Assembly: GCA_028698875.1 (NCBI GenBank)
Contig: JAQVVR010000005.1
Location: 19,916 to 83,915, forward strand
Direction of reading: 5' to 3'
DNA length: 64,000 nt
From: Candidatus Izemoplasmatales bacterium
GTDB lineage: Bacteria > Bacillota_I > Bacilli_A > Izemoplasmatales > Hujiaoplasmataceae
Under the pieces are notes generated by a model. The model saw only the letters and a program-made list of their open reading frames with translations, did no database searches and was not told where the DNA came from. Shown piece after piece: positions 1-64,000 of this stretch (position 1 is its first letter; every line of letters begins with the position of its first letter). Made by a program: the position numbers and the translations under genes.

Positions 1-152
1 TCACCATTATTAAGCGCTTGAACCATTAGTTTATGAGCGGCATCTCGTCCTGTATATATGATTCCGGAAATAAGAACGATATCACCAACACGAAGAGACA
101 TTCTTTCTTGATCAGAAATTGGTGTTGAAATTCTGATGACTTCTTGACTCAT
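1..152 (-). CDS. fumB: Class I fumarate hydratase (or related tartrate dehydratase) beta subunit, N-terminal part
   Basis: Only about 50 N-terminal residues lie in the window; the gene runs off the left edge. The visible peptide begins MSQEVIRISTPISDQE and continues with VGDIVLISGIIYTGRDAAHK, the typical opening of the beta (swivelling) domain of two-subunit class I hydro-lyases. That domain completes the active site of fumarase, which interconverts fumarate and malate in the cytosol. Its ATG overlaps the stop of the alpha-subunit gene by four bases (ATGA), so the two are translationally coupled. The L-tartrate dehydratase beta subunit has the same fold and cannot be excluded from this fragment. 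Confidence 0.82.
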   Translation of the reverse strand, partial: MSQEVIRISTPISDQERMSLRVGDIVLISGIIYTGRDAAHKLMVQALNNG

Positions 153-988
153 AATATCACTTCCTTATGTCGAGCAGCATGACATTGGATGTTCACCGCC
201 ACCGGTAAAGAAGCAATGTGACAAGGATATGAATTGACTTTGACTGCCAAGCAAGTTGTTTTACCAGTTAATCCCATCGGTCCAACATTTGTTTCATTAA
301 TAACTTTATATAGCTCTTTCTCAAGTTCTCTATCTATTGGATTTGTAGCTTCATCGCTTAGTTTGCGAAATAAAGCCGCCTTGGCAAGCAAAGCTGATTT
401 TTCGAAATTACCGCCGATTCCAACTCCTAATATAATCGGCGGACAAGCTTTCCCACCAGCATTTCGAACCGTTTCAACAACAAAGTCAATGATTCCTTGA
501 CGACCATCAGCCGGTGTTAGCATTGTCAGTTTACTCATATTTTCACTGCCGCCACCCTTTGGGGCAAACCGAATTCGCAATTGATCACCAATTACCGGTA
601 GATAATGGATGATGGCGGGAGTGTTATCAAGTGTATTTTTGCGATCTAAAGGGTGCTGCACAACCGATTTGCGAAGATATCCTTTAATGTATCCGTTGCG
701 GACGGCTTGGTTAATTGCCTCAGTAAGATCATAATCGAAATATAAATTATTACCAATTTCGACAAAAAAAACGGCAACGCCAGTATCTTGACAAAGAGGA
801 ATGTTTTCCGTTCTTGCAATTTGTTGATTATCAATTATCTCATCAAGAATATGAATTGCTAATTTTGATGTTTCCTGTTCTCTGCCAAACCGCAAACAAC
901 TAACAACTTCGTCATCTAGTACGGTAGCGGCTTCGATGATTATCCGCTCTAATTCGGATATTAATTTTTCTTTGGGGATTGTACGCAT
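149..988 (-). CDS. fumA: Class I fumarate hydratase (or tartrate dehydratase) alpha subunit, [4Fe-4S] enzyme
   Basis: The 279-residue product matches the N-terminal catalytic domain of class I fumarases. Three expected cluster cysteines are visible, in the motifs PLCQDTG, ACPPIILGVGIGG and TTCLAVKV, and the substrate-loop motif GGGSENMSK is present. With the beta subunit encoded next it would hydrate fumarate to malate, or dehydrate tartrate; the alpha sequence alone does not settle which. The ATG at 988 is chosen over the in-frame GTG nine bases upstream because that GTG is part of the Shine-Dalgarno GAGGTG, which sits six bases before the ATG. The gene is transcribed divergently from degV. 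Confidence 0.85.
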   Translation of the reverse strand: MRTIPKEKLISELERIIIEAATVLDDEVVSCLRFGREQETSKLAIHILDEIIDNQQIARTENIPLCQDTGVAVFFVEIGNNLYFDYDLTEAINQAVRNGYIKGYLRKSVVQHPLDRKNTLDNTPAIIHYLPVIGDQLRIRFAPKGGGSENMSKLTMLTPADGRQGIIDFVVETVRNAGGKACPPIILGVGIGGNFEKSALLAKAALFRKLSDEATNPIDRELEKELYKVINETNVGPMGLTGKTTCLAVKVNSYPCHIASLPVAVNIQCHAARHKEVIL

Positions 989-1006
989 CAGATTCACCTC
1001 GATTTC

Positions 1007-1035
1007 ATTATATCACTTTCGGTTTTACCGACCAA
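1007..1035 (-). promoter_or_regulatory. Promoter of fumA-fumB
   Basis: On the minus strand a perfect TATAAT (1007-1012) is preceded by TGA, giving an extended -10. A weak -35, TTGGTC (1030-1035), lies 17 bases upstream. Confidence 0.55.
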
Positions 1036-1081
1036 GAACTGTCGTTAAAAAACGGTATTTTTGTAAAAACGATTGATTATC

Positions 1082-1110
1082 TTTACATTTATAGACTGAT
1101 TACATATAAT
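1082..1110 (+). promoter_or_regulatory. Sigma-A type promoter of degV
   Basis: TTTACA (1082-1087), a 17-base spacer and TATAAT (1105-1110) form a near-consensus housekeeping promoter 25 bases before the degV ATG. It is divergent from the fumA promoter. Confidence 0.8.
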
Positions 1111-1134
1111 CAATAACGGCGGTGAAAAAACTAT

Positions 1135-1980
1135 ATGGACAAAATTAAAATCATATCCGACAGCACTTGTGATTTAACGGCAGAATTAATCAAAAAAAAT
1201 GATATTGAGATTATTCCGCTATATGTCAATTTCGGTGAAGAATCATATTTAGACGGAGAGACTTTAACAGTTAACGAAATGTATGATAAGATAACAAATT
1301 GCGGTTATTTGCCCAAAACCGCTGCGATTGCGCCAGGAACATTTACTACTCGATTTAAGTATTATCTTGATCAAGGTTATAAAATCTTGTATATGGGGAT
1401 TGGCTCTAAGTTTTCTGCAACGCTTCAAAGTGCCAATTTAGCCAAAAAAATTCTACAATCAGATGATATTCATCTGGTTGATTCCAAAAATCTGTCATCA
1501 GGAACGGGGCTTTTAGTCCTAAAAGCGTGCAAATTTCGTGATCAAGGCGATGACATTGTCACTATCGAACAGAAAATCATTGATTTGGTACCCAAAGTGA
1601 GAACTCAGTTCGTTATTAATACGATGGAGTATCTTTATAAAGGCGGACGCTGTAATTCTGTGGTAGCTTTTGTTGGGACGATTTTAAAAATCAAACCGAT
1701 TATAAAAGTTGTCAATGGGGAAATGGCAGTGGGAAAAAAGGGACATGGAAAAATCACTTCCGGATTGGATATTTTGATTGATGAAGTCCAAAGAGTAAAA
1801 GACCAACTTGATGATGATTATTTGATGGTAACTCATTCGCTTGCCAGCGATTCAGTTAAGTATATCAATGATAAAATCGATAATATTGCGGTGAAAAACA
1901 AGTATGTTACTTCTGCCGGATGTGTTATCTCCAGTCACTGCGGACAAGGATGTATTGGAATTCTTTATATAATGAAGTAA
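1135..1980 (+). CDS. DegV family fatty-acid-binding protein
   Basis: The 281-residue cytosolic protein has the DegV signature near the N terminus (IISDSTCDLT) and the typical length of about 280 residues. In Firmicutes, DegV/FakB proteins hold a fatty acid for FakA, a kinase that makes acyl-phosphate for phospholipid synthesis. This copy has TAAIAPG where many FakB proteins have a TSQPSP-like segment, so fatty-acid binding is inferred from the family. The ribosome site GGCGGTG precedes the ATG. The gene is monocistronic, between its own promoter and a terminator. No fakA is in the window. Confidence 0.85.
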   Translation: MDKIKIISDSTCDLTAELIKKNDIEIIPLYVNFGEESYLDGETLTVNEMYDKITNCGYLPKTAAIAPGTFTTRFKYYLDQGYKILYMGIGSKFSATLQSANLAKKILQSDDIHLVDSKNLSSGTGLLVLKACKFRDQGDDIVTIEQKIIDLVPKVRTQFVINTMEYLYKGGRCNSVVAFVGTILKIKPIIKVVNGEMAVGKKGHGKITSGLDILIDEVQRVKDQLDDDYLMVTHSLASDSVKYINDKIDNIAVKNKYVTSAGCVISSHCGQGCIGILYIMK

Positions 1981-1986
1981 ACAGAT

Positions 1987-2018
1987 AACTTATGAGGAAA
2001 CTCACAAGTTTTCTTTTT
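1987..2018 (+). terminator. Rho-independent terminator after degV
   Basis: A 10-bp stem with one mismatch (1987-1996 with 2001-2010) and a GAAA loop is followed by a T-rich tract. Confidence 0.75.
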
Positions 2019-2025
2019 AACAAAA

Positions 2026-2049
2026 AATTAGTTGACAACGCAACTAATT
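2026..2049 (+). promoter_or_regulatory. Probable MarR operator (9-bp perfect inverted repeat)
   Basis: AATTAGTTG (2026-2034) and CAACTAATT (2041-2049) are perfect inverted repeats separated by six bases. The site covers the -35 TTGACA (2032-2037) of the marR promoter. AGTTG/CAACT half-sites are typical of MarR-family operators, so autorepression is the likely mode. Confidence 0.75.
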
Positions 2050-2060
2050 GAAGATATACT
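2032..2060 (+). promoter_or_regulatory. Promoter of the marR-ABC exporter operon
   Basis: Consensus TTGACA (2032-2037), 17 bases, then TATACT (2055-2060). It overlaps the palindromic operator, so bound repressor would block RNA polymerase. Confidence 0.85.
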
Positions 2061-2090
2061 TAATGAGAACTATCGAAAAGGGGGACAGAG

Positions 2091-2534
2091 ATGTTACATA
2101 AATATGATCATTTAATCAGTAAATATCATTGTCGATTTTTTGATGAGCGATTAGCATCGATAGGCCTTTCGGGACCGATAGGCCGTTATCTTATTGACAT
2201 CGATTTACCAAAAACCATTAAAATGAATGTCTTAATTGAAAAATCACCATTTCATAAATCGCATGCGACAAGAGCGATATGTCATTTAAGCAACCTTGGA
2301 TATATCATCAAAACTATCGATCCTAGTGATGCTCGCGGATATGTACTATCCATAACCAAACAAGGCGAGATTGCCGCGAAAGCAGTCTACGAAACCTTAA
2401 AAGCTTGGGACAAACTTGAAGAAAGTGCCCTTACTGAAGAAGAAATTACGGCTATGAAAGCAATTGCTAAGAAAATCTATCGCAAAATCGCTGCTTATTA
2501 CGGGGAGGAATTACTATATGAAGAAAATTTATAA
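2091..2534 (+). CDS. MarR family transcriptional regulator
   Basis: The 147-residue protein has the MarR winged helix: a recognition-helix region around HKSHATRAICHLSNLGYI and a wing with DPSDARGYVLSITKQG, where the conserved D-x-R is present (DAR). It begins at ATG after a GGGGG-rich ribosome site. It is the first gene of a three-gene operon and overlaps the first ABC gene by 17 bases. This is the classic arrangement in which a MarR repressor controls a drug or lipid exporter and responds to the exported ligand. The palindrome over its promoter supports autoregulation. The ligand is unknown. Confidence 0.88.
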   Translation: MLHKYDHLISKYHCRFFDERLASIGLSGPIGRYLIDIDLPKTIKMNVLIEKSPFHKSHATRAICHLSNLGYIIKTIDPSDARGYVLSITKQGEIAAKAVYETLKAWDKLEESALTEEEITAMKAIAKKIYRKIAAYYGEELLYEENL

Positions 2535-4365
2535 ATTTTTAAAACCATATTGGTTTGGTGTGGTTATGATGGTTGTACTTGTTGGTTTTACTTCAATTGG
2601 ACAACTATTATTGCCTAATTATATGAGTAAGATTATCGGTGAAGGCTTATATGCCGAATATCGAGTACTAGATCCTGACACTAACACATGGGAACTCTTG
2701 ACTGATGGGGAGACTTGTGATTTGGATTCGATGCCAGATACATGCCAAATCACACAAAAAAGTGATATCGGTATCATCATTTACTATGGTCTGATTATGT
2801 TGGGAATAACGCTCATATCGTCAATAGCTACTGTCGGAATCGCTTATTATTCGAGCAAAGTGTCGGTAAGTTTTAGTCGTGACATTCGCAAAGCTATTTA
2901 TCAAAAAGTGAGTAATTTCTCGCTTGCCGAAGCGGAAAAATTTGGAACATCAACACTCATCACGCGTTCAACAAATGATGTTCGTCAGGTACAAATGTAT
3001 ACGATCATGAGTTTTAGAATGGTTTTAACCATCCCCATCATTTTTGTGGGGGGGTTAATCATGAGTCTAATGAAAAACGCCGAATTGACCGCGGTGTTAC
3101 TTGTTGGAATCCCAGCACTAGCGATTTTAATCGTTGGAGTGTTTTTGTTGGTTTTCCCCTTGTTTAAATCGTTACAAAAAAAGATTGATAAATTGACACT
3201 TGTCGGACGCGAAGCTTTAAATGGAGTTCGGGTTATTCGCGCTTTTGGGCAAGGAGAAAAAGAAGTTAATCGCTATCGAGTTGCCAATGATGACTTGACA
3301 AAAACGAGCATTAAGGCCGGTAATATTATGTCGTTTTTAAATCCCGTCGTTAATTTACTTTTCAATACAGTAGTGATTTCGATTGTCTATATAGCATATT
3401 TAGCCGTAGCTAAAGGCACGATTACTGATTATGTTGGCTTGGCTAGTGTGACAGCTGTCATTGAATATGTAACGCAAATCATGTTCAGCCTCATTATGCT
3501 GACAATTGCTTTCATTAATTTCCCACGGGCTGAAGTCGCCGGGAAACGAATCAGCGAAATCCTCGACACAGAAATTACGATTCATGATACCGAAAAAACC
3601 GAATACGACGATACCGATTTTCAAGGCAACATTCGATTTGATGCTGTCGATTTTAAATACGCAGATGCTGAAAAGAATGTTTTAGATAACATTTCTTTTG
3701 AGGCAAAAGTCGGTGAAACAGTGGCTATCATCGGTTCCACCGGTTCCGGTAAATCGACAATTATCAATTTGCTGCCGCGATTGTTTGACGTAACCTCGGG
3801 TTCAATTACCATAGATAACGTTGATGTCAGAGATATCAAATTAAAAAAACTACGGGAATTGATGGGGTTCGTTCCCCAAACAGCATCGCTGTTCACCGGT
3901 ACGATTGCCGAGAATATCGCTTATGGCAAAGAGGGTGCCACCGAAGAAGACGTAAAATATGCGGCAGAGGTTGCTCAAGCGACGGAGTTTATCATGGAAA
4001 AAGACGCTGATTTTGCATCGGTTGTTGACCAGGGTGGCGTTAATTATTCTGGTGGACAGAAGCAACGAATATCAATCGCCAGAGCAATTGTTCGTAAACC
4101 AAAAATTTATATTTTTGATGATAGTTTTTCGGCATTGGATTTTAAAACCGATGCCAAACTGAGAAAAGCTCTAAAAAAAGAAACTACCAAATCCACGGTA
4201 ATTATTGTAGCACAGCGCATCGGAACGATTATTGATGCTGATCAAATTATTGTATTACAAGAAGGCCAAATCGTTGGTAAAGGCAAACATCGTGATTTGA
4301 TGGACAATTGTCAAGTCTACCGAGAAATTGCTTTATCGCAACTTTCTTTGGAGGAACTCGCATGA
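2518..4365 (+). CDS. Heterodimeric ABC exporter, subunit with degenerate ATPase site (TM287-like)
   Basis: The 615-residue half-transporter has an N-terminal six-helix exporter domain (about residues 1-330) and a C-terminal nucleotide-binding domain with Walker A GSTGSGKST, signature SGGQKQR and Walker B IFDDSFSALD. The catalytic Glu after the Walker B Asp is replaced by Asp, as in the non-hydrolysing site of TM287/288-type heterodimers. A loop between the first two helices carries two Cys (CDLDSMPDTC) and could form an extracellular disulfide. The ATG at 2518 follows GGGGAGGA; upstream in-frame starts lie inside marR and lack a ribosome site. It overlaps the next gene by four bases. Confidence 0.9.
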   Translation: MKKIYKFLKPYWFGVVMMVVLVGFTSIGQLLLPNYMSKIIGEGLYAEYRVLDPDTNTWELLTDGETCDLDSMPDTCQITQKSDIGIIIYYGLIMLGITLISSIATVGIAYYSSKVSVSFSRDIRKAIYQKVSNFSLAEAEKFGTSTLITRSTNDVRQVQMYTIMSFRMVLTIPIIFVGGLIMSLMKNAELTAVLLVGIPALAILIVGVFLLVFPLFKSLQKKIDKLTLVGREALNGVRVIRAFGQGEKEVNRYRVANDDLTKTSIKAGNIMSFLNPVVNLLFNTVVISIVYIAYLAVAKGTITDYVGLASVTAVIEYVTQIMFSLIMLTIAFINFPRAEVAGKRISEILDTEITIHDTEKTEYDDTDFQGNIRFDAVDFKYADAEKNVLDNISFEAKVGETVAIIGSTGSGKSTIINLLPRLFDVTSGSITIDNVDVRDIKLKKLRELMGFVPQTASLFTGTIAENIAYGKEGATEEDVKYAAEVAQATEFIMEKDADFASVVDQGGVNYSGGQKQRISIARAIVRKPKIYIFDDSFSALDFKTDAKLRKALKKETTKSTVIIVAQRIGTIIDADQIIVLQEGQIVGKGKHRDLMDNCQVYREIALSQLSLEELA

Positions 4366-6269
4366 AACAAAAAATAAAGACTGTTCCGTTGAATAATCCG
4401 GATGTGGGAAAACCTCAAGGAAAAAATTATGCACGTGGAGAAAACCGACCACAACAACCGCAACACGGACCAATGATGTTTGGTGCCCCAGGAGAAAAAC
4501 CGAAAAATTTCCGTAAAACGCTTAAACGATTACTCCATTATTTGCGACCGTATGTAGCATCAATGATAATTATGACTGTTTTTTCGATCTTGGCAACTTT
4601 AATAATTGTATTTACACCATTACTTTCTCAATACATTTTAAACACTTTACAAAAAGTAATGACTGGCACCGAAGCAAGTTCGGTACTAGATAGCATTCCA
4701 TTATTCTTTGGGATTTTAATTGGAGCATATATCATTCGCTTCATCTTTGATTTGATATCCCAATTGATTGGCAATCGGCTCTCCGCAACTGTCGGTAAAA
4801 ATATGCGCAACGATTTACGTAATAAACTTGAGAAATGTCCAATCAAATTTTACGATGAAACTAAAACCGGAAATACTTTATCAACTTTTTCCAATGATGT
4901 CGAAACCATTTCGGATTCTTTACAACAAAGCATTGTGTCCATCCTTTCGGGGTTATTGATGTTGATTGGATCCTTGGGAATGATGTTTTATATCTCCTGG
5001 GAATTAACGATAATCGCTTTAGTTACATTGCCTTTATATATTTTGGTGACAACAACTATCACCAAACATTCGCAGCCAAAGTTTGTCAAACAACAAGCTG
5101 AACTTGCAAATCTAAACGGTTTTATTGAGGAAATGTTTTCTTCCCATAAAGTTGTCAAATTATTCGGCAAGGAACAATCATCATATGAAGAATTCCAGGT
5201 AATCAACAAAAATTTAGCCGAAGTATCCCGAGGTGCTCAATTCATTAGTGGTTTAATTCGACCGATGATGGATTTGATTAGCAATCTTGGTTATGTGCTT
5301 GTTGTCATTGGCGGTGGTATTTTAGCTGGGGCAACCAACCCACTTTTAATCGGTGATATATCAACTTTCATCACTTTGCAAAAACGATTTGTCAATCCGA
5401 TATTGACGATTGCTAATTTGGCTAATTCACTACAATCAACGATTGCCTCTGCCGAAAGAGTTTTCCGATTGTTGGATGTTGAAGAAGAAGTTTTAGAACA
5501 AAACTTATATCAATTCGATTATGAAAATTTTAAAGGAAATGTCGAATTAAAAAATGTTGATTTCTCTTATCGGAAGGATCAAGATTTGATTAAGAATCTC
5601 AATTTAAAAGTCGAAGCAGGAAAACAGATAGCCATTGTTGGCCCAACTGGAGCTGGGAAAACGACCTTAGTCAATTTACTTATGCGTTTCTATGAGACTG
5701 ATGCTGGCGAAATAATCATCGATGGTATTAAATCAACTGATGTGCCGCGAAAGACACTTCGTTCCATGTTTGGCATGGTTTTACAAGATACTTGGCTCTT
5801 TTCGGGAACGATTCGCGATAACATTGCTTATGGCAAGGATAATGCGACTATCGAAGAAGTGAAGGAAGTGTGCCGACAAGCACATGTCGATCATTTTATT
5901 GAAACGATGCCAGAAGGATATAATACTGTTTTGAAAGAAGACGCCGCCAATATAAGTCAAGGACAAAAACAGCTTTTAACAATTGCTCGGGCAATTCTAT
6001 TTAACCCAAAAATTCTGATCTTAGATGAAGCAACTTCTTCAGTTGATACTCGGACCGAAGCATATATCCAAAACGCGATGAATTTTATGATGGAAGACCG
6101 AACCAGTTTCGTTATCGCGCATCGATTATCTACGATTAAAAAGGCAAGTGTCATCTTAGTAATGGAAAATGGTACCATTGTTGAACAGGGCACCCATAAG
6201 GAACTACTAGAAAAGAATGGGGCTTATGCAGAGTTGTATAACAGTCAGTTTGTTAATGCCATAATTTAA
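4362..6269 (+). CDS. Heterodimeric ABC exporter, catalytically competent subunit (TM288-like)
   Basis: The 635-residue partner starts at the ATGA overlap, with GGAGGA six bases upstream. It has a Pro/Gln/Gly-rich cytosolic N-terminal extension of about 50 residues before the membrane domain, common in this subfamily. Its nucleotide-binding domain has Walker A GPTGAGKTT, signature ISQGQKQ and Walker B LILDEATSSVD with the catalytic Glu intact. The pair therefore has one active and one degenerate ATP site. Together with MarR it should act as a regulated efflux pump or lipid/peptide exporter; the substrate cannot be read from sequence. Confidence 0.9.
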   Translation: MKQKIKTVPLNNPDVGKPQGKNYARGENRPQQPQHGPMMFGAPGEKPKNFRKTLKRLLHYLRPYVASMIIMTVFSILATLIIVFTPLLSQYILNTLQKVMTGTEASSVLDSIPLFFGILIGAYIIRFIFDLISQLIGNRLSATVGKNMRNDLRNKLEKCPIKFYDETKTGNTLSTFSNDVETISDSLQQSIVSILSGLLMLIGSLGMMFYISWELTIIALVTLPLYILVTTTITKHSQPKFVKQQAELANLNGFIEEMFSSHKVVKLFGKEQSSYEEFQVINKNLAEVSRGAQFISGLIRPMMDLISNLGYVLVVIGGGILAGATNPLLIGDISTFITLQKRFVNPILTIANLANSLQSTIASAERVFRLLDVEEEVLEQNLYQFDYENFKGNVELKNVDFSYRKDQDLIKNLNLKVEAGKQIAIVGPTGAGKTTLVNLLMRFYETDAGEIIIDGIKSTDVPRKTLRSMFGMVLQDTWLFSGTIRDNIAYGKDNATIEEVKEVCRQAHVDHFIETMPEGYNTVLKEDAANISQGQKQLLTIARAILFNPKILILDEATSSVDTRTEAYIQNAMNFMMEDRTSFVIAHRLSTIKKASVILVMENGTIVEQGTHKELLEKNGAYAELYNSQFVNAII

Positions 6270-6290
6270 GAGGAAGAAATTCCTCTTTTT
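6268..6290 (+). terminator. Terminator of the marR-ABC operon
   Basis: AAGAGGAA (6268-6275), loop GAAA and TTCCTCTT (6280-6287) form a perfect 8-bp stem followed by T residues. Confidence 0.85.
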
Positions 6291-6292
6291 CT

Positions 6293-6321
6293 TTGGCTTT
6301 TCACTTATAAAAAGGTATAAT
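6293..6321 (+). promoter_or_regulatory. Likely promoter of the rimO operon
   Basis: A perfect -10 TATAAT (6316-6321) lies 17 bases after a poor -35, TTGGCT (6293-6298), just past the preceding terminator. Confidence 0.5.
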
Positions 6322-6402
6322 TAAACCAAAGACAGATTCGATTTTATCATGTTGTCGACACCAAATCGATGAAGTCAGTTTTGAAGATATTGAGGTAAAA
6401 TC

Positions 6403-7704
6403 ATGAAAGCAGGACTCATTTCGCTAGGATGCGCTAAAAATCTCGTTGATTCCGAGATGATTTTGGGCATTTTGCATCAGGCCAACATTGAGATTGTTAA
6501 CGATCCGGAAAATGCTGATGTAATTATCATCAACACTTGTGGATTCATTGAATCTGCGAAACAAGAAGCGATTGATACCATCAAAGAAATGAGCGCTTTT
6601 GACAAGAAGATAGTTGTCTGTGGGTGCTATGCTCAACGCTATACTGATAAACTAAAACAGGAAATGCCTTTTATTAATCAGATAATTACTTTAAAGGATT
6701 ATCCGCATTTTGGGGCTATATTAAATAATTTGTTTCGTGATAATAACATTACTTGTGGCGAGTTAGATTTTAACAATCGTATCCTTGCGACATCAAATGT
6801 GACGCCGTATGTCAAAATCAGTGATGGTTGTAACAATCGTTGTGCCTACTGTGCCATACCTTTGATTCGCGGTCCTTTTCATAGTCGCCTTCTCCATGAT
6901 ATCATAAATGAGTGTGAAATATTGGCAGCCAACGGAGCTAAGGAACTTAACGTTATTAGTCAAGATACGACTAGATACGGCACCGATTTGACACCGGATG
7001 GTACATCCTTACTGCCAGAACTGCTTAGTCGTTTAAGTGAAATACCGGGAATTCAACTTGTCCGAGTATTATATTTATACCCCGACGAAATCACGGATCG
7101 ACTCTTAGAAACAATCCAGAAAAACTCCAAAATTGCTAAATATTTTGACATACCTATTCAACATGTATCCTCATCGCTATTACAACAAATGAATCGTCGG
7201 GGGGATGAAAAGTTGCTAGTTGAACTACTGGCTAAAATTAAGAAAATGATGCCAGAAGCGATTTTTCGCACGACATTAATTGTGGGATTCCCAGGAGAAA
7301 CAGAAGCTGACTTCCTAAAATTGAAAGCTTTCATCAGTTTACATCCTTTCGATCGCATGGGAGTGTTTCCATATTCACAGGAAGAAGACACTATTGCCTT
7401 TTCTTTGTCTAATCAAATCGCAGAAAGCGTAAAATCGCAGCGATTTGATGAAATTATGAAGATTCAAAAAACTATTGCCACAAAGCTCAATAAGGCGCAA
7501 ATAGGAACGATTCATCATACAATTGTTGAAAATTATGATCGACACTCAAAATTTTACTATGGTCGCAGTTATGCTTTTGCTCCCGATGATATTGATGGAT
7601 ATATTGTCTTTCAATCACCAAAAAAATTGCGTATCGGCGATGATATTGATGTTAAAATTACGACTTCTTTTTCTTATGACCTAATTGGTGATGCCATTGT
7701 ATAA
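6403..7704 (+). CDS. rimO: Ribosomal protein S12 methylthiotransferase RimO
   Basis: The 433-residue radical SAM enzyme has all three expected parts: an N-terminal UPF0004 domain (GCAKNLVDSE, NTCGFIESAKQEA), a radical SAM core with CNNRCAYC, and a C-terminal TRAM region. RimO adds a methylthio group to an aspartate of ribosomal protein S12, using two [4Fe-4S] clusters. The motif ISLGCAKNLVDSE is more typical of RimO than of the tRNA enzyme MiaB. TTGAGGT precedes the ATG. It is followed 15 bases later by the DUF368 gene, so the two may be co-transcribed. Confidence 0.92.
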   Translation: MKAGLISLGCAKNLVDSEMILGILHQANIEIVNDPENADVIIINTCGFIESAKQEAIDTIKEMSAFDKKIVVCGCYAQRYTDKLKQEMPFINQIITLKDYPHFGAILNNLFRDNNITCGELDFNNRILATSNVTPYVKISDGCNNRCAYCAIPLIRGPFHSRLLHDIINECEILAANGAKELNVISQDTTRYGTDLTPDGTSLLPELLSRLSEIPGIQLVRVLYLYPDEITDRLLETIQKNSKIAKYFDIPIQHVSSSLLQQMNRRGDEKLLVELLAKIKKMMPEAIFRTTLIVGFPGETEADFLKLKAFISLHPFDRMGVFPYSQEEDTIAFSLSNQIAESVKSQRFDEIMKIQKTIATKLNKAQIGTIHHTIVENYDRHSKFYYGRSYAFAPDDIDGYIVFQSPKKLRIGDDIDVKITTSFSYDLIGDAIV

Positions 7705-7719
7705 AAATGAGGTGCAAAA

Positions 7720-8658
7720 ATGTTTCTGGATTTATTATTAAGAGGATTCATTGTCGGATTATCTTTTACAATCCCTGGGTGTAGTGGTGGGACTTTTGCT
7801 GTATATGTGGGAATTTATGACCGACTTTTACATGCTTTAGGGAATATCTTCACTGATTTTAAAAACAGTATGAAATTTTTAATTCCGGTTGGCATCGGTT
7901 TAGTAGCGGGAATTTTACTGTTTTCTAGTCTTATGGCTTTAGCTTTGCAAGTGAATTCATTTGTCACGATAATGGTTTTTATTGGTTTAACAATTGGCGG
8001 TGTTCCCAACTTACTTAAACATGTTAAAGGCCATCGTGTGACAACCTCGGGAATCATGGCTTTTATAATTGCCTTTCTCATAGTCATAGCATTGGTGGTT
8101 TTTCAAGTAATGAACGGTACAAATGGCACCGATTTTTTCACCATCGACTTTTCCACAATTCTATTACTTTTTGGTTTAGGTGTCATCGGCGCAATATCGA
8201 TGATTATTCCGGGAGTATCAGGCTCGGGATTATTAATGATTATGGGTTTTTACACGGCTATTGTTTCCAATGTTGTTGGCAATTTACTTGATTTTACGCA
8301 GTTGGGATACAACTTAAGCGTTTTATTGCCATTTGGAATTGGCGCCGTCGTGGGAGTTGTTTTTATTAGTAAACTCTTAGAATCGATATTGAAAAAGTAT
8401 CCAGTGCAGAGTTACTTAGCAATTATTGGTTTCATAATTGCTTCTGCAGTAACATTGTTTATTTGGATGCGTGATTCGGGAAGTGCCAGCGATTACACCG
8501 CTCAAACACCGATCTACCAATTTTTTTGGCAATATGTTTCCACCAATATTGTAACGGTTGTTTTCGGCATTGTCGGTTTAGGTTTGGGTTTATTGGGTTC
8601 GACGCTGATTGTCAAATTTGGAGCGAAGCAAAGTCAAGGAAAAAGCCAAAATTGTTAA
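7720..8658 (+). CDS. popT: DUF368 polyprenyl-phosphate translocase (PopT family)
   Basis: The 312-residue, very hydrophobic protein has two related motifs, IPGCSGGTFAVYVGIYD near the N terminus and IPGVSGSGLLMIMGFY in the middle. These are hallmarks of DUF368, with 8 to 9 predicted membrane segments. DUF368 proteins were recently assigned to recycling of undecaprenyl phosphate across the membrane (PopT). The ATG follows GAGGTGCAAAA. A second putative lipid-handling gene, of the VTT family, is at 17262. The family call is firm; the substrate is taken from the family. Confidence 0.82.
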   Translation: MFLDLLLRGFIVGLSFTIPGCSGGTFAVYVGIYDRLLHALGNIFTDFKNSMKFLIPVGIGLVAGILLFSSLMALALQVNSFVTIMVFIGLTIGGVPNLLKHVKGHRVTTSGIMAFIIAFLIVIALVVFQVMNGTNGTDFFTIDFSTILLLFGLGVIGAISMIIPGVSGSGLLMIMGFYTAIVSNVVGNLLDFTQLGYNLSVLLPFGIGAVVGVVFISKLLESILKKYPVQSYLAIIGFIIASAVTLFIWMRDSGSASDYTAQTPIYQFFWQYVSTNIVTVVFGIVGLGLGLLGSTLIVKFGAKQSQGKSQNC

Positions 8659-8713
8659 TGCATATATATTATCTCGATTTGCGAACTATATTTTCGGAAA
8701 GCAGGTGTTTATA

Positions 8714-9895
8714 ATGATTAAAATCGACGAAATATTACCTTGGGAATCATATTTAATCCAAATCCGCCGCCATTTACATCAATATCCCGAAGTGGGTTTT
8801 GATCTTATCAAAACTCATGATTTTGTGGCAAATGAGTTACAGATGATGGGGATTGAATATCACTCCCATGTGGGAAAAAACTCATTGTTAGGAATCATCA
8901 AAAACGGTATTGGTCCAGTGATTGGATTACGAGCCGATATGGATGCATTACCAATCACTGAAGCTAATATGACCTTGCCTTATCGCTCACAAAACGACGG
9001 GAAGATGCATGCTTGTGGACATGATGCCCATACAGCGATGCTCTTAGGTGCGGCTAAATACCTTAATGATCATCGGAATGGTTGGAGCGGAACCGTCAAA
9101 CTGATTTTTCAAGAAGCTGAAGAAGGCCCAAATCCGGGCGGAGCTTATGGTTTATGCCAATCAGGTTTATTAGATGATGTCGACAGCTTTTTTGCTTTTC
9201 ATGTCAGTGGTGCTTTTCCCAGTGGGACAATCGCAATCAAAGCTGGCGAAGCATTAGCTTCGGCAGATACTATCAAGATAAAATTAGTCGGCAAAGGAGC
9301 GCATGCAGCATACCCTCATTTGGGAATTGATCCTATTTTAATGCAAGCAGAGGTAATTGTTGCACTGCAATCAATCATTACTAGGCAACTTGATCCAACG
9401 GAAAACGGGGTGATTACTGTAGCAAAAGTATCTGCGGGGACAACCCATAATGTTATTCCTGAATTCGCCGAATTGGAAGGGACAGTTCGTTGCTTCAACG
9501 AAACGACAAGGCAAAAGTTGCAGGTGGCGATTGAAGATGTATTAAAGGGAATTACCTTCATGCATGGTGGAACATATGAATTCCAATATATTCGTGAATA
9601 TGATCCCACGATTAACACGGTGTCGGAAGCCAGATTTTTCCATCGAATTATTGAAGATACTTTTGGGGCAAAAACTTTCATTGAATTAGAAAAGCCCTCA
9701 CTTGGTGCTGAAGATTTTTCCCGTTATACGGCCATGAAAAAGGGATGCATTGCTTGGCTTGGCAGCAAGAAGAACGATGAGACTGGATATAGTTTGCATC
9801 ATCCATTGTTCAACATTGATGAAAGTATTTTAAAATATGGGATGTTATGCTTTATAAATATAGTTAGAAACTATGGAAAGGAAACCCAAAAATGA
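8714..9895 (+). CDS. M20 family metallo-amidohydrolase (N-acyl amino acid deacylase-like)
   Basis: The 393-residue protein matches the M20D subfamily: GLRADMDALPI, MHACGHDAHTAMLLGAA (metal ligands), EAEEGPNPGG (catalytic Glu pair) and LGAEDFS near the C terminus. Such enzymes remove an acyl group from N-acyl amino acids, hippurate or N-acetyl-diaminopimelate; the substrate here is unknown. The ATG at 8714 has AGGTG six bases upstream. Longer in-frame extensions run into the DUF368 gene and lack a ribosome site. It overlaps the next amidohydrolase by four bases, suggesting a two-enzyme pathway on related amide substrates. Confidence 0.85.
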   Translation: MIKIDEILPWESYLIQIRRHLHQYPEVGFDLIKTHDFVANELQMMGIEYHSHVGKNSLLGIIKNGIGPVIGLRADMDALPITEANMTLPYRSQNDGKMHACGHDAHTAMLLGAAKYLNDHRNGWSGTVKLIFQEAEEGPNPGGAYGLCQSGLLDDVDSFFAFHVSGAFPSGTIAIKAGEALASADTIKIKLVGKGAHAAYPHLGIDPILMQAEVIVALQSIITRQLDPTENGVITVAKVSAGTTHNVIPEFAELEGTVRCFNETTRQKLQVAIEDVLKGITFMHGGTYEFQYIREYDPTINTVSEARFFHRIIEDTFGAKTFIELEKPSLGAEDFSRYTAMKKGCIAWLGSKKNDETGYSLHHPLFNIDESILKYGMLCFINIVRNYGKETQK

Positions 9896-11067
9896 TATTA
9901 ATTAAAAATGCGTATCTACTTAGCATGGATGTTATCAACTATGAAATTTTCGATATTCTAATTGATGGTAAAATCATTAAGGCAATCGGCCATTTTGATG
10001 CGAAAGATTATCCAAATGCACAAATTATTAACGCCAAAAAACATTATGTTACTCCCGGAATCGTTGATGCTCATTGCCACGTTGGAATCTTTGAGGAAGC
10101 CATCGGGTTTGAAGGTGAAGATGGCAATGAAATGACCAACCCAGTGTATCCGGAACTGCGGGCTATTGATGCTATCAAACCGCAGGATGTTGCTTTCGTC
10201 GAAGCTTTGGAAGCCGGAGTCACAACTGTTTCCACTGGCCCAGGAAGCGGAAACGTCATTGGTGGGACTTTCTGTATTATGAAGACTAAAGGCAAAATCA
10301 TCGATGAAATAGTTATCAAAGCCGAATCGGCGATGAAGATGGCTTTAGGAGAAAATCCTAAACGCGTATATTTTGGTAAGAATCAAGAGCCTAATACACG
10401 GATGGCTTCGGCCGCTTTGATTCGCGATGCCTTGATAAAAGCAAGGGAATACCGCAACAAAATTATAAAATATCAAGCTGATCTTAAAGCGGGAAAAGAG
10501 GTAAACCCTCCCGAATATAATATGAAATGGGCATCACTGGCTCGAGTTTTTGATGGACTTCCGGTTAAAATTCATGCTCATCAGCAAGACGACATAGCGA
10601 CGGCAGTTCGTATTATCGAAGAATTTGGCTTAGACGCCACTATCGATCATGCGACAGAAGGCTATATGATTGTTGATTTCCTCAAAGCTCATCATCAACG
10701 CGTCATAATTGGCCCCACACTCGGATCGAAGTCAAAATATGAATTACGAAATAAGTCATTTAAAGCCGGAAAAATCCTGTTTGATAATGGCATCGAATTT
10801 GCAATTATGACTGACCATCCGATTATTCATTTAGCTAATGCTTTGACGCAAGTAGGAATCTTTGTTCGCGAAGGACTTCCGGAGTTGGATGCTTTAAAAG
10901 CCGTTACTATTAACGCAGCTAAAATATTAGGGATTGAAAATCAGCTTGGTAGTATAACGCCAGGAAAGGATGCTGACATAGTCATATGGGATGGGCATCC
11001 ACTTCATTATTTAACGAAAACGGAATATGTTTTCATCAATGGCGAAATTGTACATAAAAAAGCCTAA
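9892..11067 (+). CDS. Imidazolonepropionase-like metal-dependent amidohydrolase
   Basis: The 391-residue amidohydrolase-superfamily protein has the metal-binding motif DAHCHVG (HxH), IHAHQQDD, DHATEG and MTDHP, and ends with GSITPGKDADIVIWDGHP, the usual beta-sandwich return. It starts in an ATGA overlap with the M20 gene, with GGAAAGGAAA upstream. It resembles a broad group annotated as imidazolonepropionase-like amidohydrolases, which includes dipeptidases and cyclic-amide hydrolases. No histidine-utilisation genes are nearby, so a true HutI role is unlikely. There is no signal peptide, so it is cytosolic. Confidence 0.82.
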   Translation: MILIKNAYLLSMDVINYEIFDILIDGKIIKAIGHFDAKDYPNAQIINAKKHYVTPGIVDAHCHVGIFEEAIGFEGEDGNEMTNPVYPELRAIDAIKPQDVAFVEALEAGVTTVSTGPGSGNVIGGTFCIMKTKGKIIDEIVIKAESAMKMALGENPKRVYFGKNQEPNTRMASAALIRDALIKAREYRNKIIKYQADLKAGKEVNPPEYNMKWASLARVFDGLPVKIHAHQQDDIATAVRIIEEFGLDATIDHATEGYMIVDFLKAHHQRVIIGPTLGSKSKYELRNKSFKAGKILFDNGIEFAIMTDHPIIHLANALTQVGIFVREGLPELDALKAVTINAAKILGIENQLGSITPGKDADIVIWDGHPLHYLTKTEYVFINGEIVHKKA

Positions 11068-11070
11068 AAA

Positions 11071-11110
11071 AAATAACGCATTGGTCTCATATTATGAGCA
11101 TGCGTTATTT
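11071..11110. terminator. Bidirectional terminator between the amidohydrolase and ppa
   Basis: AAATAACGCAT (11071-11081) pairs perfectly with 11100-11110. Runs of A before and T after the stem suit both strands. The loop holds a second small hairpin, CTCAT-ATT-ATGAG. The ppa stop codon lies inside the stem. Confidence 0.85.
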
Positions 11111-11602
11111 TTTTTGCCTTCTCTGATAATTTTTTAAACATTTATCAATCAAAACAAGGGCTTCTTCACAATTGTGATATTCACGGACTTCAACGTCATG
11201 ATTGGGTAGAAGTTCTTTATAAGTCCGAAAAAAAAGTTTGATTTCCCGTAATTGTAATTGCGGGATGTCATTGATATCGTGAATTGTCTCAAACCGAGGG
11301 TCAGCATCGACTACCGCAATGATTTTTGCATCACGAGCACCGGAGTCAACCATATCTAGATAACCGACCACGCGTGCGTCAACAATACACCCAGGGAAAG
11401 TTTGTGTTGTCGCAAGCACCAGTATATCGAGTGGATCGCCATCTTCGGCATAAGAATTTTCAATAAACCCATATTCGGCGGGATAGGTCATTTTCGAATA
11501 TAGAACACGTGATAATTTGATGCGGTTTTTGGTTTTGTCAACTTCATACTTGTTTTGTGTTCCCATCGGTATTTCAATAATTGCTTCAATAATTTGGTTC
11601 AT
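11105..11602 (-). CDS. ppa: Inorganic pyrophosphatase, family I
   Basis: The 165-residue protein is a family I soluble pyrophosphatase, with the signature DGDPLDILVL and the early motif KYEVDK. It hydrolyses pyrophosphate in the cytosol and pulls biosynthetic reactions forward. AAGGAGG is seven bases before the ATG. Many Bacilli instead use a family II (DHH) enzyme, so family I is informative about lineage. It is monocistronic and convergent with the amidohydrolase operon. Confidence 0.93.
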   Translation of the reverse strand: MNQIIEAIIEIPMGTQNKYEVDKTKNRIKLSRVLYSKMTYPAEYGFIENSYAEDGDPLDILVLATTQTFPGCIVDARVVGYLDMVDSGARDAKIIAVVDADPRFETIHDINDIPQLQLREIKLFFRTYKELLPNHDVEVREYHNCEEALVLIDKCLKNYQRRQKK

Positions 11603-11709
11603 ATTTTCCTCCTTTCTATGGGGATTAATGGCATATCTCGGTAGATATTGCCCATGATGTAACCTTTTTGATTAATTTTTACAGAAGATGATTGCGATTT
11701 CGGGAATTG

Positions 11710-11718
11710 TGATAAAAT
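11710..11718 (+). promoter_or_regulatory. Extended -10 promoter of the EIIB-like/HPr-like operon
   Basis: TGATAAAAT gives an extended -10 (TG-n-TAAAAT) 24 bases before the start codon. No good -35 is seen at the correct spacing. Confidence 0.4.
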
Positions 11719-11741
11719 AATAAATACAAGAGGTGATAACA

Positions 11742-12128
11742 TTGATCAATTGGATGTTATGGATTTCCAATGAGCCATGGATTATGTGGGTAATGTGGGT
11801 ATCAATCGGTGTTTTCATTGTGGGCGGATTGATTTTGTTTTTTTCACTTCGAGCCCAAAGAAGACGGATTATGGATAAACCACTGGACACAGAAATTATT
11901 ACTGGGTTCATTCGCAACTTAGGTGGAATCGCCAATATTCAGCAAGCATCACAAGACGGAGCCAGACTGAAGTTTAATGTCCTCGATATCGAAAAGTGCA
12001 ACTTAGATGCAATTCGTAATTTAGGGGCATTAGGGATTTTTGTAACCGGTAATACCATCAAATTGATGTACCCTGGCAACGCAATGAGTGTGATTGATGG
12101 AATCAATCGTATCCACAAGGAGGAGTAA
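11742..12128 (+). CDS. Membrane-anchored PTS EIIB-like protein with Asp in place of the phospho-cysteine
   Basis: The 128-residue product has one N-terminal membrane segment (about residues 13-35), a basic stop (RAQRRR) and a C-terminal domain resembling glucose-family PTS EIIB. By eye it aligns without gaps to E. coli PtsG EIIB across GG-x-x-NI and RL-x5-D, then through LGA-G. At the position of the phosphorylated Cys it has Asp72. It therefore cannot carry phosphate as a thiophosphate. The TTG at 11742 is chosen because AGAGGTGA ends five bases upstream; the in-frame GTG at 11733 is inside that ribosome site, and ATG at 11754 is possible. It lies three bases before an HPr-like gene. A regulatory or protein-binding role is inferred. 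Confidence 0.65.
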   Translation: MINWMLWISNEPWIMWVMWVSIGVFIVGGLILFFSLRAQRRRIMDKPLDTEIITGFIRNLGGIANIQQASQDGARLKFNVLDIEKCNLDAIRNLGALGIFVTGNTIKLMYPGNAMSVIDGINRIHKEE

Positions 12129-12131
12129 CTG

Positions 12132-12404
12132 ATGATTGAAGCAAATTTCCGCATTACTTATCCAGACGGATTAAATGCACGACCAGCAACGATGCTTGTG
12201 GCGGTGGCCAACAGTTATTCATCCAAAATGATCTTAGAGTATCAAGATACACGAGTAACACTGAAGTCGATTATGGGCGTGTTATCGCTTGGAATTCCCG
12301 CTAATGTCAAATTTAAATTAACTTTTGATGGTGACGATGAGGGCGAAGCTTTTCAGGCCGTTGACAAGATTATTGTCAACATCAATCAACTGCCATGCAA
12401 ATAA
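12132..12404 (+). CDS. HPr-like protein lacking His15 (Crh-type)
   Basis: The 90-residue protein has the HPr fold pattern. The active-site motif reads GLNARPAT, where HPr has GIHARPAT, so residue 15 is Asn. The regulatory site is intact: Ser46 lies in LKSIMGVLSLG. B. subtilis Crh likewise lacks His15 (it has Gln) and keeps Ser46, acting only as a corepressor for CcpA after phosphorylation by HPr kinase. The same role is the best guess here. AAGGAGG at the end of the upstream gene is its ribosome site. HPr kinase and CcpA are not in the window. It is co-transcribed with the EIIB-like gene. Confidence 0.82.
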   Translation: MIEANFRITYPDGLNARPATMLVAVANSYSSKMILEYQDTRVTLKSIMGVLSLGIPANVKFKLTFDGDDEGEAFQAVDKIIVNINQLPCK

Positions 12405-12425
12405 GAAATAAATAATGCGATTTGA

Positions 12426-12454
12426 GAAATCCGTAATTATGGATTTCTTTTTTT
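12426..12454 (+). terminator. Terminator of the EIIB-like/HPr-like operon
   Basis: GAAATCC (12426-12432) pairs with GGATTTC (12441-12447), followed by seven T. It touches the end of trpS on the other strand. Confidence 0.8.
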
Positions 12455-13457
12455 ACTTTTTAATTCGGCCTAACCCGATTTTACGTTTGCATTTTTCAAC
12501 TTTTTTATAGGCATATTCTCGAGCTATATCCCTGCCACTATCAAGGACATCATCAAGGATTCCGGAATCAATAATTTCATGATAACGGTTTTGTAAAGCG
12601 CTCAATTCATCGATTACTAAGATTGCTAAATCCTCTTTGAATTGTGCATAACCGTGACCTTGATACTTTGCAACAACTTCGTCAGGTTTCATATTGCCGA
12701 TGACAGAGTAAATCGTAATTAAATTTGCTAAACCAGGCTGATTTTCCAAGTCATACTTCATCAGACCTAAACTATCGGTGACAGCACTTCGGATTTTGCG
12801 ACGAATTGTATCGGAATCATCATACAGGGTAATGGCTCCTTTATCGGATTCGTCAGATTTACTCATCTTCTTGGTGGAATCCTGTAAATCCATGATTCGG
12901 GCTCCATATGTAGGAATCAATGGTTTCGGAACAGTAAAGAAGTCACCATACTTGTTATTGAAGCGGATAGCAATATCTCTGGTTAGTTCAATATGTTGTT
13001 TTTGATCATCGCCTACGGGAACAAACTCAGGATCATACATAATAATATCTGCGGCCATTAAGACTGGATATGTGAATAATGCAGCGGTGATACCCGATTC
13101 TTTTTTGACTTTTACTTTGTCTTTATATTGAGTCATTCGTTCCAGTTCACCAACATAGGTACTACACTGTAAAAGATAGCCAAGTTCAGCATGTTCTTTA
13201 ACTTCCGATTGCAAGAATAATACTGTCTTTTGGGGATCAATACCTGCGGCTAAATACATGGCCGCAACATCACGGCTCCGCTTTCTTAATAAAGCCGCCT
13301 CTTGTGGAACCGTAATGGCATGCAAATCCGCTACGAACAGATAGAACTCGTAATCAGGAAGAACGCTTTGAAGATTTACAAACTGTTTAATCGCTCCAAT
13401 GTAGTTTCCCAGTGTTAGTGTGCCACTTGGCTTGATACCTGATACTACTCGTTTCAT
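12453..13457 (-). CDS. trpS: Tryptophanyl-tRNA synthetase
   Basis: The 334-residue class I synthetase has the HIGH-equivalent in PSGTLTLGNYIG and the KMSKS loop KKMSKSDES. It charges tRNA-Trp. Its length is normal for bacterial TrpRS. An AAAGGAGG ribosome site precedes the ATG, and the gene lies directly downstream of a T-box leader with a Trp (UGG) specifier, so it is induced when uncharged tRNA-Trp accumulates. It is convergent with the HPr-like operon. Confidence 0.95.
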   Translation of the reverse strand: MKRVVSGIKPSGTLTLGNYIGAIKQFVNLQSVLPDYEFYLFVADLHAITVPQEAALLRKRSRDVAAMYLAAGIDPQKTVLFLQSEVKEHAELGYLLQCSTYVGELERMTQYKDKVKVKKESGITAALFTYPVLMAADIIMYDPEFVPVGDDQKQHIELTRDIAIRFNNKYGDFFTVPKPLIPTYGARIMDLQDSTKKMSKSDESDKGAITLYDDSDTIRRKIRSAVTDSLGLMKYDLENQPGLANLITIYSVIGNMKPDEVVAKYQGHGYAQFKEDLAILVIDELSALQNRYHEIIDSGILDDVLDSGRDIAREYAYKKVEKCKRKIGLGRIKK

Positions 13458-13481
13458 AATAAATACCTCCTTTTAAGAAAA

Positions 13482-13703
13482 AAAAAGAAAAATCGTCCTT
13501 ACGAATAAGGACGATTGAACGCGGTGCCACCTTGGTTCCAGCATATAATACTGCTGGCACTTAAGACCGATAACGCAGGTCAGCGGATGTGATTGGCATC
13601 ACTTGCCGGGCCATTCACCGCCACAATCATACCCCTTTTCATCGGTCGGGGCTTTCTAAAATGATTGATTTCGGTTACTTTTCCGGTTCATCGTTTTTTG
13701 ATA
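13482..13703 (-). promoter_or_regulatory. T-box riboswitch, tRNA-Trp responsive, controlling trpS
   Basis: Read on the minus strand, the leader contains the T-box core AAGGTGGCACCGCG. It is followed by a terminator with a perfect 10-bp stem (13491-13500 with 13507-13516) and a U-rich tail. In Stem I the pattern GAA-TGG-CCCGGCAAG places UGG at 13613-13611 in the specifier position, matching Trp. The alaS leader in this window has the same layout (GAA-GCT-CCTTTCAAG). Uncharged tRNA-Trp should stabilise the antiterminator and allow read-through into trpS. Confidence 0.92.
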
Positions 13704-13709
13704 GTATGC

Positions 13710-13738
13710 ATTATAACACACTTATTTGTTGATTTCAA
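13710..13738 (-). promoter_or_regulatory. Promoter of the trpS T-box leader
   Basis: On the minus strand TTGAAA (13733-13738), 17 bases and TATAAT (13710-13715). The -35 lies inside the last codons of pepF. Confidence 0.78.
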
Positions 13739-15485
13739 CCTCAAGTTGATCAACCAGTTCTACAAGTCGGTTCGCAACTGCCAAGAAGGCATCTTTTTGA
13801 GTTAAATCGACGCCAGCCTTTTTGATTTGATCAACTGGGAATTCACTGCCACCAGATTTAAGCAAGCCAAGATATCGTTCAAATGCACCGGGAACATTAT
13901 TCTTGACATTTTCATATAATTTTAAAGAAGTGGCAAAGCTGGTTGCATATTGATAAACATAAAATGGCGTGTAGAATAAGTGGGGAATATATGCCCAAAC
14001 ATATTGTTTGAATTCCTCTTTGGTAATATCCATATCATAGAATTCTTTGTATAAGCCAATCATGATGTTTGACAATATGTCGGCAGTAATCGGTTGGTTT
14101 TGTTCCACTAATTTATGAGCTTCGAGCTCATAAATGGCAAATAATGTTTGCCGGTAAAAAGTGGCCAAGATGTCATCAATTGTCCGTTGCAATAAAGCAA
14201 TTTTTTCGTTTTTCGAAGCCTTGCTGCTTTTTATAAAATAATCAAGCAAGTTATGTTCGTTGAAAGTTGAAGCCACCTCAGCTACGAAAATCGTGTAATC
14301 TTGTAAGAGGGTTGGTTGATTTTCCATGGCATACAATGAATGCATTGAATGACCAGATTCATGGGCGACGGTGAAAACATCATCAAGGGTTTTCGCATAA
14401 TTAAGTAAAATAAATGGATGCGTATCCGAAACCGATGAGGAATAAGCGCCACTACGTTTGCCTTCAGCTTCGTAGACATCAACGAAACCGGTTTTGAGGA
14501 CTTCGTGAGCTTTACTTTGAAAATCTGCGGGGAATGACTTGATTGAATCGAAGAATAATTGTTTGGCTTCTTCATATTCATATTCTTTGTCAGTTTTTAC
14601 AAGTGGTATGAACCGGTCATAGGTGTGATATTCTTCTAAGCCAAGGAACTGCTTTCGAATCGCGAAGTATTTCTTAATGGCAGCGGTGTTTTCTCTTGCG
14701 ACTGTAGTCAAAGAGTAATAGACTTCGACAGGGATAGCGTTATTAAATAGCGCAGCTTCGACGGAACTCGGATATTTTCGGGCTTTAATTAGCGCATAAT
14801 CGGCTTGGAGAACGGAATTGTAAATTCCCGCATACGTTGATTTATGAGCATCATAGTAAGAAAAGACCGATTCAAAAATATCTTTCCGCTCGCTTGGACT
14901 AGTGCTTTTCGCAATATAAGCACGATAATTTGATCCAGTAATTGTGACGATTGTTCCATCATCAAGCATCACATCGCCGTGTTCCATATCCGCTACGGTA
15001 AGGTTGCTATAAAGATCATGGCCAACTCGAGTCAATTGATTAAAGTTGGCGATTAATGTTTCACTGTTTTGATCAAGAATATGTTCCTGACGGCGGAAAA
15101 GTTTTACAAAACCGAATCGAGTTTCTTCAAGATCAGGATTATGATCTATAAAAGCCATGATTTTATCTTTTCCAATCAAAATCAATTCTGGCTCTTCAAA
15201 AGCTGTCACTTGTTGCATCATCGCAAAAGTAATTTGAACCTTCTGTAATCGCGCCGCATTTTCTTGATTTTTCTTGTTTAAATCGCTTAGTAAAGAGGCA
15301 TACTGATATACTCGGTATCCGATTTGTGATATTTTTTTAATATATAGGTAATACTCTTTAAACTTGGCTTCTACATGCAATTGTCCTTGGTAAGCCGGAA
15401 GCTTCTTTATGATTTCGTTGGTTTCATTATAAGCCTTTTCGAAGTCTTCCAGGGTTGAAAATAAGTAAGATAAATCCCAGTTCAT
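13722..15485 (-). CDS. pepF: Oligoendopeptidase F (M3 family zinc peptidase)
   Basis: The 587-residue cytosolic metallopeptidase has the zinc motif HESGHSMHS (HExxH) about two thirds along, and the typical M3B N-terminal helical half. PepF degrades oligopeptides, commonly 7 to 17 residues, and signal-peptide remnants. AAGGAGG precedes the ATG. The gene has its own promoter, divergent from spx, and ends just before the trpS leader. Confidence 0.93.
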   Translation of the reverse strand: MNWDLSYLFSTLEDFEKAYNETNEIIKKLPAYQGQLHVEAKFKEYYLYIKKISQIGYRVYQYASLLSDLNKKNQENAARLQKVQITFAMMQQVTAFEEPELILIGKDKIMAFIDHNPDLEETRFGFVKLFRRQEHILDQNSETLIANFNQLTRVGHDLYSNLTVADMEHGDVMLDDGTIVTITGSNYRAYIAKSTSPSERKDIFESVFSYYDAHKSTYAGIYNSVLQADYALIKARKYPSSVEAALFNNAIPVEVYYSLTTVARENTAAIKKYFAIRKQFLGLEEYHTYDRFIPLVKTDKEYEYEEAKQLFFDSIKSFPADFQSKAHEVLKTGFVDVYEAEGKRSGAYSSSVSDTHPFILLNYAKTLDDVFTVAHESGHSMHSLYAMENQPTLLQDYTIFVAEVASTFNEHNLLDYFIKSSKASKNEKIALLQRTIDDILATFYRQTLFAIYELEAHKLVEQNQPITADILSNIMIGLYKEFYDMDITKEEFKQYVWAYIPHLFYTPFYVYQYATSFATSLKLYENVKNNVPGAFERYLGLLKSGGSEFPVDQIKKAGVDLTQKDAFLAVANRLVELVDQLEVEINK

Positions 15486-15509
15486 ATATAAAATCCTCCT
15501 TCAACATGC

Positions 15510-15537
15510 ATTATATTAATTATAACATCATTTACAA
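15510..15537 (-). promoter_or_regulatory. Promoter of pepF
   Basis: Minus strand: TTGTAA (15532-15537), 16 bases, TATAAT (15510-15515), 24 bases before the pepF start. Confidence 0.55.
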
Positions 15538-15562
15538 AAAAAAGTTATAAATACCTTTTTAA

Positions 15563-15571
15563 TGATATAAT
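15563..15571 (+). promoter_or_regulatory. Extended -10 promoter of the spx-like gene
   Basis: TGATATAAT (TG-n-TATAAT) lies 25 bases before the ATG. The -35 region is weak. Confidence 0.55.
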
Positions 15572-15596
15572 AATCATTGAAAGTAGGTGGTTTTTG

Positions 15597-16049
15597 ATGA
15601 TTACCCTTTACACAAGTTCTAGTTGTTCTTCTTGCCGCAAAGCTAAGAAATGGTTTGAAGATAATAAAATACCTTTTAAAGAAAAAAACATCGTTGGTAT
15701 GAAACTTACTCGCGAAGATATAATCAAGATGCTTAAATTCTCAGAAAATGGATTTGAAGATATTATATCGACGCGATCAAAAATCTTTAAAGATACTTTT
15801 TTGAACACCGATGAAATGCTTTTCGGGGAGTTAGCTGATTTCATTATAAACAATCCCACGATTTTAAAACGCCCGATAATAGTCAATGATAAAATAATGC
15901 AGACCGGATACAATGAAGATGAAATCCGCGCTTTTATACCTAAACAATTTCGTGAAAGCGTTATGTGTACTGAGTGTCAAGATGATTGCGAATACAAATG
16001 TGCTGTCCGTGCTGGGGTTCAGAATCTTACCCATACTAGAGCACTATAG
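15597..16049 (+). CDS. Spx/ArsC-family regulator with a C-terminal cysteine cluster
   Basis: The 150-residue protein closely follows B. subtilis Spx: redox CxxC at Cys10/Cys13, then KAKKWFEDNKIPF, ISTRSK and RPIIVNDK-x-QTGYNEDEIRAF. Spx binds the RNA polymerase alpha subunit and redirects transcription under disulfide stress. The match to the Spx signature is much better than to arsenate reductase. After the normal Spx end it carries an extra tail with four Cys (124, 127, 131, 135; CX2CX3CX3C) that may bind zinc or another metal. The ATG at 15597 follows AGGTGG by six bases; an in-frame TTG just upstream is rejected. Confidence 0.85.
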   Translation: MITLYTSSSCSSCRKAKKWFEDNKIPFKEKNIVGMKLTREDIIKMLKFSENGFEDIISTRSKIFKDTFLNTDEMLFGELADFIINNPTILKRPIIVNDKIMQTGYNEDEIRAFIPKQFRESVMCTECQDDCEYKCAVRAGVQNLTHTRAL

Positions 16050-16057
16050 TATTTAAT

Positions 16058-16080
16058 GATGGGATTTCCCATCTTTTTTT
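16058..16080 (+). terminator. Terminator after the spx-like gene
   Basis: GATGGG (16058-16063), loop ATTT, CCCATC (16068-16073) and seven T. Confidence 0.8.
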
Positions 16081-16082
16081 CA

Positions 16083-16098
16083 ATGAAAACGTTTTTAG
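16083..16098 (+). promoter_or_regulatory. Possible cre-like catabolite site upstream of gap
   Basis: ATGAAAACGTTTTTAG fits the CcpA cre consensus at most positions, with two mismatches near the right end. It contains the perfect palindrome AAAACGTTTT. It lies just upstream of the gap -35, where CcpA could activate. CcpA is not in the window, so this is tentative. Confidence 0.3.
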
Positions 16099-16109
16099 AT
16101 TGACACTTA

Positions 16110-16138
16110 TTGATATAAACACAAAAAAAAGGTAAAAT
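16110..16138 (+). promoter_or_regulatory. Promoter of gap
   Basis: TTGATA (16110-16115), 17 bases, TAAAAT (16133-16138). Confidence 0.65.
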
Positions 16139-16182
16139 ATAGACGATCAAAGCATATGGTCTTATAATTAGGAGGATTTATT

Positions 16183-17193
16183 ATGTCTGTAAAAGTTGCA
16201 ATCAATGGTTTTGGCCGAATCGGTCGTTTAGCTTTTCGTTTGATGTTTGGCAATCCTGATTTTGAAATTGTAGCCATCAATGATTTAACAGATGCTCAAC
16301 AGCTTGCTTATTTGTTAAAATATGATAGTTCACAAGGTCGATATGGTAGGCAAGTATCATATGCGGGAACGGATATAATTGTCGAAGGTAAAAAAATTCC
16401 GGTGTTCTCACAAAAGGATCCGTTACTATTGCCTTGGAAAGAATATCAAGTTGATGTTGTTTTGGAGTGCACAGGCATCTTTACGACGAGAGAGAAGGCA
16501 GGGTTCCATCTTCAAGCTGGAGCCAAAAAAGTTGTTTTAAGCGCTCCCGCAAAAGATAAAGATATTCCCACCGTTGTTTTCGGGGTCAATGAAAATATTT
16601 TGACAGGAAATGAAACGATTGTCAGCGCAGCTTCATGTACAACTAACTGTCTGGCTCCCATCGCCAAGATACTCGATGATAGTTTTGGAATTATAAGAGG
16701 CTTCATGACTACTGTTCATGCGTACACAAATGATCAAATTACGCTTGATGGGCCCCATAAAGCGGGTATCGCTTCCCGTCGTGGACGGACTGCCGCTGCC
16801 AATATCGTTCCTACAACGACCGGTGCTGCTAAGGCTGTTTCGCTAGTTTTACCACAATTAAAGGGCAGACTCGACGGTATTGCGCTTCGGGTTCCGGTTG
16901 TTACGGGATCGGTTGTAGATTTAGTTGTTGAACTTAAAACTCCAGTCACAAAGGAAATGGTCAATAGCGCTGTCAAAACGGCACAATCTGATACGGTTGG
17001 ATATACCGAAGACCCAATTGTTTCTAGCGATGTAATCGGCATCACTCAAGGAACAATGTTTGACTCATTGATGACCACTGTACTTGAAGTTGATGGCAAA
17101 CAATTAGTAAAAGTCGTCTCATGGTATGATAATGAAATGTCATATACAGCGCAGATGATTAGAACTTTGAAGCATTTTGCCGAGTTGCTATAA
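16183..17193 (+). CDS. gap: Glyceraldehyde-3-phosphate dehydrogenase, type I
   Basis: The 336-residue enzyme has the Rossmann start NGFGRIGRLAFR, the active-site segment SAASCTTNCLAPIAK with the catalytic Cys, and WYDNEMSYTAQM near the C terminus. The Asp in INDLTD after the second strand points to NAD rather than NADP. It oxidises glyceraldehyde 3-phosphate to 1,3-bisphosphoglycerate in glycolysis. It is monocistronic here: pgk and tpi do not follow, unlike in many Bacilli. AGGAGG lies seven bases before the ATG. A cre-like palindrome sits upstream of the promoter. Confidence 0.96.
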   Translation: MSVKVAINGFGRIGRLAFRLMFGNPDFEIVAINDLTDAQQLAYLLKYDSSQGRYGRQVSYAGTDIIVEGKKIPVFSQKDPLLLPWKEYQVDVVLECTGIFTTREKAGFHLQAGAKKVVLSAPAKDKDIPTVVFGVNENILTGNETIVSAASCTTNCLAPIAKILDDSFGIIRGFMTTVHAYTNDQITLDGPHKAGIASRRGRTAAANIVPTTTGAAKAVSLVLPQLKGRLDGIALRVPVVTGSVVDLVVELKTPVTKEMVNSAVKTAQSDTVGYTEDPIVSSDVIGITQGTMFDSLMTTVLEVDGKQLVKVVSWYDNEMSYTAQMIRTLKHFAELL

Positions 17194-17205
17194 AAAGCAT
17201 ATCCT

Positions 17206-17231
17206 AAGCATCCCGGTATCGGGGTGCTTTT
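17206..17231 (+). terminator. Terminator after gap
   Basis: AAGCATCCC (17206-17214) pairs with GGGGTGCTT (17221-17229) with one G-T wobble, followed by T. Confidence 0.85.
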
Positions 17232-17261
17232 GTTTATATTTTGAAGAAAGAGGAAAAAACA

Positions 17262-17897
17262 ATGGCAGAAATTATTAGAGAAATTACCGCTTTCTTTATT
17301 AATATGTTTACTGATTTCCAAGAGTTTATGCAATTAAATCCATGGTTTGTTCCACTTTCGGCGTTCTTGCTCCCGTTTTTGGAAGCTTTATTACCTTGGC
17401 TTCCATTAACTGCAATCATCTCATACAGTCATGCGGTTTTATCGGAGACATATGGAGCGGAATTGGGTACTTTTTATACGATTGTATTATCGGTAATGGG
17501 TTCATTTATTGGAATGTTTCTTATTTTCATTTTGATTCGCAAGACGATAGCAAAATATTTCATCAAGAAAGTTGAAAACAGTGATTTCGGTCAAAAATTT
17601 GTCACCATTGTTGATAATAAAAACTTTGGGTTAGCTTTATTGTTATTATCCAACCCTTTTCTTCCATCTTCCATCATGAATTATGGACTATCATTAACAA
17701 AGGTCACAATACCTAAATATACGCTTTTGACTTTTTTATCGCGAATCATTATCATAATCTTTTTTGTTTTCCTTGGAAGCATCTTTAACATTCAGACACG
17801 ACCATGGAATGTTATTTGGCTCTTACTCTTTTACATTCTTTTGTTTGGTGGCGTTGCCGTATATCGCCGCATTCGATCCAAAAAACAGAATCAGTAG
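17262..17897 (+). CDS. VTT-domain (TVP38/DedA-like) integral membrane protein
   Basis: The 211-residue protein has four to five hydrophobic segments. The motif LPFLEALLPWLPLTAI and a later NPFLPSSIMNYGLSLTKV resemble the paired re-entrant loops of VTT (TVP38/TMEM64/DedA) proteins. This group moves or scrambles lipids; some DedA members return undecaprenyl phosphate. The specific substrate is not inferable. The ATG at 17262 follows AGAGG; an in-frame TTG upstream covers the ribosome site. It ends in its own terminator. Confidence 0.65.
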   Translation: MAEIIREITAFFINMFTDFQEFMQLNPWFVPLSAFLLPFLEALLPWLPLTAIISYSHAVLSETYGAELGTFYTIVLSVMGSFIGMFLIFILIRKTIAKYFIKKVENSDFGQKFVTIVDNKNFGLALLLLSNPFLPSSIMNYGLSLTKVTIPKYTLLTFLSRIIIIIFFVFLGSIFNIQTRPWNVIWLLLFYILLFGGVAVYRRIRSKKQNQ

Positions 17898-17905
17898 TAC
17901 AAATA

Positions 17906-17935
17906 AAATCGTCTTTAACGGGGACGATTTTTTTT
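17906..17935 (+). terminator. Terminator after the VTT-domain gene
   Basis: AAATCGTC (17906-17913) pairs with GACGATTT (17923-17930), followed by T. Confidence 0.8.
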
Positions 17936-17957
17936 GTAAATATAATAAAAAAAAGAG

Positions 17958-17986
17958 TTGACAAAGTATACTATGCAATGTATAGT
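17958..17986 (+). promoter_or_regulatory. Promoter of the padR-DUF1700-DUF4097 operon
   Basis: Consensus TTGACA (17958-17963), 17 bases, TATAGT (17981-17986). It overlaps an inverted repeat. Confidence 0.82.
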
Positions 17987-17988
17987 AT
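17968..17988 (+). promoter_or_regulatory. Probable PadR operator (7-bp inverted repeat)
   Basis: ATACTAT (17968-17974) and ATAGTAT (17982-17988) are perfect inverted repeats with a seven-base centre. They cover the spacer and -10 of the promoter, consistent with autorepression by the PadR protein encoded next. Confidence 0.65.
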
Positions 17989-18009
17989 TATGTGTAAGGG
18001 GGTATTAAC

Positions 18010-18312
18010 TTGGATGTACAATTAAAAAAAGGGTTTGTGGAATTATTGGTTTTGGCATCGTTGAAAAATCAAGCCTCTTACGGATATCGAATCATACAAG
18101 ATGTGTCGGAAGTACTAGAAGTATCGGAGTCGACTCTTTATCCGATTTTAAAGCGACTCGAATTGCAAAATTATTTAGTGACTTACACAGAAGAATATAA
18201 TTCTCGATTGCGAAGATATTATCAAATCACTAGTCAGGGAATCAAAAAACTGAAAGATTGTCGGCAGGAATTTGAACAAATAAAAACCATCTACGACTAT
18301 ATTTTGAAATAA
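18010..18312 (+). CDS. PadR family transcriptional regulator
   Basis: The 100-residue winged-helix protein has the PadR core: LLVLASLKNQASYGYRI, then ESTLYPILKRLE and RRYYQITSQG. It is the short PadR-s2 type without a long C-terminal helix. Translation starts at TTG (18010), seven bases after AAGGGGG; no in-frame ATG fits. It is the first gene of a three-gene operon with DUF1700 and DUF4097 proteins, a common trio in Firmicutes linked to envelope stress. The palindrome over its promoter is its likely target. Confidence 0.88.
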   Translation: MDVQLKKGFVELLVLASLKNQASYGYRIIQDVSEVLEVSESTLYPILKRLELQNYLVTYTEEYNSRLRRYYQITSQGIKKLKDCRQEFEQIKTIYDYILK

Positions 18313-18323
18313 GGGAGCCAAGT

Positions 18324-18878
18324 ATGAATAAATACGAATTTTTATATAAATTGAATCAATCCTTAGAACATTGCTCTAATACGGAGCGTCAGGAAATCGT
18401 CCATTACTATGACGAATTAATTCAGGATGCAATCGACAGCGGCGAATCAGAAGCAGAATTCATCGATAAGCTTGGAAGTGTCGATAAAATTACCCGAACA
18501 ATCAAAAAGGATCAGGACTTTGTGACCAATGTTAAAGAAAAGAAAGACTATCAATTACAAAAGGTTTTCAGTGTTACCGTCAAGATTATCGGATACTTTA
18601 TTTTTTTCATCCTAATGATTGTAATTGGTTCGATAGGCATCTCGTTAGTGGCTTCGGGCGGTGGAACACTGGTGTTCGCTGGCATCAGAATTTATGAAGC
18701 GGTGATCAAATCACTGTCAGCAGCGACGATTATCATGTATGCCGGCAGTGCCAGTATTGGATTGGGATTGGTTTTGATTGGCTTTTGGGTTTTCAAGTCG
18801 TTATTTGTTCAATCAAAAAATCAACTTGAGAAATTGATGGAATTTATTCAATCAAAGATAAAAAAGGAAGGACAATGA
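18324..18878 (+). CDS. DUF1700 (HAAS-type) membrane protein
   Basis: The 184-residue protein starts with the DUF1700 pattern YEFLYKLNQSL, then EIVHYYDELIQDAIDSGESEAEFIDKLG. It has two to three C-terminal membrane segments (roughly residues 90-115 and 130-165). DUF1700 proteins typically sit beside PadR regulators and are thought to transmit an envelope signal. The biochemical role is unknown. It is placed between padR and the DUF4097 gene, which starts two bases after its stop. Confidence 0.8.
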   Translation: MNKYEFLYKLNQSLEHCSNTERQEIVHYYDELIQDAIDSGESEAEFIDKLGSVDKITRTIKKDQDFVTNVKEKKDYQLQKVFSVTVKIIGYFIFFILMIVIGSIGISLVASGGGTLVFAGIRIYEAVIKSLSAATIIMYAGSASIGLGLVLIGFWVFKSLFVQSKNQLEKLMEFIQSKIKKEGQ

Positions 18879-18879
18879 C

Positions 18880-19725
18880 ATGGTGAAAATATTAAAAGCT
18901 GGAATCATATTTATATTACTTGGCATCGGAGCTTGTGTCGCCGGATTTTTAACTACCAATGATCAAGTGGGAAATGAGTTTCCCGACCACACCTATACTC
19001 TAGTTGAAGGCAGTTATGAAATAGCAGAAATTTCTGCTATCAATATGGATTTTGATAATCGTAAAGTAATCGTTGGTCAAAGTACAACTGATAAAATCGA
19101 AGTAAGTTATTATGTTTCGGAAAATGATCCAATTGAGGTATTGTCTGAAACTAAATCATTAACATTTGATAGTGACCTTATTTGGTACTGGAACTTTTTT
19201 TGGGGACTAAGTTGGCTTAATTGGAGTTCAACACAATACTATGATTTTTATCTATATCTTCCTGAAGGAACTGATTTTGATCTCAATATTGACACTTCTA
19301 ATGGAGCTATTACTGTTGAAGCGATTGATAATTTAGGTGACTTGGATCTCAATACATTAAATGGCAAAGTCACATTATCTAATATTGATGCGAAATCAAT
19401 TCGGGTCACTACCGCCAATGGTATCATCAATGTGAACAATGCTGATTGTGGAACCGAGGGAAATATTTATTTAAAAACCTCTAATGGATCAATCGATGTC
19501 ACCGCGATTACTATGGCTGATTTGTCTTGTTACACTTCCAATGGAGCTATCGATGTAACATTGGTTGGTGAATTTACTGATTATGCCACAAACTTTGCTA
19601 CAGCTAATGGCTCCATTTATGTTGATGGAAATATCACAACCGCAGGAACGTATCACGCTGGTAACGCAAATCAGATAATTCTTCATACTTCTAATGGTTC
19701 CATTCATTTAGATTTTCTTCCTTAA
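18880..19725 (+). CDS. DUF4097 membrane-anchored beta-helix protein
   Basis: The 281-residue protein has one N-terminal membrane anchor (about residues 7-26) and an extracytoplasmic domain. The C-terminal half carries at least seven short repeats of the form T-S/A-NG-x-I, for example DTSNGAI, TTANGII, KTSNGSI, YTSNGAI, ATANGSI and HTSNGSI. These predict a right-handed parallel beta-helix or stack, as in DUF4097/adhesin-like proteins. It may act as an envelope scaffold or sensor partner for the DUF1700 protein. GGAAGGA precedes the ATG. Exact function is unknown. Confidence 0.82.
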   Translation: MVKILKAGIIFILLGIGACVAGFLTTNDQVGNEFPDHTYTLVEGSYEIAEISAINMDFDNRKVIVGQSTTDKIEVSYYVSENDPIEVLSETKSLTFDSDLIWYWNFFWGLSWLNWSSTQYYDFYLYLPEGTDFDLNIDTSNGAITVEAIDNLGDLDLNTLNGKVTLSNIDAKSIRVTTANGIINVNNADCGTEGNIYLKTSNGSIDVTAITMADLSCYTSNGAIDVTLVGEFTDYATNFATANGSIYVDGNITTAGTYHAGNANQIILHTSNGSIHLDFLP

Positions 19726-19750
19726 AGCACAGAAATTGTGCTTTTTTTTT
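19725..19750 (+). terminator. Terminator of the padR operon
   Basis: AAGCACA (19725-19731) pairs with TGTGCTT (19737-19743), followed by a T run. Confidence 0.85.
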
Positions 19751-19768
19751 ACTCAAAAAAAATGGATA

Positions 19769-19777
19769 TGATATAAT
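19769..19777 (+). promoter_or_regulatory. Extended -10 promoter of pepP
   Basis: TGATATAAT (TG-n-TATAAT). A weak -35, TTACTC, lies 17 bases upstream at 19749-19754. Confidence 0.55.
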
Positions 19778-19803
19778 ATTTACCATAGAATGAGGTGATA
19801 TCT

Positions 19804-21069
19804 GTGAGGAAAGAACTATTTGTAAAAAACCGTAAAGATTTCTGTGAGCACATGGAGGATTTATCATTTGCTGTATTTTTTTCTGGCGAAGCTCCACACA
19901 AAAGTACGGATCAGTATTATCCGTATGTTGCCAACCGGAATTTTTATTATTTGACTGGCTTGCCCCGTCCCAATTATATTCTTGTTTTAGGAAAAAACGG
20001 AACATCGACTTTTGAGTATTTGTTTATTGAAGAAGCAACTGATTTTTCTGAAAAATGGCTCGGTCATCGCCTTTCCAAAGAAGAAGCGGCGAACATTTCG
20101 GGATTCGATATGAAAACGATTTTTTTCCTCGATCATTTCGAATTTTTTATCGGCAATGGGATTTTGTCCGATTCCCGCAAAAATATGACCAAAGTACCAC
20201 ATAACTTGTACTTGGATTTATATCGTACGCAAGTAAGAGTAAAACCGGTCAGTTTGTTAAAAATGGATTTTATCTTAGCTAATTATCCAGAAATCAATGT
20301 TCAAAATGCCAATCCGATTCTTGATTTGCAGCGAATGATAAAGGCCGTTGATGAGATTAGCGAAATCGATAATGCGATAAAATATACGCAAGCGGGATTA
20401 GAGGCCGTATGGAAACAGGCACATGCAGGCATGAATGAACGTGAATTAGATGCATTATATGAATATGCTTCGAAAGCCGCAGGCAGTAACGGAGTTTCGT
20501 TTAATACGATTGCCGCTTCTGGTGCTAACGCGACGACCCTTCATTATGAGGAGAATAATTGTATCATAAATGATGGCGATCTTGTATTGATGGATTTGGG
20601 GTGTTTGTCAGGACCATATGCTTCCGACATCACACGTACCTTCCCAATTTCTGGCCAATTTTCTGACCGACAAAAAGCTTTGTACTCACTAGTTCTTGAA
20701 GTAAATAAACAGTGTATTGCTTTTGTGAAGCCGAATATTATGATGGCTGATTTGAATGCATATGCCCGTAAATTGCTAGCTGAAGGGGCAAAAAAATTAG
20801 GTGTCATCGAGAATGAAAATGACATTGATAGTGTCTATTATCATTCGGTAAGTCATTACCTTGGTCTTGATGTTCATGACGTAGGAACGTATCAATTACC
20901 CTTGAAACCCGGGATTGTTTTGACGATTGAACCGGGTATATATGTAGCAAAAGAGCGTATCGGTATTCGAATCGAAGATAATGTCTTAGTTACGGAAACC
21001 GGATCGCGGAATCTATCTCAAAATATCATTAAGGAAGTCGCCGACATCGAAAAGATTATGAGTCATTAA
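19804..21069 (+). CDS. pepP: Xaa-Pro aminopeptidase (M24B, AMP_N domain)
   Basis: The 421-residue metallopeptidase has an N-terminal AMP_N domain (FSGEAPHKSTDQYYPYVANRNFYYLTG) and the pita-bread M24 domain with its metal ligands in MDLGC-x-SGPYASDITR, SHYLGLDVHD, IEPGIY and IRIEDNVLV. It removes N-terminal residues preceding proline. The GTG at 19804 is chosen because the ribosome site GAGGTGA ends five bases upstream; the in-frame GTG at 19795 lies within that site. It is followed 28 bases later by recD2. Confidence 0.9.
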   Translation: MRKELFVKNRKDFCEHMEDLSFAVFFSGEAPHKSTDQYYPYVANRNFYYLTGLPRPNYILVLGKNGTSTFEYLFIEEATDFSEKWLGHRLSKEEAANISGFDMKTIFFLDHFEFFIGNGILSDSRKNMTKVPHNLYLDLYRTQVRVKPVSLLKMDFILANYPEINVQNANPILDLQRMIKAVDEISEIDNAIKYTQAGLEAVWKQAHAGMNERELDALYEYASKAAGSNGVSFNTIAASGANATTLHYEENNCIINDGDLVLMDLGCLSGPYASDITRTFPISGQFSDRQKALYSLVLEVNKQCIAFVKPNIMMADLNAYARKLLAEGAKKLGVIENENDIDSVYYHSVSHYLGLDVHDVGTYQLPLKPGIVLTIEPGIYVAKERIGIRIEDNVLVTETGSRNLSQNIIKEVADIEKIMSH

Positions 21070-21097
21070 CTAGTCTTTACTAGAAAGGATTTTTCTG

Positions 21098-23335
21098 ATG
21101 AATTATGTGCAAGGAACCATCAGGCAAAGTCTCTTTTTCAATGAGGAAAACAGTTATTCGGTCCTGAAGGTGGAAATTAACGACACAAATGACCCATCAT
21201 TGCTTTTTTTTGAACCCACAATTGTTGTCTGTGGGTTTTTTCCTAAACTAGAAACAGGTGTGAACTACAAATTCTTTGGGACGGTTAAAAGCCATCCAAA
21301 ATATGGAATTCAATATAATGCTATGCGATATGAACGACAAATTGATAATACTCGCGAAGGTATTATCGACTATCTATCCAGTGATTTATTTAAAGGCATC
21401 GGACCGAAAACAGCTGCTAGAATCGTTGATGCAATTGGAAATGATGCTTTAGATCAAATTGTTAATAATCCACAGATTCTCAACCGGGTTTCTCGCTTAT
21501 CTCAAGAAATTAAAACGATGCTCCCACAACAGTTATTGATTAATCGGCAAGCAGAATCCACATTGGTGTGGTTATATGGATTCCAAATCTCGCCAAAAAT
21601 GGCAATGCGAATATTTTCAAAATATGGATATAAAACAGTTGATGTCATCAAACAAAATCCGTATTTATTAATGGATGAAGTCGAAGGAATTGGTTTCAAA
21701 CGGGCCGACGAAATCGGTCTTAAAATCGGATTTGCTTTTGATAATCCTTTACGAATCCGTGCCGTTATTTTATATCTTTTAGGGGAGTATGTGGCAAAAT
21801 ATGGCGATACATTATTGGAAAAAGAAAAAATAATGGCATATGCTTCAGCGTTTTTAAAAGTAGGGGAAGATACTTTTATCGAGGTTGAAGCCATCGAAAA
21901 CACGATTAAACAACTGATTGATGAACATCGAATTATTGAAAAAGATGCTTTAATCAGTTTGGAATACTTATATCGAGCTGAGGAAGAAATAGCGAAGTTA
22001 GCTTTTCGATACAGTAATACTTCCATTGACGAATTTGATATTGCGTTAATTAATCAATATATAATCGATTTTGAAAAACGAAATGGAATCGATTATACTG
22101 AAAATCAAAAAGATGCCATCATCACGGCATTACATCACCCGCTTACGATTATCACCGGAGGACCTGGAACCGGTAAAACAACGATTATCAAAGGTGTAGT
22201 GGCTATTTTTCAGCAGATGCATCAAGGGAATCGAGAAATAATTAACAAGATTAAACTTGCTGCTCCAACAGGAAAAGCTGCAAAACGGCTATCGGAAGCG
22301 ACAGGGCTGGAAGCAACGACAATTCATCGCTTATTAGGATTTGATTTTGAAGGTCATTATACATTTGATGAACATAATCCGTTAGAAACAAAGTTATTAA
22401 TTATTGATGAAGCTTCAATGATGGATGTGCTCCTTGCAAAACAACTATTTTCCGCGCTTAAAACAAACACGAAAATTCTCATCGTTGGTGATGAAAATCA
22501 ATTACCTTCGGTTGGACCAGGACAAGTACTTGCAGATTTATTGGGATGCGATTTATTTCCAGTAGTACGACTAGTTAAAATTCACCGTCAGGCTGCTGAT
22601 TCGTCGATAATTCGATTGGCATATGACATCCTCAATCAAAACCTTTCTGAAAATGTGTTAAGTCAGCATTCTGACCGCTCGTATATCCGAGCCAATGAAA
22701 CAATGGTGCCCAATATAATTATTAAAGTGATAAAGGAAGCTATTGAAGCTGGATTTGATTTGTGGGAAGACATTCAAATTTTGATTCCCATGTATAAAGG
22801 GATTTCCGGAATCGACCATATCAATAGTATGATTCAGTCAACTTTTAATATTCAAAACAAAGACATAAAAATTGGTTATGAAGGCAAGTTTTTCTGCCTT
22901 AAAGATAAAATCCTCCAACTAGTTAATCAGCCAGAAGATGGCATTATGAATGGTGACATCGGAATAGTATCCGAGATTCTTGATGATAAAGAGATGCTGG
23001 TTGATTTTTCCGGCAACATCGTTAAATACAACATCAAGGATTTTGATAATCTAACTTTAGCTTATGCGATAAGCGTTCATAAAGCTCAAGGAAGCGAGTA
23101 CAAAGTCGTTATATTACCCTTAGTTAGAAGTCAGTCAATTCTGTTAAAACGCAAGCTGTTATATACTGCTGTTACAAGAGCAAAAGAAAGACTGATGTTG
23201 ATTGGAGAATATCAGGCATTAAAGCATGGTATTCTGGGGATTGAGATGCCTAGAAAAACCTTATTGAAAACGTTTTTAATCAATCAATCCGAAGGAAATA
23301 CTCCCGATTTTTTGACCATAGAGGATTTCATGTAA
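21098..23335 (+). CDS. recD2: RecD2-type ATP-dependent DNA helicase
   Basis: The 745-residue SF1B helicase has the RecD2-specific N-terminal OB/HhH region (about residues 1-330, with GIGPKTAARIVDAIG) and Walker A GGPGTGKTT. Later motifs include IIDEASMMD, GDENQLPSVGPGQVL and SVHKAQGSEY. RecD2, without RecBC, acts in replication-fork and mismatch or recombination repair in Firmicutes. In Bacillus the orthologue (yrrC) also lies just before alaS, as it does here. AGAAAGGA precedes the ATG. Confidence 0.93.
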   Translation: MNYVQGTIRQSLFFNEENSYSVLKVEINDTNDPSLLFFEPTIVVCGFFPKLETGVNYKFFGTVKSHPKYGIQYNAMRYERQIDNTREGIIDYLSSDLFKGIGPKTAARIVDAIGNDALDQIVNNPQILNRVSRLSQEIKTMLPQQLLINRQAESTLVWLYGFQISPKMAMRIFSKYGYKTVDVIKQNPYLLMDEVEGIGFKRADEIGLKIGFAFDNPLRIRAVILYLLGEYVAKYGDTLLEKEKIMAYASAFLKVGEDTFIEVEAIENTIKQLIDEHRIIEKDALISLEYLYRAEEEIAKLAFRYSNTSIDEFDIALINQYIIDFEKRNGIDYTENQKDAIITALHHPLTIITGGPGTGKTTIIKGVVAIFQQMHQGNREIINKIKLAAPTGKAAKRLSEATGLEATTIHRLLGFDFEGHYTFDEHNPLETKLLIIDEASMMDVLLAKQLFSALKTNTKILIVGDENQLPSVGPGQVLADLLGCDLFPVVRLVKIHRQAADSSIIRLAYDILNQNLSENVLSQHSDRSYIRANETMVPNIIIKVIKEAIEAGFDLWEDIQILIPMYKGISGIDHINSMIQSTFNIQNKDIKIGYEGKFFCLKDKILQLVNQPEDGIMNGDIGIVSEILDDKEMLVDFSGNIVKYNIKDFDNLTLAYAISVHKAQGSEYKVVILPLVRSQSILLKRKLLYTAVTRAKERLMLIGEYQALKHGILGIEMPRKTLLKTFLINQSEGNTPDFLTIEDFM

Positions 23336-23360
23336 AATGCATCAAGTAAGCATAATTCAA

Positions 23361-23389
23361 TTGCAAAGTCATGAGTGATAGTGTATAAT
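23361..23389 (+). promoter_or_regulatory. Promoter of the alaS T-box leader
   Basis: TTGCAA (23361-23366), 17 bases, TATAAT (23384-23389). Confidence 0.78.
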
Positions 23390-23395
23390 TACCAT

Positions 23396-23607
23396 AAATC
23401 GAAGCGAAAGATAAGTAGAAGCAACTTGATGGTTAAAGAGAGTCCCATTTGGTGAGAACGGACCCATAAGTTCTTTGAAGCTCCTTTCAAGAGATGCTAA
23501 TCCCATCCGTTGATCCGCGTTAAGGATTTTGAGTGCTAGTTATCTAGAACAAAGGTGGTACCGCGATCAATCGTCCTTTCAATCAAGGGACGATTTTCTA
23601 TTTTTTT
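23396..23607 (+). promoter_or_regulatory. T-box riboswitch, tRNA-Ala responsive, controlling alaS
   Basis: The leader has the T-box core AAAGGTGGTACCGCGA (23551-23566). A terminator follows: 23570-23579 pairs with 23585-23594, then T-rich sequence to 23607. In Stem I the pattern GAA-GCT-CCTTTCAAG places GCU, an alanine codon, at 23480-23482. The apical motif GGTGAGAAC is also present. Uncharged tRNA-Ala should switch off termination and raise alaS and the downstream operon. Confidence 0.93.
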
Positions 23608-23621
23608 AGGAGGATTTACAT

Positions 23622-26258
23622 ATGAAATATTTAACTGGAAACCAAATAAGACAAATGTGGCTTGATTTCTTTCAAAGCAAAGGTCATAGTGTTGAACAAG
23701 GAGCATCTTTAGTTCCAAATGACGATCCAACATTACTGTGGATGAATGCGGGAGTGGCCGCTTTAAAAAAATATTTTGATGGTTCGATCGTGCCGAAGAA
23801 TCCACGAATTGTGAATGCGCAAAAATGCATTCGCACTAACGACATTGAGAATGTCGGTAAAACAGCACGCCATCATACTTTTTTTGAAATGCTTGGCAAT
23901 TTTTCAATCGGCGATTATTTTCGTAAAGAAGCTATCACGTGGGGATTTGAGCTTTTGACAGACCCGCAATGGTTTGGTTTTGATAAGAATCGACTTTATA
24001 TGACTGTTTATTATAATGATCAGGAATCTGCCGATCAATGGATCGCTTGTGGAATTGAACCATCCCATGTCATAGCGACAAAAGACGCGAACTTTTGGGA
24101 GATTGGGGAAGGACCTTGCGGACCATGCACCGAAATTTTCTTTGACCGTGGCGAAAAATACGGTACGATTGGTCCTGAAGCGATCCGTGATGATATCGAA
24201 AACGAAAGATATATCGAGATATGGAATATCGTTTTATCTCAATTTAACGCTAAACCAGGATTATTACGCAGTGAATATCCGGAATTGCCCAAGAAAAACA
24301 TTGATACTGGTTGTGGACTTGAACGAATCGCTACCGTCATTCAAGAAGTAAAGACCAATTATGATACTGACTTGTTTACCCCTATTATGGCGAAAATAAC
24401 CGAAATTTCCGGTGTTATGTACGAAGGCCAAATGGCTTTTAAAGTCATTGCCGACCATATTCGTACGGTGACATTTGCAATTGCGGATGGCGCTTTGTTA
24501 TCAAATGAGGGTCGGGGCTATGTGCTCAGACGTTTATTACGAAGAGCGGTAAAATATGGTCGTCAACTGGGAATTGATCGTCCGTTTATGGATGAATTAG
24601 TAGATGTTGTCGGTGATATTATGCATGGGTACTACCCCAATATTATCGAACAAACCTCGATAATCAAAAAGATCATCAATGCTGAAGAAACCAAATTTCT
24701 TGAAACGCTTGTTGCTGGAGAGAAGAAATTTCAAATAATAGCTCAGGACAGTAACAATAATGTAATCTCTGGAGCTGATGCTTTTCTACTGTATGATACT
24801 TTTGGATTTCCGATTGAACTCACAATTGAATATGCAGAGGAAAAAGGGTTGTGTGTTGATACTAACGCTTTTAAAGCGGAAATGGAAAAACAAAAAGAGC
24901 GAGCCCGTAATGCCCGTAAAGACGTTCAGTCAATGAAATCCCAAAATGAAGAGTATCTTTCATTCACTGATTCGTCAACATTTGTCGGTTATGACACTTT
25001 GACTGAGCATACCCGAATTATCAAAGTGTTCCCCGAAGGTCTTGTTTTAGAAAAAACACCGTTTTATGCCACTTCAGGAGGTCAAGTAGCTGATGTTGGT
25101 ATGATTTATAACGATCGTTTTAGTGTTGAAGTAACAGATGTATCAAAATTACCTAACGGTCAATTTCTCCATCATTTTCATGTGCTAAACGGGAAAGTTG
25201 TGGAAGGCGCAAGTGTTTTTGCCCAAGTCTTTGCTCAAAAACGAGATTTGACGACATACAACCATTCGGCAACTCATCTGTTATTTAAAGCCTTACGTGA
25301 TTTGCTTGGCAATCATGTTTCCCAACAAGGAAGTCAGGTTACCAGCGAAATGTTACGCTTTGATTTCAATCATTTTGCCCCAATCACCGATGAACAAATC
25401 CTTAAAATAGAGACTATAGTCAATGAGATGATTCATGATTCGTATGATACTACAACAACGATTCTGTCTGTTGATGAAGCGATAAGCCGTGGAGCTGTGG
25501 CGGAATTTGGTGAGAAATATGGTGATCAGGTAAGAACGGTTGATTTAAAGTACACCCTTGATTTGTGTGGGGGAACACATGTCCGTAACTTGAAAGATAT
25601 AGAAAAATTCGCCATAAAAAGTGTATCATCAATCGGTTCGGGCATTTATCGAATCGAAGCTTTGACTAATATTAATGTCCAAAATATCGTCGCATCTTTA
25701 ACCGGTCTAAACCAAGAGATTGCTAACTTACTACACAAGGCTGAAGGCATTGTCAATGATGCCAAAGCGGATGGTATCAAGATTGATTTTGCGTTTCCCA
25801 TTAAGGAAACAGTGAGAGGATCTTATCAAGATGTGATTGATAAACATCTTGAATTTACGAATCTACAAAAAGCCGTTCGCGATTTGGAAAAAGAAATATC
25901 TCACCGTAAAGAAGAAATTACTTTGGAAAGTATGAGTCAATATTACTCATTGATAAAAAACAATATGTTAATTGAACGAATCGATAATCTAGATTCTAAT
26001 TCTGCTAAACAACTCGTCGATAATTTGTATATTAAGACGGATCGAGGCTTTATATTTATCGCCTCTGTGAAAGATGACAAAGTGATGTTCACCGCTAAAA
26101 GCGGAGATGTTTCAATTAACTGCGGAAAACTTGTTAAAGAAGCCGCTCAAATTTGTGAAGGTAACGGCGGCGGAAGACCTGATTTTGCTCAAGCGGGAGG
26201 AAAAAACCCATCTAAGGTTGATTTAGCATTAACTATGATTAGGAGGTCTGTCGCATGA
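23622..26258 (+). CDS. alaS: Alanyl-tRNA synthetase
   Basis: The 878-residue class II synthetase is full length. It has the catalytic domain (NAGV, RHHTFFEMLGNFS, GEGPCGPCTE), the editing domain with zinc ligands NHSATHLL and CGGTHV, and a C-terminal C-Ala domain with GNGGGRPDFAQAGG. It charges tRNA-Ala and hydrolyses mischarged Ser/Gly-tRNA. It is controlled by the T-box leader and starts an operon with ruvX and the DUF1292 gene, overlapping ruvX by four bases. AGGAGG is eight bases before the ATG. Confidence 0.96.
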   Translation: MKYLTGNQIRQMWLDFFQSKGHSVEQGASLVPNDDPTLLWMNAGVAALKKYFDGSIVPKNPRIVNAQKCIRTNDIENVGKTARHHTFFEMLGNFSIGDYFRKEAITWGFELLTDPQWFGFDKNRLYMTVYYNDQESADQWIACGIEPSHVIATKDANFWEIGEGPCGPCTEIFFDRGEKYGTIGPEAIRDDIENERYIEIWNIVLSQFNAKPGLLRSEYPELPKKNIDTGCGLERIATVIQEVKTNYDTDLFTPIMAKITEISGVMYEGQMAFKVIADHIRTVTFAIADGALLSNEGRGYVLRRLLRRAVKYGRQLGIDRPFMDELVDVVGDIMHGYYPNIIEQTSIIKKIINAEETKFLETLVAGEKKFQIIAQDSNNNVISGADAFLLYDTFGFPIELTIEYAEEKGLCVDTNAFKAEMEKQKERARNARKDVQSMKSQNEEYLSFTDSSTFVGYDTLTEHTRIIKVFPEGLVLEKTPFYATSGGQVADVGMIYNDRFSVEVTDVSKLPNGQFLHHFHVLNGKVVEGASVFAQVFAQKRDLTTYNHSATHLLFKALRDLLGNHVSQQGSQVTSEMLRFDFNHFAPITDEQILKIETIVNEMIHDSYDTTTTILSVDEAISRGAVAEFGEKYGDQVRTVDLKYTLDLCGGTHVRNLKDIEKFAIKSVSSIGSGIYRIEALTNINVQNIVASLTGLNQEIANLLHKAEGIVNDAKADGIKIDFAFPIKETVRGSYQDVIDKHLEFTNLQKAVRDLEKEISHRKEEITLESMSQYYSLIKNNMLIERIDNLDSNSAKQLVDNLYIKTDRGFIFIASVKDDKVMFTAKSGDVSINCGKLVKEAAQICEGNGGGRPDFAQAGGKNPSKVDLALTMIRRSVA

Positions 26259-26671
26259 GAATTCTTGGGCTAGACTTGGGTTCAAAAACGTTAGGAATCG
26301 CTTTATCGGATCCTTCAGCAATCTTAGCATGTGGGATGGAGACGTTCCAATTTCCTGAGAATAATTTTTCGTTGCCCCTTGACTATATTATCCGTTTTAT
26401 CGATAATAATAAAGTGGATGCAGTCGTTTTGGGCTATCCAAAAAATATGGATGGGTCAATTGGTTCGCAAGGCCATGTTTCTGAAGATTTTCGCGATGCC
26501 TTACAGAAAAAAATATCGATTCCAATCACTTTATGGGATGAACGATTGACTTCACGCATAGTAAATAGAGCCATGATTTCGGCCGATGTCTCCCGCAAGA
26601 AACGCAAAGAAAATGTTGACAGACTGGCGGCTACCGTCATTTTGCAAAGCTATCTCGATAGCAGAAAGTAG
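26255..26671 (+). CDS. ruvX: YqgF/RuvX Holliday-junction resolvase-like nuclease
   Basis: The 138-residue RNase H-fold protein has the N-terminal GLDLGSKTLGIALSDP with the first catalytic Asp, YPKNMDGSIG, and LWDERLTSR followed by a final NVDRLAATVILQSYL. The family is implicated in 16S rRNA 5-prime processing and in recombination. Position between alaS and the DUF1292 gene is the same as yrrK in Bacillus. It begins in an ATGA overlap with alaS. Confidence 0.93.
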   Translation: MRILGLDLGSKTLGIALSDPSAILACGMETFQFPENNFSLPLDYIIRFIDNNKVDAVVLGYPKNMDGSIGSQGHVSEDFRDALQKKISIPITLWDERLTSRIVNRAMISADVSRKKRKENVDRLAATVILQSYLDSRK

Positions 26672-26677
26672 GACAAG

Positions 26678-27013
26678 ATGGAAAAAGAAAATGATTATTT
26701 AATTGTAATTGATGAAACGGGCAAAGAAATAGAATGTGAAATTATCATGACCTTTGAATCGGAAGAATTTAAAAAGTCATATGTTATTTATCAAATCGTG
26801 GGTGATGAAACCCAAGAGTATTACGCTGCCAGTTACAACCCTCAAGATGGTGATGAAGGTAAACTTTCTGCTGTTGAAACTGATGAAGAATGGAACCACA
26901 TTGAAGAAGTCTTGGAAAATTATTTGGAAGAACAAGACGAAATTGATGATGAAGACGAAGAAGATGAAGAAGATGATGAGGTCGAAACTGAAGATGATGG
27001 TGACGACGAATAG
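26678..27013 (+). CDS. DUF1292 protein (YrzB-like) with acidic tail
   Basis: The 111-residue protein has the DUF1292 core (VIDETGKEIECEIIMTFE, YYAASYNP, TDEEWNHIEEVLENY). Its C-terminal 25 residues are almost all Glu/Asp and are likely disordered. The family is conserved next to ruvX in Firmicutes but has no established function. AGGA precedes the ATG by about six bases. It follows ruvX by six bases, so it belongs to the alaS operon. An overlapping Lys-rich reading frame here is a shadow of the acidic repeats. Confidence 0.85.
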   Translation: MEKENDYLIVIDETGKEIECEIIMTFESEEFKKSYVIYQIVGDETQEYYAASYNPQDGDEGKLSAVETDEEWNHIEEVLENYLEEQDEIDDEDEEDEEDDEVETEDDGDDE

Positions 27014-27025
27014 AAATAAAATGAT

Positions 27026-27060
27026 TAAGAGTGGTAGTATAACTCTTATATCTTTTTTGT
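27026..27060 (+). terminator. Possible weak terminator after the DUF1292 gene
   Basis: TAAGAGT (27026-27032) pairs with ACTCTTA (27042-27048), followed by TATCTTTTTT. The stem is AT-rich and the T run starts three bases late, so read-through into trmR is likely. Confidence 0.4.
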
Positions 27061-27069
27061 CGTGATACT

Positions 27070-27666
27070 ATGAGACAATTTCAAAGCGAGTTGTTATCAC
27101 GGCTGGAGCATGAGGCAGACCAACTACGCATACCCATCATGAAACCCGATGGGATAGCCCTCTTGCGACAGTTAATCCATATTGGCAAAGTTAAAACCGT
27201 TTTAGAAATCGGAACAGCTATTGGATACAGTGCGATAGCGATGGCATCGATGACAGATGTTACTGTCGTATCCATCGAACGTGATGAAATAATGTATGAA
27301 AAGGCGCGAAACAATTGTGATATGGCCAATCTTTCTGATCGGATTCAACTCATCTTTGCGGATGCATTGTCGATGGATATTTTTGCATTGGGTTCATTCG
27401 ATCTATTGTTTATTGATGCAGCCAAAGGGCAAAACTTGCCGCTTTTCCAAAAGTTTGCTTGCTTAGTATCACCGGGAGGAATCATCGTCATTGATAACCT
27501 ATTGTTCCATGGATTCGTTGCGAATCCAGAGACTATTATTAGTCGTGATCGAAGACAGATGATTCATAAGATTCAGCAATTTACTGAATGGATTCTTGCC
27601 AATGCCAACTATGATACTCATATTTATAATCTTGGTGATGGGATTGGGGTATGCTATAAAAAATAG
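27070..27666 (+). CDS. trmR: tRNA 5-hydroxyuridine methyltransferase TrmR (YrrM-like O-methyltransferase)
   Basis: The 198-residue class I methyltransferase has SAM motif I VLEIGTAIGYSAIAMA and the metal-binding motif LLFIDAAKGQ of the catechol-OMT-like family. In Bacillus the orthologue YrrM/TrmR methylates 5-hydroxyuridine at tRNA position 34 to 5-methoxyuridine. The next two genes encode the hydroxylating proteins TrhP1 and TrhP2, which supports the same function here. The ribosome site is weak. No MltG gene separates it from the DUF1292 gene, unlike in Bacillus. Confidence 0.85.
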   Translation: MRQFQSELLSRLEHEADQLRIPIMKPDGIALLRQLIHIGKVKTVLEIGTAIGYSAIAMASMTDVTVVSIERDEIMYEKARNNCDMANLSDRIQLIFADALSMDIFALGSFDLLFIDAAKGQNLPLFQKFACLVSPGGIIVIDNLLFHGFVANPETIISRDRRQMIHKIQQFTEWILANANYDTHIYNLGDGIGVCYKK

Positions 27667-27687
27667 TCAAAAAAGGGGAGAAAACGA

Positions 27688-28563
27688 ATGCGTATCGTTG
27701 TGACACTGCATTCTTTACTGGAAATGAAACAGATGTCCGCACTAGGTGCGGATGTCTTTTTAGTCAATTCCGATTGTCTCTCTACAAAAACAATGAAGTG
27801 TTTTTCAAAGATGGACATCGCAACAATTATTGAGGAAGCTCATCAAATTAATAAACTAGTCTATGTGAATTTGAACACGATAATCCATGAACCGGATATT
27901 CCCATTCTTGAAGCGTTTTTATTGTTTTTGGCAGCAACCAACATTGATGGTATCGTTTGTTTTGATTTATCGGTTGTTGCTTTGGCTGAGCAATATGGAT
28001 TAAATGACAAGATTATATATCAGCCGGGAACAATGAATACCAATTCCTATGATCCTTGGTTTTTCCGAAAATTAAAAATTAAAGGTATTACCCTATCCAA
28101 AGATATTACTTTGGCAGAACTCATTGCCATTGGCGAAAATTACCAAGGCATGGAGATTTCCCTTGTGGGCCATGGTTATTCGTTTTTGTTTTATTCCAAA
28201 CGACTATTACTTAAAAGTTATTTTGAGTATCGAGGAAAGCCGGTTCCCAACCTTTCAAATTGTGATGGCTTCCGTTTGATTGAAAATCAACGTCCGGAGG
28301 AGATGTATCCCATTTATGAAGATGGGTTTGGAACACACATTTTTCGCTCTCGGAAACTCCAATCATTTAATGAAGTCAAAGTAATGCGTCCATATTTATC
28401 AGATTTTTTTGTCGATCGAATGTTTATTGAAGATGAAGAGTATTATGCTTCTATTGGAGCATACAAGGATGAAACAAACGAACTGCTTTTTTTAAACCGT
28501 TACGGCAATAGTTATGACAGTGGTTTCTATTATCAAAAAAACAAAGAGCGTGATCACATATGA
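27688..28563 (+). CDS. trhP1: U32-family tRNA hydroxylation protein TrhP1 (YrrN-like)
   Basis: The 291-residue protein resembles the shorter member of the paired U32 proteins next to trmR. It has a TIM-barrel-like start MRIVVTLHSLLEMKQMSALGADVFLV and a middle motif YQPGTMNTNSYD. In Bacillus, YrrN/YrrO (TrhP1/P2) are needed for prephenate-dependent 5-hydroxylation of uridine 34 in tRNA. Older annotations call it peptidase or collagenase, which is probably wrong. AAAAAGGGGAG precedes the ATG. It overlaps trhP2 by four bases. Confidence 0.8.
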   Translation: MRIVVTLHSLLEMKQMSALGADVFLVNSDCLSTKTMKCFSKMDIATIIEEAHQINKLVYVNLNTIIHEPDIPILEAFLLFLAATNIDGIVCFDLSVVALAEQYGLNDKIIYQPGTMNTNSYDPWFFRKLKIKGITLSKDITLAELIAIGENYQGMEISLVGHGYSFLFYSKRLLLKSYFEYRGKPVPNLSNCDGFRLIENQRPEEMYPIYEDGFGTHIFRSRKLQSFNEVKVMRPYLSDFFVDRMFIEDEEYYASIGAYKDETNELLFLNRYGNSYDSGFYYQKNKERDHI

Positions 28564-29744
28564 AACCAGAACTTTTGGCTCCGGCCGGTGATTTAGAACG
28601 CTTAAAAGTCGCTTTATTATATGGGGCAGACGCGGTTTATATTGGCGGCACACAATTTTCTTTACGCTTTCGTGCTTCTAATTTTACTTTATCTGAAATC
28701 GCTGCCGGTGTTAAGTTTGCTCATGCACTGGGAAAGAAAGTATATGTTACGGCTAATATCGTCATGCATAATGATGATTTAGATGGATTAGACGCATATC
28801 TTTCCGATTTAGAAAAAATGGGTGTTGATGCGGTTATTGCTTCATCGCCGTATGTGGTTGATCGAGCCATTCAGCATCCTCGGTTGGCAATTCACTTATC
28901 AACACAACAATCTGTCGCTTCAAGTGTTTTAGTTAATTTTTGGGGCAAAATGGGGGTTAGTCGCGTTGTTCTTGCTCGAGAAGTATCATTAGAAGAGATA
29001 AAAATGATAAAAAGTGCTACAAACGTTGAATTAGAAGTATTCATTCATGGGGGTATGTGTTCTTCATATTCGGGTCGATGTACATTAAGCAATGATATGA
29101 CTGATCGGGATGCAAATCGTGGTGGATGCGCTCATAGTTGTCGATGGAACTATGATTTATATCGATATGGTGAATTATTAAGCAATGGTGCTGATTTTCA
29201 AATGGCTTCCAAAGATCTCCAAACAATCAGAATAATTCCGGATTTGATTGTTTCGGGTGTCACAGCTCTTAAAATTGAAGGACGAATGAAGTCCCTTCAT
29301 TACATTGCGACAGTCGTTAATGCATACCGAAGAGTTATTGATGATACCCTTTCTCATCATTTGCTTCCTTGGAACGAATATGAAAATGCCATTGCCAAAG
29401 CGGAAAATCGGAAAACATCTTCAGGCTTTCTTGTGGGTGAATTGTCGTATGAGCAACAATTGTATCAACAAGGGATAATTGAGCCATCACAAGATTTTGT
29501 CGGGGTTATCTTAGATTATGATGCGATAACGAAAATCGCCACTATCGGACAAAGAAATGTCTTTAAAGACGGTGATACCGTCGAATTGTTTACTCCTGAT
29601 AATCGAAATGAACTGTTGATAATTCAAAATTTGCAGGATGCCGACGGGAATCCAGTTAAAATCGCTAATCATGCAATGCAAATTTTGAGGATGCCAATTT
29701 GTCAAACAGTTAAATTATATGATTTATTAAGGAAGGTGCCATAA
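28560..29744 (+). CDS. trhP2: U32-family tRNA hydroxylation protein TrhP2 (YrrO-like)
   Basis: The 394-residue protein opens with the U32 signature KPELLAPAGDLERLKVALLYGADAVY, split here as KPELLAPAGD and LYGADAVYIGG. It has the conserved segment HGGMCSSYSGRC followed by GGCAHSCRW, giving four Cys suited to an iron-sulfur cluster as in TrhP/RlhA. KIEGRMKSLHY is the usual U32 motif. With TrhP1 it should install 5-hydroxyuridine at tRNA position 34. It lies directly before udk with no gap. Confidence 0.87.
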   Translation: MKPELLAPAGDLERLKVALLYGADAVYIGGTQFSLRFRASNFTLSEIAAGVKFAHALGKKVYVTANIVMHNDDLDGLDAYLSDLEKMGVDAVIASSPYVVDRAIQHPRLAIHLSTQQSVASSVLVNFWGKMGVSRVVLAREVSLEEIKMIKSATNVELEVFIHGGMCSSYSGRCTLSNDMTDRDANRGGCAHSCRWNYDLYRYGELLSNGADFQMASKDLQTIRIIPDLIVSGVTALKIEGRMKSLHYIATVVNAYRRVIDDTLSHHLLPWNEYENAIAKAENRKTSSGFLVGELSYEQQLYQQGIIEPSQDFVGVILDYDAITKIATIGQRNVFKDGDTVELFTPDNRNELLIIQNLQDADGNPVKIANHAMQILRMPICQTVKLYDLLRKVP

Positions 29745-30365
29745 ATGGAAAAACCATTGGTTATTGCTGTAGCTGGAGGTTCATCTTCTGGGAAAACAAC
29801 AGTGGTAAATAAAATAACTAAAAATCTACCTCTTTTTGACATTGTCGTCATCAAACACGATGATTATTATAAGGATCAAAGTGAAATGACGATTGAAGAA
29901 CGCAGAAAGGTTAACTATGATCATCCATTTGCGCTCGATAATGATTTATTTTATAATCATATTACGATGCTATTGAATCATCAGCAAATCGAAAAACCAA
30001 CTTATGATTTTGTCAATTTAACCCGTGCTTTGGCCACTGAAATGGTCAAATCGGCAAAAATCATTATTTTGGAAGGTATTCTTGTTTTGGAGGATGCACG
30101 GATTCGGGATTTGGCAGATATTAAAATATTTGTTGAAGCTGATGATGACCTACGATTTATTCGTCGGATGAAACGGGATATTAACGAACGCGGAAGAACT
30201 ATCGATCAAGTAATCGATCAGTATTTAACAACAGTAAAACCGATGTTTTTTGCTTTTGTGAAACCAACAAAACGATATGCGGATATCATCATTCCCAATG
30301 ATTATAGTCATGATGTTGCGGTAGATATCATAAATGCAAAAATATTGTCTATCTTAAATAAGTAA
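29745..30365 (+). CDS. udk: Uridine kinase
   Basis: The 206-residue P-loop kinase has Walker A GGSSSGKTT, followed by KHDDYYKD and YDHPFALD, typical of uridine/cytidine kinases. It phosphorylates uridine and cytidine for nucleotide salvage. The start immediately follows the trhP2 stop, with GGAAGGTG upstream. Position after the trhP pair and before greA matches the Bacillus order. Confidence 0.93.
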   Translation: MEKPLVIAVAGGSSSGKTTVVNKITKNLPLFDIVVIKHDDYYKDQSEMTIEERRKVNYDHPFALDNDLFYNHITMLLNHQQIEKPTYDFVNLTRALATEMVKSAKIIILEGILVLEDARIRDLADIKIFVEADDDLRFIRRMKRDINERGRTIDQVIDQYLTTVKPMFFAFVKPTKRYADIIIPNDYSHDVAVDIINAKILSILNK

Positions 30366-30369
30366 GGTA

Positions 30370-30378
30370 TGATATAAT
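30370..30378 (+). promoter_or_regulatory. Extended -10 promoter of greA
   Basis: TGATATAAT (TG-n-TATAAT) between udk and greA; no convincing -35. Confidence 0.5.
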
Positions 30379-30406
30379 AATCTACATTCTATAAGGAGCG
30401 ATTACA

Positions 30407-30874
30407 ATGGAAAACACCTTTAAACTGACGGAAGCCGGTTTTGAAAAAATGAAACAAGAATTGGACCAACTAAAAGACGTCGATCGGAAGAAAAATCTTG
30501 AAGCTTTGCGCGATGCCAGAGCACAGGGCGATTTGTCAGAAAACGCTGATTATGATGCTGCCCGAGATGAACAGGCACGTATTGAAGCACGCATCAAAGA
30601 AATCGAGAACATCTTGAAGCACGCCGAAATAATCAAAGAAACGAATTCAAAAATTGTCTCGATTGGAAAAACAATATCACTGAAATTTCTAGCTACAAAC
30701 AGTATCAAAGAATACACAGTTGTTGGACATTTAGAAGCCAACCCATTGGCAGGAAAGATTTCCAATGAATCGCCCATCGGGAAAGCCATTATTGGTTTAC
30801 GTAAAGGGGCAAAAATAACTTACAAGGCCGAAACCGGCAAAGAAATTAAAATCGAAATTCTTGATATCAAATAA
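30407..30874 (+). CDS. greA: Transcription elongation factor GreA
   Basis: The 155-residue protein has the N-terminal coiled coil with the catalytic acidic tip (RAQGDLSENADYDAAR) and a C-terminal FKBP-like domain ending LRKGAKITYKAETGKE. It rescues backtracked RNA polymerase by stimulating transcript cleavage. AAGGAGCG is about eight bases before the ATG. It has its own promoter and a weak terminator. Confidence 0.95.
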   Translation: MENTFKLTEAGFEKMKQELDQLKDVDRKKNLEALRDARAQGDLSENADYDAARDEQARIEARIKEIENILKHAEIIKETNSKIVSIGKTISLKFLATNSIKEYTVVGHLEANPLAGKISNESPIGKAIIGLRKGAKITYKAETGKEIKIEILDIK

Positions 30875-30888
30875 TTCATCTAAAAAAA

Positions 30889-30916
30889 GAGAAAATTTTA
30901 TTTTTTTCTCCTTTTT
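30889..30916 (+). terminator. Weak terminator after greA
   Basis: GAGAAAA (30889-30895) pairs with TTTTCTC (30904-30910), followed after one base by five T. The stem is mostly A-T. Confidence 0.5.
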
Positions 30917-30933
30917 GTTTAGGAGGGAATCCT

Positions 30934-31638
30934 ATGATTGCTATCATCGCTGCTATGGATAAAGAATTGCATTCGTTGTTAGATCAAGTTACGATCTTTA
31001 AGACAGAAGTTGTAGCGGAAAAAACATTTTTTGTGGGAACGCTTTCTGGTAAGGATGTAATTATTGCTAAGTCAGGTATTGGAAAAGTCAATGCTGCCGT
31101 GACCACAGCGATCCTTTTGGATCATTATGCGGTAGATTTTGTCATTAACACTGGTTTGGCGGGCGGCATTGCCCCAGCCAAAAGTGGTGATATCGTTATA
31201 GCTGCTGATGTGGCGTACTCCGATGTTGATTTTCGCGTCATCAACCCAGAACTATCTTTTGGACAAATGGAAGGAGAACCATTTTTGGTTGCTTCTGATA
31301 TTGCACTAATACAGTTAGCCAAAGAAGTATTAGTTGAATTCAAGATCGATTTTCAACTCGGCACTTTGGTATCTGGTGATCAGTTTGTGACTTCTAAGAA
31401 GAAAATAAAAATGATTATGGACAATGTAGATACTGTAATTGCCTGTGAAATGGAAGGAATGGCAGTAGCGCTGACTTGTTATCATTTTAAGACACCGTTT
31501 ATTATCATTAGAGGAGTATCCGATATAATCGATGCCACCAAACAGGTCTCAGATTATTATGCGATATCAACTTCAATAGCTAAAAAAACAACTGACTTTG
31601 TGATTCGCTTCATTGAAAAATGCCAATGGAACAAATAA
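30934..31638 (+). CDS. mtnN: 5'-methylthioadenosine/S-adenosylhomocysteine nucleosidase
   Basis: The 234-residue enzyme starts IAIIAAMDKEL and contains the conserved GIGKVNAAV, NTGLAGG, EMEGMAVA (substrate Glu) and RGVSDIID with the catalytic Asp. It cleaves adenine from MTA and SAH made by methyltransferases and radical SAM enzymes, several of which are in this window. AGGAGGGAA precedes the ATG. It overlaps the next gene by 19 bases. Confidence 0.94.
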   Translation: MIAIIAAMDKELHSLLDQVTIFKTEVVAEKTFFVGTLSGKDVIIAKSGIGKVNAAVTTAILLDHYAVDFVINTGLAGGIAPAKSGDIVIAADVAYSDVDFRVINPELSFGQMEGEPFLVASDIALIQLAKEVLVEFKIDFQLGTLVSGDQFVTSKKKIKMIMDNVDTVIACEMEGMAVALTCYHFKTPFIIIRGVSDIIDATKQVSDYYAISTSIAKKTTDFVIRFIEKCQWNK

Positions 31639-32318
31639 TTTTGGCCGATCGGAAGATTCCATTTTTAGTTATTCGTAAAACGATTAAGCATATATATTTA
31701 CGAGTAAAACCAGAGGGCTATTTGCAAATTACAGCCAATCGTCACGTGGGGTACTTGGCTATTGAAGCGCTGATTCACAAGAATCAAAAACGGATTTTAG
31801 CAGAACTTATTAATATTGACCAAAGAACTTCTGTCAATCATGACGAAGCATGGATACTAGGAGAGATTTATCCTTGCTACAGAAATGTGAATTTTATCCA
31901 TGAAGTAGCCTTAGTCGATGGCAAATTAATGTTGCCATCATATAGCAGTGAAAAAGACGAGGTAAAAGCCACCGAAAAATACTATCAAAAGTTAGTCATC
32001 GTTACCGCCCAAGCGATCTTGGACAATCAAAAAGAACGATTGGGAAGACTTACTAATTATCAAAGTATTATTCTGAAAAGTCAAAGAATGAAAAGCCGAT
32101 TTGGATGCTGCCAACCACAAAAACGAATTATCAAAATTAATAGTCTTTTGGGACGATTCAATCCGTTATATTTGGAAGCGATTCTAATTCATGAATTGGT
32201 TCATTTACAAGTCGCCAATCATGGCAAAGCGTTTTATGCTGTTTTGCTATCATATATTCCTAACTACCGTAAAATTCGTCAAGATCTCAATCGGATGGCA
32301 AAAACCATCGGAGTGTGA
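31620..32318 (+). CDS. YgjP/DUF45-family zinc metallopeptidase
   Basis: The 232-residue protein has the DUF45 pattern: an early RKTIKHIYLRVKPEG, a middle KSRFGCCQPQKRIIKINSLL and the zinc motif IHELVHLQVANHGKAF (HExxH with a downstream His). SprT-like peptidases have the same core. The natural substrate is unknown. The ATG at 31620 and a second in-frame ATG at 31626 are both inside the end of mtnN, so translation is probably coupled. No strong ribosome site is seen. It precedes the YgiQ-like gene by three bases. Confidence 0.82.
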   Translation: MPMEQIILADRKIPFLVIRKTIKHIYLRVKPEGYLQITANRHVGYLAIEALIHKNQKRILAELINIDQRTSVNHDEAWILGEIYPCYRNVNFIHEVALVDGKLMLPSYSSEKDEVKATEKYYQKLVIVTAQAILDNQKERLGRLTNYQSIILKSQRMKSRFGCCQPQKRIIKINSLLGRFNPLYLEAILIHELVHLQVANHGKAFYAVLLSYIPNYRKIRQDLNRMAKTIGV

Positions 32319-32321
32319 AAT

Positions 32322-34115
32322 ATGCCATTTCTCCCAATTAACAAGCAAGAAATGATTCAAGCTAACATTATTAAACCCGATTTCGTATTTGTTTCTGGTG
32401 ATGGTTATTGTGATCATCCATCTTTTGGTACAGCTATTATTGCCCGAATGTTGGAACGATTTGGTTACTCGGTTTGTATCTTGTCTCAACCTGACATTCG
32501 CAATTTTAAAGTTTGGTTAGAGTTTGGATTTCCTCGATTAGGATGGTTGGTTAATAGTGGCAATATTGATTCAATGGTCAATCATTATACGGTGGGTAAA
32601 AGACGACGCAAAACCGATAGTTATACACCGGGTGGAATAATAGGAAAACGCCCTGACAGAGCGATAATTAAGTATTGTAACGAGATTAGAAGAGTTGATC
32701 CTAATGGTGCGATTATCATTGGAGGAATCGAGGCATCGTTACGTCGGCTTTCCCATTATGACTATTGGGATGATACAGTTCGAAAAAGCATTATCATTGA
32801 CTCCCAAGCCGATTTACTTGTATATGGAATGGGCGAAAAAACAATCATTGAGATTGCGGATTATTTAGCTTCAGGACTAAAAATTAGGGATTTGATTTTT
32901 ATCAAAGGAACAGTATGGAAAACTAAAGATATTTCTTTGATTCCCAACAGTGCTATCAAATTGCCAAGTTATGATTTAATTCGCACTGACAAAAAAACTT
33001 ACGCCGAATCGTTCATGATCCAATATAACAATACGGATTCCATTACTGGGAAGCCTCTATGTGAACCTTGTCAAAATGAGTTCATTATCCAAAATCCACC
33101 ACGCGAACCTTTGACTCGTGAAGAAATGGACCAAGTATATAACCTGCCATTTATGCGTACAGCGCATCCTTTGTTGGAAAAAATCGGTCATATTGCAGCA
33201 ATGGATGAAATTCGTCATTCAATCACAATTAACCGTGGATGCTATGGGGGATGCTCTTTTTGCGCTTTGACAATGCATCAAGGGCGAGTAATTCAGTCTC
33301 GTAGTAAAGACTCAGTGATTAGAGAAGCCAAGCAAATTATTGCCGATCCGGAGTTTAAAGGGTATATTCATGATGTCGGTGGGCCAACGGCCAATTTTTA
33401 CCAACCTGCCTGCGATAAACAATTAGAATTCGGTGTTTGTTCCAATAAACAGTGTTTACATCCGACACCATGTAAAAACTTAAAAGTTGATCACACGGAC
33501 TATCTTGACATCCTACGAACGTTACGAGAATTAGCTGGTATAAAAAAAGTATTTGTCAGAAGCGGAGTCAGATATGATTATGTCATGTATGACAAAAATG
33601 ATGATTTCTTTCGCGAGTTAGTTCAATACCATGTTTCCGGACAGTTAAAAGTCGCTCCCGAACATGTTTCGGATACGGTTCTTGATCTAATGGGAAAACC
33701 GCATAAAGCGCTTTATGATCGATTCGTGAAAAAGTATTTTCAGTTGAATGCGGACTTGCATAAGGAACAATATCTTGTTCCCTACCTAATGAGTTCACAT
33801 CCGGGATCTACTTTAAATGATGCAATTATTCTTGCGGAATACATTCGCGACATCGGGTATAATCCCGAACAAGTTCAGGATTTTTATCCAACGCCGGCGA
33901 CCTTATCGACAACGATGTATCATACTGGACTTGACCCACGGACAATGAAACCCATTTATATTCCCAAGAGTCAACATGAAAAAGCAATGCAAAGAGCTTT
34001 GATTCAATACCGAGATCCAAAGAACTATGCTTTAGTGTTGGAAGCTTTAACAAAAGCTAATCGCTTTGATTTAATTGGGTTTGGAGAAAAGTGTTTAATC
34101 CACCCACAAAGATAA
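32322..34115 (+). CDS. YgiQ family radical SAM protein
   Basis: The 597-residue protein has the YgiQ N-terminal region (DFVFVSGDGYCDHPSFGTA, split as FVFVSGDGYCDHPSFG) and the radical SAM motif CYGGCSFC. It also has the family-specific VAPEHVSDTVLDLMGKP and DFYPTPATLSTTMYHTG. The enzyme probably uses a [4Fe-4S] cluster and SAM, but no reaction is established for this family. It is shorter than many YgiQ proteins, which carry a longer C-terminal tail. GGAGTGTG precedes the ATG. Confidence 0.9.
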   Translation: MPFLPINKQEMIQANIIKPDFVFVSGDGYCDHPSFGTAIIARMLERFGYSVCILSQPDIRNFKVWLEFGFPRLGWLVNSGNIDSMVNHYTVGKRRRKTDSYTPGGIIGKRPDRAIIKYCNEIRRVDPNGAIIIGGIEASLRRLSHYDYWDDTVRKSIIIDSQADLLVYGMGEKTIIEIADYLASGLKIRDLIFIKGTVWKTKDISLIPNSAIKLPSYDLIRTDKKTYAESFMIQYNNTDSITGKPLCEPCQNEFIIQNPPREPLTREEMDQVYNLPFMRTAHPLLEKIGHIAAMDEIRHSITINRGCYGGCSFCALTMHQGRVIQSRSKDSVIREAKQIIADPEFKGYIHDVGGPTANFYQPACDKQLEFGVCSNKQCLHPTPCKNLKVDHTDYLDILRTLRELAGIKKVFVRSGVRYDYVMYDKNDDFFRELVQYHVSGQLKVAPEHVSDTVLDLMGKPHKALYDRFVKKYFQLNADLHKEQYLVPYLMSSHPGSTLNDAIILAEYIRDIGYNPEQVQDFYPTPATLSTTMYHTGLDPRTMKPIYIPKSQHEKAMQRALIQYRDPKNYALVLEALTKANRFDLIGFGEKCLIHPQR

Positions 34116-34167
34116 CGACAATCGAGTTGCACAAGAATAATGGTATATCATTTATAATATCAAACCT

Positions 34168-34193
34168 AAACCGGGATCGATTTCCGGTTTTTT
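34168..34193 (+). terminator. Terminator after the YgiQ-like gene
   Basis: AAACCGG (34168-34174) pairs with CCGGTTT (34184-34190), followed by T. Confidence 0.82.
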
Positions 34194-34227
34194 AAAACGC
34201 AAAAAATTGTTATGTCAATAAAAAAAT

Positions 34228-34256
34228 TGGACAATAGACTAGAAATTATGTATAAT
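34228..34256 (+). promoter_or_regulatory. Promoter of the yqeG-yqeH-yqeK-rsfS-yqeM operon
   Basis: TGGACA (34228-34233), 17 bases, TATAAT (34251-34256); the -35 differs from consensus at one base. Confidence 0.72.
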
Positions 34257-34282
34257 AAAAGGTATCATCCGGAGGTTAGGCT

Positions 34283-34843
34283 ATGATCGAATTGTTTGTT
34301 AAAGAAACGCTTTTTATACCGGACGACTATCAGAAAACAATATATGACATTAATTACGATCAACTAGCTGCTTCTGGTATCAAAACGATACTGATGGATT
34401 TGGACAATACTATCATTCCTTATGATGAATCACATGCTTCATCGCAGATTATGACCCTTTTTAAATCGGTCTTGGCCAAAGGGCTCGTGATTATCATTAT
34501 CTCAAATAACCACGGGCAACGAGTGAAAGGTTTTGCAGAAGAAGTGGGATGTCCATTTGTCCAAAGAGCTAAAAAGCCGTTATCTTATGGTTTTATTAAG
34601 GCAGTAAAACTAGGAGATACGACAAATCCGGCGCAAATATGTGTCATTGGTGATCAATTGATGACCGATATTTGGGGAAGCAAACGACTCGGATACCGTG
34701 GAATTCTCGTCAACGCGATAAAGCGAAACACGGAGAAATGGTTTACCCGGCTTAATCGTCGTTTAGAACAAAAAATATTGTTAATAATTCAAAAGAAACA
34801 CCCTGAAATATATAACAAATTGCATTTGGTGGAAAAGAGGTAG
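34283..34843 (+). CDS. yqeG: YqeG family HAD phosphatase
   Basis: The 186-residue HAD hydrolase has motif I MDLDNTIIPYD, motif II ISNN and motif III IGDQLMTDIWGSKRLGY. It belongs to the YqeG (HAD IIIA, PGP-like) group found beside yqeH in Firmicutes. The natural substrate is uncertain; phosphatidylglycerophosphate is the activity known from related eukaryotic enzymes. GGAGGTTAGGC precedes the ATG. It starts a block syntenic with the Bacillus yqe-com region. Confidence 0.9.
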   Translation: MIELFVKETLFIPDDYQKTIYDINYDQLAASGIKTILMDLDNTIIPYDESHASSQIMTLFKSVLAKGLVIIIISNNHGQRVKGFAEEVGCPFVQRAKKPLSYGFIKAVKLGDTTNPAQICVIGDQLMTDIWGSKRLGYRGILVNAIKRNTEKWFTRLNRRLEQKILLIIQKKHPEIYNKLHLVEKR

Positions 34844-34849
34844 ACATTG

Positions 34850-35968
34850 ATGGATGAATTATTTTGTTCAGGTTGTGGAGCAAAGATTCAGCATGAGGAT
34901 CGAATGCGTCCTGGTTATGTGTCGGAAACTGTCCTTTCTGAGAAAGAGCCAAAGGATTTAATTTGTCAAAGGTGCTTTCGAATCCGTCACTATAGCGACG
35001 TAATTACTACTTGTTTAACCAATGAAGATTATTTAAACGTCATCAGTAAAATCGGTGCCGAAAACGCTTTGATAGTTAAAATCGTTGATATTTTTGATTA
35101 TACTGGTTCGTTTGTATCTTCGATCAAACAATTAACCGGCAACCAAGATGTCATCCTTGTCGGTAACAAGATGGATTTGTTACCAAAGAACGTCAAACAG
35201 GATAAGATTTTGTCATGGTTAAAAATGATGCTCGCTAACGAAGGATTTAATGTACTTGACTGCATCTTAATATCTGCAAAATTTGGTCATAATTTTGATG
35301 ATTTGATGGATATGATATATAAATACAAAGGGAACCGAAATGTATATCTGGTCGGTTCGACTAATGTGGGGAAATCGCGAATCATTAATCAAATATTAAA
35401 ACGATACATGGGTGCTCCCGTCGATGTTGTGACGGTATCTTCCAATCCTGGAACGACAATTGGCTTAATCGGATTTCCTTTAAGCGATGGAACAACGATT
35501 TATGATACACCAGGGGTTATAAACAAACATCAATATACACACTATCTGACACGACCATCATATAAAACAACGGTTCCAAAAAAAGAAATCAAACCTTTAG
35601 TTTTCCAATTATGCGAAGGCCAAACTTTGTTTTTTGGCGGATTGGCACGGATTGATATCATAAATGGAGAAACAGGTGATCGGATTAATGTCGTTACTTA
35701 TTTTGCAAACACACTAAATGTTCACCGTACTAAAACGGAACGAGCCGACGAATTATATGCTACAAAACTTTATTCTTTGTTAACCCCGCCGTTTTCCCCT
35801 GATGAAGATGTTCCAAAATGGGTTTCTCACGATTTCAAAATCCGTGACAATTTGAAATATGATGTCGTTTTTTGTGGTTTGGGGTTTGTGACGATGCGGG
35901 GACCATTTTATGTTCGTGTGCATGCACCATTCGTTGTTGGCGTGTTTATCCGCCCCGCCATTATTTGA
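34850..35968 (+). CDS. yqeH: Ribosome biogenesis GTPase YqeH (circularly permuted)
   Basis: The 372-residue protein has an N-terminal zinc ribbon (CSGCG ... CQRCFRIRHY) and a GTPase whose motifs occur in permuted order: G4 NKMDLL first, then G1 GSTNVGKS and G3 DTPGV. YqeH helps assemble the 30S subunit. The ATG at 34850 follows AGAGGT by seven bases; an in-frame TTG one codon upstream is rejected. The gene ends one base before the yqeK start. In Bacillus, aroE, yhbY and nadD lie between yqeH and yqeK; they are absent here. Confidence 0.93.
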   Translation: MDELFCSGCGAKIQHEDRMRPGYVSETVLSEKEPKDLICQRCFRIRHYSDVITTCLTNEDYLNVISKIGAENALIVKIVDIFDYTGSFVSSIKQLTGNQDVILVGNKMDLLPKNVKQDKILSWLKMMLANEGFNVLDCILISAKFGHNFDDLMDMIYKYKGNRNVYLVGSTNVGKSRIINQILKRYMGAPVDVVTVSSNPGTTIGLIGFPLSDGTTIYDTPGVINKHQYTHYLTRPSYKTTVPKKEIKPLVFQLCEGQTLFFGGLARIDIINGETGDRINVVTYFANTLNVHRTKTERADELYATKLYSLLTPPFSPDEDVPKWVSHDFKIRDNLKYDVVFCGLGFVTMRGPFYVRVHAPFVVGVFIRPAII

Positions 35969-35969
35969 T

Positions 35970-36554
35970 ATGAGAAGTTTTGCAGAATTGTATCCGATCG
36001 TTAAGCATAAATTGGAAATTCATCATGGATCTCACCGATTTGTCCACACGCTTGGAGTTATCAATGTGGCTGAAGAGTTAGCTAAAATATATGATGTCGA
36101 TATTGAAAAAGCTAAAATTGCGGCATTATTACATGATGCGACCAAACACGACGATTTGGACAATCAAGAAAGAAATATCATTCGTTATTTCGGAGAAAAC
36201 ATATTAAAATCGTGGCCAAAACAGTTATATCACGGTTTTTCAGCGGTAGTCTATGCTGAAGAAGAACTCGGCATTGATGATCCCATGATTTTAGCGGCCA
36301 TAAAAAATCATTCTGTTGGACGTCCCGCGATGTCATTACTGGAAAAAATCATTTTTGTAGCTGACTACTTAGAGCCCACCCGAGGATTACACACAGAGAA
36401 TATTATGGAAGTAGCTCGCCATAATATTGATAAAGCGGTGGCTATAATTGCAAAATCGTCATTAAAGTATGTCAGCGACATGGGATATGAAGTTGTCCCA
36501 TTAAGTTGGCAAACCAAGGTCTATTATGAAAAATATCTGGAGGATAACGAATGA
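35970..36554 (+). CDS. yqeK: YqeK HD-domain diadenosine tetraphosphatase
   Basis: The 194-residue HD-superfamily hydrolase has HRFVHTLGV, the paired ALLHDATKHD, a later NHSVG and FVADYLEP, together giving the metal-binding His/Asp set. Bacterial YqeK enzymes cleave Ap4A symmetrically to two ADP with a di-iron centre. The start at 35970 is one base after the yqeH stop and lacks a clear ribosome site, so translation is probably coupled. A longer in-frame start lies inside yqeH. It overlaps rsfS by four bases. Confidence 0.9.
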   Translation: MRSFAELYPIVKHKLEIHHGSHRFVHTLGVINVAEELAKIYDVDIEKAKIAALLHDATKHDDLDNQERNIIRYFGENILKSWPKQLYHGFSAVVYAEEELGIDDPMILAAIKNHSVGRPAMSLLEKIIFVADYLEPTRGLHTENIMEVARHNIDKAVAIIAKSSLKYVSDMGYEVVPLSWQTKVYYEKYLEDNE

Positions 36555-36898
36555 ATGAAAAACTGAAGCGGGTTGTCAAAGCGTTGGATGACTTAAAATT
36601 GACAGATATCCGTATCTTTGACTTTCGGACCTTTTCACCACATTTTGATTTTCAGGTGATTGCGACAGGAAACAGCGAGCGGCAAGTTGGTGCTTCTGTC
36701 AAGCATTTATATGATAGTCTTCCCGAATACAATTTAACAAAGATAGAAGGTGCCGCTGAAGCTCGATGGATTCTTTTCGATTTAGGAGACATTATAATTA
36801 GTGTCATGCATCGGGATGAACGCGAATATTATCAGTTAGAAAAATTATTCGTTCAACACGACGAAATTCTTGTGAAGGACTTAATCGATGGAATATGA
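36551..36898 (+). CDS. rsfS: Ribosomal silencing factor RsfS
   Basis: The 115-residue protein matches the RsfS/Iojap family, with the C-terminal pattern EGAAEARWILFDLGDIIISVMH split by WxLxDxGDxxxHxF-like residues. RsfS binds L14 on the 50S subunit and blocks subunit joining in starved cells. It overlaps yqeK by four bases and yqeM by eleven, as in compact Firmicute operons. GGAGGATAACGA precedes the ATG. Confidence 0.92.
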   Translation: MNEKLKRVVKALDDLKLTDIRIFDFRTFSPHFDFQVIATGNSERQVGASVKHLYDSLPEYNLTKIEGAAEARWILFDLGDIIISVMHRDEREYYQLEKLFVQHDEILVKDLIDGI

Positions 36899-37568
36899 TT
36901 ATTTAGCTAATTTTTATGATGCCTTCATCGATGAGGATGTATATCGTAATTATTTAGAATTGATGGATAAGTATACATCTTTTGGATCTTTACTGGATAT
37001 TGGATGTGGAACGGGAACATTATCGTTGGAACTTGCAGAAGCCGGATATGATGTGACCGCAACCGATCTGTCGGAGGAGATGCTCCAGATTGTTCAGTAC
37101 CGGGCCCACGAGAGCAACATTTCCCTCAAAATATTTGTTTATGACATGCTTGATCCCATTGAAGAGCGATTTGATACGGTTGTCGCCTCGATGGATGTTA
37201 TCAATCATTTAGCTGACTTGGAAGATGTTCACTTTGGATTTACCAATATTTTCCAAGCTTTAAATCCCAACGGAGTCTTTATTTTCGATATTTTATCAGC
37301 GGATTATATTGATGCTTTAGATGGATATTCCGAAGATGATGAAGATTATCACTTTCATTGGGAATGTCACAAGGGAAATAACGAACATAGCATCGTTCAC
37401 ACGGTTTCTTTAAAACTAGACGATTCAAATCATGATATCCATATATATGAAGAAACCCATGATCTTTCGTTGTATATGGACATCGCTTCTCGTGTCGGAT
37501 TTACATTACTTGAAACCATGTCAATGCCGGAACGAACGATTATCGTGTTACAAAAAAAGGAAAAATAA
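36888..37568 (+). CDS. yqeM: YqeM-like class I SAM methyltransferase
   Basis: The 226-residue protein has SAM motif I LLDIGCGTGTLSLELA, an acidic loop ATDLSEEM and VVASMDVINHL. It sits at the position of Bacillus yqeM, after rsfS and before comEA. It was once grouped with CmoA, but its substrate in Firmicutes is not established. It overlaps rsfS by eleven bases. Confidence 0.88.
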   Translation: MEYDYLANFYDAFIDEDVYRNYLELMDKYTSFGSLLDIGCGTGTLSLELAEAGYDVTATDLSEEMLQIVQYRAHESNISLKIFVYDMLDPIEERFDTVVASMDVINHLADLEDVHFGFTNIFQALNPNGVFIFDILSADYIDALDGYSEDDEDYHFHWECHKGNNEHSIVHTVSLKLDDSNHDIHIYEETHDLSLYMDIASRVGFTLLETMSMPERTIIVLQKKEK

Positions 37569-37612
37569 AGTAGAAAAGCTCATTTAGCGTATGATGTTAA
37601 CGAGGTGAAAAT

Positions 37613-38605
37613 ATGCTTACGTTCATCAAACGATTTTCGGGCTTTTTTTTATTGATTGGTGGTATAGTCGGTCTTATTGTTGTCAATATAGTATCAAATA
37701 ATAACGAAAAAAATGAAGTTGTGGAAAACACAACCTCGCTTATATCTTCAACTAATGATGGTTATGTGCTTGTCGACATCAAGGGAGCGGTAGTGAGACC
37801 GGGAGTATATCGAGTTAGCGTGGGATCAAGGATTCAAGATGTTATCAATGCGGCCGATGGATTATTAGAAAAAGCTGATTTATCGGCGATTAATGCTTCA
37901 GTAATCGTCGTAGATGAAATGGTCATAATCATACCCGAGGTCCAGCAAGAGGATAATTTAGACCATTTTGTATGTGTCGACATCAAAGGACAAATTGCAA
38001 AGCCAGGAATTTATTGGTTGCCTGTTGGTTCTCGAATAGGTGATGCCTTGGTTCTTGCTGGAGGGCTGACAATCAATGCGGATGTGATGACCATCAATCA
38101 AGCCCAAATCGTCAGCGATGAAATGGTTATTTACATTCCTTCTCGGATGGAAACGAGTCAAATGACGACAACATCAGTGTTAAGTTATTGTTATGTTCAA
38201 ATTACGGGGGAGATTATAAGACCGGGACTATATTATGTCAAGATTTCTTCTACTATTCGCGATGTCATTAACTTGGCTGGAGGGTTGTCAATTGATGCTT
38301 CAACATCGAATTTGGAATTGGCCGAAGTAATTACAGCGGGAATGACAATAAATGTTTTAAGTAAGGCTGAGGCCCAAACTATACAAAATGACAATATAAA
38401 CCAGAATGCGACAGGATTGATTAACATTAATACCGCAACATTGCAGGAGTTGGATAGCCTTTACGGAATCGGTTCGGTTCTCGCGCAAGCAATTATCGAT
38501 TTTCGTGCCGAATATGGTTATTTCGCCTCAATTGAAGATATCATGCTCGTTTCTGGTATTAAACAAAGTGTATATGAAAAAATTAAAGACGATATTACTG
38601 TGTGA
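37613..38605 (+). CDS. comEA: ComEA-like DNA receptor with three SLBB domains
   Basis: The 330-residue protein has an N-terminal membrane anchor (about residues 9-28) and an outward-facing region with three SLBB repeats, recognisable from VDIKGAVVRPGVYRV, VDIKGQIAKPGIYWL and VQITGEIIRPGLYYV. A helix-hairpin-helix domain follows (NINTATLQELDSLYGIG to VSGIKQSVYEKI). ComEA binds incoming DNA and passes it to ComEC. Bacillus ComEA has a single SLBB, so three is unusual. GAGGTG is six bases before the ATG. The gene overlaps comEC by 32 bases; comEB is absent. Confidence 0.9.
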   Translation: MLTFIKRFSGFFLLIGGIVGLIVVNIVSNNNEKNEVVENTTSLISSTNDGYVLVDIKGAVVRPGVYRVSVGSRIQDVINAADGLLEKADLSAINASVIVVDEMVIIIPEVQQEDNLDHFVCVDIKGQIAKPGIYWLPVGSRIGDALVLAGGLTINADVMTINQAQIVSDEMVIYIPSRMETSQMTTTSVLSYCYVQITGEIIRPGLYYVKISSTIRDVINLAGGLSIDASTSNLELAEVITAGMTINVLSKAEAQTIQNDNINQNATGLININTATLQELDSLYGIGSVLAQAIIDFRAEYGYFASIEDIMLVSGIKQSVYEKIKDDITV

Positions 38606-40739
38606 TACTGGGTATTTTATCCATTTGGCAATAGTAATGGTTTTAACACTTATTAGTATTAACCATCTTATTGTCCTTGGCTTATTGTTGGCGGAAGTGC
38701 TATATTTATGGAGTAAAATGCGGCGCCTGTTTTACGTGGCGCTTTTTTTTGTGGCTTTACTTGCGGGATCAATATTGATTCATGCTGCCCTTCTTGATTT
38801 ACCTCAAAACGATTTTTATGAAGGGACGATAATTGAAGTGGCTGATAATAATTTTGTTATGCAAGCAGGACTTCGCAAGATTATCGTCTACCATGATGAT
38901 GTAACGATAAAATTAGGAGATAAAGTTAGGGTATCTGGAGATCAATTTTCTAATAAAGGTTATCGAATAAGTCATCGGTTTGAGTACCGATATTATTTGG
39001 CATCACAAGGAATTGCCGCTACTATATATGCAGATGATTTGGTAGTTACTGGGCATTCATTTCACATAAATAGTATCAAAACCAATATTGTTGATTACTT
39101 TAAACGGGTTTTTTCGCAACCAGTTTGGACAATGATGGTTTTTATTCTGTTTGGAGATAATTACTTAGCTGATGAAACAACTGTAGCAATTCAAAGACTG
39201 GGAATTTCGCATTTGTTTGCTATCTCTGGAATGCATATCGCTCTAATAGTCGGTTTTTTGGACCGTGTCCTAAAACGATTGTATATTCCCAAAAAGGCAA
39301 AAGAGATTGTTATAATCTCCCTTTTGTGTTTTTACATGATACTAACTGGTTTTGCAGTTTCCGTGGTTCGAGCAGTGTTAATAGTTGTGTGTATTTATGT
39401 TAAGGAATGGAAATCACTCCCATTTTCTAAATTGGATTTAATGAGTTTTATCTTGATGCTTTTCCTGTTATATAATCCCTTTTTGATTCACGCTTTAGGA
39501 TTTCAACTCAGTTTCCTCATCGCTTTTGCAATTGTCATTGGGAAGGATTTGTTAAAAACTACTAATCCGCTTGTGGCAATCATTAAAATCACTATTTATG
39601 CTAATTTGATAGCATTGCCGATTTTGTTGGAGGTCAATAAGGAATTTAATTATTTGACAATTCCCGCTAACTTGATTTTTGTGGTTTTCTTTGAAAAAGT
39701 TATGTTACCAATCACGTTTCTTGTCACATTCATCCCATCGTTAGAGATGGTCTTTGCCTATGTTATTGATGTTTTTGAAACGGGAATAATGTTTTTGGCT
39801 CAATTTGATACCGCGATAAAATTTAACTTTGCTTCTGATCTTGCCAAAGTAATCTATTTTCTCCTTATCCTTTCCCTTCTGATCAGGATTGAGACCAAGC
39901 GTAAATGCCATATTCAGATTGCTTCATTAATTTTGCTTGTTTTAGTAAATTTAACGTTTTCGACACTGCCGATGGTAACGTTTGTAAAAGTATTTGATGT
40001 CGGGCAAGGCGATGCCATTTACCTTCATGACTCGGAATGTGACATTTTGATTGACACGGGAGATGTTGACGATTATGATACTTTAATTACTTATTTCAAA
40101 GGTGAGAATATTACCCATTTGGATCAATTGATCATCACTCATGATCACAGCGATCACTGTGGGGAAATTCACGATTTACTCGCAGAAATTACGGTTGGAG
40201 AAATCATTGTTGGTAAAATTACCCCAACGCTTAAAGATCTTGATGTCCGTGTTGTTTCTGAGGGTGATACTATCGGGGGGAAATATATAAAACTAACCGT
40301 TTTGTCCGCATATCGAGACGATACAATCGAAAATAACAACTCATTGGTTTTATATGGTCGAATTGGATTTCATAACTGGCTTTTTATGGGTGATGCCGAA
40401 ACCGAAGTCGAAAAAGACATAATCAAACATGGCGATTTGGCAGTGGATATTATTAAGATTGGTCATCATGGTAGCAACACCTCATCAACAAAGACGTTTA
40501 TCGCGGCAATTAATGCCACTGGCGCAATAATTTCCGTAGGACAGGGTAATTCCTTTGGCCATCCTGACGAAAGTGTAATATCTCGTCTTGATGAATATGA
40601 CGTCACGGTATTTAGAACCGATCAAATGGGAACCATAACTTTTGTGTACTTGCCGCTTTGGGATCGAGCTATTGTAACCAAGGATGATCGGGACAATCTT
40701 TTTAATAATGATATTGCCAGATTTTTGGGGTTTTTTTAA
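38574..40739 (+). CDS. comEC: ComEC DNA-uptake channel
   Basis: The 721-residue protein has an N-terminal set of helices, a middle Competence domain (FAISGMHIALIVGF) and a C-terminal metallo-beta-lactamase-like domain with DVGQGDAIYLH and the metal motif ITHDHSDHCGE. ComEC forms the membrane pore for single-stranded DNA in natural transformation. The ATG at 38574 lies inside comEA and has no clear ribosome site, so coupling is likely; ATG at 38637 is an alternative. With ComEA next to it, the core uptake channel is present. Pilus genes are not in the window. Confidence 0.92.
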   Translation: MKKLKTILLCDTGYFIHLAIVMVLTLISINHLIVLGLLLAEVLYLWSKMRRLFYVALFFVALLAGSILIHAALLDLPQNDFYEGTIIEVADNNFVMQAGLRKIIVYHDDVTIKLGDKVRVSGDQFSNKGYRISHRFEYRYYLASQGIAATIYADDLVVTGHSFHINSIKTNIVDYFKRVFSQPVWTMMVFILFGDNYLADETTVAIQRLGISHLFAISGMHIALIVGFLDRVLKRLYIPKKAKEIVIISLLCFYMILTGFAVSVVRAVLIVVCIYVKEWKSLPFSKLDLMSFILMLFLLYNPFLIHALGFQLSFLIAFAIVIGKDLLKTTNPLVAIIKITIYANLIALPILLEVNKEFNYLTIPANLIFVVFFEKVMLPITFLVTFIPSLEMVFAYVIDVFETGIMFLAQFDTAIKFNFASDLAKVIYFLLILSLLIRIETKRKCHIQIASLILLVLVNLTFSTLPMVTFVKVFDVGQGDAIYLHDSECDILIDTGDVDDYDTLITYFKGENITHLDQLIITHDHSDHCGEIHDLLAEITVGEIIVGKITPTLKDLDVRVVSEGDTIGGKYIKLTVLSAYRDDTIENNNSLVLYGRIGFHNWLFMGDAETEVEKDIIKHGDLAVDIIKIGHHGSNTSSTKTFIAAINATGAIISVGQGNSFGHPDESVISRLDEYDVTVFRTDQMGTITFVYLPLWDRAIVTKDDRDNLFNNDIARFLGFF

Positions 40740-40766
40740 GATTTCTTAAAACCATTAAAATAATCA

Positions 40767-40775
40767 TGTTATAAT
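40767..40775 (+). promoter_or_regulatory. Extended -10 promoter of holA
   Basis: TGTTATAAT (TG-n-TATAAT). A weak -35, TTAAAA, starts at 40746. Confidence 0.5.
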
Positions 40776-40792
40776 AATATACGGTGATTTTT

Positions 40793-41758
40793 ATGAACGG
40801 TAATTTGTATTTACTTTTTGGAACAGATACATATTTACTTAAAAAAAGAACAGATAAATGCTTTTCTGATTATGGTGTCGGCGCTGAAGACATCGAGGTT
40901 TTTGATATGGAAGAAGTCAGTGTTGAGGTCGCGATTAACGCCGCTATGACAATCCCATTTTTATCAGAGAAGAAAGGTGTCATTCTTAAGAACTGTCACT
41001 TTCTTTCAGCCACTAAAGCTCCCAAAGAAGCAAATTATTCACTTGCCTACCTATATCGCTATCTTCGCAATCCGAATCCAACGACCATGATGATATTGCA
41101 AGCTCCATACGAAAAACTTGATACGCGCAAACAAGTATATAAAGTTTGCGAAGAAACTTGCGTTTTCGAAGAGTGCGTTCCCGTTGAAAAAATGGAAATG
41201 TATGGGATGATTAAAAAAATCTTGAACCAATCCGATAAGACTATTGAACCCAATGCTTTGGAAGAATTTGTCAATCGAACTAAGGATAGCACCTATCTAG
41301 CACTCAATGAACTGAACAAATTAATTGCCTACATCGGTGATCAGAAAATAATCGATTTGCCGACCGTATGGAAGGTGACGACTCGAGATGTTGAGGACAA
41401 TATTTATGAACTTGTCAATGCCATTCTTGCTAAGGATACACGTTCAATTACAAACATCTATCGTGACTTGGCCGAAGTTAACACCGAGCCAACAATCATT
41501 ATAAAAATGGTGGCTGACAAATTTCAAGAAATCCTTTACACTAAAGAATTATTTCGGACAAATCGTACATATGATGATGTCATGCGCTATTTTAACGCCT
41601 CAAAAGGCCGGACTTATTATATAGTAAAAAACGCCCGAGAAATCTCAGACGAATTGCTAAAAAAATATATGGAAGCATTAGAAGAAGTTGACTACCGAAT
41701 CAAAAGCGGGACCATTGATAAAAAAATTGGCGTTGAACTGTTTCTCTTGGGAATATAA
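40793..41758 (+). CDS. holA: DNA polymerase III delta subunit
   Basis: The 321-residue clamp-loader subunit starts NLYLLFGTDTYLLKKR, typical of HolA. It continues with an AAA+-like domain and the helical collar region (ELNKLIAYIG, VEDNIYELVNAI). It opens the sliding clamp during loading. The ATG at 40793 is used because GGTGA lies five bases before it; the in-frame GTG at 40784 is part of that site. It is convergent with rpsT, as in Bacillus. Confidence 0.9.
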   Translation: MNGNLYLLFGTDTYLLKKRTDKCFSDYGVGAEDIEVFDMEEVSVEVAINAAMTIPFLSEKKGVILKNCHFLSATKAPKEANYSLAYLYRYLRNPNPTTMMILQAPYEKLDTRKQVYKVCEETCVFEECVPVEKMEMYGMIKKILNQSDKTIEPNALEEFVNRTKDSTYLALNELNKLIAYIGDQKIIDLPTVWKVTTRDVEDNIYELVNAILAKDTRSITNIYRDLAEVNTEPTIIIKMVADKFQEILYTKELFRTNRTYDDVMRYFNASKGRTYYIVKNAREISDELLKKYMEALEEVDYRIKSGTIDKKIGVELFLLGI

Positions 41759-41759
41759 A

Positions 41760-41781
41760 AAAAAGCCAGATGGCTTTTTTT
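41760..41781. terminator. Bidirectional terminator between holA and rpsT
   Basis: AAAAAGCC (41760-41767), loop AGAT, GGCTTTTT (41772-41779), with A and T runs on either side. Confidence 0.88.
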
Positions 41782-42040
41782 ACATTAAATTAACATTTTG
41801 AGCCAAACGAGATTTTTCCCGATTTGCATAATTCTTGTGATGGATATTCTTTGAAACTGATTTGTCTAGTTTCATATAAGCTAAGTTCAAAGCTGCAAGA
41901 GCAGCGTCTTTGTCCTTGCTGGCGATAGCAGCATCGACATTTTTGAGCGCTGTTTTCAGCGAGGTTTTGAAGGAAGCATTTGCCAATTTACGTTTTTCGT
42001 TGGTAAGAATCCGTTTCATCTGCGACTTAATTTGTGCCAT
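41780..42040 (-). CDS. rpsT: Small ribosomal subunit protein bS20
   Basis: The 86-residue, Lys-rich helical protein begins MAQIKSQMKRILTNEKRKL and ends with NYANREKSRLAQ, typical of S20. It binds 16S rRNA early in 30S assembly. GGAGGTGA is five bases before the ATG. Position opposite holA is conserved in Firmicutes. Confidence 0.94.
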   Translation of the reverse strand: MAQIKSQMKRILTNEKRKLANASFKTSLKTALKNVDAAIASKDKDAALAALNLAYMKLDKSVSKNIHHKNYANREKSRLAQNVNLM

Positions 42041-42070
42041 TTTGTCACCTCCATCGTCATAAGCGTTTTA

Positions 42071-42099
42071 ATTGTATCAAATATATGATAAAAAAGCAA
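42071..42099 (-). promoter_or_regulatory. Promoter of rpsT
   Basis: Minus strand: TTGCTT (42094-42099), 17 bases, TACAAT (42071-42076). Confidence 0.6.
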
Positions 42100-42253
42100 G
42101 AATGAGAATTAAGAATTTTACATTGACAAGCAACAGATAAGCCCAAAATATCTGGTTTTACCCTGCAAAAAAATTATTTTTCCGGTTTTCCCGAAAATAT
42201 GACAAAAAACCGGGGTTTCCGAGTAGTTTTTTTAAGTTTTTATTTTCGTTTGC
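42100..42253. other. Non-coding stretch between the rpsT and GGDEF/EAL promoters, with an inverted repeat
   Basis: The 318 bases between rpsT and the next gene (42041-42358) hold two divergent promoters and no gene. Within this part an 8-bp perfect inverted repeat, CCGGTTTT (42182-42189) and AAAACCGG (42206-42213), is seen. It is followed by GGGGTTTCCG and a later T run. It is not a normal terminator because the T run is not adjacent. No GEMM-type c-di-GMP riboswitch core was recognised. Confidence 0.5.
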
Positions 42254-42282
42254 TTGGAAATTTGGCTTTTTAATTATATAAT
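42254..42282 (+). promoter_or_regulatory. Promoter of the GGDEF/EAL gene
   Basis: TTGGAA (42254-42259), 17 bases, TATAAT (42277-42282), leaving an untranslated leader of about 70 bases. Confidence 0.6.
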
Positions 42283-42358
42283 AAAGGCACTTATAATGGA
42301 TAGGTTTTTCTTGTCATTGATTTGATGGTTTGACAAATGCTTTCTTAGGGGGACCATT

Positions 42359-45300
42359 GTGGAAAAATTGTACAAACACCATTTCATCGAGTTGTGTAAG
42401 CGGCTGAATTACAATACCATCGTTTTTATCAAAGAAACCAATGAGGTTCTTGGCATAAGGGATTTGCGTTTTCCCAATCGCGCCATGCCAAAGACCGCTT
42501 CTTTAAATATCGATTATGAGATGATATCCATTGATAATAGTCGAGTTTTCTATGGACTAAACCTTGCGCTTGATAATCAGACATTAATCTGTAGTGGATC
42601 AATTAATGTTATTGATATTGGTAAAGAACATGTTGTCATTGTTTTCTTTGAACCACGAATTTCAACTTTTCGGGACAATCAGACTCCACGAATTATGTGG
42701 AAGGATACTAGTTCGCGCTATTTAGGTTGTAGTGATTATGTGGCATATGAAAACGGTTTCGAACACTCGATGGTCGGATATAAAGACGATGAATTATTTG
42801 ATCATGAGATGCTTTATTCCTTTAAAGCATCGGATGAAGCCATCTTTTCCAATGGCAATTGTTTTTGGGGTTTAATAGGTCAAATAAAAATTAGAATTAA
42901 TGTTAATCCCATTCTTGTAAAATTAGAAAAATTTCCATATTATTCTCTTGAAAATACTTTAATTGGTTGTATAATCGTCTATCAGACAATCAATCAAGGC
43001 GTTGCACGAAACCCAGAACCATCAACGGGAATTCAAACACCTATAAATCATCTGATTGTTGGCAGATTACTTGAGGCGGCCAGTATTTTCATATTGATAC
43101 AAGACGTAGAAAAAGAGCCATCAATCGATTCTTTCAGTAGCAATCTGGGAATTCTTGGATATGATGAAAAGGATATTGCTTCAGGAAAGATTTCTCTAAA
43201 AAAAATTATATACCCGGGTGACTATGATCGGTTTAATGATGAAGTAAATATTCATTTATATAGCAAAAAAGAAACCTTTTGGACATCAGTAAGGATAATG
43301 AGTGTGAACGACGAAATTATTCCTGCTCGGATATATTTGACTCCATATCTTGGTAAAAATCAGAAGATATATAAAATTGGTATGCTAATTAGTTGTGAAA
43401 AAATCGCTGAAGATTTAACACAAAACTATGAAAAACTAGCAACGATTGCCAATCAAATGCCGACAGTTTTTACTACTCGAAGGGCTGATACAGCTAACGA
43501 AATCACTTTGATAACGGAAAATATCAATCAATTTGGATATTCTGCTGATGAATTCATTCATCTGCATCTTCCCTTTCGAAATATTATTCATCCTGATGAT
43601 TTGCGGGTGTACGACGATGCGGTTTCACAGATTTTGAACCATATACGAATGCGAATAGTATGTGAATATCGGTTGCTTTCTAAAAAAAATCAATCTTTTT
43701 GGGTTAGAGAAACAATGATGATGACGACAATCAAAGGTGTTGAATATATTGAATCGGCGATTGTTAACATAACCACGTCAAAGGCCGCGTATGAAGCCTT
43801 GGAGCACATCCATCTATATGAAGATTCTCGGATGAATAATATTCAGCAATTATCAAACAGTTTTAGTTTTACTTCTGCCGTACGTTACGCCAATGTTCAA
43901 GGAATCATTGATAAACTTGCGAAAACAATTCGGGCTGATGTTGCCATCTTTGATATTAACGATCAGCTCGTGATGACAACGAATGATAAATCGAAACTGA
44001 TTGAACAACTGATGAGTCAATTCATTGATTTTGCTTCATTTACAGTCAATGAACAAATCAAATGTCAAGACGAGAACATAGTTGTTATTGCTTTACCAGT
44101 CAAAAATGAAGATTATCGCATCGGTACCATGATTATTTTTGGTATTATTCCAGACAGTCAAGCTAACCGGGTTTCACGGGCTAATGTTGATTTTTATCAA
44201 AGGCTTCATATCATTCAAAAAGCTGATTTACCAATCATCAAAGCATATGGAGAATTGGTTGCCGAAAACATTGGGGTAATTATTTTTTCAACCGGTGTGG
44301 CTTTGATGCAGATTCAATCCTCTTCCCAATTTGCCGGCGATTTTTCGCGACAGAAAGTCAGTCACGAACTGCTATTAGAAATACTTAATGTTGCTAATGC
44401 AACGGACGACGTTGAGGAATGCTTCAATTTGATTATGCCAAAAATTGGCGAAGTAATGGAACTTTCACGATGTTCAATGTTTCAATATGAGGAATCTACA
44501 GACTTGTATAGTCTCGTATATGAATGGTATACGGGACCAGAAAAATCGCGAAAAGAAGTCTACCAAAAGATTAAAAAGGATGTAAGTTTCTTCAAAAAAT
44601 GGGATTTTGACAAACAAGCCAGTTTCCCCATTGATTATGACGATCTATTCCCTGACACCAAGCATTTTCGGGAATTTGCTCGTGCAATTGTTGGTGTTAG
44701 ACTTTTTAACGAACAAAAAAGATACGGTTTCTTAAATTTCGTTGATAACTTCTCGCCTCGCAAATGGACAACGGAAGAAGTAATGTTTTTTGAGGATGTT
44801 GCAAATATCATATCATCAATCATCAGTCGTGTTACTAGTAAACATCAAATCAGTCATAATGTTCAGGAGTATTATCGATCATCAGAGTCTATGCCAGCGG
44901 CAATTGCGATGGTGGAAACCAAAACGATGAAATGCCGCTATGCAAATCAAAAATTTTGGGAGTTAGTTCCACATACTAGTAAACGTTCCGGCCATCAAAT
45001 AAAAGACCTTGATGCTTGTATTCAAAGAATTGTCAGTGTTGTTCGCGATAAAAATGTTGACAGAGAAATCCATTTTACTGATTCAGACAAATGGTATGTA
45101 ATCAATCAATCAGCGGTCAACTTTGATAGCGAAGTAGCAACAACCATGTTAATTTTAACCGATATCACGCAAAACAAACGAACACAAGAAACCATTTCTT
45201 CGTTAGCATTCTCTGATATTTTAACCGGTATTCCCAATCGAATTAAATTTGAAATAGATCTCAAAGAATTATTTTCACATGATCGTTTGGAATATAATAA

Positions 45301-46489
45301 CAGTTTTATCTGTTTGTTAAATATTGATAATTTCCGGATGATTAATAACACTTTCAGTTATTCCTTTGGCGATTCGCTTTTAAAAAATGTTACCAAAAAA
45401 TTGCAGGAACTTCCGGAAATAGCGGAGCAACTATATCGGTTTGGCGGCGACGAATTCTGTATGTTGATTCATCAAAAAAACGATACCCCTGTGTATGATC
45501 TGGCTGGCATGATAATGCAAATTTTTGAAAAGCCATTTTACATTGATGGTTATGAAGCTAAATGCACCGTCAGTATGGGGATTGTATTTTTGAATGATTC
45601 GCAGTGTAACGTTAATGATTTGATTCGTCAGGCTAATTTAGCTTTGAAAGACGCGAAATTATCTGGTAAAAACCGATTCATGGTATATGATGCGTCGTTA
45701 AAAAAATATGAAGAAGATACGCTATTAATGGAACAAAAACTTAAAATAGCCATCGATAATGGATGTGAGGATTTTAAGGTTTTTTACCAACCAATTGTCA
45801 CAACCGCAACCGAGAAAATCGTTTCTGCAGAAGCTCTAGTTCGTTGGTTTTCACCTGATCTTGGATTAATTAGCCCGGTAAAATTTATCCCAATTGCTGA
45901 ATCGACCGGTTTGATAGTTCCTTTAGGAAAATTCATCTTAAATTCGGCTTGTAAGGAAGTTAAAAAATGGTTGGATTACGGCTACGATATCTCCGTTGCG
46001 GTGAATTTTTCGGTTATCCAGACATTACAATCAGATTTAGTAGAAACAATTACGAAAGCATTGAATACCTACCGCGTTCCTCCCAAAAACCTGGTGTTTG
46101 AAGTGACCGAAAGTTTGGCAATCAACGATATCAATAAGGTTATAGAAATCTTAACTGCAGTTCGACAAATTGGTGTTCGAATTGCTATGGATGATTTTGG
46201 GACTGGTTATTCTTCATTAAATCATCTCCGAAAACTCCCACTTGACATTGTCAAGATTGACCGCAGTTTTATTTTTAATATCGAATATGATCCATATACA
46301 ATTGCTTTTGTGAATACGATTGCGCAATTTTGTCATATGAAGGCTACCCGGGTATGCTGCGAAGGTGTCGAAAGTGAAACCCAAAAGAAGATGTTATCGG
46401 AAATACATGTTGATGACATGCAAGGATACTTATTTGGCAAACCATGTTCTGCCGAAGACTTTTGGGCACTCTTAATCAAAACTAATTGA
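42359..46489 (+). CDS. Large PAS/GAF-GGDEF-EAL cyclic-di-GMP protein
   Basis: The 1376-residue protein has no obvious membrane segment. Domains by eye: a poorly recognised N terminus (1-110), a PAS-like region (about 112-215), two PAS_3-like domains (about 240-340 and 360-480), a GAF-like region (about 500-640), a clearer GAF domain (about 670-825), another PAS (about 840-930), GGDEF with RFGGDEF at 1029-1033, then EAL with EALVRW at 1158. EAL residues look complete (VNFS, FEVTES, DDFGTGYSS, KIDRSF, EGVES). The diguanylate cyclase inhibitory RxxD site is absent. Synthesis and breakdown of c-di-GMP are both possible. It starts at GTG after AGGGGGA. It is the largest gene in the window. Confidence 0.85.
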   Translation: MEKLYKHHFIELCKRLNYNTIVFIKETNEVLGIRDLRFPNRAMPKTASLNIDYEMISIDNSRVFYGLNLALDNQTLICSGSINVIDIGKEHVVIVFFEPRISTFRDNQTPRIMWKDTSSRYLGCSDYVAYENGFEHSMVGYKDDELFDHEMLYSFKASDEAIFSNGNCFWGLIGQIKIRINVNPILVKLEKFPYYSLENTLIGCIIVYQTINQGVARNPEPSTGIQTPINHLIVGRLLEAASIFILIQDVEKEPSIDSFSSNLGILGYDEKDIASGKISLKKIIYPGDYDRFNDEVNIHLYSKKETFWTSVRIMSVNDEIIPARIYLTPYLGKNQKIYKIGMLISCEKIAEDLTQNYEKLATIANQMPTVFTTRRADTANEITLITENINQFGYSADEFIHLHLPFRNIIHPDDLRVYDDAVSQILNHIRMRIVCEYRLLSKKNQSFWVRETMMMTTIKGVEYIESAIVNITTSKAAYEALEHIHLYEDSRMNNIQQLSNSFSFTSAVRYANVQGIIDKLAKTIRADVAIFDINDQLVMTTNDKSKLIEQLMSQFIDFASFTVNEQIKCQDENIVVIALPVKNEDYRIGTMIIFGIIPDSQANRVSRANVDFYQRLHIIQKADLPIIKAYGELVAENIGVIIFSTGVALMQIQSSSQFAGDFSRQKVSHELLLEILNVANATDDVEECFNLIMPKIGEVMELSRCSMFQYEESTDLYSLVYEWYTGPEKSRKEVYQKIKKDVSFFKKWDFDKQASFPIDYDDLFPDTKHFREFARAIVGVRLFNEQKRYGFLNFVDNFSPRKWTTEEVMFFEDVANIISSIISRVTSKHQISHNVQEYYRSSESMPAAIAMVETKTMKCRYANQKFWELVPHTSKRSGHQIKDLDACIQRIVSVVRDKNVDREIHFTDSDKWYVINQSAVNFDSEVATTMLILTDITQNKRTQETISSLAFSDILTGIPNRIKFEIDLKELFSHDRLEYNNSFICLLNIDNFRMINNTFSYSFGDSLLKNVTKKLQELPEIAEQLYRFGGDEFCMLIHQKNDTPVYDLAGMIMQIFEKPFYIDGYEAKCTVSMGIVFLNDSQCNVNDLIRQANLALKDAKLSGKNRFMVYDASLKKYEEDTLLMEQKLKIAIDNGCEDFKVFYQPIVTTATEKIVSAEALVRWFSPDLGLISPVKFIPIAESTGLIVPLGKFILNSACKEVKKWLDYGYDISVAVNFSVIQTLQSDLVETITKALNTYRVPPKNLVFEVTESLAINDINKVIEILTAVRQIGVRIAMDDFGTGYSSLNHLRKLPLDIVKIDRSFIFNIEYDPYTIAFVNTIAQFCHMKATRVCCEGVESETQKKMLSEIHVDDMQGYLFGKPCSAEDFWALLIKTN

Positions 46490-46555
46490 CCAGCAAATCA
46501 AATAAAACTGATTTAACTTAGTATATAGTACTAGATAGAAAGTGTGGTTGGTATT

Positions 46556-49369
46556 ATGTTTAAAATCGAAACAAACGAATTCAATCAGGATGAAATTATA
46601 AAAAACGGTAATAAGTTCATAATCGGAAACGGATTTTTTGGATATCGCGGTACTTTAGAAGAATATTCGCGGGACCAAATGGTTTCTTTAAACATGGCCG
46701 GTTTATATGATCAAAACGGAACTAAATGGCGGGAATCAGTCAACGCTTTTAATCCGCTTTATACATATCTTAAAGTTAACGGTAATATGCTTAATCCTTT
46801 GAAAATCACACCAACAAGTCATACTCAAGGTCTTGATATGGAAGTTGGCACGCATTATCGAAAAACGACATTTACTCTTGACGATACGGAGATTACGATA
46901 ACTTCCGAACGGTTTTCTGGGCAAGCCAACTACCGAGTATTGGTTATGAAGTATTCCTTTTTTGTCAACAAGCCAGTTGTTGTCGATTTGTTAACCGGAA
47001 TCGATACATCGGTGTATGATATCAATGGACCACACTTAGAAAACATGATTTTTCACGATGCTTTTGGATCATATACGGTTGTTGCGGAAACAGTCGAAAA
47101 TAAATATAAATTAGCGGTATCAGAAATCGTTAAGTGCGATTTTTCGGCGGAAGACGAGACATTGTTAATCAATGGTTTAGCGATGCGACGGTTCCGCGTC
47201 AACGCCGAACCAGATCAAATTTATTCAATCTATAAATACGTCGGCATTGAGCACACATGGGCTGATTCCGAAGAAAAAGCTCGTTCAGCGGCGATATGGG
47301 CGGCTGAACAAGGCTATGAAAACCTATGCAACGAAAATATCGCTTTTTGGAAACAAAAGTGGAATTTTTCTGATATCGAGATTAAAGGTGATGCAGAAGC
47401 CCAGCTGGCAATTCGCAATAGTATCTACCATTTAATTATTGTTCGACCCTGGAGTGAATACCGTGGAATCCCGATTCGGGGATTATCTGGACAAGTGTAC
47501 AAAGGATCAGTTGCTTGGGACACCGAAATATTCATGCTCCCATTTTATTTAAACACGGATTTGGATTCAGCCAGAAAAATTATTATGTACCGGATTCATA
47601 CGCTTGAAGGAGCAATGCGAAAAGCTAATTCATATGGATATAAAGGGGCATTTTATGCTTTAGAAAGCCAAGATACTGGTGATGATGCTTGCACTGATTT
47701 CAACGTTACTGATGCCGAAACCGGAACACCGATTCGAACTTCAGTCAAAGAACAACAAATTCATATTTCCGCTGATGTCGTTTATGCAATCGACCGTTAT
47801 GTGAGTCAAACCAACGATCATACTGTATTAATTGATGGTGGTTTACGAACGATTATTGAATGTGCTCGGTTTTATCAATCATACGTTTCCTTTTCATTGG
47901 AAAAAAATTGTTATGAAGTTCGAAATGTTGTTGGGCCCGATGAATATCATGAGGGAGTAAACAATAATGCTTATACCAATAAGATGATATCTGCAACTTT
48001 TGCTTCCATGATTCGATTAACAAAAATGGTTCGCGGAATTGACAACAATTGGGTAAATGAGTTGATTAGAGAATATGATTATGAGACCGATATTGAAGCT
48101 ATAAAAGTGATTGCAAAAGCATTATATGTTCCAAAACCAGACGAAAACCACATAATCGAACAATTCGATGGCTATCATTTGTTGGAAAACATCCAAATTG
48201 ATGATTTAAAAAAACGGATGAAACATCCTAATGAATATCTTGGTGGTGCGCATGGACTAGCAACACCAACACAAATTATCAAACAAGCTGATGTCGTGAC
48301 GATGATTACCACTTTTCGTGATGATTATTCAAAATTGGTAAAAATGGCAAATTGGAAATACTATGAGCCAAGAACGGAACATTTTGGTCCAAGCCTGTCT
48401 TCGGCTATGTATGCACTTCTAGGATGTGAAATTGGTGAATACGATTATGCTTTCGCTCAATTTATGCAATGCGCAACCATTGATTTAAACGGTGAAGGCA
48501 GATCATATTCAGGCGGAATATATGTTGGTGGTACTCATCCTGCGGCGAGTGGCGGAGCCTATATGGATATTGTCTATGGATTTGCCGGTATAAAACACCT
48601 TAATGGGCTTTTGTCTGGTGATTCACGTTTGCCAAAGCGGATTACCGAATTGCGGTTTAAATGTACCGAAATGGGGAAAGTCGCCAATGTATCGATTAAA
48701 ACGAATGGTGTAAGGATTACATGGGAAAAACGGAAGAATATCCAAGCAGTTATCTTTGATTTGGATGGAGTAATTGTATCCACGGATCATATGCACTATC
48801 AAGCTTGGAAAAAGATTGCCGATCGAGAGAATATTCCCTTTAATCGGACAATTAATAAAAAACTTTTAGGCGTATCAAGAATGGAGTCTTTGGAGATTAT
48901 CCTGAAGAAAGCGGAACGCAAGTATACTCAAATTGAGAAGAATAACATGGCAGCTTTTAAAAACGCTGAGTATATCAATCTGCTAAGCAAATTAACTACC
49001 AAGGACATTTTGCCTGGAGTCGCCGTTACTTTTGCTTTCTTAAAATCGAAACGAATTAAGATTGCCGGAACATCTGGCAGTCAAAACGCGGCGTTAATTC
49101 TGCAACAAACCAATTTAGGTTCAGCTTTTGATGTGTTTATCGATGGCAATGATGTTTCAACGCCCAAACCCAATCCCGAGGTTTTCTTACGAGCGGCAGC
49201 CAAATTAGAAATAAATCCCGAAAATTGTCTGGTTGTTGATGATGCGATGATTGGCATTCAAGCCGCCAAAGGAGGAGGGATGTTTGCCGCAGGAATTAGC
49301 GAAGCTGAGGACAGCCCGATGTGTGATTGGAAGTTAAAAGAGTTGACAGATTTAATCAATTTGTTTTAA
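46556..49369 (+). CDS. Glycoside phosphorylase (GH65) fused to beta-phosphoglucomutase
   Basis: The 937-residue protein joins two enzymes. Residues about 1-720 are GH65: N-terminal FIIGNGFFGYRGTLEE, RGLSGQVYKGSVAWDTE, the catalytic motif GPDEYHEGVNNNAYTN (about 460-475) and HGLATPTQIIKQADV. Residues about 725-937 are a HAD beta-phosphoglucomutase with IFDLDGVIVSTD (nucleophile Asp735), GTSGSQNA and VVDDAMIGIQAAK. GH65 would split maltose, trehalose, kojibiose or nigerose with phosphate to glucose plus beta-glucose 1-phosphate; the mutase half would convert that to glucose 6-phosphate. The donor sugar is not identifiable. The ATG at 46556 has only a weak ribosome site; GTG at 46544 is possible. 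Confidence 0.9.
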   Translation: MFKIETNEFNQDEIIKNGNKFIIGNGFFGYRGTLEEYSRDQMVSLNMAGLYDQNGTKWRESVNAFNPLYTYLKVNGNMLNPLKITPTSHTQGLDMEVGTHYRKTTFTLDDTEITITSERFSGQANYRVLVMKYSFFVNKPVVVDLLTGIDTSVYDINGPHLENMIFHDAFGSYTVVAETVENKYKLAVSEIVKCDFSAEDETLLINGLAMRRFRVNAEPDQIYSIYKYVGIEHTWADSEEKARSAAIWAAEQGYENLCNENIAFWKQKWNFSDIEIKGDAEAQLAIRNSIYHLIIVRPWSEYRGIPIRGLSGQVYKGSVAWDTEIFMLPFYLNTDLDSARKIIMYRIHTLEGAMRKANSYGYKGAFYALESQDTGDDACTDFNVTDAETGTPIRTSVKEQQIHISADVVYAIDRYVSQTNDHTVLIDGGLRTIIECARFYQSYVSFSLEKNCYEVRNVVGPDEYHEGVNNNAYTNKMISATFASMIRLTKMVRGIDNNWVNELIREYDYETDIEAIKVIAKALYVPKPDENHIIEQFDGYHLLENIQIDDLKKRMKHPNEYLGGAHGLATPTQIIKQADVVTMITTFRDDYSKLVKMANWKYYEPRTEHFGPSLSSAMYALLGCEIGEYDYAFAQFMQCATIDLNGEGRSYSGGIYVGGTHPAASGGAYMDIVYGFAGIKHLNGLLSGDSRLPKRITELRFKCTEMGKVANVSIKTNGVRITWEKRKNIQAVIFDLDGVIVSTDHMHYQAWKKIADRENIPFNRTINKKLLGVSRMESLEIILKKAERKYTQIEKNNMAAFKNAEYINLLSKLTTKDILPGVAVTFAFLKSKRIKIAGTSGSQNAALILQQTNLGSAFDVFIDGNDVSTPKPNPEVFLRAAAKLEINPENCLVVDDAMIGIQAAKGGGMFAAGISEAEDSPMCDWKLKELTDLINLF

Positions 49370-49388
49370 CGGCGGAAACGCCGTTTTT
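49368..49388 (+). terminator. Terminator after the GH65-mutase gene
   Basis: AACGGCG (49368-49374), GAAA loop, CGCCGTT (49379-49385), then T. Confidence 0.88.
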
Positions 49389-49418
49389 ATTTGGTTGCGT
49401 TTTCATATATATTCAGGA

Positions 49419-49447
49419 TTGACAAGTGTTGCAGCGAGGATTATGAT
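49419..49447 (+). promoter_or_regulatory. Upstream (distal) promoter for the LiaF-like gene
   Basis: TTGACA (49419-49424), 17 bases, TATGAT (49442-49447). A transcript from here would read through the proximal promoter into the LiaF-like gene. Confidence 0.55.
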
Positions 49448-49516
49448 TATAGCGCATGACATATTAAAATATTGTTAACTTGTTTTTATGTTTGTGATAG
49501 CTAAATGGAGAATGAA

Positions 49517-49545
49517 TTGACAAAAACGGGTTTTTTATGTACAAT
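49517..49545 (+). promoter_or_regulatory. Proximal promoter of the LiaF-like gene
   Basis: TTGACA (49517-49522), 17 bases, TACAAT (49540-49545). The -10 lies inside a 14-bp perfect palindrome. Confidence 0.75.
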
Positions 49546-49551
49546 TGTACA
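49538..49551 (+). promoter_or_regulatory. Candidate operator: 14-bp perfect palindrome over the -10
   Basis: TGTACAATTGTACA is a perfect palindrome covering the -10 hexamer and start region of the proximal promoter. It is placed for repression; the regulator is unknown and not encoded next to it. Confidence 0.6.
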
Positions 49552-49567
49552 AGGAGTTGATTGAATC

Positions 49568-49867
49568 ATGGAAGGTAAAAGTCAGAAATTTTGGGGTATC
49601 GTCTTAGTAATTGTTGGCATCGTTTTTTTGCTAGATCGATTGAATATTATTCCGGTTGACCTATTTTTTTCCGGATGGTGGACGTTGTTTCTAATCGTTC
49701 CGGCAATCTATATGATGTTCAAACAAGGAGTCAAAATTGGCAACGTGATTCTACTGGGCCTGGGAATTTACTTTTTCTTAAATGAAAGAAATTGGGGATA
49801 TTCATATCTTATTTTGCCGGCAGCGCTAATCATTTTAGGATTGGCGATAATATTTAGGAAGCGGTAG
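49568..49867 (+). CDS. LiaF-like/DUF5668 small membrane protein
   Basis: The 99-residue protein is almost entirely hydrophobic, with about four short membrane segments. The pattern FWGIVLVIVGIVFLLDRLNIIP followed by WWTLFLIVPAIYMM (first part cut at 20 residues: FWGIVLVIVGIVFLLDRLNI) is typical of the LiaF/DUF5668 transmembrane domain. Such domains accompany cell-envelope stress sensors; this copy lacks the C-terminal soluble LiaF domain. AAGGAG precedes the ATG. Two tandem promoters and a palindrome suggest regulated expression. It lies two bases before the HIT gene. Confidence 0.75.
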   Translation: MEGKSQKFWGIVLVIVGIVFLLDRLNIIPVDLFFSGWWTLFLIVPAIYMMFKQGVKIGNVILLGLGIYFFLNERNWGYSYLILPAALIILGLAIIFRKR

Positions 49868-49869
49868 TT

Positions 49870-50241
49870 ATGTGCATTTTTTGTGAATTAAAATCGCAAA
49901 AATCACAACACATTTTTGAAAACGATTATGTATTTGCCGTTTTTGACAATTACCCCGTTACAAAAGGGCATGCATTAATCATCCCAAAGCGCCATTTTGA
50001 GACCATTTTCATGGCAAATAATAACGAGTTAATTGCTATCGGCGAGGCCTTAAAAACGCTAAAAATAGAATTGGATCGGCAATACCAGCCTGATGGCTAT
50101 AACGTTGGTATTAATAATGGCATTGATGCTGGACAAAGCATCATGCATATGCATGTTCATCTAATCCCCCGTTATCGCGGTGACTCACCCCGTCCTCGGG
50201 GAGGTGTCAGGGGTATAATCCCTGGGAAGCAGGAATATTAG
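49870..50241 (+). CDS. HIT family nucleotide hydrolase/transferase
   Basis: The 123-residue protein has the histidine triad MHMHVHLIPRY (H-x-H-x-H) and the N-terminal CIFCELK, which in some HIT proteins binds zinc with later residues. HIT proteins cleave phosphoamidates and dinucleotides such as Ap4A or AMP-lysine. The substrate is not predictable. It is probably co-transcribed with the LiaF-like gene. Confidence 0.9.
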   Translation: MCIFCELKSQKSQHIFENDYVFAVFDNYPVTKGHALIIPKRHFETIFMANNNELIAIGEALKTLKIELDRQYQPDGYNVGINNGIDAGQSIMHMHVHLIPRYRGDSPRPRGGVRGIIPGKQEY

Positions 50242-50282
50242 TCGCCGCAACCGACTTCGTTTCTGGTGCCTAGCAGCTATAG

Positions 50283-50305
50283 ACCGACGTTGATGCCGGT
50301 TTTTT
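50283..50305 (+). terminator. Weak terminator after the HIT gene
   Basis: ACCG (50283-50286) and CGGT (50297-50300) form a short stem followed by six T. The stem is marginal. Confidence 0.4.
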
Positions 50306-50336
50306 ATTTCGAATATCATTGAAGGAGGAAAACGTT

Positions 50337-51224
50337 ATGGAGACATTAATTATTTCAGTTGGCGACCAATGGGTTGGACACACGCTTGCAGACCTTATTG
50401 ACGTTTTTTTCGTTGGTGATAAGAAACATCGAAAAATGCAGGAAGCAAATGTGATTCAAATTAACGATGAATTTGCTTCTTTCGCCACTATATTAAAACC
50501 AAAGGACGTCATTAAAATAGATTTGACTCTATTTGAAAAACGCGATTATATATCCGAAAACAAGAAAATATCAGTATTATATGAAGATGATTGGATGTTA
50601 ATTATCGATAAACCTTCCGGTATTATTATCTATCCGGAAAAAAAAGATCAAATTGGAACCCTTGTTAACTGGATTTCAGCCTTTTATGAACATCGTGGTT
50701 ACAACCGACAGATTCGATATCTACATCGATTAGATAAAGATACAACGGGATGTTTTGCGATAGCGAAACATTTCCTTGCTCATAGTTATTACTCCCACCT
50801 TTGGGATCATCACCAAATTGAAAGAAGTTATCTAGCTTTAGTATCCGGGAAGTTAGAAAGCAAACAAGGAACGATTTCTATGCCTATCAGCAAAGATCGT
50901 CATGTTAATAATAAGTTTAGAGTTGCATCAACCGGCGATCCAGCAATAACGGAATACGAAGTTGTCGAAGAATATGTCGAATACTCGTTAGTTCGCTTGC
51001 GACTCGTTACCGGAAAAACGCACCAAATCCGCGTTCACATGGCATATATCGGTCACCCATTATTGGGAGATCCTATTTATGGTGGCGATGCCACATTAAT
51101 CAAAAGAACGGCTTTGCATTCCGAAACAATTTCGTTTTCCAATCCGTTTAAAACCACGCCGATAACGGTAATGGCACCATTGCCAAAGGACATGGCTTCT
51201 TTGATAAAATCACGGAAACCATAG
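50337..51224 (+). CDS. RluD/RluA-family 23S rRNA pseudouridine synthase
   Basis: The 295-residue protein has the catalytic motif YLHRLDKDTTGCFAIAK with the nucleophilic Asp, and the C-terminal LVTGKTHQIRVHMAYIGHPLLGDPIYG. A short N-terminal S4-like region precedes the catalytic domain. It isomerises uridines, probably in 23S rRNA; the exact site is not inferable among RluD-type paralogues. The ATG at 50337 has GAAGGAGG upstream; an in-frame TTG at 50319 is rejected. It is followed 15 bases later by typA. Confidence 0.9.
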   Translation: METLIISVGDQWVGHTLADLIDVFFVGDKKHRKMQEANVIQINDEFASFATILKPKDVIKIDLTLFEKRDYISENKKISVLYEDDWMLIIDKPSGIIIYPEKKDQIGTLVNWISAFYEHRGYNRQIRYLHRLDKDTTGCFAIAKHFLAHSYYSHLWDHHQIERSYLALVSGKLESKQGTISMPISKDRHVNNKFRVASTGDPAITEYEVVEEYVEYSLVRLRLVTGKTHQIRVHMAYIGHPLLGDPIYGGDATLIKRTALHSETISFSNPFKTTPITVMAPLPKDMASLIKSRKP

Positions 51225-51239
51225 AAAGAGAGAATCATC

Positions 51240-53069
51240 ATGGAAATTAGAAATATTGCGATTATCGCTCACGTTGACCATGGAAAAACCACGCTTGTGG
51301 ATGGATTATTGCGTCAATCGCTATCAATAAGAGATACTCAACATCTTGCGGATCGAGCGATGGACACCAATGTCATCGAACGCGAGCGCGGAATAACCAT
51401 TTTGGCTAAAAATACAGCGATTAATTATGCTGGTTATCGGATTAATATTCTTGATACTCCTGGTCATGCTGATTTCGGCGGCGAAGTTGAACGAATTATG
51501 AATATGGTTGATGGTGTTGTTTTATTAGTCGATGCTTTTGAAGGTACTATGCCACAAACGCGATTTGTTTTAAAGAAAGCTCTAGAAGCTCAAGTAAAAC
51601 CAATTGTTGTTATCAACAAAGTTGATCGCTATGCGGCTAGACCAATTGAAGTCGTTGATGAAGTGCTGGAACTATTCATTGAACTTGGTGCCAACGATGA
51701 TCAACTTGATTTCCCCGTCATTTTTGCTTCGGGTATCAATGGGCAAGCAAGTTACACTCCTGAAGTTAAACCCGGCGATACGATGATTCCTTTGCTGGAC
51801 ACCATTATTAAAGCAATTCCAGCGCCAAAAACGGATATAGATGCTCCACTACAGTTTCAGCCATCTCTATTAGATTACAATGATTATGTTGGCAGAATGG
51901 GTATTGGTAGAATTCAATCAGGTAAAATGAAAGTCAACGAAATGGTGACCTGTATTCGCGTTGATGGTTCGTTCAAGGAATTCCGAATTCAAAAATTATT
52001 TGGGTTTATGGGACTTGACCGGGTAGAAATATCTGAAGCTTTTGCTGGCGATATCGTTGCGATATCTGGGTTACCGGATATTTATGTTGGTGAAACGGTT
52101 TGTGATATTGGATTTGAAAGGCCACTACCGCTCATAATGATTGGCGAACCGACCGTCATGATGACTTTTGGAACTAACACAAGCCCATTTTCGGGAGAGG
52201 AAGGGCAACATGTCACTTCCACAAAGATTGATGATCGACTATATAAGGAGACCCAAAAAGATTTAGCTCTTAAATATCAACGTCTTGGACAATCGGAGCA
52301 ATGGATTGTATCTGGACGAGGAGAATTGCATTTGGGAATTCTTATTGAAAACATGCGCCGCGAAGGTTTTGAGTTCCAAGTTTCACAGGCAAAAGTCATT
52401 ATTAGGGAAATTGACGGAATAAAATGCGAGCCTTTTGAAAGTGTACAAGTCGATTGTCCTTTGGAAAGTGTTGGTCCTGCCATGGAACTGATTGGTAATC
52501 GTCATGGATTGCTTGAGTCAATGTCAACTCATGAAAATCAGTCGCGACTGAACTATACGATGCCATCTCGAGGGTTAATCGGGTTTATGACCGATTTTAT
52601 GACCGCAACAAAGGGATATGGAATTATTAACCATACATTTTTAGAATACCGGCCAATGGAGTCAATTATGGCAGGAAAACGAAAAATTGGTGTTTTAGTT
52701 TCCATGGAAGAGGGATTAACCACCGCATATGCAATTGGTGGGTTGGAAGAAAGAGGAACGATGTTCATTGAACCACGGGTTCGTGTTTACGAGGGCATGA
52801 TTATCGGCGAAAGCAATCGCGAAGCAGATTTGGCCGTCAACGTCGTTAAGGAAAAGCAACAAACAAATACTCGTTCATCAGTTAAAGATTTCACCACCGT
52901 CCTAAAAAGGCCACGAAAAATGACACTTGATATGTGTTTGGATTATATAAATGAAGATGAGTTGGTGGAAATAACACCAAAGTCGATTCGGATGCGCAAG
53001 ATGCTTTTAAATACATCAGAACGAAAAAAATGGGATTCGCGAAGACTGCGGCAATCAGAAGAAAACTAG
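51240..53069 (+). CDS. typA: Ribosome-associated GTPase TypA (BipA)
   Basis: The 609-residue translational GTPase has G1 [10 protein letters not shown]2 ERERGITI, G3 [12 protein letters not shown] and G4 NKVDR. It also has the BipA C-terminal domain ([32 protein letters not shown], quoted here in short pieces). It binds the 70S A site and supports 50S assembly at low temperature and under stress. It is probably co-transcribed with the pseudouridine synthase. Confidence 0.95.
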
Positions 53070-53097
53070 GCAATTTTAGTGAAAAAATAAAGAATCA

Positions 53098-53126
53098 AAA
53101 AAGCATTCTGCATGAATGCTTTTTTA
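53098..53126 (+). terminator. Terminator after typA
   Basis: AAAAAGCATTC (53098-53108) pairs with GAATGCTTTTT (53114-53124), then T. Confidence 0.88.
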
Positions 53127-53140
53127 TTTTGAAAGGTCTG

Positions 53141-53169
53141 TTTACATGTGGTTTTGCTCATAGTATAAT
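53141..53169 (+). promoter_or_regulatory. Promoter of the MFS transporter gene
   Basis: TTTACA (53141-53146), 17 bases, TATAAT (53164-53169). Confidence 0.75.
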
Positions 53170-53220
53170 GAGGAAAACGCGTTCGGATATCATTGTGAGC
53201 GCAAGTTGGAGGCATTTCGT

Positions 53221-54549
53221 ATGGAAAAACCGACAATCAACAAAAAAAATGGGATTGGAGCTAAAAACTGGACAATCATATGGGTTGCCGGATTAGCCGG
53301 TCAACTTTGTTGGAATATCGAAAATCAATGGTTTAATACTTTTTTGTATGAAAAAATCATACCTGATCCGGATATCATTTTTTGGATGGTCGCCATCTCA
53401 GCGATTGTCACGACATTATCTACCTTTATTAATGGGACGTGGAGCGATCGTTTAGGTAAACGTCGGCAGTTTATCGCAGTTGGTTATATTATGTGGGGTG
53501 TAACGACGGTTCTCTTTGGAACGACAGAGTTTTTACCACGTGGTAACTATATGTTGATAGCGACATCTGTTGTTTTCGCTGATGCCATAATGAGTTTTTT
53601 TGGTTCTTTGGGTAATGATGCTGGTTTCAATCCGTGGACAACGGATATCTCTACTCCCACCAATCGCGGTGGGCTTGGAGCGGCTATAGCCGTTCAACCC
53701 GTCATCGCTACCATTATTGGTACAGTTGTATCGGGAATCATAATCCAGCAAGTCGACTATTTTGGATTTTTTATTATCATGGGAGTCATGATTGCCGGTG
53801 TCGGTGTATTTTCTTTCTTTATGGTAAAAGAATCACCGACTTTGAAACCAAATAAAGATCCAAAAGGATTTTGGCATCAATTTGGAAGCGCCTTTAACTT
53901 TAAACTTTTTAAGAAACATGCCTTGTTGTTATGGACTTTGATCATATTTGCGGCTTTCTTTATCAGTTTCAATGTCTATTTTCCGCATATTCTTAATTAT
54001 TTGATTTATACTTTGCATTATTCAACCGGCGATGCTGGGCTAATTATGGGGGTTGGACTAATTATCGCGATTCCGGCGACAATTCTAGCTAGTAAGTTCA
54101 TTAATCGTGGTCAATTTCCTTTGGTACTTACTGTGGCAGTATTAACAAATATTGTCGGATTATTCGTTATCACTATCCCTAACATCGTTGGTTTGATTGC
54201 GGGTATCACTTTAGTAGGGGCAGGATACATGTGTGTCTATCAGGCGCTGATGATTTGGGTAAAGAATCTATACCCTGAAGATCAACGTGCTCAGCTAGAG
54301 GGAGTAAGGTTATTCTTTTATGTCTGTATCCCGATGGTCATTGGACCAGCAATCGGCTCATTGATAGTCAAGACATTTGGCTTCCCCATGGTCAACGAAT
54401 ATAATGAAGCCGGATTTTCTGCATCCAATGCATTGTTTTATGTGGCCGCGGCCATGGCTTTATTAACATTAATTCCCATCTACATTGCGGCGAAGGTTCA
54501 GAAACGAACTGCTCAACCACCGATCAGTCCCGAAACCAACATTAAATAA
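53221..54549 (+). CDS. MFS-type (GPH/sugar-like) transporter
   Basis: The 442-residue protein has about 12 membrane segments. The loop between helices 2 and 3 reads GTWSDRLGKRRQF, the conserved MFS motif A. The overall pattern, with an aromatic-rich first helix (NWTIIWVAGLAGQLCWNIEN), resembles the glycoside-pentoside-hexuronide and related sugar transporters. The substrate is unknown. GGAGG is about seven bases before the ATG at 53221; a TTG in the ribosome site is rejected. It has its own promoter and terminator. Confidence 0.82.
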   Translation: MEKPTINKKNGIGAKNWTIIWVAGLAGQLCWNIENQWFNTFLYEKIIPDPDIIFWMVAISAIVTTLSTFINGTWSDRLGKRRQFIAVGYIMWGVTTVLFGTTEFLPRGNYMLIATSVVFADAIMSFFGSLGNDAGFNPWTTDISTPTNRGGLGAAIAVQPVIATIIGTVVSGIIIQQVDYFGFFIIMGVMIAGVGVFSFFMVKESPTLKPNKDPKGFWHQFGSAFNFKLFKKHALLLWTLIIFAAFFISFNVYFPHILNYLIYTLHYSTGDAGLIMGVGLIIAIPATILASKFINRGQFPLVLTVAVLTNIVGLFVITIPNIVGLIAGITLVGAGYMCVYQALMIWVKNLYPEDQRAQLEGVRLFFYVCIPMVIGPAIGSLIVKTFGFPMVNEYNEAGFSASNALFYVAAAMALLTLIPIYIAAKVQKRTAQPPISPETNIK

Positions 54550-54552
54550 GAA

Positions 54553-54588
54553 AAAAAGTTTAGAACCGACATCGGCTCTAAACTTTTT
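54553..54588. terminator. Bidirectional terminator between the MFS and PAP2 genes
   Basis: AAAAAGTTTAGA (54553-54564) pairs perfectly with TCTAAACTTTTT (54577-54588); the loop holds an inner CCGA/TCGG pairing. Confidence 0.9.
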
Positions 54589-54597
54589 AATTTTAAT

Positions 54598-55317
54598 TTA
54601 AATAATGCCATCCCAATCAATGCCTAGCTTGCTATTAATTCGGGAATAGAAATTTTCGAGAGCAACAACGGCTTTTGATTTTTTGAATATCCAGTATACG
54701 GATTCGCATAAAGCTATTGCAACAATCGTATCGATGATATAATGCTGTTTGGTGGTTTGGGTAGAAATCATAATGGCTACCGATAACAAGATGATAAATA
54801 GTTTCGCTGAAAGTGGCATTTTCTTATCTAGTCGGACACCACAAATGGCAATCCAACACATAACGCAGTGCATTGATGGTAAAGCATTACGGGGCCCAGC
54901 AGAATTGTATATTGTCAATACTAGGCGTTCTGTAAAATTCAGTTCTGAAATTGGTCGAACAAACAAGCCAGAAGTGTCACGCCAAGCTTGTACATCGGAT
55001 TGGAAGAAGAAATACCATAATCCACAAATGCCAAAAGTAATAAGGCTGATGAGCAAAATGGTATAAATATTGCGTTTGCTACGATAGCCGATATAAAAGA
55101 AAGTCAAAGGCCAAAAAAGGTATGCGGAGACATATGGATAAATGGTCCAATCAAGAAAAGGTATGGAGTCATTAAACTCCTGAAAAATAAAACTATAGTC
55201 AACTCCAGGATTGCCAAAGTTATCAGCGTAAACTTGATTTAACCAATATGTAATTAAAAGGGCCACAACCATAGTGACAAAAGGCAAAATCGTGTAGTAT
55301 ATTCGTTGTTTTTTCAT
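54598..55317 (-). CDS. PAP2-superfamily membrane phosphatase/phosphotransferase (Aur1-like)
   Basis: The 239-residue protein has about six membrane helices. It shows PAP2 motif 2 in ALPSMHC and a motif 3 variant in TTKQHYIIDTI. This TKQHY-x-x-D form is closer to Aur1/inositolphosphotransferase-type (PAP2_3) proteins than to undecaprenyl-diphosphatases. Motif 1 is weak, with Asp-Thr-Ser near a final RP. It may act on a lipid phosphate or transfer a head group; the substrate is not inferable. GAGGGA precedes the ATG. Confidence 0.78.
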   Translation of the reverse strand: MKKQRIYYTILPFVTMVVALLITYWLNQVYADNFGNPGVDYSFIFQEFNDSIPFLDWTIYPYVSAYLFWPLTFFYIGYRSKRNIYTILLISLITFGICGLWYFFFQSDVQAWRDTSGLFVRPISELNFTERLVLTIYNSAGPRNALPSMHCVMCWIAICGVRLDKKMPLSAKLFIILLSVAIMISTQTTKQHYIIDTIVAIALCESVYWIFKKSKAVVALENFYSRINSKLGIDWDGII

Positions 55318-55341
55318 TAATTATTCCCTCATTTTGCGTTA

Positions 55342-55370
55342 ATTATACCAAATATGATGTTCATTAACAA
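55342..55370 (-). promoter_or_regulatory. Promoter of the PAP2 gene
   Basis: Minus strand: TTGTTA (55365-55370), 17 bases, TATAAT (55342-55347) with TGG before it (extended -10). Confidence 0.6.
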
Positions 55371-55512
55371 TCAAATTTACACAATTTCCACAGGAATTTT
55401 TTGTTGATGGATAAAGGCCAGTAATTGATGTAAAAAATGAAGTATTTCGTTTAAAATAAATAAAAAATACGGAATGGTCTTTTACATTAATGCCATATTT
55501 AGGTGAATAACC

Positions 55513-55541
55513 TTGAATAATATGGAGCATTATGATAGAAT
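55513..55541 (+). promoter_or_regulatory. Promoter of the E2-like acyltransferase gene
   Basis: TTGAAT (55513-55518), 17 bases, TAGAAT (55536-55541) preceded by TGA (extended -10). Confidence 0.6.
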
Positions 55542-55574
55542 CATTACAAATGTTTATCGGAGGACGATTAGACT

Positions 55575-56438
55575 ATGTTTGGAATCAGACCCGACGGGAA
55601 AAAGATCAAAACTATTGATCCACTTATGAAACTTACACCTCATATTATGACTCAGCGAAACGATGCCATGGTCATGACGCTTTACGAAATCAATTGTAAA
55701 GGCATGGATGAATACATCTTTAGCAAACGAAAACAAGATATTCACATGACATATATGGATATTTTGATTGCCGCGATTGTTAGAGTGTTGGCTCTCCGTC
55801 CGAGACTTAACCGTTTCATTATGAACGGTCGTGTTTTTAAACGTAATGATATTGAAGTCGCTTTTACAATCAAAAAAGCATTAAAAGATTCTGCCGATGA
55901 GACGACAGTTAAATTGACATTTGCCGGTACTGAAGATTTGCTTACAATCCATGAAGCTTTGGAAAAAGAAATCCGAGCTAATTCAAAGGTTGTTGCTGAA
56001 AATGATACCGATAAATTGGCAAAGCTTTTGACTTTCGTACCCAATGGGATGATTAAATTTTTAGTAGGAACCCTAAAGTTTTTTGATAAACATGGAATGT
56101 TGCCAAAATCAATTCTCAAAATATCACCTTTTCATACATCATTATTCATAACCAATATGAAATCGATAAAAATGGGATATGTTTTTCATCATATCTATAA
56201 TTTTGGAACGACATCGATTTTCCTTTCTATGGGCAAAGAAAAGTATGAACCCGTTGTTCTTGACGCTGAAGACGAAAAATTTGGGATCGTTAAGATTATG
56301 AAAGTCGGAGCGGTTATCGATGAACGGATTTGCGATGGGTTGTATTTCGGTAATTCGCTTCGTGAATTTAAACGGTTACTTGAAAACCCGATTTTAATGG
56401 AAACACCAATTGAAAAACGCATTGAAGATATCAAATAG
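55575..56438 (+). CDS. Stand-alone 2-oxoacid dehydrogenase E2-like acyltransferase domain with altered active site
   Basis: The 287-residue protein resembles the catalytic domain of dihydrolipoyl acyltransferases and chloramphenicol acetyltransferase: YMDILIAAIVRVLALRPRLN, split as DILIAAIVRVLALRP, and a C-terminal GAVIDERICDGLYFG. It has no lipoyl domain, and no pyruvate dehydrogenase genes are nearby. The family active-site motif HxxxDG reads ERICDG here: the catalytic His is replaced by Glu250 while Asp254-Gly255 remain. Normal acyl transfer by the His mechanism is therefore unlikely. It may bind CoA or act as a structural protein. TCGGAGGA precedes the ATG. Confidence 0.7.
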   Translation: MFGIRPDGKKIKTIDPLMKLTPHIMTQRNDAMVMTLYEINCKGMDEYIFSKRKQDIHMTYMDILIAAIVRVLALRPRLNRFIMNGRVFKRNDIEVAFTIKKALKDSADETTVKLTFAGTEDLLTIHEALEKEIRANSKVVAENDTDKLAKLLTFVPNGMIKFLVGTLKFFDKHGMLPKSILKISPFHTSLFITNMKSIKMGYVFHHIYNFGTTSIFLSMGKEKYEPVVLDAEDEKFGIVKIMKVGAVIDERICDGLYFGNSLREFKRLLENPILMETPIEKRIEDIK

Positions 56439-56453
56439 TCATAAATAATCGAT

Positions 56454-56504
56454 AAAGGATGCCTTGTTTCCACGCCGTTAGCTTGGATTAAGCATCCTTT
56501 TTTT
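56454..56504 (+). terminator. Terminator after the E2-like gene
   Basis: AAAGGATGC (56454-56462) pairs with GCATCCTTT (56492-56500) across a 29-base loop, followed by T. Confidence 0.7.
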
Positions 56505-56562
56505 CTTTGATTCTGTAAGATTGATGTAAAAAATCGCGTACAGAGTAAAAAAAATGTGATAA

Positions 56563-56568
56563 TATAAT
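56563..56568 (+). promoter_or_regulatory. Possible -10 of the two-component operon
   Basis: TATAAT at 56563-56568; an overlapping TGTGATAAT just upstream is an alternative. No good -35. Confidence 0.4.
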
Positions 56569-56595
56569 AATGATTATATAGGAAGGTGATTGCAA

Positions 56596-57312
56596 ATGGC
56601 AAAACTAGTATACGTTCTTGATGATGACGACCATATTCGCGCGATCATCGAAAAATTCTTGATATATGAAGGGTTCCAAGTTAACACTTTTCGAACGGGC
56701 AGAGAGCTATTGACCGCCATTGAAGATCGGATTCCCGATTGTTATGTTTTGGATGTTATGCTACCAGACATCAGTGGTTTTTCCGTGTGTACAAGGATTC
56801 GGGAAAAAAGCATGGTGCCAATCCTGTTTGTTAGCGCTAAAGGCGAGGAAACTGACCGAATTCTTGGATTGGAAATTGGCGGGGATGACTATATTACAAA
56901 ACCCTTTTCGGGACGTGAATTGGCAGTTAGAGTCAAATCCTTGATTCGCCGGAGTATCCAACTCGAATCTGCAGACGATTCGGGAACTTTTACTCTGGCA
57001 AATCTCACATATAAAATGACGGAACGGGAAATTACCTCTCCTGAGGGACCGATTGCTTTTACTTCCAAGGAATATGATTTATTCCTATTGTTATCTAAAA
57101 ACGCTTTTAAAGCTTTTTCTCGGGAAGAGTTACTCCGCAAAATTTGGAAATGGGAAGTCATTGAAGGCACACGTAGCGTTGATGATTTGGTTAAACGGAT
57201 TCGCAAGAAATTAACCATCGCCAAAGCCAAAGTCGAGATTAAGACCGTTTTCGGATTCGGGTATAAGGTCGTAGATGAAAGCGCACGAAACGAACATGAA
57301 AATACGGATTAA
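56596..57312 (+). CDS. OmpR-family response regulator
   Basis: The 238-residue protein has a receiver domain with the acidic pocket LDDDD, phosphoacceptor Asp53 in YVLDVMLPD and conserved Lys in ITKPF. A winged-helix DNA-binding domain follows (FTSKEYDLFLLL, SVDDLVKRIRKKL, TVFGFGYKV). It regulates transcription when phosphorylated by the adjacent kinase. The ATG at 56596 follows GGAAGGTGA; an in-frame TTG at 56590 is rejected. It overlaps the kinase gene by about 38 bases. Confidence 0.94.
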   Translation: MAKLVYVLDDDDHIRAIIEKFLIYEGFQVNTFRTGRELLTAIEDRIPDCYVLDVMLPDISGFSVCTRIREKSMVPILFVSAKGEETDRILGLEIGGDDYITKPFSGRELAVRVKSLIRRSIQLESADDSGTFTLANLTYKMTEREITSPEGPIAFTSKEYDLFLLLSKNAFKAFSREELLRKIWKWEVIEGTRSVDDLVKRIRKKLTIAKAKVEIKTVFGFGYKVVDESARNEHENTD

Positions 57313-58660
57313 ACAGATTCTGTATTTCGCAATATTATTAATCATCAGTTTTTTTGTGGCAGTCATGCTGACTCGTTATTTTTTGACAGATGCGATTGAT
57401 CGTTTGGTGTATTCAAATGTTGTTGATATGAATAAAAACATTGTCAAATCACTTGATGGCGAAACAATCGAGGAATTGGTTGAAGACTTTGAAACTGTCA
57501 AAGGCGTCACTGGTGTGGAGATGATGGTTTATACAGGCGATACGATGGTGCATTCAACTTTCGATGTTGGATTTCCGGATTTATCGACAGCAATAGTATC
57601 ACCGATAGGATATGAAGTCTATACTGTTTATTTTGAAGGCCAAGAGTACTATTATACTTCTGAACTTGTTACCGGAACACCGTACCGAGTACTAATCTTC
57701 CGGGGTCCAGATTTGGTGATTGAAGAAGATCGAATTTTTTATGCTGGATTTATCGGCATCGCATTTTTAATTCTATCAATTTCGACGGTATCTTTTTTTT
57801 CAACACGATCACTTACCAAACCGATTAATGAATTGGCTGAATACGCTAACCACCTTAATCCCGATGCCAAGCCAGAACCGCGACCAGTTTTTAGTACCTT
57901 TGAGTTCAATGAATTGGGTATTGCACTTGAAAAGGCCAGCACGCGACTTTATGATTATCGTCAAAGCGAACAAGAGTTTTTGCATAATTTCTCCCATGAG
58001 ATGAAATCACCTTTGACAAATATTTATGGTTACGCTGAAGCCATGAAGTATAACATGCTCTCTGATGAGGAAAGTAAGAATGCTTGTAGTATTATTATGG
58101 CCGAAAGCGAGAAATTAAAAGATACAATAAATCAGATCTTATTATTAGGACGCTTAGACTCAATTCAGGAAGCCTTTCATTTTCAAAGAATTAATATTGT
58201 CGATGTCATTAGTGATGCCATGAATGCTGTCCAGATGGCTGCTAAGGACGCTAAAATCGATTTGAATTTTCATAACGCCGAAGAAAATCATTACTTAACC
58301 GGTGATCCAGAGCGGTTGGAAACAGCCTTCACCAACATTCTTTCAAACGGTATTCGTTATGCTAAGACCCAAATAGCAATCTCGATTTCTTCGGGGCCAA
58401 ATTACCTGCGAATCATATTCGAAGATGATGGACCTGGAATCCCAGAAATGGAACGCGAAAAAGTATTTGAGCGCTATTATACCGGCTATAAAGGCCACAC
58501 TGGATTAGGATTAACTATTGTCAAAGCGATAGCTGACCACCACAATGCCACAGTAAAAGCCACGGAGAGTGCCGACGGCGGAGCGCGATTTGTGATTGCT
58601 TTCCCCCAAAAAAAGACGGAAGCCAATACCAAACCAGAAAAAAAGAAACGAGGTAATTAA
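57275..58660 (+). CDS. Sensor histidine kinase
   Basis: The 461-residue kinase has two membrane segments (about residues 12-34 and 155-177) enclosing an extracytoplasmic sensor of about 120 residues, then HAMP. The dimerisation domain carries the phosphoacceptor His241 in NFSHEMKSPLTN, and the ATPase domain has LSNGIRYA (N box), DDGPGIP (G1) and GLGLTIVKAI (G2). The sensed signal is unknown. The start is either ATG 57275, with AAGGT upstream, or ATG 57296, which lacks a ribosome site; the first is preferred. It pairs with the OmpR-type regulator. Confidence 0.93.
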   Translation: MKAHETNMKIRIKQILYFAILLIISFFVAVMLTRYFLTDAIDRLVYSNVVDMNKNIVKSLDGETIEELVEDFETVKGVTGVEMMVYTGDTMVHSTFDVGFPDLSTAIVSPIGYEVYTVYFEGQEYYYTSELVTGTPYRVLIFRGPDLVIEEDRIFYAGFIGIAFLILSISTVSFFSTRSLTKPINELAEYANHLNPDAKPEPRPVFSTFEFNELGIALEKASTRLYDYRQSEQEFLHNFSHEMKSPLTNIYGYAEAMKYNMLSDEESKNACSIIMAESEKLKDTINQILLLGRLDSIQEAFHFQRINIVDVISDAMNAVQMAAKDAKIDLNFHNAEENHYLTGDPERLETAFTNILSNGIRYAKTQIAISISSGPNYLRIIFEDDGPGIPEMEREKVFERYYTGYKGHTGLGLTIVKAIADHHNATVKATESADGGARFVIAFPQKKTEANTKPEKKKRGN

Positions 58661-58662
58661 AT

Positions 58663-58899
58663 ATGGATCCACAATTATTTTTGAAGATACTTGGCATTTT
58701 AATTGGTCTTTTCTTTATTTTAATCGGTTGTCAATTTTTGTTTCGCAGTACAAAAATTATACAAGCCATCCAAAAACGCAAATATAAACAAACCTCTGAA
58801 CCTCGGAAAGAAGAACTTCTCGTAGCTCGCATCACAGGTGGTTTATTGACTTTAGCGGGCTTATATTATACGATTTTGGCAGTGTTATCACTGTTTTGA
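58663..58899 (+). CDS. Small two-helix membrane protein of unknown function
   Basis: The 78-residue protein has two hydrophobic segments (about residues 6-27 and 56-77) with a Lys/Glu-rich loop between them. It starts two bases after the kinase stop, with CGAGGT nine bases before the ATG, and precedes the operon terminator. It is therefore very likely expressed with the two-component system and could be an accessory or target membrane protein. No family was recognised. Confidence 0.7.
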   Translation: MDPQLFLKILGILIGLFFILIGCQFLFRSTKIIQAIQKRKYKQTSEPRKEELLVARITGGLLTLAGLYYTILAVLSLF

Positions 58900-58904
58900 T
58901 TCTC

Positions 58905-58934
58905 AAGTTCTGCGAAAACGCGGAACTTTTTTTT
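58905..58934 (+). terminator. Terminator of the two-component operon
   Basis: AAGTTCTGCG (58905-58914), AAAA loop, CGCGGAACTT (58919-58928) with one G-T wobble, then T. Confidence 0.88.
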
Positions 58935-58972
58935 GCTTAGTCGAACTTTTAGTGCTAAGTTTATAGGACGCA

Positions 58973-58981
58973 TGTTATAAT
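58973..58981 (+). promoter_or_regulatory. Extended -10 promoter of the ABC-F gene
   Basis: TGTTATAAT (TG-n-TATAAT). The same CATGTTATAATA string occurs at the holA promoter. Confidence 0.5.
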
Positions 58982-59037
58982 AAATAAAGTCTGAGAAACT
59001 CGACAACCACGGCATTTAACCGAAGGGAAGTGATCCA

Positions 59038-60873
59038 ATGAGCTTATTAAAAATATCAAATCTAAGGAAATCGTTTTCGGGAGAAGTATTATTTGAAAAC
59101 GTTTCTTTAGATATCAATGAAGGGGAAAAAGTTGCTTTAATAGGCGAAAACGGGGTTGGAAAATCAACCATTGTTAAGATGATATTAGGAGAACTTCCAA
59201 TTGATGGTGGCGAAATAACCATCGCTCGATCGACGGCAATCGGCTATTTGGATCAAAATGTGATATCAGATCTTTCCAAGACCCTTATTGAAGAAATGTC
59301 ATTAGTTTTTCATAGTTTAATTGTCTTAGAGAATACCTTAAATGAAGTTGTGGCCGAACTTGCTATCCACAGTGATGATATTATCTTGAAAAGATATAGT
59401 CAAATTGAAGACGAATTCTTACAAAAAGGTGGATATGAATACCATTATTTTATCGATATGATATTGACAAGATTTGGTTTTAAAAAAGCCGATTATGATC
59501 GCGTTATTTCGACATTTTCCGGAGGCGAACGTACGCGAATTGCTTTTGCCAAATTACTGTTGCAAAAACCAGAGCTTTTGATTCTTGATGAGCCCACAAA
59601 TCACATGGATATAGAAATTATCGAATGGCTTGAAGATTATCTACGGAAATATGATGGAGCCGTTTTAGTTATTACTCACGATAAATACTTCATCAATAAA
59701 GTTGTTTCTAAAATATATGAGATTGACCAGAAAACAGCATCAATGTATCTTGGTAATTTTGATAGTTATGAAATCGAAAAAGTCCGCCGATTTGAACTGC
59801 TTCTTAAAGCATTTAACAAACAGACAAAGGAAATTATGCATTTGCAAAGTTTTGTCGATCGGTTTCGCTATAAAGCCACAAAAGCTAAATCAGCTCAAGA
59901 TCGGATAAAAAAAATCGCTCGGATTGACCGAATTGAAAGGCCTACAAACGGTCATGAGGCTGTTCATTTTGCCTTCAAGAGCAAACGGCCTACTGAAGCA
60001 GTAATCTTAGAAGCGAAAAATCTGACCGTCGGTTACGACAAACCTTTACAAACCGATATCTCGTTTGTTATGCGCGGATATGAAAAGATTGGTATCATCG
60101 GCCCCAATGGTATCGGTAAAACCACCTTGATAAAAACTTTGATGAAAGACATACCAGCTTTATCTGGAGAGATAATCATTCATAAGCCGCAAAAGGTTGG
60201 CTATTTTGATCAAAATTTAGCCGGTTTGAATGAGGAATTGACGGTTTTATCAACGGTTCATGATCGATATCCACAAAAAACATTAGGTGAAGTACGCAGT
60301 CTTTTGGCTCGATTCTTATTTGTCGAAGAAGATGTTTTTAAAACCGTTAAAGTGCTTTCCGGTGGCGAAAAAGTCCGATTGACCATCTGCCTTTTAATGC
60401 TCGAAGAGCCAGAACTTTTAATCCTTGATGAACCGACAAATCATCTTGACTTAGAAACAAAAAATATTGTCGAGGATGTTTTTGAAAGTTACGAAGGTCC
60501 GATTATCTTTATTTCTCATGACCGTTATTTTATCAATCGTGTAGCCACAAAAATTGTGCATTTGGATACCGAAGGAACAATCATCTTTGATGGCAATTAT
60601 GATGAATTTAAAGAATTTGTTAGCCAAAAAGCGATTGACAAACCGAAAAAAACGCAACGAGAAAAACCTTTAAGTAATAATGCGGAAATCCGACGTTTGG
60701 AGGCGGAAATCGATAAATTCCATCATGAAATCGAAAAATTACGGCAATCACAGTTTGAGGAATGGGTCTATAATGATCCCAACGAATATGCTCGAGTAGT
60801 TGCGGAGATTGACGAAAAAACCGCATTGATTGACGCGCGATTTGCTAAAATAGCTCAATTGTCGGATGATTGA
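59038..60873 (+). CDS. ABC-F family ribosome-associated ATPase
   Basis: The 611-residue protein has two ABC domains and no membrane segments. Walker A motifs are GENGVGKST and GPNGIGKTT, with signatures FSGGERTR and LSGGEKVR. Walker B segments end ILDEPTNHMD and ILDEPTNHLD, both with catalytic Glu. A linker of about 80 residues rich in Lys/Arg lies between them, and a C-terminal coiled coil ends the protein. ABC-F proteins act on the ribosomal E site to relieve stalling or give antibiotic protection; which subgroup this is cannot be said. AAGGGAAG precedes the ATG. Confidence 0.92.
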   Translation: MSLLKISNLRKSFSGEVLFENVSLDINEGEKVALIGENGVGKSTIVKMILGELPIDGGEITIARSTAIGYLDQNVISDLSKTLIEEMSLVFHSLIVLENTLNEVVAELAIHSDDIILKRYSQIEDEFLQKGGYEYHYFIDMILTRFGFKKADYDRVISTFSGGERTRIAFAKLLLQKPELLILDEPTNHMDIEIIEWLEDYLRKYDGAVLVITHDKYFINKVVSKIYEIDQKTASMYLGNFDSYEIEKVRRFELLLKAFNKQTKEIMHLQSFVDRFRYKATKAKSAQDRIKKIARIDRIERPTNGHEAVHFAFKSKRPTEAVILEAKNLTVGYDKPLQTDISFVMRGYEKIGIIGPNGIGKTTLIKTLMKDIPALSGEIIIHKPQKVGYFDQNLAGLNEELTVLSTVHDRYPQKTLGEVRSLLARFLFVEEDVFKTVKVLSGGEKVRLTICLLMLEEPELLILDEPTNHLDLETKNIVEDVFESYEGPIIFISHDRYFINRVATKIVHLDTEGTIIFDGNYDEFKEFVSQKAIDKPKKTQREKPLSNNAEIRRLEAEIDKFHHEIEKLRQSQFEEWVYNDPNEYARVVAEIDEKTALIDARFAKIAQLSDD

Positions 60874-60904
60874 TTTAATATTTGTATTATTTTAAAATAA
60901 ATTA

Positions 60905-60913
60905 TGCTAAAAT
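60905..60913 (+). promoter_or_regulatory. Extended -10 promoter of the Nudix gene
   Basis: TGCTAAAAT (TG-n-TAAAAT) 30 bases before the ATG; no good -35. Confidence 0.4.
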
Positions 60914-60942
60914 AGTATTTGGTATCAAGGGAGGAGTGTGAA

Positions 60943-61461
60943 ATGATGGGTCCACTGATGGTTATTACGGATTCGCTAGTCGAAATCCCACCCAAAATAA
61001 CTGCCAAAGAAGCTGTGCGAGCCGTTATTATTCACGACAACTTGATATTACTTATGTATTCTAATACTGACCAAATGTATGGGACTCCTGGAGGTGGATT
61101 AATCCTCAATGAGTCTAAATTGGATACTTTACACCGCGAACTTCTAGAAGAAATCGGAGCTACTCAGGTAAAAGTCATTGAGCATATCGGGTATACCGAA
61201 GAAATCCGGGAGTCACGTTCACTGTATGGTAAAGTCGCAAAAATTGTTTCCGACTATTATCATGTGGACGTGATGCATTTCATTTCCTCCAAATTGGAAG
61301 ACTATGAAGAGGAAATGGGATTAATTCCAATGTGGGTGAAAATTGATGAAGCAATCAGGCAAAATCAACAAATGATCAAAAGCCTGAATCAGACTAAAAT
61401 CAGTTTTTACTATACACAGACCGAAATGTTAAAGTATATCAAAAGTAGATTTGGTCTCTAG
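60943..61461 (+). CDS. Nudix hydrolase
   Basis: The 172-residue protein has a complete Nudix box: G-x5-E-x7-REL-x-EE-x-G, seen as GLILNESKLDTLHRELLEEI (20 residues shown). Such enzymes hydrolyse a nucleoside diphosphate linked to another group; the substrate is unknown. The ATG at 60943 follows AGGGAGGAG. The longer frame from TTG 60919 would include the ribosome site and is rejected. It may be co-transcribed with argS. Confidence 0.88.
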   Translation: MMGPLMVITDSLVEIPPKITAKEAVRAVIIHDNLILLMYSNTDQMYGTPGGGLILNESKLDTLHRELLEEIGATQVKVIEHIGYTEEIRESRSLYGKVAKIVSDYYHVDVMHFISSKLEDYEEEMGLIPMWVKIDEAIRQNQQMIKSLNQTKISFYYTQTEMLKYIKSRFGL

Positions 61462-61505
61462 ATGGAGTCCGAATTTATTTTTTTATTTAGGGAGGGGTGA
61501 CTATC

Positions 61506-63215
61506 ATGATCGATACCATTAAAACCAATCTGAAAACGACATTAGAAAATGTCCTTTCAGCTCAATTTAATAAACCAATCACTGTGATTGTTGAAGAACC
61601 GAAACGACTCAATCAAGGAGATATTTCGATTCCGGTTTTTGCAATTGCCAAAGCAATTAATCTGCCGCTTTCCCAAACGGTTCAAATTGTTTCGGATGCC
61701 ATTATGACATCAAAATTAGCGGATATGGTAGCTAATATCTCGAGCATGGGTGGGTTTATAAATCTGTCATTAAACAAATCGATCGTGGCTAAGGGGGTTT
61801 TTGATACCTTTGCAGCGAATGAGAAAAATTACGGATCAATGCAGATTGGAACAGGAAAGACGGTATGTATTGATTATTCATCACCAAATATCGCCAAACC
61901 ATTTTCAATCGGACATCTCCGGTCGACCATTATTGGCGCAGCAATTGGCAACCTGTACGAAAAATGCGGATTCACCGTTGTCCGAATCAATCATCTTGGT
62001 GATTTTGGTACTCAGTTTGGCAAAATCATCTTTGCATATCAGCATTTTGGCGATGAGGAAATGGTCAGAAAAGATCCAATCAATGAACTAGTTAAGCTTT
62101 ATGTAGAATTTCATGAATTGGTAAAGACAAATCCAAAAATGGATGATGAAGCCAGACGAATCTTCAAAGAACTCGAATTGGGAAATCCGGAATATGTGGC
62201 TTTATGGAACTGGTTTCGGGAAGTTTCTCTTGCCGACTATATGAAAGTATATGAATTGTTGGATGTCAAATTTGACTCCTATGATGGTGAGGCATTTTAT
62301 AACGACAAGATGCAACCAGTCATCGATGAACTGGCGGCTAAAGGACTACTAAAAGCCGACCAAGGAGCAATGATTGTTGATTTGGGCGATCAACTACCAC
62401 CGGCTTTGATTCAAAAGTCAGATGGCTCTACATTATATATTACTAGAGATTTAGCTGCCCTCTTTTATCGCAAACAGACATATCATTTTTATCGATGCTT
62501 GTATGTCGTTGGTAATGAACAAAAATTGCATTTTGAACAATTAAAGGCCCTCGTAAAGAAAATGGGCTATAATTATTTCGATGAATTTGAACATGTAAAT
62601 TTCGGGCTTGTTCTTCAGGATGGCAAAAAAATGTCAACCAGAAAAGGCAAAGTTGTTAAATTAATTGACGTCTTGACCGAAGCGATTGAGTTGTCAAAAC
62701 AACATATTGAAGAAAAGAATCCCGAACTTGAAAATAAAGATGACATTGCGCAAAAGATTGGCGTGAGTGCCATTATCTTCAATGATTTAAAAAACTATCG
62801 TGCTAACGATTTTGAGTTCAATCTCGAAGATATGGTGAAATTTGAAGGCCAAACGGGGCCGTATCTTCAATACACGTCAGTTAGGATTACTTCAATTCTC
62901 GCACTCGACCAATTTCGATATGATGGCGAAATTGATTTTAACTTGCTTTCACAAGATGTCTTCTTTGATATTATTAAGACCGCTGGTGATTATGGCAAAA
63001 CCATTGAAAAAGCTTGTCAAGAGGCTGCACCTTCGATTTTAGCGAAATATTTACTTAATCTAGCCGCACAATTCAATAGTCTATATGGCAAAGAACGGTT
63101 TGCGGTAACCGATTTACAAGAACGTAAGACAAAGGAACACTTGATTTATTTAATCCGGGCAATCCTGGACGATGGCATGAAGATATTAGGCATGCAAACG
63201 ATTGCGAAAATGTAA
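61506..63215 (+). CDS. argS: Arginyl-tRNA synthetase
   Basis: The 569-residue class I synthetase has the Arg-N domain, the HIGH-type motif SSPNIAKPFSIGHLRSTIIG, the KMSKS-like loop KKMSTRKGKVV and a C-terminal anticodon-binding DALR domain. It charges tRNA-Arg. The ATG at 61506 follows GGAGGGGTGA; the in-frame GTG at 61497 lies in that site. Unlike trpS and alaS, it has no T-box leader. Confidence 0.94.
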   Translation: MIDTIKTNLKTTLENVLSAQFNKPITVIVEEPKRLNQGDISIPVFAIAKAINLPLSQTVQIVSDAIMTSKLADMVANISSMGGFINLSLNKSIVAKGVFDTFAANEKNYGSMQIGTGKTVCIDYSSPNIAKPFSIGHLRSTIIGAAIGNLYEKCGFTVVRINHLGDFGTQFGKIIFAYQHFGDEEMVRKDPINELVKLYVEFHELVKTNPKMDDEARRIFKELELGNPEYVALWNWFREVSLADYMKVYELLDVKFDSYDGEAFYNDKMQPVIDELAAKGLLKADQGAMIVDLGDQLPPALIQKSDGSTLYITRDLAALFYRKQTYHFYRCLYVVGNEQKLHFEQLKALVKKMGYNYFDEFEHVNFGLVLQDGKKMSTRKGKVVKLIDVLTEAIELSKQHIEEKNPELENKDDIAQKIGVSAIIFNDLKNYRANDFEFNLEDMVKFEGQTGPYLQYTSVRITSILALDQFRYDGEIDFNLLSQDVFFDIIKTAGDYGKTIEKACQEAAPSILAKYLLNLAAQFNSLYGKERFAVTDLQERKTKEHLIYLIRAILDDGMKILGMQTIAKM

Positions 63216-63264
63216 TTAAAACTGCACCTCAAAGATCCATATTCGAAGAAACGAGGTGATTGAT

Positions 63265-64000
63265 ATGGATGCTTCACAATTAATGGAAAAAACCAATAAG
63301 AAGAAAAACAGCTCCCTCCGATTGATGTTCAAATGGATGGGAAAACATTGGTATTTGCTGATTATATCTTTTGGTTTATTATATGTAATTTCTTACGCAC
63401 GGACACTAATTCCGCTATTCACTCAGCACATTATTGACTACGTATTGGATTACAGTAACAACGGATCGACTCTACCAAACTATTTATATGTATTGGTTGA
63501 AGCACCGGACACGAAAACGCAACTAATTTTAGCGGCATTGATGATAATTGCCGTTGATTTGGTACGTTCCATAGCAATCTTTTTCCGCCGAGTATCATCG
63601 GCGTATTTCGGCGAACGCGTCGCCTTTAATTTGCGTAACAATCTTTATCGTAAACTCCAAAACATGGGATATTCATTCCATACTCACTCAGAAACGGGAG
63701 ATTTAATCCAACGTTGTACCTCTGATGTGGAAACATATAAATTCTTTGTTGCCGACCAAATTATTGAAGTTGCTCGTTTAGTATTACTTGTTGGGCTGTC
63801 GATATGGCAAATGTCGAAACTGAATGTTGATTTAATGTTTATTACGCTTACGGCTTCACCAATTTTACTAGGAATCGCGATAGCATACTTTAAAAAAGTC
63901 GAAAAAATGTTCACAGTTATTGAAGAAAATGAATCCAATATGACAACTGATGTTCAGGAAAATGTCAGTGGGTCCCGAGTAGTTAAAGCCTTTGCAAATG
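63265..64000 (+). CDS. ABC exporter half-transporter, N-terminal part
   Basis: The gene starts at ATG 63265, with GAGGTGA six bases upstream, and runs off the right edge, so only about 245 residues are visible. They form the transmembrane domain of a type IV ABC exporter: at least four helices, YAIxxVDLVRS-like packing, and the intracellular-loop pattern LRNNLYRKLQNMGYSFHTHS, then TGDLIQRCTSDVET and ENVSGSRVVKAFA. The nucleotide-binding domain lies outside the window. It resembles the first subunit of an exporter pair. CACCTC at 63225 could pair with its ribosome site. Confidence 0.88.
   Translation, partial: MDASQLMEKTNKKKNSSLRLMFKWMGKHWYLLIISFGLLYVISYARTLIPLFTQHIIDYVLDYSNNGSTLPNYLYVLVEAPDTKTQLILAALMIIAVDLVRSIAIFFRRVSSAYFGERVAFNLRNNLYRKLQNMGYSFHTHSETGDLIQRCTSDVETYKFFVADQIIEVARLVLLVGLSIWQMSKLNVDLMFITLTASPILLGIAIAYFKKVEKMFTVIEENESNMTTDVQENVSGSRVVKAFAN

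Follow-up and report, generated by a model that had tools for sequence, protein, structure and literature searches.

A probable remnant of a PTS operon in a wall-less Izemoplasmatales bacterium: an HPr without His15 encoded beside a Cys-less, membrane-anchored EIIB-like protein

Within the 64,000 nucleotides analysed here (hereafter the window), the genome of a wall-less bacterium of the Izemoplasmatales carries a two-gene operon of PTS-derived proteins, which we consider, with somewhat better than even confidence, to be the remnant of an EIIB-ptsH-ptsI operon, namely an HPr of which only the Ser46 site is left, together with a membrane adaptor without catalytic function that belongs to the MG_129 family. 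The EIIB fold, the residue losses in both proteins, the conservation of the operon, the absence of a detectable enzyme I (EI), the presence of an HPr kinase and the selection acting on both genes are direct observations. As leftovers of a sugar-uptake phosphorelay no longer able to pass phosphate along, both proteins are probably confined by now to regulation or to docking at the membrane.

All features of the operon lie on the forward strand, and the two open reading frames have the coordinates and the 3-nt spacing given in the preliminary description of this DNA. The EIIB-like gene (11742-12128) starts at a TTG and encodes 128 residues comprising one transmembrane helix and a glucose-type EIIB fold, and the HPr-family gene (12132-12404) encodes 90 residues and is the sole HPr gene found in the genome. 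Ribosome binding sites were recognised by their sequence for both genes: GAGGTGAT (11730-11737) serves the EIIB-like gene and includes at 11730 the motif GAGGTG, also found upstream of most EIIB-like homologues, and AAGGAGGAG (12117-12125), serving the HPr gene, lies within the 3' end of the EIIB-like gene. Further upstream, TTGCGA-18-AATAAT (11692-11721) is promoter-like, the count of such sites being no higher than chance (4 found vs. 4.0 expected), and downstream an intrinsic-terminator-like stem-loop followed by a T run (12424-12449) ends the two-gene unit.

Regarding the first protein, the single sequence stays below the curated cut-off of the Pfam EIIB family (PF00367; 14.9 vs. 27 bits), and its family matches are weak and belong to EIIB families only, the NCBIfam glucose IIBC family scoring about 25 bits. 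A profile of 48 relatives matches E. coli EIIB-Glc (PDB) without gaps at E=2.4e-14 and, together with the homologues, places Asp72 (codon GAC, 11955-11957) opposite the catalytic Cys421, the position that had first been assigned to it by eye. The AlphaFold2 model is confident (mean pLDDT 90.8) and presents one long N-terminal helix followed by the EIIB fold, with EIIB-Glc 3bp3 as best Foldseek match (E=3.3e-6, rmsd 1.6 A, TM 0.86 by target), so that the anchored EIIB-like domain proposed from the outset is corroborated. The transmembrane segment, at about residues 15-36 (11784-11849), falls inside the predicted helix 12-44 and is supported by a hydrophobicity test over 108 homologues. The latter, hereafter the anchored set, are EIIB-like proteins, all different, that do not exceed 260 aa and carry a hydrophobic segment at their N-terminus; they were sampled phylum-wide with mycoplasma-type genomes included. 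Since the catalytic Cys is absent from 106 of these 108 proteins, its loss is a trait of the whole EIIB-like family and not of the window's operon; it is present in 16 of the 17 long (permease) EIIBs recovered by the same profile. Opposite E. coli Arg424, the homologue alignment places Arg75 (codon AGA, 11964-11966), conserved as Arg or Lys in 97/108. Searching with PF02378, the PTS_EIIC domain was not found in the window's genome and was present in 3 of 34 family genomes. As a side observation, the EIIB-like proteins of family f10 (L115, L116), also encoded alongside HPr, bear a longer hydrophobic N-terminal extension, amounting to some 220-230 aa in total with several likely membrane segments.

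The second protein belongs to the HPr family (PF00381; 75 bits vs. a cut-off of 23), and alignment with HPr confirms that Asn15 (codon AAT, 12174-12176) replaces the phosphorylated His15, with Arg17 in place and with Ser46 (codon TCG, 12267-12269), the HPr-kinase site, retained in the conserved motif KSIMGVLSLG. Searched by protein family as well as by stretches, the window's genome (G000; 1.42 Mb, 34 contigs, 88% complete) holds one HPr, one HPr kinase and one CcpA-like LacI protein; at this level of completeness, no second, His15-bearing HPr was found. Of the related components looked for, the HPr kinase is thus at hand, as is a CcpA-like protein, though with changed contacts, but neither a normal HPr nor a PTS_EIIC permease was recovered from this genome. 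The EI N-terminal domain (PF05524) was likewise not found in the window's genome, in its close relative G020 or in G006-G010, two of these genomes being closed, and all of them encode an HPr kinase, whose P-loop is intact.

Position 15 follows the presence of EI closely within the window's family, being His in 23 of the 30 pairs, Asn in the window's genome and G020, and Gln in G006-G010; in other words, among family genomes in which the pair was read, His15 is lost in 7/7 without EI vs. 0/23 with EI (Fisher p=5e-7, counting as independent genomes that are related). In the tree of both proteins, the Asn15 and Gln15 sequences form separate clades, each with His15 sisters, and His15 was therefore lost twice independently, the match with EI amounting to two evolutionary events. 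In a second family the match is imperfect, as G034 and G035 (both incomplete) and G077 (96% complete) retain His15 with no EI found. Ser46 and Arg17 are kept in all HPrs of the pairs read, and between the window's genome and G020 the dN/dS is about 0.11 for the EIIB-like gene and about 0.08 for HPr. Given that the genome still encodes an HPr kinase and that the surroundings of Ser46 are conserved, phosphorylation of Ser46 is the chemistry expected to remain in this HPr, which, judging from its sequence, would be modifiable only there, by HPr kinase/phosphatase, and may act as a Crh-like regulator; the Ser46-only HPr initially suggested is in keeping with a kinase retained in G000 and G020, where no EI was found. 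Besides, many relatives of the window's family (L129-L133, L135, L137-L142) harbour a second HPr with the motif GLHAELA, in which Arg17 and Pro18 are replaced and His15 and Ser46 kept; it is located between the phosphoglycerate kinase and triosephosphate isomerase genes in L142, with flanking ORFs of similar sizes in most others, and is absent from the window's genome. A stand-alone N-terminal half of EI, made of PF05524 and the mobile domain PF00391 with no PEP-binding domain, also occurs in relatives (L143-L145, L147 and L148); it adjoins dnaX in L147 and is the only EI-type protein found in genus g10.

As for what such an HPr would act upon, standard catabolite repression of the Crh type would have the HPr kinase phosphorylate Ser46 and Ser46-P HPr bind a CcpA orthologue to repress at cre sites. 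The intact P-loop of the kinase, the conservation of Ser46 and Arg17, and a CcpA-like protein in every family genome (the sole LacI-family match in G000 and G008, encoded beside tyrS where read) speak for it. However, the CcpA-like proteins reach about 240 bits where the cut-off is 442, and the one of the window's genome has Ala at 303 and His at 307, instead of the Arg and Lys found at the Ser46-P site of Bacillus CcpA; over the seven CcpA-like proteins read, the Arg303 position is Ala in six and Lys in one, and the Lys307 position is His, Glu, Gln or Lys. The equivalent of Arg303 in B. subtilis CcpA, Arg304, is described as the most important residue for HPr-Ser46-P (PMC4591507). This change of contacts was not caused by the loss of His15, since members retaining His15 share it. 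With a CcpA-like protein deprived of the canonical Ser-P contacts, the standard Crh-CcpA relay is doubtful, and the Crh-CcpA interpretation of the preliminary description finds no support by the known interface; we see this classical route as possible but on the improbable side. Separately, CcpA-like regulators next to tyrS (L149 2580-3587, L152 1275-2315 and others) have Lys or Arg at 300, which might compensate for the changed contacts.

At the level of gene organisation, the EIIB-like and HPr genes are adjacent, with gaps of -8 to +16 nt, in 48/48 loci measured, i.e. in the 30 genomes of the window's family with a tabulated EIIB-like locus and in 18 genomes of the second family with a measured gap. 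Altogether the EIIB-like gene stands beside HPr in seven families (f1, f2, f10, f12, f14, f16 and f22), and HPr is absent from the EIIB-like flanks read in f5, f9, f13, f15, f18 and f20. The closest named relatives, from a profile scan of named genomes (13 loci), are Izemoplasmatales/Tenericutes genomes, e.g. CP076020.1, a closed genome encoding the pair. Chance pairing of the two genes was considered and ruled out on this conserved adjacency and on the dN/dS values. In two f14 genomes (loci L229 and L204), the gene order is EIIB-like, ptsH, ptsI and the Cys is kept in one of them (G141, EIIB-like of L229), an operon that likely represents the ancestral state. A conserved third gene was sought in the EIIB-like flanks and none was found: the neighbours vary, with ppa and trpS in the window's genome, transketolase in f5 and f18 and an FtsW/RodA-type gene in f15, and they are therefore uninformative on function, except for HPr and, in f14, EI.

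The same comparison bears on the earlier suggestion that both catalytic residues were lost in a linked manner, which proves misleading because the two losses differ in age and cause: the Cys is missing almost throughout the phylum and relatives retaining His15 have the same Cys-less EIIB-like neighbour, whereas His15 was lost in two recent EI-less lineages only.

Of note, the EIIB-like gene can outlive its neighbour. In G071 (99% complete), a family search returned no match for HPr, EI or HPr kinase, and the EIIB-like gene nonetheless still occupies the same locus, flanked by pepF and trpS to one side and by ppa to the other, while the HPr gene is gone; compared with G069, also devoid of HPr, its dN/dS is about 0.24. 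Since the gene persists there in the absence of HPr, HPr kinase and EI, HPr is dispensable for the role of the EIIB-like protein. This weighs on the reading first put forward, by which the EIIB-like protein, with an acidic residue standing in for the Cys as a mimic of phospho-EIIB, docks HPr in one membrane-bound regulatory complex. The tight spacing of the two genes in all the loci of two families, the occurrence of the pair in five more, and an acidic residue at the Cys site in 26 of the 30 members of the window's family all argue for such a complex. Phylum-wide, however, that residue is Asp or Glu in 48/108 anchored homologues, being elsewhere Thr, Gln, Lys, Ile, Val or others, which does not support a strict Asp phosphomimic, and the EIIB-like protein is retained without any HPr in G071 or without an adjacent one in the six families listed above. 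A further argument against the complex is that the docking partner of canonical glucose EIIB is EIIA rather than HPr. While the membrane tether and the Ser46-only HPr of this proposed module stand, HPr docking as the reason for keeping the EIIB-like protein finds no support in G071 or in these families, and we hold the complex as a whole to be very unlikely.

Loss of the defining catalytic residue from both proteins could also suggest a decaying relic, both genes being pseudogene-like and functionless. Against this, the dN/dS is about 0.1 in two lineages and remains at the above-mentioned value for the EIIB-like gene where HPr has gone, and the EIIB-like gene has been kept phylum-wide, genomes of 0.6-0.9 Mb among them. 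The pseudogene reading was rejected on conservation and dN/dS, and decay appears extremely improbable.

Mycoplasma-type genomes, which read TGA as Trp, also encode an EIIB-like protein. In one of 0.6 Mb it has 120 aa and is encoded between an NAD kinase gene and an HD-domain (RNase Y-like) gene; from the gene order and the genetic code, among other features, we take this genome to be M. genitalium and the protein to be MG_129. A single profile recovers both this mycoplasma-type member and the window's protein as short, membrane-anchored, Cys-less EIIBs, which indicates that the EIIB-like protein belongs to the same family as MG_129, the orphan EIIB of Mycoplasma genitalium. In the literature on degenerate or orphan EIIBs, one paper was found for this family: a pooled AlphaFold3 screen of M. 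genitalium published in 2026, where MG_129 and PtsH are both predicted to bind FtsY, with moonlighting suggested, a modest ipTM and one FtsY-MPN_268 crosslink cited, which spans 33.4 A in the model (PMC13047044). The literature on Izemoplasma and Tenericutes yielded no account of an HPr of the window's type.

These predictions raise a link with membrane targeting, in which the EIIB-like protein would anchor or sense FtsY, the receptor of SRP, under modulation by HPr in its free or Ser46-P form, tying protein insertion to the carbon state. Besides the two predicted contacts and the crosslink, it is favoured by the finding of this work that both predicted FtsY partners are encoded by adjacent genes in the seven families of the phylum; as HPr is the gene neighbour of the EIIB-like gene there, the link between these two proteins gains genomic support independent of structure prediction. 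Conversely, the flanks read disclose no genomic tie to ftsY, the prediction scores are modest and come from a distant organism, and HPr is dispensable in G071. Such an FtsY link is, in our estimation, unlikely. Its broadest form, that a phylum-wide non-catalytic EIIB adaptor and the Ser46 state of HPr together control a membrane process unrelated to sugar transport, namely protein targeting through FtsY, by a connection that would have outlived the PTS itself, is distinctly doubtful.

Returning to the remnant operon as the preferred explanation, the simplest history that the sequences suggest would run from an ancestral unit of membrane EIIB, ptsH and ptsI, through an early loss of the Cys, to a later loss of ptsI accompanied by that of His15. 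Early in the phylum, the EIIB-like protein would have lost the Cys and, no longer catalytic, become an adaptor held in the membrane by one helix and maintained for a function that depends on neither phosphotransfer nor HPr. HPr would have retained His15 for as long as the genome encoded an EI N-terminal domain; once EI was lost, which happened in the window's lineage and, as a separate event, in another genus of the family, His15 would have changed to Asn or Gln under otherwise strong purifying selection. The remaining HPr may thus exert regulation through Ser46-P, and the EIIB-like protein may serve as adaptor for a membrane partner, of which FtsY would be the best current candidate.

Elsewhere in the window, a glycoside hydrolase family 65 phosphorylase is fused to a HAD-type hydrolase (46544-49369); as a possible disaccharide phosphorylase plus phosphoglucomutase, this fusion is a plausible PTS-free sugar route. 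A large PAS-GGDEF-EAL protein of 1376 aa is encoded at 42359-46489, in this 1.4-Mb Izemoplasmatales genome.

Beyond this single operon, the family offers a natural experiment separating the two roles of HPr. As EI is gone and His15 lost with Ser46 and the HPr kinase kept, the kinase arm is valuable by itself in PTS-free bacteria, its target possibly being other than canonical CcpA. Besides, the data indicate that the obscure orphan EIIB MG_129 has its place in a phylum-wide, Cys-less, membrane-anchored family. Among known systems, the EIIB domain of the glucose permease PtsG/EIICB-Glc shares the fold of the window's protein and the Arg at the Arg424 position; the window's protein differs in having no Cys, no EIIC domain, no EIIC partner found and one anchoring helix, and in scoring below the Pfam cut-off. 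Crh of Bacillus subtilis resembles the window's HPr by its HPr fold, the absence of His15, the retention of Ser46 and the presence of an HPr kinase, and Crh has Gln15, as does another genus of the window's family. Yet Crh coexists with a normal HPr, of which it is a paralogue, whereas the window's protein is the sole HPr found, derived from the genome's own ptsH by loss of His15, and the CcpA-like protein expected to partner it has other residues at the canonical contacts. Likewise, MG_129 and MPN_268 of M. genitalium and M. pneumoniae (PMC13047044) are small, membrane-anchored, Cys-less EIIB folds with no separate EIIA or EIIC partners, but the mycoplasma gene is not beside ptsH, unlike the window's gene, which forms an operon with HPr in a genome where neither PTS permease nor EI was found. 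The window's pair is, in this respect, a new version of two elements already known, HPr/Crh on the one hand and the MG_129-type orphan EIIB on the other.
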